Shown here in pieces: positions 1 to 44,549 of a DNA stretch of 44,549 bases; position 1 is the stretch's first letter; each line of letters begins with the position of its first letter. The position numbers and the translations under genes are program-made. Under the pieces are notes generated by a model. It ran no database searches, was not told where the DNA came from, and saw nothing but the letters and a program-made list of their open reading frames with translations. Source of the stretch: a virus; the IMG/VR virus record IMGVR_UViG_3300035682_000064, positions 1 to 44,549 of that record. One strand, written 5' to 3'.

Positions 1-339
1 GATTTAAAACAAGATTGGGGTCCATCTGTTGAATCATTTTTTACGACAAAAAAATATTATTGTAGTAATGAAAATAAACCATATATCGTCTTTACTAGTT
101 TAACTCAAAATGTTGAATTTTTAATATCAAGATATAAAGATAGGGTTGGAAAAATTAAAAGTGTTAATTCAAAAGACATTACAAAATTTTTAATATTATA
201 TGGTGAAACTTCAATGTATGATGATTCGTTTTATACAAAAATAAATCCTACAGTTATTACAACAATTGAAAGTAATGTTCAGGATTCTATTAATATTTAT
301 AACCCAATAAGTGGAAATTATAACAAAACACCAAATTAG
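1..339 (+). CDS. C-terminal part of an unknown protein (cut by window start)
   Basis: An open frame runs from base 1 to a TAG at 337-339, giving 112 residues and no start in the window. The fragment is rich in Lys, Asn, Thr and aromatic residues and shows no catalytic motif I recognise; it ends in a polar tail (NPISGNYNKTPN). It has no signal peptide or membrane segment in the visible part. It is followed by a 42-base gap holding a TATTTATA motif, so the next gene probably starts a new transcript. Function unknown. Confidence 0.6.
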   Translation, partial: DLKQDWGPSVESFFTTKKYYCSNENKPYIVFTSLTQNVEFLISRYKDRVGKIKSVNSKDITKFLILYGETSMYDDSFYTKINPTVITTIESNVQDSINIYNPISGNYNKTPN

Positions 340-360
340 TAACATTTACAAATAAACAGA

Positions 361-368
361 TATTTATA
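361..368 (+). promoter_or_regulatory. TATTTATA late-type promoter motif before the 74-aa gene
   Basis: TATTTATA in the context GATATTTATATA ends 13 bases before the ATG at 382. It is one of eleven such motifs placed before genes on the coding strand (see findings). No -35-like element is obvious. Promoter function is inferred. Confidence 0.45.
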
Positions 369-381
369 TATAAAAAAGATT

Positions 382-606
382 ATGGATACAAAATCATTAT
401 TAGAAAATTACTTAGGTAAAAAAACCCGTACTACCGAAAAAGATATGGGTAACGGTTCAAAACAAGTATGTGATTTAGATTCAGGTGATTGTTATACAAT
501 TAGAATGAAAGATGGTCTAATTGAAAGAGTTGATAACACTATGAGTCAAAATAGAAAAATACAAGTTGAAACTACAACAGGTGTAAAACAATTATTAAAC
601 GGATAA
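382..606 (+). CDS. Small hypothetical protein, 74 aa
   Basis: A 74-residue charged, soluble protein with no recognised domain. It has two cysteines close together (CDLDSGDC, about residues 30-37) and a Lys/Arg-rich N-terminal third. The start follows a TATTTATA motif by 13 bases, and the stop is one base from the next ATG at 608, so the two are probably co-transcribed. The late-type motif suggests expression with virion genes, but nothing in the protein says what it does. Confidence 0.6.
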   Translation: MDTKSLLENYLGKKTRTTEKDMGNGSKQVCDLDSGDCYTIRMKDGLIERVDNTMSQNRKIQVETTTGVKQLLNG

Positions 607-607
607 A

Positions 608-1282
608 ATGAAAAAAATAGATAATAGAATTTTAGAGGAGATTGCTAGATATAATTCAATTAATAGTTATATTGTAGAACAAGATGCTACTTTACCACCA
701 CCTCCGGGTGAAGACCCAAATGCGTTACCACCTATGGGAGGAGCTCCAGCTCCTATGGACCCAAATATGGTAACACCATCACCTGAAGCTCCAGCAGGAC
801 CACAACCGGTTGATTTAACTACTGACCCTGATGTGGAAAAAGTTGGTGAAGGTGAAACAGGGGATAAAACAGGGGGTTCAACTGAAGAAATGGATATTAC
901 TGATTTAGTAAAATCTCAGAAAAATGTTGAACAAAAACAAGAAGAGTATTTTGATAATTTATTTCAACATTTAGATAACTTAGAATCTAAGTTAGGTGAG
1001 ATGGATGGTATTATGAGTAAATTGAATGATTTAGAAGCGAAGATTGAAAAATATAGAGAAAAAACTCCTCAAGAAAAATTAGAACTTAGAACTTTAGATT
1101 CGGGACCATTCAATCAAAAATTAAGTCAATTTTTTGATGATAAAGAAGAGGACATGGAAAAATCAGGAAAAAATGAATATGTTTTAACACAAGATGATGT
1201 TGAAGATTATTCACCTGTTGAAATTAAAAAAACATTTAGAAATTTTGACGATAGTTCGTCAGGGTTTCAACAAGTTAGATAG
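608..1282 (+). CDS. Hypothetical protein with Pro-rich N-terminus and coiled coil
   Basis: A 224-residue acidic protein. Residues 28-75 are very rich in Pro, Ala and Gly and probably unstructured (it contains LPPPPGEDP). Residues about 100-155 have the heptad pattern of a coiled coil, with repeated Leu/Ile among Glu, Lys and Asp. The C-terminal third is Asp/Glu/Lys rich. It has no signal peptide, membrane segment or catalytic motif. It lies one base after the 74-aa gene and is closed by a terminator at 1285-1310. A scaffold, structural or partner-binding role is possible, but this is only a guess from composition and the late-type motif upstream. Confidence 0.6.
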   Translation: MKKIDNRILEEIARYNSINSYIVEQDATLPPPPGEDPNALPPMGGAPAPMDPNMVTPSPEAPAGPQPVDLTTDPDVEKVGEGETGDKTGGSTEEMDITDLVKSQKNVEQKQEEYFDNLFQHLDNLESKLGEMDGIMSKLNDLEAKIEKYREKTPQEKLELRTLDSGPFNQKLSQFFDDKEEDMEKSGKNEYVLTQDDVEDYSPVEIKKTFRNFDDSSSGFQQVR

Positions 1283-1284
1283 AT

Positions 1285-1310
1285 AAGACGGTCTTCGGAC
1301 CGTTTTTATT
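1285..1310 (+). terminator. Rho-independent terminator with TTCG tetraloop
   Basis: Perfect stem ACGGTC / GACCGT (1288-1293 and 1298-1303) around a TTCG tetraloop, followed by TTTTTATTT. It lies directly after the stop of the 224-aa gene and before the promoter of the ssDNA-binding protein gene, so it separates two transcription units. Confidence 0.85.
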
Positions 1311-1321
1311 TCACAAAACAA

Positions 1322-1353
1322 TTTGACAAACACACCTTTAACACTTATACTTT
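1322..1353 (+). promoter_or_regulatory. Bacteroidetes-type promoter for the gp32-like gene
   Basis: TTTG (1322-1325), 20 bases, then TATACTTT (1346-1353). This matches the Bacteroidetes sigma-A pattern TTG-N~19-TAnnTTTG except for the last base. It lies between a terminator and the start of the replication operon, 27 bases before the ATG at 1381. Known: host RNA polymerase uses this promoter form in Bacteroides and Flavobacterium. Inferred: an early or middle phage promoter. Confidence 0.55.
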
Positions 1354-1380
1354 TATAAACCTTTAAATATTTTAAACACT

Positions 1381-2235
1381 ATGGCGACAAATTCATTAGA
1401 CGCAGTTTTGGCTCAATACGAGAAAGCAAAACAAGGTAGTAATTCTTCTACTACAAAATTTACACAAGAAGAAAGAATGAAAAAATACTTCGCGGCAATC
1501 CTTCCAGATAAGGAAACTCAAGGCCAAAGAAGATTAAGAATCTTACCAACAACAGATGGTTCTTCACCATTTAAAGAAGTTTGGTACCACGAGATTCAAG
1601 TGGATGGAAAATTCCAAAAATTTTATGACCCGGGAAAAAACGACAATGAACGCTCACCTTTAACTGAGGTTTATGAAGAACTTCGTGAAACAGGAAAAGA
1701 AGAGGACAAAAAATTATCGTCAAATTATTTGGCTCGTAAATTTTACATTGTTAAAGTTATCGATAGAGATAATGAGGGGGATGGAGTTAAATTTTGGAGA
1801 TTTAAATCTAACTACAAGAATGAAGGTATCTACGACAAAATCATCCCTATCTACAGAAATAAAGGTGATATTGCTGACCCTGAAAAAGGTAGAGACCTTA
1901 TCTTAGAATTAACTAAGGCTAAGACTCCAAAGGGAGCTGTTTATACAGTAATTCAAACGGTTATGTATGATGATGCAGCACCAATTCACGAAGATTCAAA
2001 ACTTGCTGAAAGTTGGATTAACGATGAATTAACTTGGGAAGATGTTTACTCTAAAAAACCAGTTGAGTACTTAGAATCTATTGCAAGAGGTGAAACTCCA
2101 AAATGGAATTCTGATAAAGGTGGTTATGATTATGGTAACTCTGATGAGTCTGAAGTATCGTTTGGTGGTTCTAAACCATCTGCACCAATTGACCCACAAG
2201 CGGGAGATGAAGAGGATAATGATATGCCTTTCTAA
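1381..2235 (+). CDS. 32: gp32-like single-stranded DNA-binding protein
   Basis: A 284-residue T4 gp32-type ssDNA-binding protein, which coats single strands during replication and recombination and recruits partners. Support: a basic N-terminal region (residues 15-55), the aromatic and basic core (YHEIQVDGKFQKFYDP at 69-84; YIVKVIDRDNEGDGVKFWRFK around 122-142) resembling the gp32 fold, the length (T4 gp32 is 301), the acidic tail, and the position before uvsX. Odd: there is no cysteine anywhere, so the zinc site of T4 gp32 (one His, three Cys) is missing; His70 may correspond to the lone His. The tail ends DEEDNDMPF, like the DDDIPF tip of bacterial SSB and unlike T4 gp32. It is the first gene of the operon, behind a host-like promoter. 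Confidence 0.8.
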   Translation: MATNSLDAVLAQYEKAKQGSNSSTTKFTQEERMKKYFAAILPDKETQGQRRLRILPTTDGSSPFKEVWYHEIQVDGKFQKFYDPGKNDNERSPLTEVYEELRETGKEEDKKLSSNYLARKFYIVKVIDRDNEGDGVKFWRFKSNYKNEGIYDKIIPIYRNKGDIADPEKGRDLILELTKAKTPKGAVYTVIQTVMYDDAAPIHEDSKLAESWINDELTWEDVYSKKPVEYLESIARGETPKWNSDKGGYDYGNSDESEVSFGGSKPSAPIDPQAGDEEDNDMPF

Positions 2236-2243
2236 TCAAATAA

Positions 2244-2296
2244 TTTAGACATATAGTTAGGACACTAAGATATACTTGGTGTCCTACTTGTCTAAA
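2244..2296 (+). promoter_or_regulatory. Nested two-stem inverted repeat between the gp32-like gene and uvsX
   Basis: Outer stem TTTAGACA (2244-2251) pairs with TGTCTAAA (2289-2296). Inside it, AGGACACTAAG (2259-2269) pairs with CTTGGTGTCCT (2275-2285) with one G-T pair and an ATATA loop. No T run follows on the + strand, so it is not a standard terminator. It sits in the only sizeable gap between these two genes. A role in mRNA processing, stability or translational control is possible but unproven. Confidence 0.55.
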
Positions 2297-2325
2297 AAAA
2301 ATAACAAATTAAACTAATTAGAAAT

Positions 2326-3315
2326 ATGGCGATTAAAAAGAAAACATTCTCGTTAGAGGATATAAAGGGTAAATTCTCTACAAAAACAAAATACAAACCT
2401 GAAAGCTTCTATAACTGCGGTGAAGCTTTTATGGATGCTTGTGGTTTACCCGGACCTGTAATGGGGGGTATCAATATGATGTTAGGTCATTCAAATACTT
2501 CAAAAACAACAGCTATGATATTAGCGGCGGCTGATGCTCAGAAAAAAGGACATTTACCGGTGTTTATTATAACGGAAAAAAAATGGTCTTGGGAACACTC
2601 GGTTGAATTGGGGTTACAAGCGGAACAAAATGAAAATGGTGAGTGGGACGGTCATTTTATTTTTAACGATTCTTTTGAAACAATAGAACAGGCGACTGAT
2701 TTTATGAATGATATATTAGATGCTCAAGAAAAAGGTGAATTACCGTATAATGTTGCTTTTTTCTTTGATAGTATTGGTAGTATTCCCTGTCAAATGACTT
2801 TTGAAGGTAAGGGGGGGTCTATGCACAATGCTAGAGTACTATCAGAAAGAATAGGTATGGGGTTACATTCAAGAATAACAAAATCAAAAAAAGAGGATTA
2901 TCCTTATTACAATACTTTAGTTGTAATTGTACAACCTTGGGTTGAATTGCCGGACTCACCATTTGGTCAGCCTTCTATTAAACCTAAAGGCGGTGAGGCG
3001 TTATATTTGGCATCTTCTTTAGTATTTTTATTTGGTAACCAAAAAAATGCTGGAGTTAATCATATAACCGCAACTAAAAATGGTAGAACCGTATCTTATG
3101 CTGTTAGAACAAAAGTATCAATATTAAAAAATCACGTAAATGGTATTGCGTTTAAGGATGGGAAAATTATTGCGGTTCCTCAAGGATATATTGCGGATAC
3201 AAAAGAGGCGTTAGATAAATATAAAAAACAATATTCTAGTTATTGGGGTGCGATACTTAGTGGTACCGGTGAATTGATATTAGATGAAAATAGTGAAGAC
3301 GATTCTGACGATTAA
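2326..3315 (+). CDS. uvsX: UvsX-like RecA-family recombinase
   Basis: A 329-residue RecA/UvsX-type strand-exchange ATPase for recombination-dependent replication and repair. The P-loop is GHSNTSKTT at residues 54-62. As in T4 UvsX, the glycine before the lysine is replaced, here by Ser, so it departs from the bacterial RecA consensus. The Walker B strand is VAFFFD at 143-148. The region KPKGGEALYLASSLVFLF resembles the DNA-binding loop 2 area and following strand of UvsX. The C-terminus is acidic (ENSEDDSDD). The gene is 90 bases after the gp32-like gene with a structured element between, and is probably co-transcribed with it. A homing-type cassette follows directly. Confidence 0.85.
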   Translation: MAIKKKTFSLEDIKGKFSTKTKYKPESFYNCGEAFMDACGLPGPVMGGINMMLGHSNTSKTTAMILAAADAQKKGHLPVFIITEKKWSWEHSVELGLQAEQNENGEWDGHFIFNDSFETIEQATDFMNDILDAQEKGELPYNVAFFFDSIGSIPCQMTFEGKGGSMHNARVLSERIGMGLHSRITKSKKEDYPYYNTLVVIVQPWVELPDSPFGQPSIKPKGGEALYLASSLVFLFGNQKNAGVNHITATKNGRTVSYAVRTKVSILKNHVNGIAFKDGKIIAVPQGYIADTKEALDKYKKQYSSYWGAILSGTGELILDENSEDDSDD

Positions 3316-3354
3316 AAAAATTGATACTATTACTACTTTTAAGTATTTTTAAGA

Positions 3355-3362
3355 TATTTATA
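3355..3362 (+). promoter_or_regulatory. TATTTATA motif before homing cassette 1
   Basis: TATTTATA in the context GATATTTATATAATATGGGA, with only 4 bases between motif and ATG. The same 20 bases occur before cassette 2 (38972-38991). If used as a -10-like element, the transcript would begin at or very near the start codon. Confidence 0.5.
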
Positions 3363-3366
3363 TAAT

Positions 3367-3519
3367 ATGGGAAGACATAAGATTGATGAAGATAAAAAAA
3401 AGGTAAAAGTTTCGGTTGCGATTGACCCTGAATTACCTCAATACTTTAAGGATAAATCTATAAATTTATCTTCCCTTGTTAATAAATTATTAAAAGAATA
3501 TATTAAAAATGGAAACTAA
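3367..3519 (+). CDS. Small ribbon-helix-helix protein, cassette 1
   Basis: A 50-residue protein starting MGRHKIDEDKKK. It has the layout of a ribbon-helix-helix (CopG/Arc type) DNA-binding protein: a basic N-terminus, a short alternating strand (VKVSVAID, about 13-20), a helix (PELPQYFKDK), a turn (SINLSS) and a second helix (LVNKLLKEYI). Such proteins bind operators as dimers. It overlaps the HNH gene by 11 bases (ATGGAAACTAA), which implies coupled translation. A close relative, also overlapping an HNH gene, lies at 38986-39147. Role is inferred: it may repress the cassette or help the nuclease find its target. Confidence 0.75.
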   Translation: MGRHKIDEDKKKVKVSVAIDPELPQYFKDKSINLSSLVNKLLKEYIKNGN

Positions 3520-4069
3520 AGTTTGTAGTAAATGTAATGTTGAAAAACAAATAACCGATTTTTATAAAAAAAATAATTATTGTAAAATTTGTCATTTAGA
3601 AAAAAAACAAAATTGGAGAAAAAATAATCCCGAAGAATATAAAAAACAAAACAAAAATTATTGGGAGAGAACTAAAGATGTTCAATCACAAAAAAAGAAA
3701 GTTTGGATTAAAAATAATCGGGAAAAGTATAATAGTTATTGGACAAATAGAAAAAATATAGACCCAGAATTCAAACTACTAATGAATATGAGGTCTAGAT
3801 TATGTGGTTATTTAAAGAAACTTAACATAACCAAAACTAACAAAACTTTTGATATTGTGGGTTGTTCTCCCCAATTTTTAAAAGAACATTTAGAAACCCA
3901 ATTTACTGATGGTATGAGTTGGGATAACAGGAGTGAGTGGCATATTGACCACATCATTCCATTATCATCGGCAAAAACAGAAGACGAACTTTATAAGTTG
4001 TGTCATTATGAAAATCTTCAACCATTATGGGCTGAGGATAATTTGAAAAAGAGTAACAAAATTTTATAG
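3509..4069 (+). CDS. HNH endonuclease, cassette 1 (homing type)
   Basis: A 186-residue free-standing HNH nuclease. The N-terminus has a CxxC pair (C6, C9) and a second pair (C25, C28), likely a zinc finger. A long Lys/Asn-rich middle (30-115) is probably DNA-contacting. The C-terminal HNH core has HIDH at 145-148, then the Asn of NLQPLW (169) and a final Asn/Lys-rich helix. Known for the family: such enzymes cut DNA at a target locus and spread by homing. It sits between uvsX and the exonuclease gene, breaking up a replication operon, and is about as long as the HNH of cassette 2 (185 aa) with closely similar termini. Confidence 0.85.
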   Translation: METKVCSKCNVEKQITDFYKKNNYCKICHLEKKQNWRKNNPEEYKKQNKNYWERTKDVQSQKKKVWIKNNREKYNSYWTNRKNIDPEFKLLMNMRSRLCGYLKKLNITKTNKTFDIVGCSPQFLKEHLETQFTDGMSWDNRSEWHIDHIIPLSSAKTEDELYKLCHYENLQPLWAEDNLKKSNKIL

Positions 4070-4090
4070 TAACGAATACAAACAAAACAA

Positions 4091-5092
4091 GTGACTAAAA
4101 CACTATTAGTGGATGGAAACAATCTACTTAAGATTGGGTTTTGCGGGGTTAAAGACTTTTACCACAACGGAAAACACATAGGAGGATTATGGCATTTTAT
4201 CAATACAATTAGACGTTTTATAGACGAACAAAATTTTGATAAGGTTGTTGTTATGTGGGATGGTGATAATAATTCATCCGCCCGAAAACTTATTTACCCC
4301 CAATATAAAGAAAAACGACGTATAACCGAAGATTTCAAAGATGAATCTTTTGAAGAACAGAAAGAGAGAATCAAACAATACTTGGAGGAATGTTATATAA
4401 GACAAATCAACGTAGATAATAACGAAGGCGACGATTTGATTGCTTACTACTGCCAAATCTCGGAAAACGAACAAAAGACTATCTATTCGGGGGATAAAGA
4501 CCTTACCCAACTTATATCGGATAAGGTATCGGTATATTATCCAAGAACCAAAGAGACTTATCATTTAGGAAGTAAAATCAAATGTGATTTTTACGAATTT
4601 CCCCACGAAAACATCAGGACTTATAAAATTCTATCTGGAGATAAATCGGACAATATTGACGGTATTTCAGGGTTGGGTGAGAAAACTCTTATAAAGTTTT
4701 TTCCTGAGCTACTTGAAAAAACCGTTTCTATTACCGATATTTTAGAAAAGGCTGAAATTCTACTAAAGGAAAACAAGGGTAATAAGACATTACAAAATCT
4801 TTTATCCGGAAAAACTAAAAGTGGTGTGTATGGTGATGAGTTTTTTGTTATTAACGAAAAAATTATAAATTTATCAAACCCATTAATTACTGATGGTGCT
4901 AAAGAACTTGTTGAATTATATTATAAAGAAACCTTAGACCCTGATGGAAGGGGTCATAGGGGACTTATTAAAATGATGATGGAAGATGGGTTTTTTAAGT
5001 ATCTACCGAAGGGGGATGACGCGTGGGTTAATTTTGTTAGACCCTTTTTAAAACTAACAAGAAAAGAAAAAAGAAATTATAAAAACAATTAA
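4091..5092 (+). CDS. rnh: FEN-family 5'-3' exonuclease (T4 RNase H-like)
   Basis: A 333-residue flap endonuclease/5' exonuclease, in T4 the enzyme that removes RNA primers. It acts on lagging-strand flaps beside the ssDNA-binding protein. Metal-binding acidic clusters are visible in order: LLVDGNN (D8), MWDGD (D57), EGDD (112-115), SGDKD (133-137) and SGDKSDNIDG (182-191). The last lies at the helix-3-turn-helix that binds the DNA backbone. The residue spacing is that of the PIN/FEN fold. The start is a GTG at 4091, 21 bases after the HNH stop; there is no better in-frame ATG upstream. T4 Rnh is 305 residues, so the length fits. The C-terminal 100 residues carry no motif I can name. Confidence 0.85.
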   Translation: MTKTLLVDGNNLLKIGFCGVKDFYHNGKHIGGLWHFINTIRRFIDEQNFDKVVVMWDGDNNSSARKLIYPQYKEKRRITEDFKDESFEEQKERIKQYLEECYIRQINVDNNEGDDLIAYYCQISENEQKTIYSGDKDLTQLISDKVSVYYPRTKETYHLGSKIKCDFYEFPHENIRTYKILSGDKSDNIDGISGLGEKTLIKFFPELLEKTVSITDILEKAEILLKENKGNKTLQNLLSGKTKSGVYGDEFFVINEKIINLSNPLITDGAKELVELYYKETLDPDGRGHRGLIKMMMEDGFFKYLPKGDDAWVNFVRPFLKLTRKEKRNYKNN

Positions 5093-5100
5093 TTAAAACT

Positions 5101-5553
5101 ATGAAAGACCAAGATTCGGTAAAATTAGAATTCTTAATGATGGTAAATGATAACATCATTGTGCAGAGATTTTTTAACGTAAGAGAGTTCAATAATGAGG
5201 GAAAAAACTCGTTAGAACTTTATGACTTACTTCGTGAATTTAAAGACGATATTCAAACTCAATTGTCGTTGAAAACCGTAACGTATATGACGGATAATAT
5301 GTACGAAATTGTGAACAATCCTGCTATTTTGGAAACGTCTTATACTGACGGTCCGGAGTACTTCAACATCTTCATCAAACAAAATGATGTGACAATTTGT
5401 CATAGACAGGTGGATGCTAAAGTATACCCTCCAAAGATAAGATATACTGTGGATGTACGCCCACACCTAAAAAACCTATTAATGAATTTAACTGACATTT
5501 TTTCGTCAAAAGATTTAACAAAAAAATATCTAGAAGTTAACCTAAGTGTATAG
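5101..5553 (+). CDS. Hypothetical protein in replication operon, 150 aa
   Basis: A 150-residue soluble protein of unknown family, eight bases after the exonuclease gene and 29 bases before the helicase gene, in the same direction. The sequence has alternating strands and helices, no membrane segment and no catalytic motif I recognise. A replication-accessory role follows only from position: T4 has a helicase loader (gp59) of roughly similar size acting with gp41, but I see no sequence feature tying this protein to that family. Confidence 0.65.
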   Translation: MKDQDSVKLEFLMMVNDNIIVQRFFNVREFNNEGKNSLELYDLLREFKDDIQTQLSLKTVTYMTDNMYEIVNNPAILETSYTDGPEYFNIFIKQNDVTICHRQVDAKVYPPKIRYTVDVRPHLKNLLMNLTDIFSSKDLTKKYLEVNLSV

Positions 5554-5561
5554 TATTTATT
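5554..5561 (+). promoter_or_regulatory. TATTTATT motif before the helicase gene
   Basis: TATTTATT ends 21 bases before the ATG at 5583 and sits in a small inverted repeat (GTATT-TATT-AATAC). It is the weakest member of the motif set, because its gene is a replication gene that would be expected to be expressed early. Confidence 0.25.
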
Positions 5562-5582
5562 AATACACTAAAAGAAAAATAT

Positions 5583-6968
5583 ATGGCGTCAAACAAAAAT
5601 TTTGAGTATCTAGGTAGTACATTTCAGATACAATTATTAAACCAAATCATTATCGATAAAGACTTCTCAAGGTCAATTATAGATGTGATTGAAACAAGTT
5701 ATTTTGAGAATAAATATTTCAAATTAATCATTCAAATGATTAAAGAGTATTACACAAAATACGAACACACACCAACCTTTGACACCTTAGAACAAATCAC
5801 AAAATCTGAGATACAACAACCTCTGGCGGCAAAAATCATTATTGATACCCTTACAAAAGTTAAGGAGTCCACGTTAGAAGGTGCTGAGTTTGTACAAGAA
5901 AAATCTATGAAATTTTGTAAACAACAAGAGTTACAAAAAGTAATGGTTAAAGCTCAAAAAATCATCGATACTGGTGAGTTTGAAAGTTATGATACATTAG
6001 AGGAAATGGTTAGTAAGGCATTACAAGTAGGGGAACACGATAAGGGAACTGAAAGTGTTTTTAGTAACTTAGATGATGTTTTAAACGAAGATTATCGTCA
6101 TCCGATACCGATGGGTATTCCGGGTATAGATAGACTTTTAAAAGGTGGGTTGGCTAAAGGTGAAATCGGTGTTATTTTAGCACCAACAGGTGTAGGTAAA
6201 TCTACTTTACTTACAAAAATTGCAAATCATTCATTTAATTTGGGGTATAATGTTTTACAAATATTCTTTGAGGATAATCCGAAGATTATCCAACGAAAAC
6301 ACATTACATTATGGACAAAAATCCATCCGGATGAATTGTCTATAAGAAAAGATGAAGTTATGGTTAAAGTTCAAGAAATTAAGGAGAAAATGCCTAATGA
6401 ATTAATACTTAAAAAACTTCCATCTGATACTATAACAATGATGCAAATTAAGAATCAAATTAGAAAAATGATTTCTGAAGGTATTAAAATTGATATGGTA
6501 TTATTGGACTACATTGACTGTGTGGTTCCGGATAAAAACTTAGGAGATGAATGGAAATCTGAAGGGTCTGTGATGAGAGGTTTTGAATCTATGTGTCACG
6601 AACTTGATTTAGTTGGATGGACTGCAACTCAGGGTAATAGAAGTTCAATATCCTCAGATGTTGTAACTACCGACCAAATGGGTGGTTCTATCAAAAAAGC
6701 TCAGGTTGGACACGTAATCATTTCCGTGGCTAAATCTCTACAGCAAAAAGAAATGAAACTAGCGACGATAGCAATTACTAAATCACGTATTGGTGATGAT
6801 GGTGTTGTCTTTGAGAATTGTAAATTCGATAATGGTATGTTAGAGATTGATACTGAGAGTTCAGTAACATTCTTAGGGTTAGAAGAACAAACTGAAGAAA
6901 GAAATAGACAGAGAATCAAGGACTTGTTAGATAAGAGAAAAGAAAAAAACCAACAACAAATTAATTAA
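5583..6968 (+). CDS. 41: gp41/DnaB-family replicative helicase
   Basis: A 461-residue hexameric replicative helicase, close in length to T4 gp41 (475). Residues 1-115 form a helical N-terminal domain like the DnaB/gp41 collar. The RecA-like motor follows: Walker A PTGVGKST at 201-208 and Walker B MVLLDYID at 305-312, then TATQGN, a typical DnaB motif-3 region. The C-terminus is basic and Gln-rich ([10 protein letters not shown]). It would unwind the fork on the lagging strand with the primase encoded at 38038. One base separates it from nrdB, showing tight operon packing. Confidence 0.9.
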
Positions 6969-6969
6969 T

Positions 6970-7920
6970 ATGAAAGAAAAAATATTAGAACCAAATAATG
7001 AGAGATTTGTTATCTTCCCAATAGAACATAATGATATTTGGGAATTTTACAAACAACACCAAGCGGCGTTTTGGACAGCGGAAGAAGTTGATTTATCTAA
7101 TGATATTAGAGATTGGGAAAACCTATCTGATAATGAGAGATATTTCCTTAAAAATATATTAGCATTCTTTGCGGCATCTGATGGTATCGTGAATGAAAAT
7201 TTGGCTGAGAACTTCTTAAAAGAAGTTCAATATGCTGAAGCGAAGTTCTTCTACGGATTCCAAATTATGATGGAGAATATTCACTCCTTAATGTATTCAT
7301 TATTAATAGATACTTATGTGTCTGATGAGACAGAAAAAGATGAATGTTTCCACGCAATAGATAGATTACCTGCTGTTCAGAAAAAAGCTAGTTGGGCATT
7401 GAAATGGATAGAAAGTTCGTCTTTTCAAGAAAGATTAGTAGCGTTTGCGGCGGTTGAGGGTATCTTCTTCTCAGGTTCATTCTGTTCAATCTTTTGGATG
7501 AAATCAAGAGGGATTATGCAAGGATTATGTAATGCTAATAGCCTCATCTTCAAAGATGAGAACTTACATTGTGATTTTGCGATTCATTTGATTAACAATC
7601 ATATTGAAAACAAACCAACGGAGAAAAGAATTAAAGAAATTTTATTATCAGCATTAGAAATTGAAAAAGAGTTTATTACTGAGTCATTACCTGTATCTTT
7701 AATTGGTATGAATTCAAATTTAATGAAACAATATCTTGAATTTGTAACTGATGGACTATTAGTTAAGTTTGGATGTAAAAAACATTTTAATGTTGAACAA
7801 CCATTTAAATTTATGGAACAAATCGCTGTTGAAACAAAGGGTAACTTTTTTGAATCAAGAACAATGGAGTATCAAAAAGCTAAGTTAGGAGAATCATTAA
7901 CATTTACAGACGATTTTTAA
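6970..7920 (+). CDS. nrdB: Ribonucleotide reductase class Ia, beta subunit (NrdB)
   Basis: A 316-residue R2 subunit that houses the diiron-tyrosyl radical needed for dNTP synthesis. All expected ligands are visible: D71, E102, H105, E163, E197 and H200, with the radical tyrosine at Y109 (ENIHSLMY). The motif set [13 protein letters not shown] (37-49), [13 protein letters not shown] and SLLIDTY is like that of eukaryote-type R2. The C-terminus ends in FTDDF, an acidic aromatic tail of the kind that docks on the alpha subunit. nrdA starts two bases after the stop, so the two are translated together. The enzyme supplies dNTPs for phage replication. Confidence 0.95.
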
Positions 7921-7921
7921 T

Positions 7922-10336
7922 ATGATGTCACTAAAAATAAGAAAAAGAGGGGGTGATGAGGTATCCTTTAACCCCCAAAAAATTTACAATAGAGTTAAAC
8001 AAGCTTCTAAAGGGTTAAAAGTTAATGCTGATGAGGTGTTCATTAAAGTGATTACTTCGGTCCCAACTGAAGGTGTTATTACAACTAAAGAGTTGGATAA
8101 ATTGGTTTACGAGATTGCTGCGGCTTATACTGGTAGTCATCACGATTACTCAAGACTAGCGTCATCTGTGGCAATATCTGCGTATCACAAAGAGACTGAT
8201 GAAAGTTTCTGTAATACAATGAAAAGTTTATATGACGATGATATTATTAATGATATCTTAATCAATACAATTACTCAATACGGTCCTGAAAATATTGATT
8301 CGGTAATAAATCACGAGAATGATTACAATTTTGATTATTTTGCGTGGAAATCATTACAGGAAATGTATTTGTTGAAAACACCTAAAGGTGTTGTAGTTGA
8401 AAGACCTCAACATATGTATATGAGAGTTGCTTTATGGGTGACTAAATCATTTGAAGAGGCGGTTGAATACTATAATTCGTTATCGAATCAACTTATCTCT
8501 CCGGCAACACCAATTATGATTAATGCGGGTACCAAAACACCTCAACTAGCGTCTTGTGTGTTGAAGTACAATAACGGAGATTCAAGACAAGGTTTGTTGG
8601 ATACATTTAATGACATTTCAACTTATTCGTCAGATGCGGCTGGAATTGGGTTATGTATGTCTAACATTCGTAGTAAAGAAAGTCGTATTAACTCATCAGG
8701 AGGATTTGCGGGTGGTTTATTGAAATACCTAAAGATTGTTAATGAAGGGTTAAGATTCTTCAACCAACAAGGAAGAAGACCGGGTAGTGCTGCTATCTAC
8801 ATAGAACCTTGGCATAAGGATATTATGGACTTACTTGAAATCAAAAAGAATACGGGTGCTGAGGAGTTGAGAGCAAAAGATTTATTTACCTCAATTTGGT
8901 TACCGGACAACTTTATGAACGCAGTTAAGAACAATGATGATTGGTATTTGTTCTGTCCTAACGAAATTATCAAAGCGGGTATCAAACCATTACAAGAAGC
9001 TTACGGTGATGAGTATGAATCAAATTACAACAAAGCAGTTGAACTTGGTTTAGGTAAGAAAGTAAAAGCACAAACAATTTGGAATAAGATTATTGAATCT
9101 CAGGTTGAAACCGGAGTTCCTTACTTATGTTCTAAAGATAGTGCTAACAGAAAAACTAACCATCAAAACATCGGAGTGATTAAACAATCTAACTTATGTA
9201 ATGAGATTTACCAATTCACCGATGAGAACACCACAGCAATCTGTACGTTATCATCTATGGTATTAAAGAACTTCATCATAAAAGGAGAATTTGATTTCAA
9301 ATTACTTTATAGTGAAGTTAGAAAGGTTGTTAGAGCACTTAACAAAGTTGTTGATATCAATAGTTATTCAACTGAACAAGGAAGAAAAGGTGGGTTGGAA
9401 CAAAGAGCGATTGCCATTGGAACACAAGGTCTTGCTGATGTATTCTTCTTAATGGATTATATCTTTACAACTGAAGAAGCAAAGAAACTTAATAAAGAGA
9501 TTTTTGAAACAATCTACTTCGCAGCAATCACTGAAAGTATGAATCTATGTAAAACAGGTGAATACAAACCATACGACTTTTTTAATGGGTCACCAATGTC
9601 AAAAGGTATATTCCAATTTGATATGTGGGGGTTAGATTATGAAGGTTTAGGTGGAATGTGGGATTGGGACTCACTTAAATTAGAAGTGTCTAACCACGGT
9701 GTTTGTAATTCGTTATTCACGGCTCAGATGCCAGTTGCGTCTTCGGCTAAGATTACAGGTTCATTTGAAATGACAGAACCGGCTCACTCGGCATTATTTA
9801 ATCGTCGTGTTGTCGGTGGTGAAATTTTAATTGTTAATAAATACTTAATTAACGATTTTGAAAAGTTAGGTGTTTGGTGTGAGGACTTGAAAAATGAGAT
9901 TATAATGAATGAAGGGTCAGTACAAAATATTAATTTTAATCATTACTTGGACCCGGAAGATAAAAATTATAATAAGAAGGTTAAACGAATAGAACATTTA
10001 ATTCCAAAATACAAAACAATTTGGGAGATATCTCAAAGAGAATTGATTGATATGGCTGCGGACAGAGCACCATTCATAGACCAATCACAGTCAATGAATA
10101 TCTATATGTCTGAACCAACATTATCAAAGATTTCATCATCACACTTCCATTCTTGGGGTAAAGGGTTGAAAACTCTTTGTTATTATGTTAGAACAAAGGC
10201 GATATCAACCGGAGCTAAACACTTAGCTGTTGATATATCAAAAGTGAGTCAATCAAAACCAATTGAGAAACCAACCGTTGATTTAACACAAAAACCTTCG
10301 GATTCCGAGTTTGAGTGTTTCGGATGTGGTTCTTAA
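7922..10336 (+). CDS. nrdA: Ribonucleotide reductase class Ia, alpha subunit (NrdA)
   Basis: An 804-residue catalytic R1 subunit that reduces ribonucleoside diphosphates. Residues 3 to about 95 form an ATP-cone (start KIRKRGGDEVSFNPQKI), so dATP inhibition of overall activity is likely kept. Active-site residues are present: C212 (LASC) and C441 (ICTLSS) as the redox pair, and N424, C426 and E428 in NLCNEI as the radical site. The C-terminal shuttle pair is C799/C802 in ECFGCGS, next to the end. The start is MM; either ATG could be used. A perfect terminator follows at 10344-10371. No intron or inserted endonuclease interrupts it, unlike many phage nrd genes. Confidence 0.95.
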   Translation: MMSLKIRKRGGDEVSFNPQKIYNRVKQASKGLKVNADEVFIKVITSVPTEGVITTKELDKLVYEIAAAYTGSHHDYSRLASSVAISAYHKETDESFCNTMKSLYDDDIINDILINTITQYGPENIDSVINHENDYNFDYFAWKSLQEMYLLKTPKGVVVERPQHMYMRVALWVTKSFEEAVEYYNSLSNQLISPATPIMINAGTKTPQLASCVLKYNNGDSRQGLLDTFNDISTYSSDAAGIGLCMSNIRSKESRINSSGGFAGGLLKYLKIVNEGLRFFNQQGRRPGSAAIYIEPWHKDIMDLLEIKKNTGAEELRAKDLFTSIWLPDNFMNAVKNNDDWYLFCPNEIIKAGIKPLQEAYGDEYESNYNKAVELGLGKKVKAQTIWNKIIESQVETGVPYLCSKDSANRKTNHQNIGVIKQSNLCNEIYQFTDENTTAICTLSSMVLKNFIIKGEFDFKLLYSEVRKVVRALNKVVDINSYSTEQGRKGGLEQRAIAIGTQGLADVFFLMDYIFTTEEAKKLNKEIFETIYFAAITESMNLCKTGEYKPYDFFNGSPMSKGIFQFDMWGLDYEGLGGMWDWDSLKLEVSNHGVCNSLFTAQMPVASSAKITGSFEMTEPAHSALFNRRVVGGEILIVNKYLINDFEKLGVWCEDLKNEIIMNEGSVQNINFNHYLDPEDKNYNKKVKRIEHLIPKYKTIWEISQRELIDMAADRAPFIDQSQSMNIYMSEPTLSKISSSHFHSWGKGLKTLCYYVRTKAISTGAKHLAVDISKVSQSKPIEKPTVDLTQKPSDSEFECFGCGS

Positions 10337-10343
10337 ATAAAAT

Positions 10344-10371
10344 AATCACGACATTAGTGTCGTGATTTTTT
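10344..10371 (+). terminator. Rho-independent terminator after nrdA
   Basis: Perfect 10-bp stem AATCACGACA / TGTCGTGATT (10344-10353 and 10358-10367), loop TTAG, then a T-rich tail. It closes the replication/nucleotide operon. The left arm is repeated at 10395-10404 (see findings). Confidence 0.85.
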
Positions 10372-10380
10372 ATTTTAATC

Positions 10381-10388
10381 TATTTATA
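10381..10388 (+). promoter_or_regulatory. TATTTATA motif, distal copy before gp25
   Basis: TATTTATA 30 bases before the gp25 ATG, just after the nrdA terminator. A second copy lies at 10408-10415. Confidence 0.4.
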
Positions 10389-10407
10389 AGAAATAATCAC
10401 GACACTA

Positions 10408-10415
10408 TATTTATA
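10408..10415 (+). promoter_or_regulatory. TATTTATA motif, proximal copy before gp25
   Basis: TATTTATA with three bases (GTT) before the ATG at 10419. It supports 10419 as the true start and a leaderless or near-leaderless transcript for the first structural gene. Confidence 0.5.
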
Positions 10416-10418
10416 GTT

Positions 10419-10877
10419 ATGGCAGATGGAACAACATATGGGTTAACTTTTCCTTTCAGAGATTCTTTTGATGGGAAATATTTAGATTTATCGGATTATA
10501 ATGACCAAGAGATTAGGTCTAATTTAATACATCTTTTATTATCTAAAAAGGGTAGTAGATATTATTTACCTGATTTTGGTACAAGATTATATGAGTTCAT
10601 ATTTGAACCATTAGATGGACCTACTTTTTCAGAAATAGAAACAGAAATAAGAGAATCTGCGGGTATATATCTTCCGGGAATAAGAATAACTAAAATTAGT
10701 ATTACCGCGGCATCCGATGGTGATGAAGATAAAGGAAGTTATATAAACGATAACGATGAAAGAGTATTTAGAGTACCTAACATCTCAAATAATGAACATA
10801 CTGCAAAAGTTAAAATTGATTATATCATAAATAATGATGTTTTTAATAGTAGTGACTTTGTAATTATTAATATATAA
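10419..10877 (+). CDS. 25: gp25-like baseplate wedge protein
   Basis: A 152-residue baseplate wedge subunit of the T4 gp25/GPW family, also related to the lysozyme-like sheath-initiating subunits of contractile machines. The hallmark is GSRYYLPDFGTRLYEFIF at residues 45-62: Gly-x-Arg, Pro-x-Phe-Gly and a Leu/Phe-rich helix. I start it at 10419 (MADGTTYG) rather than at an upstream in-frame ATG at 10362: bases 10362-10418 include the terminator's right arm and both TATTTATA motifs, and known gp25 proteins are about 130-150 residues. It leads the structural operon, with the gp6-like gene four bases later, as in T4 (25, 6). Confidence 0.85.
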   Translation: MADGTTYGLTFPFRDSFDGKYLDLSDYNDQEIRSNLIHLLLSKKGSRYYLPDFGTRLYEFIFEPLDGPTFSEIETEIRESAGIYLPGIRITKISITAASDGDEDKGSYINDNDERVFRVPNISNNEHTAKVKIDYIINNDVFNSSDFVIINI

Positions 10878-10881
10878 AATT

Positions 10882-12720
10882 ATGGCAAACAAGAAAATTT
10901 CCTATACTACAAGAGATTTCCAATCAATTAGAACAGAGTTAATTAACTTTACTAAAACGTATTATCCTGATACAATTCAAAACTTTAATGATGCGTCGGT
11001 TTTTTCAGTATTATTAGATTTAAATGCTGCGGTTACAGATAACTTACAATTTAATATTGATAGAAGTATTCAGGAGACAGTACTTCAATTCGCACAACAA
11101 AGGTCATCAGTTTTTAATATCGCAAAAACTTATGGATTAAAAGTTCCGGGAATGAGACCATCAGTTGCTTTAGTTGATTTCTCAATTACGGTTCCTGCTT
11201 ATGGTGATAAGGAAGATTTAAGGTATTGTGGTATTTTAAGAAGGGGTTCTCAAGTTAATGGTGCGGGACAAGTATTTGAAACCGTTTATGACATTGATTT
11301 TACATCCCCAGTTAATGATGAAGGATATCCTAATAGATTAAAAATACCTAATTTTGACTCAAATAACAAGTTATTAAATTATACAATAACTAAAAGAGAA
11401 ACTGTTGTTAATGGTACAACAAAAGTATTTAAAAAAGTTATAACTCCAAATGATGTTAAACCTTTTTATGAATTATTTTTACCGGACAAAAACGTGTTAG
11501 GGGTGACTAGTGTTTTATTAAAAGATAGTACTCAATATACAAATATCCCATCAGTACAAGAGTTTTTAGGGTTAAATAATAGATGGTATGAAGTAGATTC
11601 TTTGGCGGAAGATAGAGTATTTGTTGAGGACCCAACCAAAGTATCAGATGCTCCGGGGGTTAAAGTTGGAAAATATATACAAACTAGTGATAAATTTATA
11701 ACAGAATTCACACCTGAAGGGTTTTTAAAAATGACTTTTGGTGGTGGTAATCAATCTGCTGATGAACAATTAAGAGAATTTGCTAAAGACGGTTATCAAT
11801 TAAATTTATATAAATACTCAAATAACTTAGCGTTAGGTAGTTCTTTGAAGGCGAACACAACCTTATTTGTTCAATATAGAGTTGGTGGGGGTGTTGGTTG
11901 TAATCTTGGTGTTAATGCAATTACTCAAATAGGTACGGTATCATTCTTTGTTAATGGTCCTTCGGATAGTGTTAATACAACTGTGGTTAATTCGTTACGA
12001 TGTAATAATGTAACAGCAGCAATCGGTGGGGCAAGTTTTCCAACTACGGAAGAAGTTAGAAATTTGGTATCGTATAACTTTTCATCACAAAAAAGAGCTG
12101 TAACGGTTAATGATTATGAGTCGATAATTAGAACAATGCCATCACAATTTGGTGCTCCGGCAAAAGTTTCAATTACAGAAAACAATAATAAAATTATTGT
12201 ACAAATGTTATCTTATGATGAAACAGGTAGGTTAACGGAAGTAATATCAAATACTTTAAAAAATAATGTTGCAAATTATTTATCAAACTATCGTATGATA
12301 AATGATTATGTATCAATACAAAGTGCTAATGTTATTGATTTAGGGTTTAACATTGATGTTGTTTTAGATAACACACAAAATCAAGGGACGGTTATTTCTC
12401 AAATTATTACAATTGTTTCTGATTATTTTGACCCAGCAAATAGACATATGGGAGAAAATGTCAATATTTCAGAATTAAGAAGATTAATACAGAGTGAAAA
12501 CGGTGTTGTTTCATTATCTGATATACAAGTATTCAATAAAGTTGGGGGTCAATACTCCTCATCTCAAACATCTCAAAAATATTCGGATAGTTCAACTTAT
12601 CAAATAGGTTTAATTGATGATACCATTTTTGCGGAACCAAATCAAACCTATCAAATAAAATATCCTAACAAAGATATCAATATTAGAGTTAAAAACTTAA
12701 AAACTGTTAACTTCTCATAA
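10882..12720 (+). CDS. 6: gp6-like baseplate wedge protein
   Basis: A 612-residue protein matching T4 gp6 (660) in size, position (directly after gp25) and layout. The N-terminus (YTTRDFQSIRTELINFT, then FNDASVFSVLLDLNAAVTDNL) is the typical opening of the T4 gp6/Mu gp47 (BaseplateJ) group. The middle (FVQYRVGGGVGCNLGVNAI) and the SQKRAVTVNDYESIIR segment near residue 410 also resemble BaseplateJ proteins, where a loop before the C-terminal wedge domain has the same feel. It forms the inner baseplate ring with gp25 and the next wedge proteins. A 72-base gap with a TATTTATT motif follows. Confidence 0.8.
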   Translation: MANKKISYTTRDFQSIRTELINFTKTYYPDTIQNFNDASVFSVLLDLNAAVTDNLQFNIDRSIQETVLQFAQQRSSVFNIAKTYGLKVPGMRPSVALVDFSITVPAYGDKEDLRYCGILRRGSQVNGAGQVFETVYDIDFTSPVNDEGYPNRLKIPNFDSNNKLLNYTITKRETVVNGTTKVFKKVITPNDVKPFYELFLPDKNVLGVTSVLLKDSTQYTNIPSVQEFLGLNNRWYEVDSLAEDRVFVEDPTKVSDAPGVKVGKYIQTSDKFITEFTPEGFLKMTFGGGNQSADEQLREFAKDGYQLNLYKYSNNLALGSSLKANTTLFVQYRVGGGVGCNLGVNAITQIGTVSFFVNGPSDSVNTTVVNSLRCNNVTAAIGGASFPTTEEVRNLVSYNFSSQKRAVTVNDYESIIRTMPSQFGAPAKVSITENNNKIIVQMLSYDETGRLTEVISNTLKNNVANYLSNYRMINDYVSIQSANVIDLGFNIDVVLDNTQNQGTVISQIITIVSDYFDPANRHMGENVNISELRRLIQSENGVVSLSDIQVFNKVGGQYSSSQTSQKYSDSSTYQIGLIDDTIFAEPNQTYQIKYPNKDINIRVKNLKTVNFS

Positions 12721-12770
12721 TAATTTATTTTTAATAATAATGAATTATCTTTTAAAAATAGTGTATAAAC

Positions 12771-12778
12771 TATTTATT
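12771..12778 (+). promoter_or_regulatory. TATTTATT motif before the 1892-aa gene
   Basis: TATTTATT ends 14 bases before the ATG at 12793. The motif overlaps the right arm of an inverted repeat (AAATAGT at 12756-12762, ACTATTT at 12769-12775), so it could be masked in a read-through RNA. Confidence 0.4.
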
Positions 12779-12792
12779 AAAAAAGATAAAAA

Positions 12793-15700
12793 ATGTCAAA
12801 ATCATATAGAATAAGAACGAAGGTCGGTGTAGATACTTCTTTAAAAGTGTTAATTGAACAAGAGTTTGAGCACTTGGAGATTTTATCGTTAAAAATATTA
12901 CAAAGTGATATCTACACAAGACAATGCTCGGATTATGGTGTTATTATTGGCCGAGTTAGCGTTAATAACGGATTTGGTGTTCCAAACGCTAAAATATCTA
13001 TTTTTATTCCTATAGATAGTGAAGACCAAAAAAACCCTATTATATCTGAATTATATCCCTACAAATCATTATTAGATAATAATTCTGATGGTTATAGATA
13101 TAATCTACTTCCATATGTTAAATCATATAGTGAGCACATACCTACAGGAACTTTTTTCACTAGAAATGATGTACTTAAAGACCCCACTTTAATTGAGGTT
13201 TATGATAAATATTACAAATATAATGCCGTAACAAATCAAAGTGGTGATTATATGATATTTGGGGTTCCAGTTGGTTCTCATACAATTGTAATGGATGTTG
13301 ATTTATCCGATATTGGTGAATTTTCATTATCACCCCAAGATTTAATTCGAATGGGGTTGGCAACAGAATCTCAGGTTTCGGGAACTAATTTTAAATCGTC
13401 ACATAATTTACGAGAATTACCTCAAATTATTAATCTTAGTAAATCTATTGAGGTTGAACCATTATGGGGTCAGCCTGAAATCTGTAATTTAGGAATTACA
13501 AGAACTGATTTTGACTTGAGTAGTGAGTCGAAAATTGATATTAGACCAACAGCGGTTTTTATGGGGTCAATAATTTCTGATTCTAATACTAACGCTTTAA
13601 AATCTAATTGTAAGCCAACAAATAAATCTGGTTATTTATGTAGTTTAATTGCGGGTCCGGGTGAAATATTATCTATTAGACAAACAATAAATCAAGATTC
13701 TAATGGGTTACCAATTCTTGAAAACTTTAGTTTAGAAAGTGGGGGTAAAGTAATTGATGAAAACGGGGCTTGGTTAATAGATGTTCCGATGAATTTAGAT
13801 TATTATATAACTAATGAGTTTGGAGAACAGGTATTATCGAATGACCCTGAAGTGGGTATTCCAACAAAATCTAAATATAGGTTTAAAGTAAAATGGTCTC
13901 AATCACCATCATTGTCTGATGTTACTAAACGAGCGTATTATTTAGTTCCAAATATTAGAGAATACCCTGAACCTTTTAATTTAAATTCATACTCGTTTAG
14001 TGTTGATTGGAATGATTATGGAAATTCTCAAATGATTCAAGACGCAATAAACTGTGATGATAAATTTTATTTAATGCAATATAATAAAGTTTATACGATT
14101 TCTGAGTTTATTGATAATCATAAGTATGGTAGTGGAACAGAAAGATATATTGGGATTAAAAATATATTAGAAGATACCTGTGAAAGTGATAACAATAAAT
14201 TCCCGACTAATGATGGGACATTTAGATTTGATATAATATACATAATATTTATGTTTTTCAGTGTTATGTTAACACCGATTTTTTTCTCTTTAATACTTTT
14301 ATTACATATTTTATATTTTGTTGCGTGGTTGACAGGTATTATACTTTCCTTAGTTATTGTTGTTGTAGGTAGTATTGTTGTTTTATTATGTAATTTTGTA
14401 AAATTGATTGTTAATGTTATTAATTCAATACCTTATGTTAGTATTGGGGATTCTCCTGATTGTCCGGATTTTGAAGATATAAAAAATTTAATAAAACAAG
14501 TTATGGGGTTAAAGGATTATTTTAAGAATGTAAAAGTTCCTATTTTAACCTATCCGGATTGTAATCTTTGTTCTTGTGAGCAAGGTGAGGGTATTAATGA
14601 ACCGTCTGACCCTGATGGGTGGCCAAATACTGAAGTTGGTAAATTAACTCCTTGTGATACAATATCTTCAGACCCTAAACCAATGTCTACATTAAATAAT
14701 GGTATGACTATTGCTCCCTTATCTACTTTTTCAGGGTTTAAATTACCTACATACAATATACAGGAAAACCCAACAGGGTTTAATGGTCAAAGAAAAACCA
14801 TCTTTGCTAATGATTTTGCTGGTTATACTTATGATGGTCAGTATGGGTCATCAACTATTGGGGCACCTTTTTTACAGTTAGAAACTATAACAACAGGGTC
14901 GGGAGGTAACTCTTCGACGGAAGTTTGGAATTGGTTTACAAACGGGTTACCTCTTGCTGATAGAATTAATTTATTTAATGTTAAGGCCAAATATTTTGAT
15001 GAAAATGCTAATAACCCTGGTGGTGGTGTTAATAGAATATCTGTTAATTTCCAACCAACTCAACCTCAAGTTCATTATGACAATACTATTGTAATTTTAT
15101 GTGATAAAACCACGGCTAAGAAATTTGCTGCGGGGCAAATGATATCATTTCAAAATCCTTCTTTTACTAAAGACCCAAATTTAACGGGGGGTATTAAGAA
15201 TAAGTATAATAATTACGCAATTACAGGGACAACATTTACTGGTAATAATACTACAGTTCAAGTTAATTATTCGAGGTTTGATGGTAATGGTTATACACAA
15301 TCTCCGGTATATGTTGTTAATATTACTGCGGACACAACAAACAATTATCATAAGTTTCCTATTGATATAGAATATTTCCAAGTTATAACGGGAATGACAT
15401 ATAATCAATTTAACGGTCAATGTTCGACTCAATTACCAAATTCGTTAAATGAAAAATATTTTAATAATGATACAACTTTTTTCCAACTTTATAATAATAC
15501 TAATGGTTATGTTGCGGGGTATAGAGGATTCATTAATATAGAGACCTTTGGACAAACACCATTAACGCCCTCAGGTATTAATGTGTTAAATTCTATGACT
15601 TATGTTAAAAATGTTAATGATAACTATGTTGTAATATTAAATAGAGGTGTTGACCCATATACTAATAAGATTGATATTGAATATGGTATTGGTAAACTTC

Positions 15701-18471
15701 TTGGTTATAGTTCTGAAAGTGAGGTAAAAGTTAGAGGGTTATACCGTATGAATATACCTATTCAAGGGAGTTATAAAAATATTAGTCATAACAGTAGTGA
15801 TAGAGCTATTACAACACCAACATCTCCTTGGACGCCATTATCAAGTACAAGTACTCAAAATTATGTTGATGGGTTAACTTGGGTTGGTGGTAATTCAGTG
15901 CCTGTAGGTGGAAATGTTAATAATGAAACAGGATATGCCGGACAACAATTGTATTTTAATTCGTTTTCTTATTGTGATAATCAAAAAGAAACTTGGGGAT
16001 GGGTAACAGGGTATACTCAAGGTTTAACAGCAACAACTTGGACGCAAAAAACCTCAAGATTTTCAGGGTTTAATTCAAATTTAATTAGTTATTATTCTAG
16101 TTTAGATAATCGTTCTTTAAATTACAAACCAACTTGTAATAATATACAACCTGGTAATGGAACAACCAATACTGGTGATGATGTACCTTTATTCTCTCAG
16201 ACACCACCTTTAAGTGATGGTGCTATTGCAGACACATTCCACGGGTTATGTATTAGTTTGGCAAATGGATTTACATATTCTTGGAGTAGAACACCAACTT
16301 ATCATTATCAATTACAAACTTGTGTTTATGATGATATTACAGGGAATAATTGTGATGCGTGTGGTTGTTGGACTGATTCAAATGGTGATTGTGTTAATTG
16401 GTCTCTACCATGGATGACTCGAGATATTTCACAATATTACACAACAACAGGTAAGAATGAAGGTTATATTCCTAATGAAATTGTTGAGGGAGGTTCGATG
16501 TTACATATGATGTCAATAATTCCGACAAGTCCTCTTGTTGTAGATTGTTGTAGTGATATTTGTTCTTATCCCCCACCGGAAGTAAATGTTAAGACATTTT
16601 ATTATTCACCAATTTATGATACAACGGGAAATACTATGAATTTCACTTTAGGTAGTATTCCGTCACCTACATTTATTTCTTTTCCTAATATGACTGAGAA
16701 CCAAATTGTGATGAGAGGGGATAGGTTACCTACAAGTACTAATGTTGAAGAATATTGTTGTAATGGGCGGGTTTTACAAAAAAATAGTAAATTATCAATA
16801 TATCAAATACCAGATAAAGGTGTTGTAGGAATAAATTCAGTTGCGGGACCAACAGATTCGATAGGTAATGGTTCATTAAATGATGTTAGAGAAGATTTAG
16901 GTGGTTCTCCAAAAATAAATCAAGTTATTAATACATTTACTTGTGAAGGTTCGGTTAATTTGGGATGTTATGGTTGTAATCAATCACCGGTTAATAGTTC
17001 CATTTTAATAAAACCAAGAGGAAACCCTTGTTTAGAATTTAATGGAGAGACAATCTTTGAGGGTGGGTGTTATATTTTTGTTACATCAATTTTCATTTCA
17101 ATATTTAGAGATTGGGAATTAATGTTTGAGTGGATAGCTCGAAATATGGTAATGCTTGGTGCTTGTCGAAATGTGTTTTCTCATCGATTTAATAATAATT
17201 GGGTGAATGGTGTATTATATGCGTTCCCATTTAAAAATGAGGTAAAATATTTTACAGCACCTACAGATAGCCCACCAAATTATCCGGTGGCAAAATATTG
17301 TACGGATGTTATAATGTATCATAATACATCAAGAAGTTTTTATTATCGATGTTCACCTTATAATCCTATTACGGGAACTTTTAGTGGTAAATTAAATTAT
17401 CCAACAACTATTATGGATTTAGGGCCTAGGTCGGCTTTTTTACAAGAGTTAATAATGTCGGATGTTTATGATGGTTATTTAGTTAATAAGTTAGATACTA
17501 CAACATATTCTCACGTTGATGAGATTCTTAATTTATTTATTGTTAGTAGATTTATGAATAACAATTTTTTAAATAATGCGTTAGGAGCTCTTAATATTTT
17601 TGCCTATTTTCAAAATAGTAGAAATGGTAAATTTTTAATTGATGCTGATTATGCTCAATTAATATCGATTAATTCCGAATTAGGGGTTAATCCATTTCAA
17701 TCATCAAATTATCCTGACGCACCTACTTTAGTAACGGCAGGACGTTTTGTTACGGGAATTCAATATAAAATAACAACACCAGGAACGACATTATTTACGT
17801 CAATTGGTTCTCCAAATAATACTGCGGGGACTACGTTTATTGCTACGGGTGTTGGTTCAGGTACCGGAACGGCTAATGTGTTTCCTGAAATTCAAAATCC
17901 GATATTTTTTGATTGTGATAATTCTTTGGGTATATTCTTTTCGTCAGATACTCAACTTAGAGATTATATTACACCAAAAAGAACAATTATTAATTCATCG
18001 GGTAATAATTCAAATCCTGATTGTGTTTTTAATAATTTCCCTGTTTATTCTCAACAAGTTCCATTATCTCAATGGAGTATTTTAACAGATACTAAAGGTA
18101 GTATTTTTGGTGGAGAGTCTAATGATTGGAATTACGATACTATTTATTCATCGAAATATCAATCTTTAGATAGATTATCACCACCGTCAAGATATTTTAG
18201 AACAACAAATCAATCTCAAGTTGATTTTTTTAAAGGGTATATATATGCGGTTACTGAGGGTAATAGTTTAACACCTTCAACACCAGGTGGTTCTCCGATG
18301 CAAAATAACTCAATTACAGCTCTTGTTAATTATTGGGATAGAAATCAATCTGATGAACAGAATGTAACTGTTGGAGCTCCGTTTCATTTTTATTTTGGTC
18401 TTAAAAGAGGTTCTTCATCATTTGATAGATTTAGAACAAAATGGATAAACAATAGTAATATTATAAATTAA
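12793..18471 (+). CDS. Giant baseplate/tail structural protein with hydrophobic segment
   Basis: A 1892-residue protein in the place where T4 has gene 7 (wedge, 1032 aa). Visible parts: residues 48-75 and 147-175 together look like a transthyretin/carboxypeptidase-regulatory-like beta domain (GRVSVNNGFGVPNAKI ... GDYMIFGVPVGSHTIVMDVD). About 477-545 is a long, very hydrophobic stretch, enough for two or three membrane helices. Cys-rich patches follow near residue 595 (CNLCSCEQ) and later (CDACGCW, DCCSDICSYPPP). A Ser/Gly/Thr segment near 1660-1696 (LFTSIGSPNNTAGTTF, VGSGTGTA) resembles a short module common in phage tail proteins. A virion membrane-type segment is unusual; it could enter the host envelope on injection. 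Exact homology unresolved; structural role likely. Confidence 0.7.
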   Translation: MSKSYRIRTKVGVDTSLKVLIEQEFEHLEILSLKILQSDIYTRQCSDYGVIIGRVSVNNGFGVPNAKISIFIPIDSEDQKNPIISELYPYKSLLDNNSDGYRYNLLPYVKSYSEHIPTGTFFTRNDVLKDPTLIEVYDKYYKYNAVTNQSGDYMIFGVPVGSHTIVMDVDLSDIGEFSLSPQDLIRMGLATESQVSGTNFKSSHNLRELPQIINLSKSIEVEPLWGQPEICNLGITRTDFDLSSESKIDIRPTAVFMGSIISDSNTNALKSNCKPTNKSGYLCSLIAGPGEILSIRQTINQDSNGLPILENFSLESGGKVIDENGAWLIDVPMNLDYYITNEFGEQVLSNDPEVGIPTKSKYRFKVKWSQSPSLSDVTKRAYYLVPNIREYPEPFNLNSYSFSVDWNDYGNSQMIQDAINCDDKFYLMQYNKVYTISEFIDNHKYGSGTERYIGIKNILEDTCESDNNKFPTNDGTFRFDIIYIIFMFFSVMLTPIFFSLILLLHILYFVAWLTGIILSLVIVVVGSIVVLLCNFVKLIVNVINSIPYVSIGDSPDCPDFEDIKNLIKQVMGLKDYFKNVKVPILTYPDCNLCSCEQGEGINEPSDPDGWPNTEVGKLTPCDTISSDPKPMSTLNNGMTIAPLSTFSGFKLPTYNIQENPTGFNGQRKTIFANDFAGYTYDGQYGSSTIGAPFLQLETITTGSGGNSSTEVWNWFTNGLPLADRINLFNVKAKYFDENANNPGGGVNRISVNFQPTQPQVHYDNTIVILCDKTTAKKFAAGQMISFQNPSFTKDPNLTGGIKNKYNNYAITGTTFTGNNTTVQVNYSRFDGNGYTQSPVYVVNITADTTNNYHKFPIDIEYFQVITGMTYNQFNGQCSTQLPNSLNEKYFNNDTTFFQLYNNTNGYVAGYRGFINIETFGQTPLTPSGINVLNSMTYVKNVNDNYVVILNRGVDPYTNKIDIEYGIGKLLGYSSESEVKVRGLYRMNIPIQGSYKNISHNSSDRAITTPTSPWTPLSSTSTQNYVDGLTWVGGNSVPVGGNVNNETGYAGQQLYFNSFSYCDNQKETWGWVTGYTQGLTATTWTQKTSRFSGFNSNLISYYSSLDNRSLNYKPTCNNIQPGNGTTNTGDDVPLFSQTPPLSDGAIADTFHGLCISLANGFTYSWSRTPTYHYQLQTCVYDDITGNNCDACGCWTDSNGDCVNWSLPWMTRDISQYYTTTGKNEGYIPNEIVEGGSMLHMMSIIPTSPLVVDCCSDICSYPPPEVNVKTFYYSPIYDTTGNTMNFTLGSIPSPTFISFPNMTENQIVMRGDRLPTSTNVEEYCCNGRVLQKNSKLSIYQIPDKGVVGINSVAGPTDSIGNGSLNDVREDLGGSPKINQVINTFTCEGSVNLGCYGCNQSPVNSSILIKPRGNPCLEFNGETIFEGGCYIFVTSIFISIFRDWELMFEWIARNMVMLGACRNVFSHRFNNNWVNGVLYAFPFKNEVKYFTAPTDSPPNYPVAKYCTDVIMYHNTSRSFYYRCSPYNPITGTFSGKLNYPTTIMDLGPRSAFLQELIMSDVYDGYLVNKLDTTTYSHVDEILNLFIVSRFMNNNFLNNALGALNIFAYFQNSRNGKFLIDADYAQLISINSELGVNPFQSSNYPDAPTLVTAGRFVTGIQYKITTPGTTLFTSIGSPNNTAGTTFIATGVGSGTGTANVFPEIQNPIFFDCDNSLGIFFSSDTQLRDYITPKRTIINSSGNNSNPDCVFNNFPVYSQQVPLSQWSILTDTKGSIFGGESNDWNYDTIYSSKYQSLDRLSPPSRYFRTTNQSQVDFFKGYIYAVTEGNSLTPSTPGGSPMQNNSITALVNYWDRNQSDEQNVTVGAPFHFYFGLKRGSSSFDRFRTKWINNSNIIN

Positions 18472-18472
18472 G

Positions 18473-20317
18473 ATGGATGATATAAGAATAGTGTTAGGGT
18501 CTTTAAGGTATAAGACATCAACAAATACTAATTTATCGATACCTACACCGTTAGTTCAGAACACGAAAAATCTACAAGAATTTGATAGGAGTGTTGATGT
18601 TAATTTGGCTCAGGTTTTTGATGATGAAAGACAAAAATCAACAACTTTTAGACCTGTCTGTAAGTTTCAAATATTATTTAATAACTCGTATAGTGGTTTA
18701 ACAAATTATGAGCCATTAGAGAATAATTTATATTATGTTAATGAGAATGCTTTAACTCTATTGCAATGTCAGCTTAATCCTCAATCGGTTTATTGGGAAG
18801 GGTTCCCACAGTATGATGAGTTTGATTTTGTTAGGAGTGATTATAATGTTTCGGGATATACAATACCAATCCCATCTACAGTGCCCGGACAGCCTCCCTT
18901 AGTTCATATTGATTTTATTTCAAGAAGTGCTTCAACATATAATTGGAACCATTTTGTTAGTTATCCGTATAAAAATATTGATAAAGTTATGTCTTTTAAT
19001 AATGAAAATTTAGTTAATCCTTTGACTTGGAATGCTGTTGATGGAATTCCTTTTGTTGTTGTTATTTTAGATAGTGCAGGTAATCCTTTATTAGAGGGTG
19101 GAAATTCAATAATTCGATTTAAGTGTCCGGTTAAACACGGGTTATCGGAATCTGAGTTTATTAAGATTAAATTAAATGGATATGTTAATACCTACCAAAT
19201 ATTTTCTTTTGGTGATGGTTTGCCAGGAACGGAAGAATATATTGTTAATATATTTAATATTGGTTATATATCTATTTTTAGTGACGGTGATGACGGTACA
19301 TTTAAGAGAGTAATAAATAATGAAAACCCCAACGATACAACATCCAAATATTATGTGATTCAACATAAGATAATTACGGATGTGAATGATGCTGTTTTAG
19401 TTAATTCAGGATTCGAAAAAAATATATTTGGTACTAATAAAAAATTTGAAAGTCGTGTTTATACACCAAATAAGGTAAGTAGAGTTTCGATTAAAGAAAA
19501 TTCACAATCATATACATTATCGTTTAATAAAGATATTGATGTAAATGAATTGAGGGATAATCAAAAACGACCAATAAGTGAGTTATACATTAGTACGATA
19601 TGGAAAGGATATTTTGGATTAACTTTTGGTGGTGTTGATAATGTTGGAAATCCTGTGGGATTAAAACAAGGGTTTGATTTTAATTTATCACCATTAACGT
19701 CATTTAACATACCACAATCTTGGTGGGGGTCGGATAATTCCAATTCAAATTTTGTTAATTCAAATGGATTACCATATCCTATTGATACTTACTCAACATA
19801 TGTGGGTTCAAACATTAAGTTTACATATCTTAAATCACTTAAGATGGGGGATACTATTGATGGTAACTATTGTGAATGGAATGATTACGAACAAAAAGAG
19901 AGAGTTATTTCGGAAATGTATCATAAATTTACATTTAATTCGAATGTGTTTAATATAGGTTCGACAGATGATAATAATCAATTTGGGTATTATTACAAAC
20001 CAAATAGGTTGATGAGAATTAGGGGGTTCTCTGATTATATTGAGACGGGTAGTATTAAGAATATGGCGGATGTTCCGGATTATTCATATTTCTCAACAAC
20101 ATATAATTCTTTTATTTGGAGAGATTTATATACCTATGGTTTTAAGGATAATTCAGGTAATGGTGTTGATTATCCGTTTTTAAATGGAAAACATTATCCA
20201 TATGAGAATTTTATTTTTAGAATAATACCGGAAGGCACTAATTATATAGAAAGTAGTTTACATAATTATGCAACTCTTTACGGGGCGGCTCAACCAATAA
20301 CAGACAATTGTGAATAA
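18473..20317 (+). CDS. Structural protein of the baseplate operon, 614 aa
   Basis: A 614-residue protein starting one base after the 1892-aa gene's stop and overlapping the next gene by 8 bases, so it is tightly coupled. It is rich in Asn, Tyr, Ser and aromatic beta-strand sequence with few charged helices, typical of phage baseplate or fibre proteins. It has no signal peptide or membrane segment. By order it could stand where T4 has gp8, but I see no diagnostic similarity and do not assign it. Confidence 0.7.
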   Translation: MDDIRIVLGSLRYKTSTNTNLSIPTPLVQNTKNLQEFDRSVDVNLAQVFDDERQKSTTFRPVCKFQILFNNSYSGLTNYEPLENNLYYVNENALTLLQCQLNPQSVYWEGFPQYDEFDFVRSDYNVSGYTIPIPSTVPGQPPLVHIDFISRSASTYNWNHFVSYPYKNIDKVMSFNNENLVNPLTWNAVDGIPFVVVILDSAGNPLLEGGNSIIRFKCPVKHGLSESEFIKIKLNGYVNTYQIFSFGDGLPGTEEYIVNIFNIGYISIFSDGDDGTFKRVINNENPNDTTSKYYVIQHKIITDVNDAVLVNSGFEKNIFGTNKKFESRVYTPNKVSRVSIKENSQSYTLSFNKDIDVNELRDNQKRPISELYISTIWKGYFGLTFGGVDNVGNPVGLKQGFDFNLSPLTSFNIPQSWWGSDNSNSNFVNSNGLPYPIDTYSTYVGSNIKFTYLKSLKMGDTIDGNYCEWNDYEQKERVISEMYHKFTFNSNVFNIGSTDDNNQFGYYYKPNRLMRIRGFSDYIETGSIKNMADVPDYSYFSTTYNSFIWRDLYTYGFKDNSGNGVDYPFLNGKHYPYENFIFRIIPEGTNYIESSLHNYATLYGAAQPITDNCE

Positions 20318-21137
20318 TAATAGTTATAAATTTACATTACCAAAAGGTAACGACAAATATATCAATATACCAATTGAGATTAAATGGGATATTCTTGGAC
20401 AGGATAATGCTGTAGATGAATATCAGCAAAATGTTGTGGAAGATATAATTGGGTTTCCTGGTGATTTTGAGGTATTAAGATTTGCTCACGCACCTTATAA
20501 TAATAGTACAAAAACTGATATCAAATATGATTTTCATTTTTTTAGTGTTGATGGAGGTGTTCCTCCTAATCCGTCAAGTGATGTGACTACTGCGGTCTCA
20601 ACAGATTGGGAGGTTAGTTATATTCCTGAAGGTTTTTTAACTACTGAAATATACTATTATGTAAAACCATTTACTAAGTCATTTTTTAAATTGGATTTTT
20701 ATGATAGTAAAGATGCGATTACCCAAACTAATTATTTTACGGTAATATTACCAGTTCAACAGGGATTCACGGTAAGTTCTATGATTAGTTCCTATCAACC
20801 ATCGGTTGAGATTAAAATACCGTCATTTAAGTTAGATTATGTTGGGGATAAAGAAGGGTTCTTTTTGTATTGGTTAAGAAACACAAAATTTTTAAATATT
20901 AGTAAATTTTATATGACAGCAAAGTTTTTTGATGCTAGATTGGGTGTTTTTGTTAAAATGATGAATGTTCCCCAAGCATCAACACTGGTTCCATCATTAT
21001 TTAGATTTAATCCTGAGGATTTTTTTTATTATGAGGTTAGATTGGATTATAATGAGAAAACATATGAAGTATGGGATGTTAATGGTAGAGTTGGGACGAC
21101 AAGTTCAATAAAATGGTATGAATATATAAACCCATAA
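20310..21137 (+). CDS. Structural protein of the baseplate operon, 275 aa
   Basis: A 275-residue protein with a probable GTG start at 20310 that overlaps the previous stop by 8 bases (GTGAATAATAA). It is beta-rich with many Phe and Tyr residues (for example FLTTEIYYYVKPFTKSFFKL) and no recognised domain. One base separates its stop from the next ATG. It is probably a virion component because of operon position and composition. An alternative start is possible, because no ribosome-binding sequence helps decide. Confidence 0.65.
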   Translation: MNNNSYKFTLPKGNDKYINIPIEIKWDILGQDNAVDEYQQNVVEDIIGFPGDFEVLRFAHAPYNNSTKTDIKYDFHFFSVDGGVPPNPSSDVTTAVSTDWEVSYIPEGFLTTEIYYYVKPFTKSFFKLDFYDSKDAITQTNYFTVILPVQQGFTVSSMISSYQPSVEIKIPSFKLDYVGDKEGFFLYWLRNTKFLNISKFYMTAKFFDARLGVFVKMMNVPQASTLVPSLFRFNPEDFFYYEVRLDYNEKTYEVWDVNGRVGTTSSIKWYEYINP

Positions 21138-21138
21138 T

Positions 21139-22332
21139 ATGACTGAAAGAGATTATCGTATTAAAATATCCCCTGAATTTATTAGTGGTGACATTTTTAA
21201 GGTCACTTATAACGCAGGAACTATAACGGGTACCGGAATAGTTAATGAGTGTTGTATTATTCCATCAGAAACTTTTAAAATTAATTTAACAGGTGCGTCT
21301 TATGTTTATTCATCAATGACCGAAGTGTTATCTGGTGGGACTAATGGTTCATCTCTATTAACAGGGTTAACCATTCCAATATTATTGACTGAAAACACAA
21401 TTGATATTGGGTATTATTCAGTATTTGATGGTATGGTTTTGCAACAAGATACCATGTTAAATTTTGTTTTTTCGGGTGATGGTGTGCAACCACATAATTG
21501 TTATTTTTATAATACTTCGGATACTGAATTTAAAAAATATTTAGAATTTTCGACATATACTATTGATTGGGGGGATGGATATGTTGAACCTGTAACATCG
21601 ACATTACCTTTATCACATTTTTACCCACAAACAACTGATGTGAATTATACAATTACTATGTCAGGTATGAGTCCTTGGGGGGTAAATATTATTAAAAAAA
21701 CAGTTCGACCACCATTTACAGGTACAACAACATTAAATAAACAAGGTACAGCTCATTTCAAACCAGCTGGTGGTAATTGGTCGAATACTCTACTTTCTTA
21801 CGATTATATATTCAGTGGGGATTCAAGTTGTGATGCGACAACTGATGATATATGGTTATTTAATACAGGTAATGTTCCACCATTTACTGGACAATCAATA
21901 CCTTTTCTAATAACAGGTTATACAATATCGTCATTAAATGATTTAAAACAATATGGTTCTGTTAAATTTAAACCGGGGATTCAAGTAACGGGTAACACAG
22001 GAATGATTGGTACTTATTCGGGTACAAGTTTGGATGGATTATATACTGCTTATACAATTAATGATGTTGATTATTATGATTGGTCGGATGGAACAACAAT
22101 TTTTGCGGTAAAATCTTCAGGTTTAACCTCTAATATGGTGGTTTGTGAGCCAATTGTGAAAAATGAGTTATTATTAGGAATAATTGATGAGGCAGAAGTA
22201 CAATCTAATATATTTATAGAAAGGGGTAAGAACTCGGCCCTTGAAAGAGTGGAAAGATTGGGTGAGGTTGATAACGTAGGAGATTTAGTCAAATACGGGT
22301 ATAAATTTTTTAATGTAAATACTAAAATATAG
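21139..22332 (+). CDS. Structural protein with PKD-like motif, 397 aa
   Basis: A 397-residue beta-rich protein. Residues around 141-148 read TIDWGDGYV and are followed by SHFYPQT, the WGDG...H-Y pattern of PKD-like (Ig-fold) domains often found in surface and fibre proteins of Bacteroidetes and their phages. The N-terminal 130 residues are rich in Gly/Thr/Ser strands. The C-terminus has a short charged helix (ERGKNSALERVERLGEVDN). It sits in the unbroken structural operon, one base after the previous stop and one base before the next start. Likely a tail or baseplate-attached protein; the exact role is unknown. Confidence 0.7.
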   Translation: MTERDYRIKISPEFISGDIFKVTYNAGTITGTGIVNECCIIPSETFKINLTGASYVYSSMTEVLSGGTNGSSLLTGLTIPILLTENTIDIGYYSVFDGMVLQQDTMLNFVFSGDGVQPHNCYFYNTSDTEFKKYLEFSTYTIDWGDGYVEPVTSTLPLSHFYPQTTDVNYTITMSGMSPWGVNIIKKTVRPPFTGTTTLNKQGTAHFKPAGGNWSNTLLSYDYIFSGDSSCDATTDDIWLFNTGNVPPFTGQSIPFLITGYTISSLNDLKQYGSVKFKPGIQVTGNTGMIGTYSGTSLDGLYTAYTINDVDYYDWSDGTTIFAVKSSGLTSNMVVCEPIVKNELLLGIIDEAEVQSNIFIERGKNSALERVERLGEVDNVGDLVKYGYKFFNVNTKI

Positions 22333-22333
22333 A

Positions 22334-23242
22334 ATGGCTACAGGAACATATGGAACAATAAGACCGGCTGACGTAAGTCCGGAGGATGTTGAGATAATTT
22401 TAAATTATACACCATCAAGAGATGAAACGGATAATTTTGTATTAACAAAGTTGGACGCATTATCTATTTTAAAACCTTACTATAACAATAGTGATACGGG
22501 GGTTAGTAATGGTATTGAAATATTGGGTGGTTTATATAATTTAAAACTGCCTGCGGAACAATTTAATAAAATTGGTGTCTATACTTTATTTATTAGACCA
22601 GCTCAAATAAGAACAACAATATTAGATTGTGGTGTGTTATCGGCACTTCCAAACGTTAAAGGTTTGATATTTGATTTAAGTCAAGTTCCTTCGAATTATA
22701 GAAACAAATTTGTTAGTCAAGGATTAGTTGGTTTTAGAATTGAATATTTAAACTCAGATGGTACAAAAATACCTAATTTTTTTAGAATTATTACCTCATC
22801 ATTTTTTTGTGAGCCAGTAGTTCAAAACTTAACAAATTCATCACAAAAATCAATAAGATATAAATATACGGATAACAATACTAATTTGTTATTCTGTACT
22901 TTAACACCATCTTCGGCACCAACAAATAAGCCAAATGCGACACCATATATAGGCCAACCAAATCAGAATGTAATTATTACAAATACATTCTTTAATCCAA
23001 TAACTTTGGATATTGAAATTGGTGAGCATGATTTCTCAACATTGGCTATTGGTATTTATGGTAATCAAACTAAATCTATGGATGATGGTATCTACACATA
23101 TTACGATAATAGTTATAACATTTACAAACAATACAATTTATACGAAATTAGAGACCAATTTAACGCATTATTATATGAAGTTAGACAAGATAGAGGTAAT
23201 AATATAGATTTTAGTAAAAACTTTACAAACATAACTCAATAA
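22334..23242 (+). CDS. Structural protein of the baseplate operon, 302 aa
   Basis: A 302-residue protein whose stop overlaps the next ATG by one base (TAATG), so translation is coupled. The N-terminus (MATGTYGTIRPADVSPEDVEI) is polar. The middle has alternating beta-strands (LKLPAEQFNKIGVYTLFIRP) like phage tail-tube or baseplate proteins, and the C-terminus is mostly polar (NALLYEVRQDRGNNIDFSKN). It has no catalytic motif, signal or membrane segment. I do not recognise the family; a virion role is inferred from the operon. Confidence 0.65.
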   Translation: MATGTYGTIRPADVSPEDVEIILNYTPSRDETDNFVLTKLDALSILKPYYNNSDTGVSNGIEILGGLYNLKLPAEQFNKIGVYTLFIRPAQIRTTILDCGVLSALPNVKGLIFDLSQVPSNYRNKFVSQGLVGFRIEYLNSDGTKIPNFFRIITSSFFCEPVVQNLTNSSQKSIRYKYTDNNTNLLFCTLTPSSAPTNKPNATPYIGQPNQNVIITNTFFNPITLDIEIGEHDFSTLAIGIYGNQTKSMDDGIYTYYDNSYNIYKQYNLYEIRDQFNALLYEVRQDRGNNIDFSKNFTNITQ

Positions 23243-26223
23243 TGGCTACAGAAAAATTTACTTGTCCTCCACAAACGGCATCAGGTGCTGGTACATTTTC
23301 CGATAATTCAGTTGGATTTCAACTTGTTACAGGTGGTGGTTTAACGCAAGGTAATTTTGAATTTACAACGGGGATAACGGAAAAATCAAATAGAACTTTT
23401 ACCACAGGAGTGTTCTCTAATCCAATTAATTTAGAGGGGTTAGGTGTTGATAGTGTTGCACAATCAAAAACGATATTTGAAAACAACTTTAAGGTTTATC
23501 CTAATTTTGATATAACTCAAGTTACAAATTTTACCACATATGGGTCAATGGTTAAAAGAATTTCAACATCTGTTGAAACTATTATTAGTAAATTTCCTGC
23601 GGCATTAGAAGTGACCTTTATGGATGAGAATTATGTGACCGGAACAACAGCAACAAATATATCTTATAACCCAATAACAGATGAGACTAGTATAGAACTA
23701 AATGTTTCTAAAATTAGAAATCCATTTGACGTTGATTTTAGTGTTAATTCTACTAGAAATTTGGAGTTAAGAGAGGTTCAGGTTTCTCCTTTAAGAAATT
23801 TAACAACACAATTTATTAAATACTCGTTATATTATAGTGGTGTCGGTTATAATCTTACTCATATTGAACCAACAACATCATTAACTACCGGAGTACTTAA
23901 AATATATCTTAAAGGTGATGTTTTTCCAAATCAAACTGAAACATATGATGATTTAGTTATTCGACCAAATGACTATGAGGTTAGTAGGGTTTTTAACGAA
24001 GATTTAGATGAGGTTCAAAGATTTTTATTAAATAGAAACTCAGTACCAAATTATACGGCAACATTCCAAGTTCCAAATGAGAATGATGATGGTACTTATT
24101 ACATTCAAAATACGTTAGTTACGTGGCCATTATATGGTAATTGGAATTTGGATATATTAACAAATTCATTTACTACTTATTTAACTACTTTAAATACCAT
24201 TAGTGTGTCTTTTGATGGATATCAGACAAATCTTGTCTCAAGATTTTTAACAACTGATTCTCTTAAAGAGTTTGATACTTCTGACCAAAAAATTGAAAAA
24301 ATATTACAAATATATGGTAGAAGTTTTGATGAAACTAAAAAATTTATAAATGGGTTGGCGTATATGAATTCGGTTAATTATAATACCGGTAATGATATTC
24401 CATCACAATTATTAAAAAATTTATCACAAACATTAGGTTGGGCGACTAATATGTCCCCAATAACTAATGAGGACTTTTTAGGTTCAGTTTTTGGACAAAA
24501 GAATGTTGATAAATCTGATTTTAGTGGTGTAGGACAATCTCAAACACCTGATGAATTAAATTATCAATATTATAAAAATTTAGTTCTTAATTCTGCATAT
24601 TTGTTTAAGTCAAAAGGAACTAGAAAGTCAATTGAAACTTTAATGAGGTTGATTGGTGCTCCTGATGCTTTAGTTGAGTTTAATGAGTATGTTTATTTGG
24701 CGGACCAAAGAATAAATATGAATGAGTTTAACTCTCAATATGCTAATATATCGGGAGGAACTTATTCTAAAGAATTACCTATTTTAGACGGGGAATATAC
24801 ATTTAACATACAAGGTGTGGTGTGTTCCGGTTTCACAACAACATCGGTTCTTCAAGAAGCGAACGTTACTAAAGGAGATTACCCTATTAGTGATAGTGGA
24901 TATCCATCGTCACCTATTAATTCTGATACTTATTTTTATCAAATGGGTAGTGGATGGTTTGAATCAACACCAAAACATAGGTCACCGGAACAACCTGATT
25001 TAACTAATAGTGTTTTTACAGGGTCAAACCCAAATTATCAAACAAAGTTAGCTCCTTTTACTTATGGGCAAGAATACTTAAATGTTTATAAAAAATTCCC
25101 ATTCACTGATTTGGGATATAATTTAAGTTCAATTATTGATAATAACAAAAGTTGGGCAGATACTGAAATTGGAAGTAGAAGTAATTTAGATGGTGGTTAT
25201 AATTCGTTATATACTACTGATAGTGAAGATTTAATTATTAATGTTAAAAATATTGATTTATATTTAAATCCTGCTCAAGGATTATCGTATGATGTTTGGT
25301 ATATGTCTAGAGAATTTAACTTCCCTATTGCCGATGAAGGTTTGGGTTATGTTGCACCAACAAGATGTAATCCTAATCCAAATTCATCTTACCCTCATAG
25401 AGGTGGCGTTGATTCTACGATTATTAATCCTCAACCATTAAAGGAAACATTCTTTGAATTTGCTCAGACATTTTGGAAAAACACAATTAATGTTAGAAAT
25501 AGACAATACGCAACAGATGGAAAAACTAGTGGGTATCCAACATTATCTTCAATATATTGGAATTATTTAGAATCCCAATCTTTGGCTGGAATTCAAAATG
25601 ATAATTTTACATACCAAACAATGATTGACTATGTAAATGGTATGGGTGATTATTGGATTAGATTAGTGGAACAAATGATTCCAGCAACAACAATTTGGAA
25701 TACGGGAGTTAAATTAGAAAACTCTATTTTTCATAGACAAAAATTTGTGTGGAGACGACAAAGAGGTTGTGATTTAGTTCCAATTCTTTGTAATCCTTGT
25801 AAATTCACGGGTAGTATTTATTTAGATAATTGTACTGTATGGTCTCACTTATGTAATGTATATCCTGATAAAGGATTTGATTTGATATTATCTGATGTTG
25901 TGAATACAGAAGGATGTGATGAAGATACGATTAGTAGTGATTGGTTTGTTGATATTACTATAAATGGGTTTAATATTAATCAAGTACCATTTTTCCATGG
26001 TTCGGGTCTTTATTTCCCAAATAGTGTTCCTAACTTATCTGATTGGGAGACAGCTTTAAACCAAACTTTACAACAAATATATTCGTTAGGGTATGATTAT
26101 CGTTATGAGACAATTGATAATGTTTATTATGTCAGAATTTGGGATACAAATTGTGCTACTACACCATCAACTAAAACAATAACTATAAATGTGGGAATAC
26201 AATACAGTATATCTTGTCAGTAA
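23242..26223 (+). CDS. Baseplate/tail protein with P2 gpI-like segment, 993 aa
   Basis: A 993-residue structural protein. Residues about 434-486 (YYKNLVLNSAYLFKSKGT, then RKSIETLMRLIGAP) carry the helical KGT...(hydrophobic)...G pattern of the P2 gpI/tail protein I family. That family sits at the outer baseplate and holds fibres. The N-terminal 400 residues are beta-rich. The C-terminal 150 residues include VWRRQRGCDLVPILCNPC and several paired cysteines. The stop is 39 bases before the SprB-repeat fibre gene. Known for gpI-type proteins: they link the baseplate wedge to fibres. Inferred here: a fibre-connecting wedge protein with extra domains. The exact T4 counterpart (gp7/gp10-type) is not resolved. 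Confidence 0.65.
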   Translation: MATEKFTCPPQTASGAGTFSDNSVGFQLVTGGGLTQGNFEFTTGITEKSNRTFTTGVFSNPINLEGLGVDSVAQSKTIFENNFKVYPNFDITQVTNFTTYGSMVKRISTSVETIISKFPAALEVTFMDENYVTGTTATNISYNPITDETSIELNVSKIRNPFDVDFSVNSTRNLELREVQVSPLRNLTTQFIKYSLYYSGVGYNLTHIEPTTSLTTGVLKIYLKGDVFPNQTETYDDLVIRPNDYEVSRVFNEDLDEVQRFLLNRNSVPNYTATFQVPNENDDGTYYIQNTLVTWPLYGNWNLDILTNSFTTYLTTLNTISVSFDGYQTNLVSRFLTTDSLKEFDTSDQKIEKILQIYGRSFDETKKFINGLAYMNSVNYNTGNDIPSQLLKNLSQTLGWATNMSPITNEDFLGSVFGQKNVDKSDFSGVGQSQTPDELNYQYYKNLVLNSAYLFKSKGTRKSIETLMRLIGAPDALVEFNEYVYLADQRINMNEFNSQYANISGGTYSKELPILDGEYTFNIQGVVCSGFTTTSVLQEANVTKGDYPISDSGYPSSPINSDTYFYQMGSGWFESTPKHRSPEQPDLTNSVFTGSNPNYQTKLAPFTYGQEYLNVYKKFPFTDLGYNLSSIIDNNKSWADTEIGSRSNLDGGYNSLYTTDSEDLIINVKNIDLYLNPAQGLSYDVWYMSREFNFPIADEGLGYVAPTRCNPNPNSSYPHRGGVDSTIINPQPLKETFFEFAQTFWKNTINVRNRQYATDGKTSGYPTLSSIYWNYLESQSLAGIQNDNFTYQTMIDYVNGMGDYWIRLVEQMIPATTIWNTGVKLENSIFHRQKFVWRRQRGCDLVPILCNPCKFTGSIYLDNCTVWSHLCNVYPDKGFDLILSDVVNTEGCDEDTISSDWFVDITINGFNINQVPFFHGSGLYFPNSVPNLSDWETALNQTLQQIYSLGYDYRYETIDNVYYVRIWDTNCATTPSTKTITINVGIQYSISCQ

Positions 26224-26262
26224 ATATGAAAAATAAACTTTACAATAACTTACACATTATAA

Positions 26263-29200
26263 ATGGCTTGTAATATATTATATAATACTAGTATAACCGG
26301 AGATTGTGCTAATATTAACTCAGGGTCATTTACCATTAACATTAGTGGTACGGGTCCTTATTCCATTCAATGGGTGTCACCCTTCACCGGAACGACTTCT
26401 TTAGGTTTGAGTGCCACAACATATTCACGAACAAGTTTATCGGCAACAACTTATACTTTTAACATTATTGATAGTTGTAGTCCTAATACAATAGTACCTG
26501 TAAATATTTATATTTCTAGCGGGACTAGTGTTTCTATAACAAATTTTAGTAATACAATATGTGGTGGAAATAATGGTTCTTTAACGGCATCGACAAGTAA
26601 TATATATGGAACACCAACTTTTAGTTTATATAATAATACAGGGGGGTTTGTTTCTTCAGGTGCGTCATATACTAATACATTTGTATTCACTAGTTTATCC
26701 TCAGGAACTTACTATGTGATTGCTAATGATGGTGGTGGTTGTGTGGGGAAATCAGAGACGTGTATCATTAAAGAATCGAATCCAATTGATTATGATTTTT
26801 ATATTGTGGATGATGCGGGTTGTAAAGTTAATTCAGGTAAAATGTTTATTTCAGGATTAACAGGAACGCCTCCTTACACTTATTTATGGTCAAATGGTAG
26901 TATTACAAATTCTATTTCAGATTTATCAACAGGTGTTTATAGTGTTACAGTTACTGATAATACAGGTTGTAGCGTTAGTAAAAGTGGTTTTGTTGGTGAA
27001 GTAACGCCTGTTGGGTTTGGTGTTGAATATTTAAAACAACCAACGTGTTTTAGTGGTGACGGTGAGGTTACTATTGTTGTGACTGATGGTACTCCACCAT
27101 TTTATTATTTAGGTTCAAATGGTGTTACAAATGTCACATTTGATAGGACTGTTACTTTTAGTGGGTTAAGTGCCGGTCTTTTTACTATTCAAGTAACGGA
27201 TGCGGGATTATGTAATTTTATATCCTCAGTTACTTTACAAGTTCCGATGGGAATCTCGTCAGTTTCAGTTGAAACTAAAAATTCAAAATGTAATGATTTG
27301 ACAGGTCAAATAGGTCCTATCCATGTTTTTGGTGGGGTTATACCTTATACTTATACTTTAACGGATTTTGATGGTAATATAATAAGTCAAACATCTAATA
27401 GTGGTACTTGGACTTTTAATAATTTATCTTCAGGTACTTACTTATTAACTGTTTCTGATTCAGGTACTGAGTCTTGTGTATTTATGGATTCGTATACGGT
27501 TAATAATGATGTGTTATATGATTTAACCGTTACTACAACAGGAACTACTTGTGATGGTAATGATGGGGTTGTAACGTTAGACATTACATCGGGAGGAACA
27601 CCGCCTTACTTATATAAAATTGATGGTAAATCAATTAAAACTTCATTAACTTCTTATACTTTTAATAATTTAGTTTCGGGTAATTATGTTGCGAGTGTTA
27701 CCGATGCGTTATATTGTTACCAATCAACACCATTTACTATAGATGAGTCGAACACTATAGATTTTCATTTATTAAGTCAAAATGCGATAAATGATGATGG
27801 GATTATAACTGCTTACATAACTAATGGAACACCACCATTTACGTTATATTTTAATGGTGATACTGTTGGAACTACAGTTATGTCTATACCTGATTTACCT
27901 ATTGGTGATTATTCGGTTAGGATAGTTGATAGTTCGGGATGTTCTAAAACAAAAAATAATAAAATCGGAGGGTATCGACAAAGAGGTTCTATTGGGTCTT
28001 ACAATGTTTGTAGTGGTACGTTAGATAAAAGTATTGTTCTCAATTCTAACATTAGACAATTTTTTTATGAAGGGTATAATGAGTTAATATTGACAGAACC
28101 AACATATTCAAATTGTATTTTAACAGGGGCTACGTTTTCTGCGACAACAACTATTGGTGATTGTGTTAAAACTGAATTATTTTATCATAGTACAACAATA
28201 ACGGATTATCCATCTGATGAGGATTGGTTTTTAGTTATAACTTCATTAATTGAATCCTGTCCTCAAATTGGTTCCGGTAATGTTTTAATTAATTCTTTAA
28301 CTAATACTATTACTGTTACAACAAATTGTGATTTAGAATCTTTACATAATTCAAATGTTTTAGTTGAGTTAAGAATTCATTATGAGATTGCTTGTGTTTG
28401 TGCTTTACCAACACCAACACCAACAATGACACCAACTCATACTCCGACTCCAACAATGACTCAAACGCCAGGAGCATCACCATCTGTGACGCCAACACAT
28501 ACTCCGACTCAAACACCGACACATACACCTACAATGACTCAAACTCCAACGAGTACAATGACTCCAACACCAACACCGACATCTAAAAAAACATATTATG
28601 CGTATGTTATATGTGATGCGAGACCAAATTTAACTACTTCAGTGATTCAACCAATACCGGCAATAGTTGGTAATATGGTTAATGATGTTATTTTAGATTT
28701 AAATAATAATATTTGTTGGAGATTAGTTGAAATTAGTGATAATGAGAATCATTTAATTAGTACTTATGGTGGAACTACCTATACTAATAATTATTTTACA
28801 AATGTTTATGGTGAAATATTCTCAAGTCAGAACACTAAAAATCCTTGTGACGATTGTAAAGAAGTTATAAAATCATTACCAGTCCCGGTTAAAAGTGATT
28901 GTCCAACAAACTTAAGAAATTGGAGTGATTGTCCTAAAGCTGATGTTATAGGTATTATTTATGTTAATGATACAATAATTTATTCATTTGATTATGACTT
29001 TGATGTTAGTTTATATTTAGATACTTTACCAACAAATAATGGTGATTATGTTAATATAGTTTTAACAACATCAAGTAGTGATACTATTGTTACGTTAAAT
29101 GTTTCATATAATGATGGTGTAACATATTCTCAAACAAGTAATACAGTAATTAATTTTGGTTATTTTGTTAAATGTGATGCAAAATCACAACCTGATTCTA

Positions 29201-29676
29201 TTGATATTTTCTCAACGTGTGAACGTGTTCCACCATCAATAATATTATATAGTACAACATATAGTGAGGGTGGTTTTATTCCTACCCCAGCATATTCATA
29301 TACATCAAATAATTCACCACAAATGGTGTGGATGTTAAATAATTTTAATGGAATAACGGTAACTAGTTTTGAAATACTTTGTGAAGATATTGATATTGTT
29401 GGTAGTAGTCCTGATGGATATTCTGTTCTATGGCATGTTACAAATATTGACCCTACACAATTCAATATTGCGAGTAACGGTACTTGGATTGGTGATGCAA
29501 TACTTAACTTTACTGATGGTGACCCAACTAGTTTTAATGGTTGGAACGGTCCTAGTGTAACGGGTGGTTTTGTAAATCATTATAGAATACAAATAACAGC
29601 TAATTTATCTAGTGGTGGTTCCGTAAGTAGTAATTACTCAACATTTAGAGCTACTTGTACGACACCATACTGTTAA
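26263..29676 (+). CDS. Tail fibre/adhesin with SprB-type repeats and Thr-Pro linker
   Basis: A 1137-residue fibre-like protein. Residues about 195-565 hold at least five degenerate units of the SprB type: (G)TPP(Y/F)xY ... (S/T)F/ISxLxxGxYxVxVTDxxGC, clearest at 199-235 ([13 protein letters not shown] ... [11 protein letters not shown]). SprB repeats are known from the gliding adhesin of Flavobacterium. About 560-710 is a beta region with paired cysteines. Residues about 715-776 are a Thr-Pro repeat linker ([12 protein letters not shown]...), and a C-terminal domain of about 360 residues follows, which would be the likely receptor-binding tip. No enzyme motif is seen. It ends the + strand structural operon at a bidirectional terminator. 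Confidence 0.75.
26845..27957 (+). repeat. SprB-type repeat region in the fibre gene
   Basis: Five degenerate protein repeats of roughly 75-85 residues, with starts near residues 199, 275, 356, 442 and 521 of the 1137-aa protein. Each has a (T/I)PP or similar start, a central strand pair and a closing Gly-x-Tyr ... Val-Thr-Asp ... Cys. They are diverged at DNA level and so are probably old. Confidence 0.6.
28405..28590 (+). repeat. Thr-Pro linker repeat tract (+ strand copy)
   Basis: A low-complexity tract of ACN-CCN codons encoding Thr-Pro repeats. It shares a 30-base segment (28510-28539) with 28 of 30 bases identical to the reverse complement of 36713-36742, and GGAGCATCACCA (28471-28482) with the reverse complement of 36758-36769. 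Confidence 0.8.
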
Positions 29677-29683
29677 TAAATAA

Positions 29684-29709
29684 AAAACCCCTCCGTTAAG
29701 AGGGGTTTT
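29684..29709 (+). terminator. Bidirectional terminator between convergent operons
   Basis: Stem AAAACCCCTC / GAGGGGTTTT (29684-29693 and 29700-29709) with loop CGTTAA. It has T runs on both strands. It lies between the stop of the SprB-repeat fibre (29676) and the stop of the RuvC-like gene on the other strand (29713), so it ends transcription from both sides. Confidence 0.9.
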
Positions 29710-29712
29710 AAA

Positions 29713-30312
29713 TTACCATATGTTTTCTTGTCTCATGTGACCTAAGACACAACAATAAGCATCTGTTTGGTCGAAGTTCTCTTTTTTGAGTGTATTGTTT
29801 CTTGTGTATTGCCAAGTAATTTGTGGTTCTTTTTTTGCAATTAAGTCCCATATAATTTGTTTCTTATCAATATCTTTTGGGAGACCGCCGAATAGTACAA
29901 ATTTACCTTGATTGTTTTCTTTAACTAATTCAGGGAAGGCAAACTTACGAGAGTTATATGTTGATATGAAGTCAGGGACTATCCCTAAAACATCATATAT
30001 CTCTTTTGTGACTAATGTGTTAAAACGTAATAATGTTTGAACGGTATAGACGTTATTTGAGTTTAATAGAGGTTCTTCAATAATTACTTTAGTGATACCC
30101 ATATCTTTATATTCTAAAAGTTTAGCTCTAAAGATTTCACCTTTAAGAAGTAATTCTTTTATTTTATTATCTTCCTTAGGTTTAGGTGTTGGTGATACGT
30201 GAGTTAATTCCAATAATTCTTTACTTTCTATGTCGAATAATGCGACACCTATAGTTTTTGTTGAGACATCTAATCCAAGTACTTTAGGGCTTTCTTTTAA
30301 TGTTTTTTTCAT
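29713..30312 (-). CDS. RuvC-like Holliday junction resolvase (RNase H fold)
   Basis: A 199-residue nuclease of the RuvC/RNase H-like type, which would cut four-way junctions before packaging. Acidic positions are in the expected places: D15 in VLGLDVSTKTIGVALFD, E79/E80 in KVIIEEPLL, and D181/D184 in NFDQTDAYCCVLGH. T4 uses an unrelated enzyme (gp49, endonuclease VII) for this job, so this is a replacement. It is the last gene of the minus-strand block, three bases after the collar-like fibre gene, an unexpected neighbour. Expression with fibre genes would make it a late protein, which fits DNA processing at packaging. Another RNase H-fold function cannot be excluded. Confidence 0.7.
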   Translation of the reverse strand: MKKTLKESPKVLGLDVSTKTIGVALFDIESKELLELTHVSPTPKPKEDNKIKELLLKGEIFRAKLLEYKDMGITKVIIEEPLLNSNNVYTVQTLLRFNTLVTKEIYDVLGIVPDFISTYNSRKFAFPELVKENNQGKFVLFGGLPKDIDKKQIIWDLIAKKEPQITWQYTRNNTLKKENFDQTDAYCCVLGHMRQENIW

Positions 30313-30315
30313 ATA

Positions 30316-32736
30316 TTAAAAATCAAATTTTACTAAAAACTGTTGAATTCCTTGTCTAAGGACAGGAGATTGTAGCTTTGATACAATCATAAGATTCATT
30401 TGGTCATCGTAAAGACCAATTTCTGAAATATATGGTGTAACACCTTGAGACCAACTTGGGTTGGATGAGTGTTGAAACTCGGCTTGGCCAAGATTTATTT
30501 TATATCTCATTTCATAGATGGTTGCTTGTATGTCAGTTTCTAAGGAACCGTAAAAATAATATTCGTCACCAAAATTAAGAGTTTGTCCTGTTTGTCCTAT
30601 TGATGGTAATGAAATGAAATTGTTTAAATTATATTTGTTAGTTTCTGATGTGTCATATAAAGTTTTAGTGATAACGAATGTATTACCGGTAAGACCTGAT
30701 TGAGTAATATAACTATTTACGGTTGTCGCACTTAATTGATTTGTAAAATTAATTAATCTCCATTTATTTGAGTCAGGTCTATCACCATTTTCAACAATTT
30801 GGCAGATTATTTGAAATTTGTTTGCAACATAACCATTAACTAGTGAATTATTTGTTATTTGTTTTAAACAATTAAATCCACCACCAAAAGTGATTGCAAC
30901 ATCTTGTTGTCCTGCAACACCACAATTAACATTTGGTCCTAATATTGTTGAGTAATAATTACAATGTAATGAATTTGTTGCTCCTGATGATGAGTTTGTT
31001 AATAAATAACTAACATACATCGTTTGGTTAGTTCCTGATAGTACCCCTAAACCAGAAGAATCATTAACTACAGTACAACTATTTGGTGTTATTAGAGATG
31101 TTGTGGCTGATGGTAAAGTCCAGTTACGATTTGATTTATAAGATAATGCGGCGATTAATTCCTCATCATCGATTACGATTATTTTTTGGTCGGGAAACAC
31201 TTTACCAACTCTGTTAGGTTGTCCATTAACACTATTTGGGTGAGTGTCCCATAACATATAATAACGAATACCTGGTGTATTCATATCTGTGTTTTTAGTG
31301 GATTTGATATAGTGAGTTTTAAACACATTGATTGGTACCTCGTCTTCAGGTGGGAAAACATAGAATGTTTCACCGTGACAGCACTCAGGGTTTTTATGCC
31401 ACATTAACCAAGGTAAGTGTAATTTAAAATTTCTTGCGTCTCCTGTTACATCTTCAGCATTTGTTCCGGTAATCGGTTGCTCGAGTGCAAATTTTTCACC
31501 ATAGAAAAAATCAATCGTGTTATTTGTATAATGAATGATAGCTATTGATTTTTGTTCTTCCGGAGTAACAACAATTTTTTTATTAAATGAATTATAATAA
31601 TAAACAGAATCTTCAACATTCATATCTTTATCAACAAATGTTTGACCGCTACTTGACATATATCCTAAGTATTCTTTAGTACCAATATATGATTTAGAAT
31701 TAAAATGTGTGTAATCTTGAGATATTGTTGGAATTAATCCTGCGGGGTTTTCAGACCAAGGAATGTTCATATTCCAAACTTTAACATCAAATTGGTCTGT
31801 ATCACAAATAGATTCAAAATTAATCACATCAGTGTTCCAATGTTGGGTTGGTGTTATACTATCGTATAATGAAGTCATATTAGGTGGATACACTAATGTT
31901 CTAACATAAGTACAAGCGGACGTTATGTAAGTGTAGTTAGGTGTTACTCTATCTAAAGTTATTACATTTAAACAAATATCAACAATTTTATATGTTAAGA
32001 TATTGTGACAACTATTAACATTTACAAAGGTGTTAATAACAGGTGTTGGAGTACAACCTGTTGGGGTTGTTAGACAACAAGTTGATGATGGTGTTGGTGT
32101 TGGGTATGGTGGCATACAAGCATCATATGATGGTGTAACCGTTGGTGTTGGTGTGGGTGTTGGTGATGAAGGTATGTTAGTTCCACAATAACTAGTATTA
32201 CCATCAAAATAAATTGTGATTAAATCTCCTTTTGATGGTAATCTAACAATATTGGTGTTACAACCTGAATAAATTATTTTGATTTGTGTTCCACCGGTGA
32301 ATGTTGAAATATCGACAACATAGTTAGAATTGATAACGTAATTAGTGTTAGTGTTTGCACTCCAACTTGAAGGTGGTGATGTTGTATCTCCACTAAAAAA
32401 ACCTCTAATTGATGCTCTATTATATATTGGAGAAACCGCAGGGTCTGAGAATGGGATACCATAAGTACTATTGTTATTTTGATTAACATAAATAGGGTAT
32501 TTAACATTCTGTTTATTAGTTTGACCTTGAGCAGAATTTTGTGAATTAAAATTCGGTTCTAATATATTATTATAAGATTGATTGTAAGGGGCACCACTTA
32601 AGGTGTTGTAAGAAATTTCACTATCTCCAATTTGAAAATAGGAGATGTTAAAATTACCTTCAGATAGTTTTTGTCTAGCTGTGTCGGTTAATCTTGTGTT
32701 AATTAGTGCTGATGTGTTTTTAACTATATATGCCAT
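30316..32736 (-). CDS. Tail collar/fibre-type structural protein, 806 aa
   Basis: An 806-residue fibre-type protein. The N-terminus (ALINTRLTDTARQKLSEGNF, then FQIGDSEI) has the form of tail-fibre or collar N-terminal domains, in which a 'GD' turn follows a helix (LTDTARQKL). Residues about 190-225 are a short Thr-Pro linker region (PTPTPTPTVTPS, PTPTPSS). The C-terminus (YISEIGLYDDQMNLMIVSKL ... PVLRQGIQQF) matches the EIGLYD...PI-type collar motif of phage tail proteins. The start is preceded by a TATTTATA motif with four bases between. It has no enzyme motif. It is probably a virion fibre or a baseplate-attached collar. Confidence 0.65.
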   Translation of the reverse strand: MAYIVKNTSALINTRLTDTARQKLSEGNFNISYFQIGDSEISYNTLSGAPYNQSYNNILEPNFNSQNSAQGQTNKQNVKYPIYVNQNNNSTYGIPFSDPAVSPIYNRASIRGFFSGDTTSPPSSWSANTNTNYVINSNYVVDISTFTGGTQIKIIYSGCNTNIVRLPSKGDLITIYFDGNTSYCGTNIPSSPTPTPTPTVTPSYDACMPPYPTPTPSSTCCLTTPTGCTPTPVINTFVNVNSCHNILTYKIVDICLNVITLDRVTPNYTYITSACTYVRTLVYPPNMTSLYDSITPTQHWNTDVINFESICDTDQFDVKVWNMNIPWSENPAGLIPTISQDYTHFNSKSYIGTKEYLGYMSSSGQTFVDKDMNVEDSVYYYNSFNKKIVVTPEEQKSIAIIHYTNNTIDFFYGEKFALEQPITGTNAEDVTGDARNFKLHLPWLMWHKNPECCHGETFYVFPPEDEVPINVFKTHYIKSTKNTDMNTPGIRYYMLWDTHPNSVNGQPNRVGKVFPDQKIIVIDDEELIAALSYKSNRNWTLPSATTSLITPNSCTVVNDSSGLGVLSGTNQTMYVSYLLTNSSSGATNSLHCNYYSTILGPNVNCGVAGQQDVAITFGGGFNCLKQITNNSLVNGYVANKFQIICQIVENGDRPDSNKWRLINFTNQLSATTVNSYITQSGLTGNTFVITKTLYDTSETNKYNLNNFISLPSIGQTGQTLNFGDEYYFYGSLETDIQATIYEMRYKINLGQAEFQHSSNPSWSQGVTPYISEIGLYDDQMNLMIVSKLQSPVLRQGIQQFLVKFDF

Positions 32737-32740
32737 ACTG

Positions 32741-32748
32741 TATAAATA
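32741..32748 (-). promoter_or_regulatory. TATTTATA motif before the 806-aa gene
   Basis: On the minus strand the motif reads TATTTATA, with four bases before the ATG at 32736. This is the same very short spacing as in the homing cassettes and close to that of gp25. It lies in a 27-base gap between two fibre genes, suggesting a separate transcript start. Confidence 0.45.
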
Positions 32749-32763
32749 TTCTGTGTTTTATTA

Positions 32764-34695
32764 TTAGTTAATTTTTATTGAGCAACAATCGCATCCACTA
32801 ATAACAGGATTACTAATTGAGTAGTTATCGGTGCAATATCCAACAACACATTCACCTAATGTAGTTTTATCAACTCTTGATGTTGTATTGATTGTTATAG
32901 TATCATTATTTGAAATTGTTAATGAACTCCAAACATCATCAATGTTTGATTGATAAACATATTCTTTTTGACAGTTAGTGATTGTATTAATCGATTGTGT
33001 GTTACCTGTTACTGTACTGTTAATTGATATTGGTGTGATGTTTTTAGTTAATACAGTTCCGGTTGTTAATATTGATGTTCCACTTGTTGGGGATGAATAA
33101 AAACTATTGTTATGTATAATATCAAATGTGATGGTTGTACCATCAGGTAATGATGGATTTACATCGACGATTGTTTCGTAAGTATTAACTAATGATATAT
33201 TATTATTAACGGGTGTAGTATTAATCGTTTTAAGTGATATACTATATGTTGTGGATTGTTGTTGTTTATCTAATGTTACTGAACTTGAATAAGATTCTAA
33301 TAATGAATCAACAACCAATAATGAATAAATTCCACTACAAAGGTTGGTAAATATTGGGGATGATGAATACGTCACACCATTATCGATTGAGTAATTGAAT
33401 GGAGGGTTATCTAATGTTACATTAAATATAATACTACCATCACATAAACAAGTTGGTTGATTAACACTTACTGGTGGTAATTGTTTTCTTACATTACCAC
33501 AACTACCTTCATTTGTTGTTATTGATTGTAATGGAAAACCTCCGGTTCCAAACCAGTTTGTTGGGTATGTTATTGAAGAAGTTAGTTGTGTATTTGAAAA
33601 CATTATATTACCATAAATTGTTGAGGATAATAACCATCTGGTACCGTCCCAATTAATGGTTGAATTTGGGTTAAGTTCATTTTCGTCTATCCAAGTTGGT
33701 TTATTATTAGAATCTAATCCATTATAAATAAAATGGGTGTCACTTACAGATATACCCCCTTTTTTAGGTGCTGATACTGATAAACAAAAATCAGGATATA
33801 AACTTACTGTTGGAACAATTAATGTAACTGTGTTATTTAGACAATGTTCGTTATAGATATAGAAAACACCTAAATTAACTGGTGTTGTATTTGGTACTTT
33901 GACGATAATACCTAATTGTAAAGTTGTTCTTGGTATGTTTTGTGCCAATACTCCGGATGGGTATAATATTGGTATATCGGCAGGTCCTGGAGGTGCACTA
34001 TTGTAATAAATTGTGTATGGACCATCTGATGTTGATTCCATAGTTAAACTTATAGTATAATAATAATGTGTGTTGTCTATTGGTGTTGGTGTGTAATTAC
34101 TAATAGTTCCACTGAATGAACAGTCTCGTTCTGTATGAATATTACAAACTGTTATTGCAGTATAGTCGTGCCAGTAATCAACGGTTGTTGCCGTATAATA
34201 ACCATTACCAAGACCATCAATTGCTGGTGATACATTACCAGTATTCCACCAAGTAGTTTCATATGGGGGAGTTCCTCCTGATATTAGAAGAGATACTTGA
34301 CCATCATAACTGTCGTATGATGTAGGGTTAGATACCACACAATCAACAACCATTGGTAATATTGTAATAATCCCACATTCATTTTTATAACCAATAATTG
34401 TTGGGGGTGTTATAATTGGTGGTGTGTAACAAGGGTATGTATTAAAACATTTCTCACAATCGCTCTCCCATTGAAGACCTATTGGTGTTGTGTTATATAT
34501 TTGATAATTACCGACAGATGATAATGAACTACCACTATAAGTAACACATCCCTTAAAAGTTTCGATAGATAGTGGATATGTTTTACCTTCAGGATAGGAA
34601 AACCAAGAAGACCAATCATCGGTGGTACCTGAGGTAATTCCAAAAGGTTCGACCCCACCACAACATCCGCTAAAATAATGTATAATACTACCCAT
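32764..34695 (-). CDS. Fibre-type protein with SprB-like units, 643 aa
   Basis: A 643-residue beta-rich protein. Two segments resemble SprB units: GGTPPYETTWWNTGNVSPAIDG near residue 140, followed by a Gly-Tyr-Tyr strand, and VNQPTCLCDGSIIFNV ... LCSGIYSLLVVDSLLES near 410-470. The protein has many cysteines (SGCCGG near the N-terminus, and CCSIKIN at the very end). The C-terminal half is Thr/Ser/Ile-rich strands. It has no enzyme motif. It starts the promoter-proximal part of the minus block that is separated from the DUF285-like gene by a small + strand gene, and its own TATTTATA motif lies 18 bases upstream. Confidence 0.6.
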   Translation of the reverse strand: MGSIIHYFSGCCGGVEPFGITSGTTDDWSSWFSYPEGKTYPLSIETFKGCVTYSGSSLSSVGNYQIYNTTPIGLQWESDCEKCFNTYPCYTPPIITPPTIIGYKNECGIITILPMVVDCVVSNPTSYDSYDGQVSLLISGGTPPYETTWWNTGNVSPAIDGLGNGYYTATTVDYWHDYTAITVCNIHTERDCSFSGTISNYTPTPIDNTHYYYTISLTMESTSDGPYTIYYNSAPPGPADIPILYPSGVLAQNIPRTTLQLGIIVKVPNTTPVNLGVFYIYNEHCLNNTVTLIVPTVSLYPDFCLSVSAPKKGGISVSDTHFIYNGLDSNNKPTWIDENELNPNSTINWDGTRWLLSSTIYGNIMFSNTQLTSSITYPTNWFGTGGFPLQSITTNEGSCGNVRKQLPPVSVNQPTCLCDGSIIFNVTLDNPPFNYSIDNGVTYSSSPIFTNLCSGIYSLLVVDSLLESYSSSVTLDKQQQSTTYSISLKTINTTPVNNNISLVNTYETIVDVNPSLPDGTTITFDIIHNNSFYSSPTSGTSILTTGTVLTKNITPISINSTVTGNTQSINTITNCQKEYVYQSNIDDVWSSLTISNNDTITINTTSRVDKTTLGECVVGYCTDNYSISNPVISGCDCCSIKIN

Positions 34696-34713
34696 TTTTA
34701 TTAATTGTTTTAT

Positions 34714-34721
34714 TATAAATA
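34714..34721 (-). promoter_or_regulatory. TATTTATA motif before the 643-aa fibre gene
   Basis: The minus-strand motif reads TATTTATA, 18 bases before the ATG at 34695. Together with the motif at 34787-34794 on the other strand, it makes a divergent pair of late-type motifs in a 102-base gap. Confidence 0.45.
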
Positions 34722-34786
34722 ATCTAAAGTTTGATTTTATTAAAATATAATTGACATTTACTTTTAATAAATGGTGTGGTTGGTGA

Positions 34787-34794
34787 TATTTATT
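34787..34794 (+). promoter_or_regulatory. TATTTATT motif before the 56-aa gene
   Basis: TATTTATT in the context GATATTTATTAGTATG, with three bases before the ATG at 34798. It supports that ATG over the earlier in-frame ATG at 34771. Confidence 0.45.
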
Positions 34795-34797
34795 AGT

Positions 34798-34968
34798 ATG
34801 AAACTTATTAGTACCATATCCAATATTGTTACGGAAGCTAAAGAACTATATGATTTGGCTTGTGATAAAGGAGTTCCTGAAAAAGAATTGGAACGACTTG
34901 AAAAAAATTATTACGAATCCTTAAAACTTCTAAGGATATATGAAAACTTGGGTAAGAATCCTAAATAA
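34798..34968 (+). CDS. Small coiled-coil protein on the opposite strand, 56 aa
   Basis: A 56-residue, highly charged, helical protein (KELYDLACDKGVPEKELERL) with a heptad-like Leu pattern. It is the only + strand gene inside the minus-strand fibre block. Its 3' end overlaps the 3' end of the DUF285-like gene by 8 bases (34961-34968). I place the start at 34798 because a TATTTATT motif lies three bases upstream; the earlier in-frame ATG at 34771 is upstream of that motif. The helix-turn-helix-like shape could serve as a small regulator or chaperone, but there is no real evidence for either. Confidence 0.5.
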   Translation: MKLISTISNIVTEAKELYDLACDKGVPEKELERLEKNYYESLKLLRIYENLGKNPK

Positions 34969-36211
34969 CACCACCATCAGTTATATTCCACCCATAACCA
35001 CCGGAAATTACTGGATTGGTTAGGATATCTCTACCGGATTGGCTGGATGATGTGTATTGTGCATCACCAAACTTTATATTAAGTGATAGTTGAAGTGATG
35101 GTAATGAACTCCACCCATTATATATAGAGTCTAGATTATTTGAAGAAAACGTTGATGGGGTTTTATCTTCCATGAATGAAGTAAAATCATTAACCATTGA
35201 TACATTCCAGTTTCCAATGTTTTGGTCAAATAATGAAAATATAAACATGGCAACCATTGTTGTGACATTTGACACATTCCAACCGGATAATGGTTGGTTA
35301 AATAGTGAATTTTGAAACATTTGATTCATTTCGGTAACGTTCGAAACATCCCACGAATTAATATCTTGGTCGAATACCGTTCCCGCAAACATATCATTCA
35401 TGTTAGTAACGCCTGAAACATTCCAATTACCGATAGGACTGTTAAACATTGAATTTGAAAACATACTATTCATTTGAGTAACGTTCGATACATCCCATGA
35501 ACTTATATCGTCATTAAATCCTGAACCATCAAACATCCCATACATGGTGGTAATATTACTAACATCCCAATTATTAATAAACGGTATTGTTGTTAATGAA
35601 ACACATGACGCAAATGTATCTTCTAAATTATATATTCCGGATAAATTAAGTGTGTCTGTAACATTTGTTAATGATAAATCGTAACAATTGTAAAAATTAC
35701 TACCACTATTACCTAATTGAAGACAACCCCACTGTAATATTTCAATAATATTTACAGAATAGGGTGAAGACATAAACGACCACCCATTTATAATTCCTTT
35801 GATGGTTATTGTATAGGTTCCAGCTACATCGTAAGTGTGGGAACTATTTGAATATGAGTTAGATGAAAAAGTGCCGTCACCCCAATCTATTATTCCATCG
35901 TATGTTCCATCTAACTCATAAGGTAATGTAATACTCTCAAATGAACTTGTTGTTCTCCAAACAGAGATAAATGCTGGTGATAACATATTACAATCAATAA
36001 TCTTAAATCTTTCACAACCATCGGATGTTATTATTTTAATACCGACAGCGGGTGCCATGTCAAATGGGAATGGTAATAATATTTCGTTTATTGGTGGTAC
36101 AGATGTTGTGATGGTTGATATTAAAACACAATCATTACCATAGACATTACACACATATATATTATATGGGTATGTTAATCCTGTTATTGTATTTAATGTT
36201 ATTGATGTCAT
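34961..36211 (-). CDS. PKD plus DUF285/BspA-like repeat fibre protein, 416 aa
   Basis: A 416-residue adhesin-like protein. Residues 1-75 are a small Cys-containing module also found alone at 37728-37970. Residues about 95-140 are PKD-like (IIDWGDGTF at 107-115, HTYDVAGTY at 125-133). Residues about 205-348 are six units of exactly 24 residues, each with W-(D/N)-V-S-x-(V/I)-T-x-M-x-x-M-F; the conserved Trp falls at 215, 239, 263, 287, 311 and 335 (the last unit is degenerate). This is the DUF285/BspA-like leucine-rich-repeat type known from bacterial surface proteins. It ends in a C-terminal domain of about 65 residues. A fibre tip or glycan-binding role is plausible. Confidence 0.75.
   Translation of the reverse strand: MTSITLNTITGLTYPYNIYVCNVYGNDCVLISTITTSVPPINEILLPFPFDMAPAVGIKIITSDGCERFKIIDCNMLSPAFISVWRTTSSFESITLPYELDGTYDGIIDWGDGTFSSNSYSNSSHTYDVAGTYTITIKGIINGWSFMSSPYSVNIIEILQWGCLQLGNSGSNFYNCYDLSLTNVTDTLNLSGIYNLEDTFASCVSLTTIPFINNWDVSNITTMYGMFDGSGFNDDISSWDVSNVTQMNSMFSNSMFNSPIGNWNVSGVTNMNDMFAGTVFDQDINSWDVSNVTEMNQMFQNSLFNQPLSGWNVSNVTTMVAMFIFSLFDQNIGNWNVSMVNDFTSFMEDKTPSTFSSNNLDSIYNGWSSLPSLQLSLNIKFGDAQYTSSSQSGRDILTNPVISGGYGWNITDGGVI
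35168..35599 (-). repeat. Six 72-base (24-residue) tandem repeats
   Basis: The DUF285-like units of the 416-aa protein repeat every 72 bases. The conserved Trp codons are exactly 24 codons apart six times. The first and last units are more diverged than the middle four. Such arrays can change length by unequal recombination. Confidence 0.8.
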
Positions 36212-36214
36212 AAA

Positions 36215-37726
36215 TTAAGGACAGTATAACCAATTAGTACCATTAATGTGTATGTTAAAATAAAGTGGTGAATTATCGGTTATTGTTATTGTTGCTGGAT
36301 TAGTCGGACCACAGTACCCCGTGTATGTTGCGTTAACAGCTTGTCCTGGTACAACGGTACCTTGACCAATACCGAATGTGATTGAGTTTCTAACATATGT
36401 GGCTCCTTGTTCTGTGATATAAAAATTATAAGTTTCTCCCGAACATAATGAATTAATAAAGTGTGGTGTTATCACTGAAGATGTTGTGTAATGTCCAAAT
36501 AATGGTGTTCCAAATAATGATGAACCACCTAAAGTACTATAACAACTAATAGGTTCTGATGATTTTTTAAAATAAATGTAAATACCATATCCTGCTGGTG
36601 GAATAACGTTTATGTCTTTAGTTAAATAAGCATAAACTGATGGTAATTGATTAGGGAACGATGGGTTACATAAAGAACAATTAAGTTGTGTTGTACTTGG
36701 AGTCATCGTCATAGTCATTGTTGGTGTATGTGTCGGAGTTTGTGTTGGTGTGTGACTTGGTGATGCTCCCGGTGTTCCGGTCGGTGTGTGTGTTGGAGTT
36801 CTAGTCATTGTTGGTGTTTGGGTAGGTGTTGAAGTATGTGTTGGTGTTGGGGTTGGAACAATTGCTGATTGGCAATATATACAAGCACCGTCTTCATATG
36901 AAAAACCGTAAGGACCAGTAGTTATGTTAATTGTGTTAATATTTCCGTGGTCATAATCCATACCAAGGTAAGATATACATCTTGTTTCGGTCACACCGTT
37001 GTTATTAACAGTTGCCCCTAAAACAATATATAAATCAAATTCAAATCCTGTTGGGGTTCCGGTTACATCAGTACAATAGTAAAAATCGCCATTATAACAA
37101 TCTTGAAACTTCAATACTCCCGGACAAATAATTTGACCTGTGATTGCGGAATAACTACCAAATCCATCAATCAAACAATTTCTAGATATTAATGGTGAGT
37201 TAAAAGGTAATTTAGACCATATATTGTTTTCGTCATACATAGTTGGTGTTACTGTTGGTGTTGGTGTTGGTGTCGGAGTATATGTGTAACCACTAGCATC
37301 AATACCGATTATTGAACAATAGTTTGTTGAACTTGGTGTAACCGTAGGTGTTGGAGTTACGCTAGCACTTGGTGTCGGAGTTGGTGTTGGGATAAATTCA
37401 CAATCAAAGATTGCTGTAAAATCTAAAACATCACAATTTTGAGTTGGTGTTGGTGTAGGTGTTAAACATATACCACTAAAGACATAGGATGTTGATAAGT
37501 CGGGACAGATACTTGTGGATGGATACTTACCACTTAAATAACAAGTACCTCCAAGAATATTAGATAAACACCATTCACTAGTTGTCCCCGTTGTATGATA
37601 TATAGTCCAACCACTGGTTTGACCCGTCCAATATGTGTAACCATTATAGGTACCACCTGTTATGTAGTTATCGTCGGCACCTACTATTCCGGTATTATTT
37701 ACACAATATGTTGAATTACAAGCCAT
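36215..37726 (-). CDS. Multi-linker Thr-Pro fibre protein, 503 aa
   Basis: A 503-residue protein built from Cys-containing modules joined by four Thr-Pro-rich linkers: near residues 88-96, 112-132, 149-164 and 290-345 (the last the longest, with [20 protein letters not shown]). This beads-on-a-string form and the start MACN are shared with the 1137-aa fibre. It has a beta-rich C-terminal domain of about 155 residues and no signal peptide or enzyme motif. It lies between the 80-aa module gene (one base gap) and the DUF285-like gene (three bases), so all three are one operon. Likely a fibre or a flexible adhesin; exact role unknown. Confidence 0.65.
   Translation of the reverse strand: MACNSTYCVNNTGIVGADDNYITGGTYNGYTYWTGQTSGWTIYHTTGTTSEWCLSNILGGTCYLSGKYPSTSICPDLSTSYVFSGICLTPTPTPTQNCDVLDFTAIFDCEFIPTPTPTPSASVTPTPTVTPSSTNYCSIIGIDASGYTYTPTPTPTPTVTPTMYDENNIWSKLPFNSPLISRNCLIDGFGSYSAITGQIICPGVLKFQDCYNGDFYYCTDVTGTPTGFEFDLYIVLGATVNNNGVTETRCISYLGMDYDHGNINTINITTGPYGFSYEDGACIYCQSAIVPTPTPTHTSTPTQTPTMTRTPTHTPTGTPGASPSHTPTQTPTHTPTMTMTMTPSTTQLNCSLCNPSFPNQLPSVYAYLTKDINVIPPAGYGIYIYFKKSSEPISCYSTLGGSSLFGTPLFGHYTTSSVITPHFINSLCSGETYNFYITEQGATYVRNSITFGIGQGTVVPGQAVNATYTGYCGPTNPATITITDNSPLYFNIHINGTNWLYCP
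36700..36860 (-). repeat. Thr-Pro linker repeat tract (minus-strand copy)
   Basis: A low-complexity tract encoding Thr-Pro repeats in the 503-aa gene. Shorter tracts of the same kind lie near 37240-37280, 37330-37395 and 37436-37465, and in the 806-aa gene near 32085-32165. It is inverted relative to the + strand tract at 28405-28590. Confidence 0.75.
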
Positions 37727-37727
37727 A

Positions 37728-37970
37728 TTAGATTACTATATTTGAGATTGAGGTACAACCATTATTATCAACAACTTTTAAATTAAATGATATCTGACCT
37801 TCCATAATTGAAGGAACCTGAAAATCGTAAGGTAACGATGATGATGGTATTGTGTTAATATATACACAAGTAACATTTAATGAATCACATAGATAAACAT
37901 TAAAGGGTGTTGCTCCGGATATATTATTGATATTAATATTTGTTGGCATTTGGTTAAAAGTTATTATCAT
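37728..37970 (-). CDS. Small Cys-containing module protein, 80 aa
   Basis: An 80-residue protein that matches the first 75 residues of the 416-aa protein in layout: I-x-x-I-(S/T)-G-x-(T/Y)-P-(F/Y)-N-(V/I)-Y-(L/V)-C, then a second Cys about eight residues on, and a late G-C (NNGC / SDGC). It has no signal peptide. It is the first gene of the minus-strand block, one base before the 503-aa gene. It is probably a small virion module or fibre-attachment unit; function is inferred only from the shared fold-like pattern. Confidence 0.6.
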   Translation of the reverse strand: MIITFNQMPTNININNISGATPFNVYLCDSLNVTCVYINTIPSSSLPYDFQVPSIMEGQISFNLKVVDNNGCTSISNIVI

Positions 37971-37975
37971 AAATA
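37968..37975 (-). promoter_or_regulatory. TATTTATG motif overlapping the start of the 80-aa gene
   Basis: On the minus strand the motif reads TATTTATG, and its ATG is the start codon. It is a near match to TATTTATA, but because it overlaps the start it is weaker evidence than the others. Confidence 0.25.
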
Positions 37976-38000
37976 TAGTAGGATTAAAAAACTAATAAAG

Positions 38001-38032
38001 TTTTGATAATAATAATTTTATTCTTATCTTTG
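38001..38032 (+). promoter_or_regulatory. Bacteroidetes-type promoter for the primase gene
   Basis: TTTTG (38001-38005), 19 bases, TATCTTTG (38025-38032). TATCTTTG is an exact TAnnTTTG. Only five bases (CCCCT) separate it from the ATG at 38038, so the mRNA probably starts at or near the start codon. It faces away from the minus-strand block, so the 67-base gap holds a divergent pair of transcription starts. Confidence 0.75.
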
Positions 38033-38037
38033 CCCCT

Positions 38038-38937
38038 ATGTCAGACGATGCGGAAATATTATTAGAGATACTACACGAAATTTTGGGTGATGAGAAACTT
38101 CATTACGAATCGAAGGGTCAAATATCTTTTGACTGTCCGATATGTGATGAGGACCAACACAAAGGAAATATGGAGGTAAATTATTTTGACCACGTATTTA
38201 AGTGTTGGAGTTGTGGTGATGAGAATAATACCAAAGGACCTCTTGGAAAACTTATAGATAATTTTGGTAACAAGAAACAAAAAAAAATCTACAATCTACT
38301 CCAACCTGAGAATCACAAACCAAAAGAGAAACGAGTTGATAAACTAAAACTACCTGAGGGATTCACAAAATTCAAGGATAGTAGTTTGGTTTATCCAGTT
38401 CGTCGTCAGGCGTATAACTATTTAACTCAACGAGGAATAACCGATAAGATTATTGAAAAGTATGGTATTGGGTTCTGTGATAAAGGTGCGTTCTCTGGTA
38501 GGATAATTATACCCTCCTATGATATAAAGGATGAGTTAAACTATTTCATTGCTCGAAGTTGGGACCCAAATAGCCGAGCTAAGTACAAGAATCCGGAAGC
38601 AGCTAAAGATGAGATAATCTTCTTTGAGAGTACAATCAATTGGAATGCTGACATCCATCTTTGTGAGGGAGCGTTTGATGCTATCTTTCTACCTAATAGT
38701 ATTTCTATGTTGGGAAAACATATGTCTGAGTTATTACTTAATACACTGTATGAGAAGGCGAATGGTAATATAATTATTTGTTTGGATAGTGACGCCTTCC
38801 AAGATGCTATTAAATTATACCATAATTTAAATGGGGGTAGATTATATGGTAAAGTAAAATTAATAAAATTAACTGGTGATGCTGATGTTGCCGATTTAAG
38901 GGGAAACATTAGTGATTACTTTTATACAATGAAATAA
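38038..38937 (+). CDS. 61: gp61/DnaG-type DNA primase
   Basis: A 299-residue primase that lays RNA primers with the gp41-type helicase. The zinc ribbon is CPIC (C33, C36) and CWSC (C56, C59). The Toprim catalytic core has the E-x3-D pair E210 and D214 (EGAFDAIF), and the DxD of LDSD (D250, D252) that binds metal. It is somewhat shorter than T4 gp61 (342). The start follows a strong TAnnTTTG promoter by five bases, and an AT-rich hairpin at 38936-38959 follows the stop. It heads the second replication block. Confidence 0.85.
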   Translation: MSDDAEILLEILHEILGDEKLHYESKGQISFDCPICDEDQHKGNMEVNYFDHVFKCWSCGDENNTKGPLGKLIDNFGNKKQKKIYNLLQPENHKPKEKRVDKLKLPEGFTKFKDSSLVYPVRRQAYNYLTQRGITDKIIEKYGIGFCDKGAFSGRIIIPSYDIKDELNYFIARSWDPNSRAKYKNPEAAKDEIIFFESTINWNADIHLCEGAFDAIFLPNSISMLGKHMSELLLNTLYEKANGNIIICLDSDAFQDAIKLYHNLNGGRLYGKVKLIKLTGDADVADLRGNISDYFYTMK

Positions 38938-38959
38938 AGTTGTTAAAAATAACAACTTT
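38936..38959 (+). terminator. AT-rich hairpin after the primase gene
   Basis: Perfect 10-bp stem AAAGTTGTTA / TAACAACTTT (38936-38945 and 38950-38959) with an AAAA loop, overlapping the primase stop. The T tail is weak (TATATAAAA follows), so termination may be partial. It separates the primase gene from homing cassette 2. Confidence 0.5.
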
Positions 38960-38973
38960 ATATAAAACTATGA

Positions 38974-38981
38974 TATTTATA
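38974..38981 (+). promoter_or_regulatory. TATTTATA motif before homing cassette 2
   Basis: TATTTATA with four bases before the ATG at 38986. The 20 bases GATATTTATATAATATGGGA are identical to those before cassette 1. Confidence 0.5.
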
Positions 38982-38985
38982 TAAT

Positions 38986-39147
38986 ATGGGAAGAAACAAA
39001 AAAAATAACGAAGAAAAAAAACAAAGTATATCTATTGCTCTTAAACCTGAGATTTTAGAATACTACAGGAATCTTCATATTAACTTGTCTTCGTTAGTTA
39101 ATAAATTATTAGAAGATTATAAAGAAAATGGAAACAAAAGTTTGTAA
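38986..39147 (+). CDS. Small ribbon-helix-helix protein, cassette 2
   Basis: A 53-residue relative of the cassette 1 protein: MGRNKKNNEEKK, strand QSISIALK, helix PEILEYYRNL, turn HINLSS, helix LVNKLLEDYK. The INLSSLVNKLL core is identical between the two. It runs 20 bases into the HNH gene (start 39128), longer than in cassette 1 because its stop lies farther on. It has the same 20-base leader with the TATTTATA motif. Likely a cassette regulator or a DNA-binding partner of the nuclease. Confidence 0.75.
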   Translation: MGRNKKNNEEKKQSISIALKPEILEYYRNLHINLSSLVNKLLEDYKENGNKSL

Positions 39148-39685
39148 AAAGTGTGGTGTTGAAAAATTACTTTGTGATTATAATAAAGATAAGTATTCAT
39201 CTGATGGTTTGAGATACCGATGTCGGGAATGCACATCGTTAGAGTATAAAAATTTTTATTATAAAAATAGAAAAAATGAAATTCAAAGACAGGTTAATTA
39301 TCAAAAAAATAATGATGAATCTGTTAAAAAAAGTAGAAATTACCGACATCAAAAAAATTATGATAATAACATTTTGTATAAATTAAAATTTAATATTAGA
39401 AATAGGGTTAAACTTTTTATTAAAAGTGTTAATTTTGATATAAAAACTAATAACACCTATAATATTGTAGGTTGTACTCCTGAAGAATTAAAAATTTATC
39501 TTGAAGGACAATTTACCGAAGGTATGTCTTGGGATAATCATAAACACACGGGGTGGCATATAGACCATATAATACCGATATCTTCAGCTAAAACAGAAGA
39601 GGATGTTTATAAATTATGTCATTATACTAATTTACAACCATTGTGGTGTAATGAGAATTATAAAAAAGGAAAAAAAATAATATGA
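39128..39685 (+). CDS. HNH endonuclease, cassette 2 (homing type)
   Basis: A 185-residue HNH nuclease. It has the N-terminal CxxC pairs (C6/C9, C32/C35), a Lys/Asn-rich middle, HIDH at 144-147 and N168 in NLQPLW. Its ends closely match cassette 1 (METKVC.KC start; WHIDHIIP.SSAKTE...YKLCHY.NLQPLW end), while the middle has diverged. The stop is TGA, overlapping the next ATG as ATGA; it is the only TGA stop I find in the window. It sits between the primase gene and a PD-(D/E)XK nuclease gene, so this cassette too is in the replication block. Confidence 0.85.
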   Translation: METKVCKKCGVEKLLCDYNKDKYSSDGLRYRCRECTSLEYKNFYYKNRKNEIQRQVNYQKNNDESVKKSRNYRHQKNYDNNILYKLKFNIRNRVKLFIKSVNFDIKTNNTYNIVGCTPEELKIYLEGQFTEGMSWDNHKHTGWHIDHIIPISSAKTEEDVYKLCHYTNLQPLWCNENYKKGKKII

Positions 39686-40545
39686 ATAAATTAAAAAATG
39701 TTGCAACTGAAATATTAGATATTTTAGAAAAAAGACGACAAGAACTTGAACTTACATTTGTGGAGGACACACATACCTACACGATGAAAAACGCCAAAGG
39801 TGAATTAAAAAGTGATTGGCCTTCGGTAAGTAAAGTAATGAAGTCATTTTACACAGAATTTGATTCTGAAGGGATATCTTTAAAGAAGGCGAATGGAGAC
39901 CCCGAAGTCCAACAACAATTATTGGCCGAATGGAAAGCCGCTGCCGACTATTCAATAAATGTGGGAAGTAGAACTCACTTTTTATTGGAAAAAAAATCTT
40001 TAGAGATGTTTGAGTTGGATAAGGAAGTTAGACAACCTGAATTTGAGTGTAATTTTGAACAGATATTACGTAGTGATTCTATGGTGTCTGCCGGAACTAA
40101 CTTTTTAGAAACTATGAAAGAGCGTGGAGCGTTATTGTTGGATACAGAGTTAATTCTTGGTGACTATGAGTATGGTTATACAGGTGCTCCCGATAAAATG
40201 TGGTTAATTGAGAATAAAGATAAAACTGAGATTGGTATTATCTGTACGGATTATAAAACTAATAAACCAAAAAACTTTGAGGCGAGTTATTTTACCAAAA
40301 AAATGAAATATCCTTTCGAAAAGTTAGATGATACCGCTCTTGGACATTATTCAACACAATTACCATTTTATTGTAAGCTATTATTAAAGATGTTGAAAGG
40401 GTCTAAATACGAAAACATTAAAGTATTTGGATGTATTATTGTTCTTGTTAAAGATAATGGAACATTTGAAGAATTTAGAATACCAAAATCAGTTCAACAA
40501 ACCATATTGGATATGGATATGAAAAAGTATTTGACTAAGAAATAA
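39682..40545 (+). CDS. PD-(D/E)XK exonuclease (RecB/Cas4-like)
   Basis: A 287-residue nuclease of the PD-(D/E)XK superfamily. Visible motifs: GSRTHFLLE (95-103), where His99 and Glu103 are the usual helix pair; E156 in the next strand; GAPDK (D171); and TDYKT (D190, K192), the core D...DxK. A Q-x-x-x-Y helix (STQLPFYC) follows. It would digest or trim DNA ends in replication or recombination, or attack host DNA. It overlaps the HNH stop by four bases (ATGA), so it may be translated by coupling. There is no iron-sulfur Cys cluster like that of Cas4. Confidence 0.75.
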   Translation: MNKLKNVATEILDILEKRRQELELTFVEDTHTYTMKNAKGELKSDWPSVSKVMKSFYTEFDSEGISLKKANGDPEVQQQLLAEWKAAADYSINVGSRTHFLLEKKSLEMFELDKEVRQPEFECNFEQILRSDSMVSAGTNFLETMKERGALLLDTELILGDYEYGYTGAPDKMWLIENKDKTEIGIICTDYKTNKPKNFEASYFTKKMKYPFEKLDDTALGHYSTQLPFYCKLLLKMLKGSKYENIKVFGCIIVLVKDNGTFEEFRIPKSVQQTILDMDMKKYLTKK

Positions 40546-40573
40546 AAATTAACTAAATTTAAAAGAAAAACAT

Positions 40574-40789
40574 ATGGACGATTTATTGAAACCAAAGATT
40601 GATTTAAAAAAACAACCAACGGTTGAGTGTAGTGAGTGTAGTTGCATCTACTTCAAAGAAGTTGTTATGATAAAAAAAGTAAACAAATTATTAACAGGAA
40701 GTCAGGAAGATACTATAGTTCCATTTCCAACTTATCGATGTGATGATTGTGGTCACGTAAATGAGGATTTTAAATTATTTGATAAGTAA
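40574..40789 (+). CDS. Small zinc-ribbon protein, 71 aa
   Basis: A 71-residue protein with two CxxC pairs (CSEC near 19-22 and CDDC near 56-59) separated by about 33 residues, the spacing of a zinc ribbon. It has no enzymatic motif or membrane segment. Its stop overlaps the next ATG by one base (TAATG). Known for such proteins: zinc ribbons of this size act in transcription or as adaptors. Here its role is unknown, although its placement among recombination genes suggests an accessory. Confidence 0.6.
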   Translation: MDDLLKPKIDLKKQPTVECSECSCIYFKEVVMIKKVNKLLTGSQEDTIVPFPTYRCDDCGHVNEDFKLFDK

Positions 40790-40974
40790 TGAAACTATTT
40801 AAACGAAAAGATGTTTGTGCACCTTGTACCGCATCGTTATGGTTAATACCGACAATGTCTTATATATTCGGTAAAGTTGGTGGTTTAACATATAATAGAG
40901 AATGGATATGGTGGGTGGGAATACCAACTATGTTTTTAATATGGGTATTATTAAATTGGAAAATAAAAAAATAA
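40789..40974 (+). CDS. Small membrane protein, 61 aa
   Basis: A 61-residue protein with two likely membrane helices (about residues 15-33 and 39-56) and a basic C-terminus (NWKIKK). A CxxC motif (CAPC, 10-13) precedes the first helix. The start overlaps the previous stop. It has the size of a small phage inner-membrane protein, but the family is unknown. A holin-like role is possible by size only; no lysis gene is beside it. Confidence 0.5.
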   Translation: MKLFKRKDVCAPCTASLWLIPTMSYIFGKVGGLTYNREWIWWVGIPTMFLIWVLLNWKIKK

Positions 40975-40975
40975 G

Positions 40976-41761
40976 ATGATAAAAAAAATAGTACATTTTA
41001 GTGATTTACACATACGATTGTTTAAAGACCACGACTTATATCGAGGAATCTTGAATAATATGTTGGAACAATTCAAAGAGATTGCTCCGGATAGAATTGT
41101 CTTCACCGGAGATTTAGTTCATTCCAAAAATCAAATGACTCCTGAACTTATTGAGTTTGTTGCTTGGATTCTTACGGAATGTTCTCAGATTGCCAAAACC
41201 ATAGTTATTATTGGAAATCACGACTTCTTGGAAAGTAACTCCTCAAGGTTGGACGCTCTTACACCGGTGATTGATTCCTTAAAAAACGACAACATCGTTT
41301 ATTTGAAGAACAGAGGAGAATACGAGGACGATAATGTTGATTGGGTAGTGTATTCATTACTTGACCATAACATCCCACCTGAGATTGAAAAAACGGGTAG
41401 ATTAAAGATTGGTTTATTCCATGGGCCGGTTCAGGGATTAACAACTGATATTGGGTATAAATTTGAGACAGGATTTGAAACTGATAAGTTTGACGGATGT
41501 GATTTGGTATTATGTGGTGATATTCACAAAAGACAAATCTTCAACATTCCGGGTGGAAAGAAAGCGTATATGGTTGGTTCAACAATTCAACAGAACTATG
41601 GTGAGACAATAACCAAACACGGATTCGGTATCTATAATCTTGAGACAGATGATTATTCATTTGTTGATTTGGATAATCCAAAACCTTTCTTATCATTTAA
41701 GATGAAATCATTTGATGATATAATAAACGGAACAGAAAAATTAGTTAATAGTGGAAAATAA
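40976..41761 (+). CDS. 47: gp47/SbcD-like recombination nuclease subunit
   Basis: A 261-residue calcineurin-type phosphoesterase, the Mre11/SbcD-like half of the T4 gp46/gp47 complex that resects DNA ends. Motifs: FSDLH (D10, H12), GDLVHS (D46), GNHD (N81, H82, D83), FHGPV and GDIH. The order and spacing fit the metallophosphoesterase fold. It is shorter than T4 gp47 (339), mostly at the C-terminus, where the capping and partner-binding parts lie. It overlaps the next gene by 11 bases. The gp46 partner lies at 43657. Confidence 0.85.
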   Translation: MIKKIVHFSDLHIRLFKDHDLYRGILNNMLEQFKEIAPDRIVFTGDLVHSKNQMTPELIEFVAWILTECSQIAKTIVIIGNHDFLESNSSRLDALTPVIDSLKNDNIVYLKNRGEYEDDNVDWVVYSLLDHNIPPEIEKTGRLKIGLFHGPVQGLTTDIGYKFETGFETDKFDGCDLVLCGDIHKRQIFNIPGGKKAYMVGSTIQQNYGETITKHGFGIYNLETDDYSFVDLDNPKPFLSFKMKSFDDIINGTEKLVNSGK

Positions 41762-41936
41762 TGTAATTGGTAGAACACTTAATTTAGATTTGGGGTCTTC
41801 ATCACCGGTTAATGTGACTATAAAAGAAATAACTAATACCAAAGTGATTGTGGAATATAATAATTCCACACCGGGAAGAACTGAAGAGTTTACAATTATT
41901 GACTTTGAGTATTTTAGTGGGTTAAAAATTAAATAA
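41751..41936 (+). CDS. Hypothetical protein, 61 aa
   Basis: A 61-residue beta-rich protein (GRTLNLDLGSSSPVNVTIKEI) that overlaps the gp47-like gene by 11 bases and is followed two bases later by a 34-residue reading frame. It has no recognised motif. Position in a tight operon supports it being real. Function unknown. Confidence 0.5.
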   Translation: MENNVIGRTLNLDLGSSSPVNVTIKEITNTKVIVEYNNSTPGRTEEFTIIDFEYFSGLKIK

Positions 41937-41938
41937 CA

Positions 41939-42043
41939 ATGGGAAATCTTAGAGACAAATTCTCCGATGAGGAGTGGGAAGAATTACTTAAAAAAATAGA
42001 ACAAGAAGACAAAGAACGTGCAGCAAATCAAGTTAACAAGTAG
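41939..42043 (+). CDS. Very small charged protein, 34 aa
   Basis: A 34-residue frame starting ATG two bases after the previous stop. It is very acidic and helical (DEEWEELLKKIEQEDKER) and ends at TAG 42041-42043. It overlaps the next gene's GTG start (42018) by 26 bases. Support is from spacing and composition only. Confidence 0.4.
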   Translation: MGNLRDKFSDEEWEELLKKIEQEDKERAANQVNK

Positions 42044-42413
42044 TCAATTAAGTAGTGTCAAAGAATATTGTAAATTAAACAATATTGAGGATGTGGATAA
42101 GTTCATAACCAAATGTTATACCGAAGGGTTTAACATAAAAAAATATGGACTACTTGGAGACGATTCAGGAAAAACAGATATTGTTGGTGAAAAACAGGTA
42201 GAAATTGAGGTAATTCGTGAAATACGGGTAGAAGTTCCGATTGAAGTTATTAAAGAAGTTATAGTGGAAGTTCCTGTCACAAATATAGATAAAATTTGTG
42301 ACAAACCTGAATCAAATGATAAGGTAAAACTTCTCCAAGAAACTTTACAGAAACTTAGAAAAGAACTATCTTTAAAGAACTTAAGGATTGAAGAACTTGA
42401 AAAAAATAAATAA
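42018..42413 (+). CDS. Hypothetical protein with V-E-V-P heptads, 131 aa
   Basis: A 131-residue protein with a GTG start. Residues 58-88 repeat a pattern of alternating Val and Glu (EIEVIREIRVEVPIEVIKEV, then VEVPV), common in phage coiled-coil or extended-strand linkers. The C-terminus (KLLQETLQKLRKEL...) is a coiled coil. The start overlaps the 34-aa frame, which fits translational coupling but could also mean a different start. Role unknown; it may bridge two other proteins. Confidence 0.5.
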   Translation: MQQIKLTSSQLSSVKEYCKLNNIEDVDKFITKCYTEGFNIKKYGLLGDDSGKTDIVGEKQVEIEVIREIRVEVPIEVIKEVIVEVPVTNIDKICDKPESNDKVKLLQETLQKLRKELSLKNLRIEELEKNK

Positions 42414-42428
42414 ACTAAATAATATAAT

Positions 42429-42779
42429 ATGATTAAAATTTTAACTTGGTTCATTTTAAGCTACGGGCTTATGAACATTATGGTCTATGGGTCAATTTTT
42501 CAGGGATTCAGAAACTTTTTTAAAAAATGGGGGGAAATAACCGTAATACCTTTTTATGAGGTGGGTAACTTCATATCGGGAATATTATCATGTCCAATGT
42601 GTTTTAGTACATGGGGTGGATTTGTATTATCTCTTACAGTATTCTCGCCAACATATGAATTGTTCTCAACACCACTATGGATTAGTTGGTTCTTTGATGG
42701 GATTTTATCCTCTGGAGCTGTATGGGCTATAAACGCAATTGTAGAATGGTTTGAAGTTAATAGACCATCAAAAAATTAA
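42429..42779 (+). CDS. Membrane protein with CPMC motif, 116 aa
   Basis: A 116-residue membrane protein with about three hydrophobic helices. Between them is SCPMCFSTWGGF (about residues 54-65). A Cys-Pro-x-Cys-x-(S/G)-x-W pattern is typical of the phage-associated DUF1360-like family, whose function is not known to me. The start is 15 bases after the previous gene. The pair of cysteines could bind a metal or take part in redox chemistry. Assignment to the family is tentative. Confidence 0.55.
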   Translation: MIKILTWFILSYGLMNIMVYGSIFQGFRNFFKKWGEITVIPFYEVGNFISGILSCPMCFSTWGGFVLSLTVFSPTYELFSTPLWISWFFDGILSSGAVWAINAIVEWFEVNRPSKN

Positions 42780-42782
42780 AAT

Positions 42783-43376
42783 ATGAAACGTAATGTAGGT
42801 GAAATAGTTATTAAGTATCTAAGTAATAAAACTGAGACAAGAAATATCATTAAATGTGATGATTTTTTTAATTTAATTGGTATGATGGGATTTAGAGATG
42901 AAAGTCAAGAGGTTATCGATATTATTGATTACTTAGAAGATAACAAAACAGATATTAATTTTCACGGAGCAAAGACTAATGATTATTATAATAGGTTTAG
43001 GAATATTGAAAAAAAAGTTCAGTTATCTAAAATATTAAAAGGTTCTAAAACGGAAGTCCAAAAACTGATTGAAAAGGTTGGTAATATTAAAATTGAAGAG
43101 AGACCGGATTGGTTGGATTATTATCGTAATGATGATGACGATGATGTACCACCCCCACCAATCTCAGAAAGAGATAAAAATTTAGGTCAAAGTATTATTG
43201 ATAGATTAACTGGTAAGATTAAAGACCGACTTGATAATGAACCGGGAATGACTTTAGAGGAAATTCAAAGTATGGTTGATGTTGAAATGGGTCTTAGTGA
43301 TGAACAGATGGAACAATTGAGAAACGCTCCGGATATTACTGAAGAACAAATAAATGAAATTAGAAATAACAATTAA
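42783..43376 (+). CDS. Hypothetical protein, 197 aa
   Basis: A 197-residue protein with an N-terminal helical and beta mix (residues 1-110), then an acidic, Pro-containing hinge (DDDDDVPPPPIS near 117-128), and a C-terminal acidic helical region rich in Glu/Gln/Met (MTLEEIQSMVDVEMGLSDEQ). It is three bases after the membrane protein gene and 12 before the next gene. It may be a two-part adaptor, with the acidic hinge joining domains. Family unknown. Confidence 0.55.
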   Translation: MKRNVGEIVIKYLSNKTETRNIIKCDDFFNLIGMMGFRDESQEVIDIIDYLEDNKTDINFHGAKTNDYYNRFRNIEKKVQLSKILKGSKTEVQKLIEKVGNIKIEERPDWLDYYRNDDDDDVPPPPISERDKNLGQSIIDRLTGKIKDRLDNEPGMTLEEIQSMVDVEMGLSDEQMEQLRNAPDITEEQINEIRNNN

Positions 43377-43388
43377 ATAAAAACAATT

Positions 43389-43646
43389 ATGCCAAAGTCA
43401 AAATTACGTGGTGGAGCAAAGGCTCACAAAAAAAGAGTTACATTAAGAAATCAAAACCTTAATGGGATGAGAAAGAAAGCTCAAACAGAATATAAAGAAA
43501 TGTTTGAGAAACAAATGGAGGTATTAAAGGCTCAGTATCAAAATGATAATGGTGAGATGATGGATATTAACGCTGAGGTTCTCGGTGATGTAAATGAAAT
43601 TAACGTGACCGATGCTGAGGTTGTAACACCTGAGGTTGCTGTATAG
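43389..43646 (+). CDS. Hypothetical protein, 85 aa
   Basis: An 85-residue protein with a strongly basic first third (PKSKLRGGAKAHKKRVTLRN), a helical middle and an acidic C-terminus (DINAEVLGDVNEINVTDAEV). This polarity suits a nucleic-acid-binding protein with an acidic tail, but no domain is visible. It lies just before the gp46-like gene. Function unknown. Confidence 0.55.
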   Translation: MPKSKLRGGAKAHKKRVTLRNQNLNGMRKKAQTEYKEMFEKQMEVLKAQYQNDNGEMMDINAEVLGDVNEINVTDAEVVTPEVAV

Positions 43647-43656
43647 TAAAACACAA

Positions 43657-44549
43657 ATGGATTTATTTAATCCCCCATTAGAATTTAATTACACAATAAT
43701 GACAAAAGATTTAGATATTACAAGTTTTGATAATCCTTACCTACAGATTGTATGGGAGGATTATGCGGAAAACTTTACACAAGAAAAGATAAAGAGTGTT
43801 CGTCATTACTTCCAAAAGAAGTACAACACAACCAACGTCAACGTAATCACGAAGACAAAGGTTGCTGACGACACCACACATACCGTAGACATATCCTTTA
43901 ACATCTTAGATGAGAACTATCAATTAGAATTAGTTCGTTCATTCTTGGAGTCAAAAGGAAATATGGAACACTATGATGATATCTACCAACTTAATAGTAT
44001 TGTGGATAACAAATTGTTACAGGACCAAACCGATGCCACTCCGTTTAAGAGGTGGTATATTAAGAACATCGAGTTCTCAAACTTCTTATCCTATGGTGAG
44101 AATCAGAAGATAGACTTTGAGAAGTGTGATGGGATTACGGTTGTTGAATCAAATCCACCTAACTTTGGGGGTAAGACAGTTTTGACTGTGGATTTACTTA
44201 TGTTCTTATTCTTTAATGAGACCACCAAGACATCCAAAGCGGAGGAGATATTCAACAGGTTTACGGACAGAAACAAAGTTGCGGTAAAAGGTGAGATTAC
44301 AATCGATGGTGAGGAATATATCATATTGAGAAATATTGAGAGAAAGTTATCAAAGAAAAACGAATGGACGGTTAAAACCGAGTTGGACTTCTATAAAAGA
44401 TTGTCTGATGGTAGTTTACAAAACTTCACCGGAGAACAACGAAGAGAGACCGAGGCGTTTATCAAAACATCTATCGGAACCAAAGAGGACTTCTTAATGA
44501 CCATCCTAACAACTGCCACCAACTTGGAAGAACTAATTGATGCCAAACC
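43657..44549 (+). CDS. 46: gp46/SbcC-like recombination ATPase (cut by window end)
   Basis: An open frame from ATG 43657 to the window end (297 codons seen). From residue 135 it reads IKNIEFSNFLSYGENQKIDFEK, the opening of Rad50/SbcC-type ATPases, then a P-loop ESNPPNFGGKT (164-174), which departs from the usual GxNGxGKS/T. A signature helix region follows (FIKTSIGTKEDFLMT). With the gp47-like nuclease it would form the end-resecting complex. Odd: about 134 residues precede this core, whereas T4 gp46 has almost none. The true start could be a later ATG such as 43699, or the extension may be a fused domain. Confidence 0.8.
   Translation, partial: MDLFNPPLEFNYTIMTKDLDITSFDNPYLQIVWEDYAENFTQEKIKSVRHYFQKKYNTTNVNVITKTKVADDTTHTVDISFNILDENYQLELVRSFLESKGNMEHYDDIYQLNSIVDNKLLQDQTDATPFKRWYIKNIEFSNFLSYGENQKIDFEKCDGITVVESNPPNFGGKTVLTVDLLMFLFFNETTKTSKAEEIFNRFTDRNKVAVKGEITIDGEEYIILRNIERKLSKKNEWTVKTELDFYKRLSDGSLQNFTGEQRRETEAFIKTSIGTKEDFLMTILTTATNLEELIDAK

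Follow-up and report, generated by a model that had tools for sequence, protein, structure and literature searches.

A ribbon-helix-helix gene as the likely dedicated controller of mobile homing endonuclease cassettes in large phages

Why should one phage genome carry the same small DNA-binding protein gene twice, each time overlapping the start of a nuclease gene? The locus that raises this question lies in a 44.5-kb virus record (44,549 nucleotides, the whole of which we refer to as the window) from a T4-like phage. In its baseplate wedge protein this phage most resembles Flavobacterium phage immuto and an uncultured phage of 484 kb, and contigs closely related to the window reach ~310 kb. 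The primase gene is preceded by a Bacteroidetes-type promoter, TTTTG/TATCTTTG (37968–38037), which points to a Bacteroidota host and also to a class of early promoters separate from the late-type promoter described below; the carriers of the module studied here are large phages of Bacteroidota-type bacteria. Structural-type genes of the window also contain Thr-Pro-rich coding repeats (28400–28600, 32060–32170 and 36700–37460).

A first-pass annotation of the window had described a ribbon-helix-helix (RHH) gene plus HNH nuclease gene as a unit present twice with an identical 20-base leader, and our analysis confirmed this, with the leader beginning 2 nt upstream of the starts then given, such that the whole cassettes span 3353–4069 and 38972–39685. 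All features described here lie on the plus strand. In cassette 1, the 20-nt leader GATATTTATATAATATGGGA (3353–3372) ends inside the start of a gene for a 50 aa RHH protein (3367–3519, strand class VKVSVAI), whose 3' end overlaps by 11 nt a gene for a 186 aa HNH endonuclease (3509–4069). In cassette 2, an exact second copy of the leader (38972–38991) precedes a 53 aa RHH protein (38986–39147, strand class QSISIAL) and, with a 20-nt overlap, a 185 aa HNH endonuclease (39128–39685) whose stop codon shares bases with the ATG of the following gene. These reading frames bear out the protein sizes and gene overlaps reported earlier. The two RHH proteins are 52% identical over 50 residues and the two HNH proteins 46% identical, and shuffled sequences gave a chance expectation of 0.06 leader matches at three or fewer mismatches. 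The cassettes do sit amid replication and recombination genes, as had been noted: cassette 1 lies between genes for a UvsX/RecA-like recombinase (2326–3315; PHROG 97 UvsX-like, 2.4e-12) and a 5'-3' exonuclease (4091–5092; Pfam PF02739, 1.7e-29), and cassette 2 between genes for a DNA primase (38038–38937; PHROG 47, 6.1e-40) and an exonuclease-family protein, exoPD (39682–40545; PHROG 298, 2.6e-13).

The HNH proteins match the endonuclease VII family (PHROG 1035, 5.5e-23) and score 20.7 bits against Pfam HNH, just below its cut-off. In an AlphaFold model (pLDDT 91), a zinc ribbon occupies the N terminus and the HNH core the C terminus, with five helices between them; H145, D147, H148, N169 and N178 of the core are invariant. 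Foldseek searches with this protein returned only weak HNH-domain matches (Gme HNH, Cas9 HNH) mixed with unrelated ones. The first-pass annotation had proposed that the ends of the HNH proteins are conserved and their middles diverged, with the middle serving in target recognition. The first part is true of the window pair and across 32 homologues, in which the middle varies from 51 to 166 residues, bar one outlier. In both window proteins this middle consists of repeated helical units, each of 15 residues, with autocorrelation peaks at lags of 15 and 30. A helical array of variable length between conserved ends supports the second part as well, and the repeat array, with its variable copy number, is possibly a modular DNA-recognition array.

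The RHH assignment draws on the sequence pattern and on a CcdA-family match, with scores of 24.2 and 24.9 bits against a Pfam cut-off of 22.4. This match spans only the DNA-binding part of the profile (positions 1–37 of 71), and the protein stops just past helix 2. AlphaFold, run on the monomer only, placed helices at residues 22–29 and 34–47 (pLDDT 76) and left the strand unassigned. A Foldseek search with the 50-aa monomer found no match, and PDB sequence matches resembled composition artefacts, save for a weak match to CcdA. We found no relatives of the RHH protein in bacterial or archaeal genomes and no good ones in cultured phages; at the search sensitivity used, the module seems confined to uncultivated relatives of jumbo phages.

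The shared leader had initially appeared to be a cassette-only element, an interpretation that we rejected. Several transcription units of the window begin just downstream of the motif TATTTAT[AT], and the two-box pattern ACTTT-N12–15-ATATTTAT has 54 matches in eight related records versus 2 for a reversed control pattern. The same two-box promoter precedes a sheath-like gene and a head-type gene (both assigned by eye; a 60-residue fragment of the sheath-like protein had no Pfam match), GIY-YIG genes and others, and is present in records that lack any RHH gene. The leader is, on this pattern enrichment and the genes downstream in relatives, apparently a copy of the phages' own late-type promoter, with the term "late" inferred from the genes that it precedes. 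Identity of the leader between the two cassettes is thus partly explained by its being the general promoter box of this phage group. The promoter takes the form ACTTTT-N13-ATATTTAT in cassette 1 (3335–3361) and ACTTT-N13-ATATTTAT in cassette 2 (38955–38980), and its second box ends 5 nt ahead of the RHH ATG, a spacing that would yield a near-leaderless RHH mRNA. GIY-YIG genes in two relatives (L461 and L468) have this late-type promoter and no RHH gene, indicating that the RHH controller is not universal for the homing-type nucleases of these phages.

Scanning viral contigs with the 20-nt leader identified 47 exact loci. The ATG within the leader opened an RHH gene in all 47; the RHH gene was followed by an overlapping HNH gene in 46 and by a LAGLIDADG_3 gene in the remaining one (L018). 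Broader searches with the RHH protein yielded 168 distinct copies, whose partners we classed from their sequence motifs and, for representatives, checked against Pfam. This classification gave ~130 HNH proteins, some of them truncated where a contig stops, 24 LAGLIDADG proteins and 4 proteins combining NUMOD3 with a TnsA-like PD-(D/E)XK domain; 2 further copies precede C5 methyltransferases, and a few are orphans or have a broken nuclease. Two RHH proteins equal at 50 of 50 residues (L093 and L095) nonetheless have different partners, a PD-(D/E)XK nuclease in one case and an HNH nuclease in the other.

Among 52 distinct close homologues of the HNH nuclease, an RHH gene lies directly upstream in 39 and is absent in 13, most of which begin a few bases past the uvsX stop codon and also lack the leader. 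RHH is therefore not essential to the HNH gene. One locus, L240, carries a 97% identical HNH gene at the same uvsX site with neither leader nor RHH. Taken with the range of RHH partners, these homologues indicate that the leader and the RHH gene are gained or lost together and that the nuclease is exchangeable. Had HNH genes commonly stood alone and RHH genes kept independent neighbours, the pair would not have been a unit; both departures were found in part, in the 13 HNH genes lacking RHH and in the RHH genes preceding LAGLIDADG and PD-(D/E)XK partners. What stands of the original proposal is a repeated, mobile element with a companion DNA-binding gene; what does not is the fixed pairing. 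The unit appears instead to be a promoter, an operator-like box and an RHH gene, followed by any homing endonuclease.

Several loci in this collection merit separate mention. In the HNH protein of L240 (571–1131), arginine replaces the nearly invariant H166, perhaps an early decay following loss of the control module. LAGLIDADG cassettes with a KYGIS-class RHH (L018, L133, L145, L153–L201) have a D12-class adenine methyltransferase gene downstream and a varying gene upstream, an arrangement that would fit a nuclease that either targets the D12 methylase or moves together with it. In L158, a LAGLIDADG protein carries at its N terminus a zinc-ribbon segment similar to the one in the HNH partners, which suggests domain shuffling across nuclease families.

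Comparison with cassette-less relatives, as the earlier annotation had envisaged, revealed empty sites. Of 35 relatives compared at the primase site (primases 61–96% identical), 31 are empty, with the primase stop codon touching the next ATG or overlapping it by 4 nt, and 3 have an RHH+HNH cassette. At the uvsX site, 74 relatives retain both flanking genes; 31 have RHH+HNH and 1 only HNH, the site is empty in 30, and most of the others carry methyltransferase genes. This uvsX/exonuclease junction is also a cargo hotspot for D12 or C5 DNA methyltransferase genes (L387, L396, L397, L403, L412, L124), some of the C5 genes being broken by an intein-like insertion. Cassettes were found in at least 23 upstream contexts, and module-bearing records of 177–318 kb contain 2–5 RHH copies, each ahead of a nuclease.

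At the second cassette of the window, nucleotide identity to most empty relatives is ~89% along the primase gene; precisely at the junction it falls to ~67%, and it rises again at the 3' end of exoPD. The identity profile thus describes a swap between two exoPD alleles, A and B, one of them common to the relatives with a cassette and to two without (L318 and L342), although the conversion of this flank reflects few independent events. Such a swap is the footprint expected of a free-standing homing endonuclease that targets the neighboring gene. The cassettes thereby combine a nuclease core, presence or absence at the same site, and conversion of flanking alleles, all traits of homing endonucleases, and as judged from these comparative patterns they are mobile.

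If the nuclease is exchangeable, what does the RHH protein do? RHH proteins touch DNA via residues of their beta strand. A candidate box, particular to the cassettes as the promoter is not, lies just upstream of, and overlapping, the ACTTTT promoter element, and it is kept within classes of RHH defined by these strand residues and differs between them: ACGCACTTTT for KYGIS, GTGAAACTTT for KFGIS, TATAAATAATTATACTTTT for KLAVS, TTGTGAAT..TCACACTTTT for TKVSVAL, and TTGTTA....TAACAA.TTT for xSISxA, among other classes. In cassette 1 of the window the box is TTGATACTATTACTACTTTT (3321–3340), overlapping ACTTTT. In cassette 2 it is a perfect palindrome, AAAGTTGTTA AAAA TAACAACTTT (38936–38959), whose last bases form the ACTTT element. 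Neither box recurs anywhere else in the window. Over 14 nt, box identity was 0.64 within RHH strand classes versus 0.41 between them, a difference reached by 0 of 300 permutations, compared with 0.44 versus 0.405 for the adjacent spacer and 0.47 versus 0.40, a slight class difference, for a control region far upstream.

The box follows the RHH class rather than the nuclease. Pairs with the same RHH class and different nucleases had a box identity of 0.69 (6 pairs), versus 0.48 for different classes with the same nuclease, and KYGIS-class RHH genes retain the ACGCACTTTT box with both LAGLIDADG and HNH partners. Perfect palindromes occur in cassette 2 of the window and in L040, L117 and L296; over all boxes, however, dyad symmetry is in only modest excess (90 representatives; Fisher p 0.015, Wilcoxon 0.0002), with some classes having no clear dyad. 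Because the box sits on the same stretch of DNA as the RHH gene, shared descent accounts for part of the class association, but not for the contrast with the spacer. A regulator-specific, nuclease-independent box thus appears to be present at the RHH gene's own promoter. Since it is the strand residues that contact DNA, an autoregulator would be expected to have a box specific to its strand class, as observed here.

We propose that the cassette is, quite probably, a mobile free-standing homing endonuclease element with its own promoter-operator-RHH control module and an exchangeable nuclease, in which RHH is most likely a dedicated autoregulator of the operon, its role as a repressor being inferred. 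An RHH dimer or pair of dimers would bind the box through its beta strands, block the promoter and so repress its own operon. The nuclease would thereby be kept low, except for a burst on entry into a repressor-less genome or during late copying in infection. It would then cut the cassette-less allele, probably in the neighboring gene, and repair would copy the cassette together with flanking DNA. HNH, LAGLIDADG and NUMOD3/PD-(D/E)XK nucleases would be interchangeable, with promoter, operator and RHH as the portable controller. The first-pass annotation had offered three roles for RHH, of which autorepression of the cassette fits best given the class-specific box at its own promoter, and guidance to the target and protection against over-cutting are both disfavored by the pairing of one RHH with unrelated nucleases and by the near-identical HNH of L240 that lacks RHH.

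The main rival is that RHH activates the cassette promoter. T4 MotA is an activator that acts from a similar promoter position, and the box overlaps the upstream ACTTTT element just where such an activator would sit; RHH is, moreover, always linked to the two-box promoter. Other genes use this promoter with no RHH gene, however, so activation is not required, and small RHH proteins encoded first in an operon, of the CopG or Arc type, usually repress. We consider an activator unlikely. A type II toxin-antitoxin system, in which RHH would be a CcdA/BrnA-like antitoxin neutralizing a nuclease toxin by direct contact, was raised by the CcdA score, and a small overlapping upstream gene with a class-specific operator also suits such operons. 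The similarity to CcdA and BrnA is nevertheless limited to the DNA-binding half: RHH has no C-terminal toxin-binding tail, and its partners are nucleases of three unrelated folds rather than CcdB. Nearly the same HNH persists without RHH in L240, and the empty sites and flank allele swap fit homing. We therefore rejected this reading, which we regard as improbable.

That a DNA-binding protein is encoded together with a nuclease could also mean that RHH helps the nuclease to recognize its homing site. This is highly improbable, given that the same RHH accompanies unrelated nucleases, that the nucleases have a variable recognition-like middle of their own, and that each RHH box occurs in the window solely at its own promoter. 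Finally, ordinary HNH genes, a common promoter and an unrelated small gene might have come together with no functional link, as HNH genes do occur without RHH and the promoter is general in these phages. We give this almost no credence: the linkage recurs with three nuclease folds and across many contexts, with overlapping genes and RHH-specific boxes.

How does autoregulation by RHH compare with known systems? CopG/Arc-type RHH autorepressors control replication or lysogeny genes. Our proteins resemble them in being of ~45–53 aa, consisting of RHH only, and being encoded by the operon's first gene with a box at the promoter, but stand ahead of homing endonucleases. The controller (C) proteins of restriction-modification systems are helix-turn-helix (HTH) activator-repressors that partner with a cognate methylase. 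They too are small regulators encoded before a nuclease gene, delaying or limiting its expression on entry, whereas the regulator here is an RHH protein rather than an HTH protein with a cognate-methylase partner.

The free-standing Seg/Mob homing endonucleases of T4-like phages (segA at uvsX, segF, segG) are intergenic, lie beside replication and recombination genes and convert alleles of neighboring genes, and some T4 homing genes carry their own late promoter while others are promoter-less (PMC2988022). The cassettes share with them sites by uvsX, an allele swap in the neighbor and, with some of them, possession of a late-type promoter, and the RHH-less HNH genes resemble the promoter-less T4 genes. 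They differ in that the review describes no dedicated regulator gene for Seg/Mob enzymes (PMC2988022), and in that the nucleases here are EndoVII-like HNH, LAGLIDADG or PD-(D/E)XK proteins. In the T4 td intron, I-TevI is itself the repressor (PMC2988022). As with I-TevI, a DNA-binding activity encoded in the homing operon would be expected to occlude its own late promoter; here, unlike I-TevI, a separate RHH protein would repress and the nuclease would be exchangeable. Phage homing endonuclease gene (HEG) islands, like our cassettes, place nuclease genes at recombination boundaries and shuffle their modules (PMC10448857), and the term "ribbon-helix" is absent from the text of that paper.

Parallel arrangements of a regulator with an HNH gene occur elsewhere. 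In Rhizobium phage 16-3 (L487), the XRE-type HTH gene p099 overlaps the HNH gene p100, and in Vibrio phage F89 (L488), a small HTH-like gene (by eye) precedes an HNH gene of the same broad family; other regulators may thus act in related arrangements. In megaphage LR756501 (L314), a possible RHH-like ORF precedes an HNH gene, but Pfam did not confirm it. More generally, homing endonuclease operons with a dedicated, exchangeable transcriptional controller could form a whole class of selfish elements in which a promoter-operator-regulator module takes on unrelated nucleases, built on RHH in the present jumbo phages and on different folds in other settings. About this generalization we remain evenly divided, leaning slightly against.

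Phage homing endonucleases and RHH autorepressors are already known; of a dedicated, portable RHH controller across three nuclease families, we found no description in the open-access literature searched. In the T4 model, the nuclease limits itself. Our findings suggest an interchangeable "dimmer switch", common to different selfish genes, by which their cutting is restrained. How selfish nucleases spare the genome in which they reside is a question that a separate regulator makes directly testable. The strand residues of RHH set against the operator box would offer a readable specificity code, for which the RHH-operator pairs already present in nature form a series of matches and mismatches.
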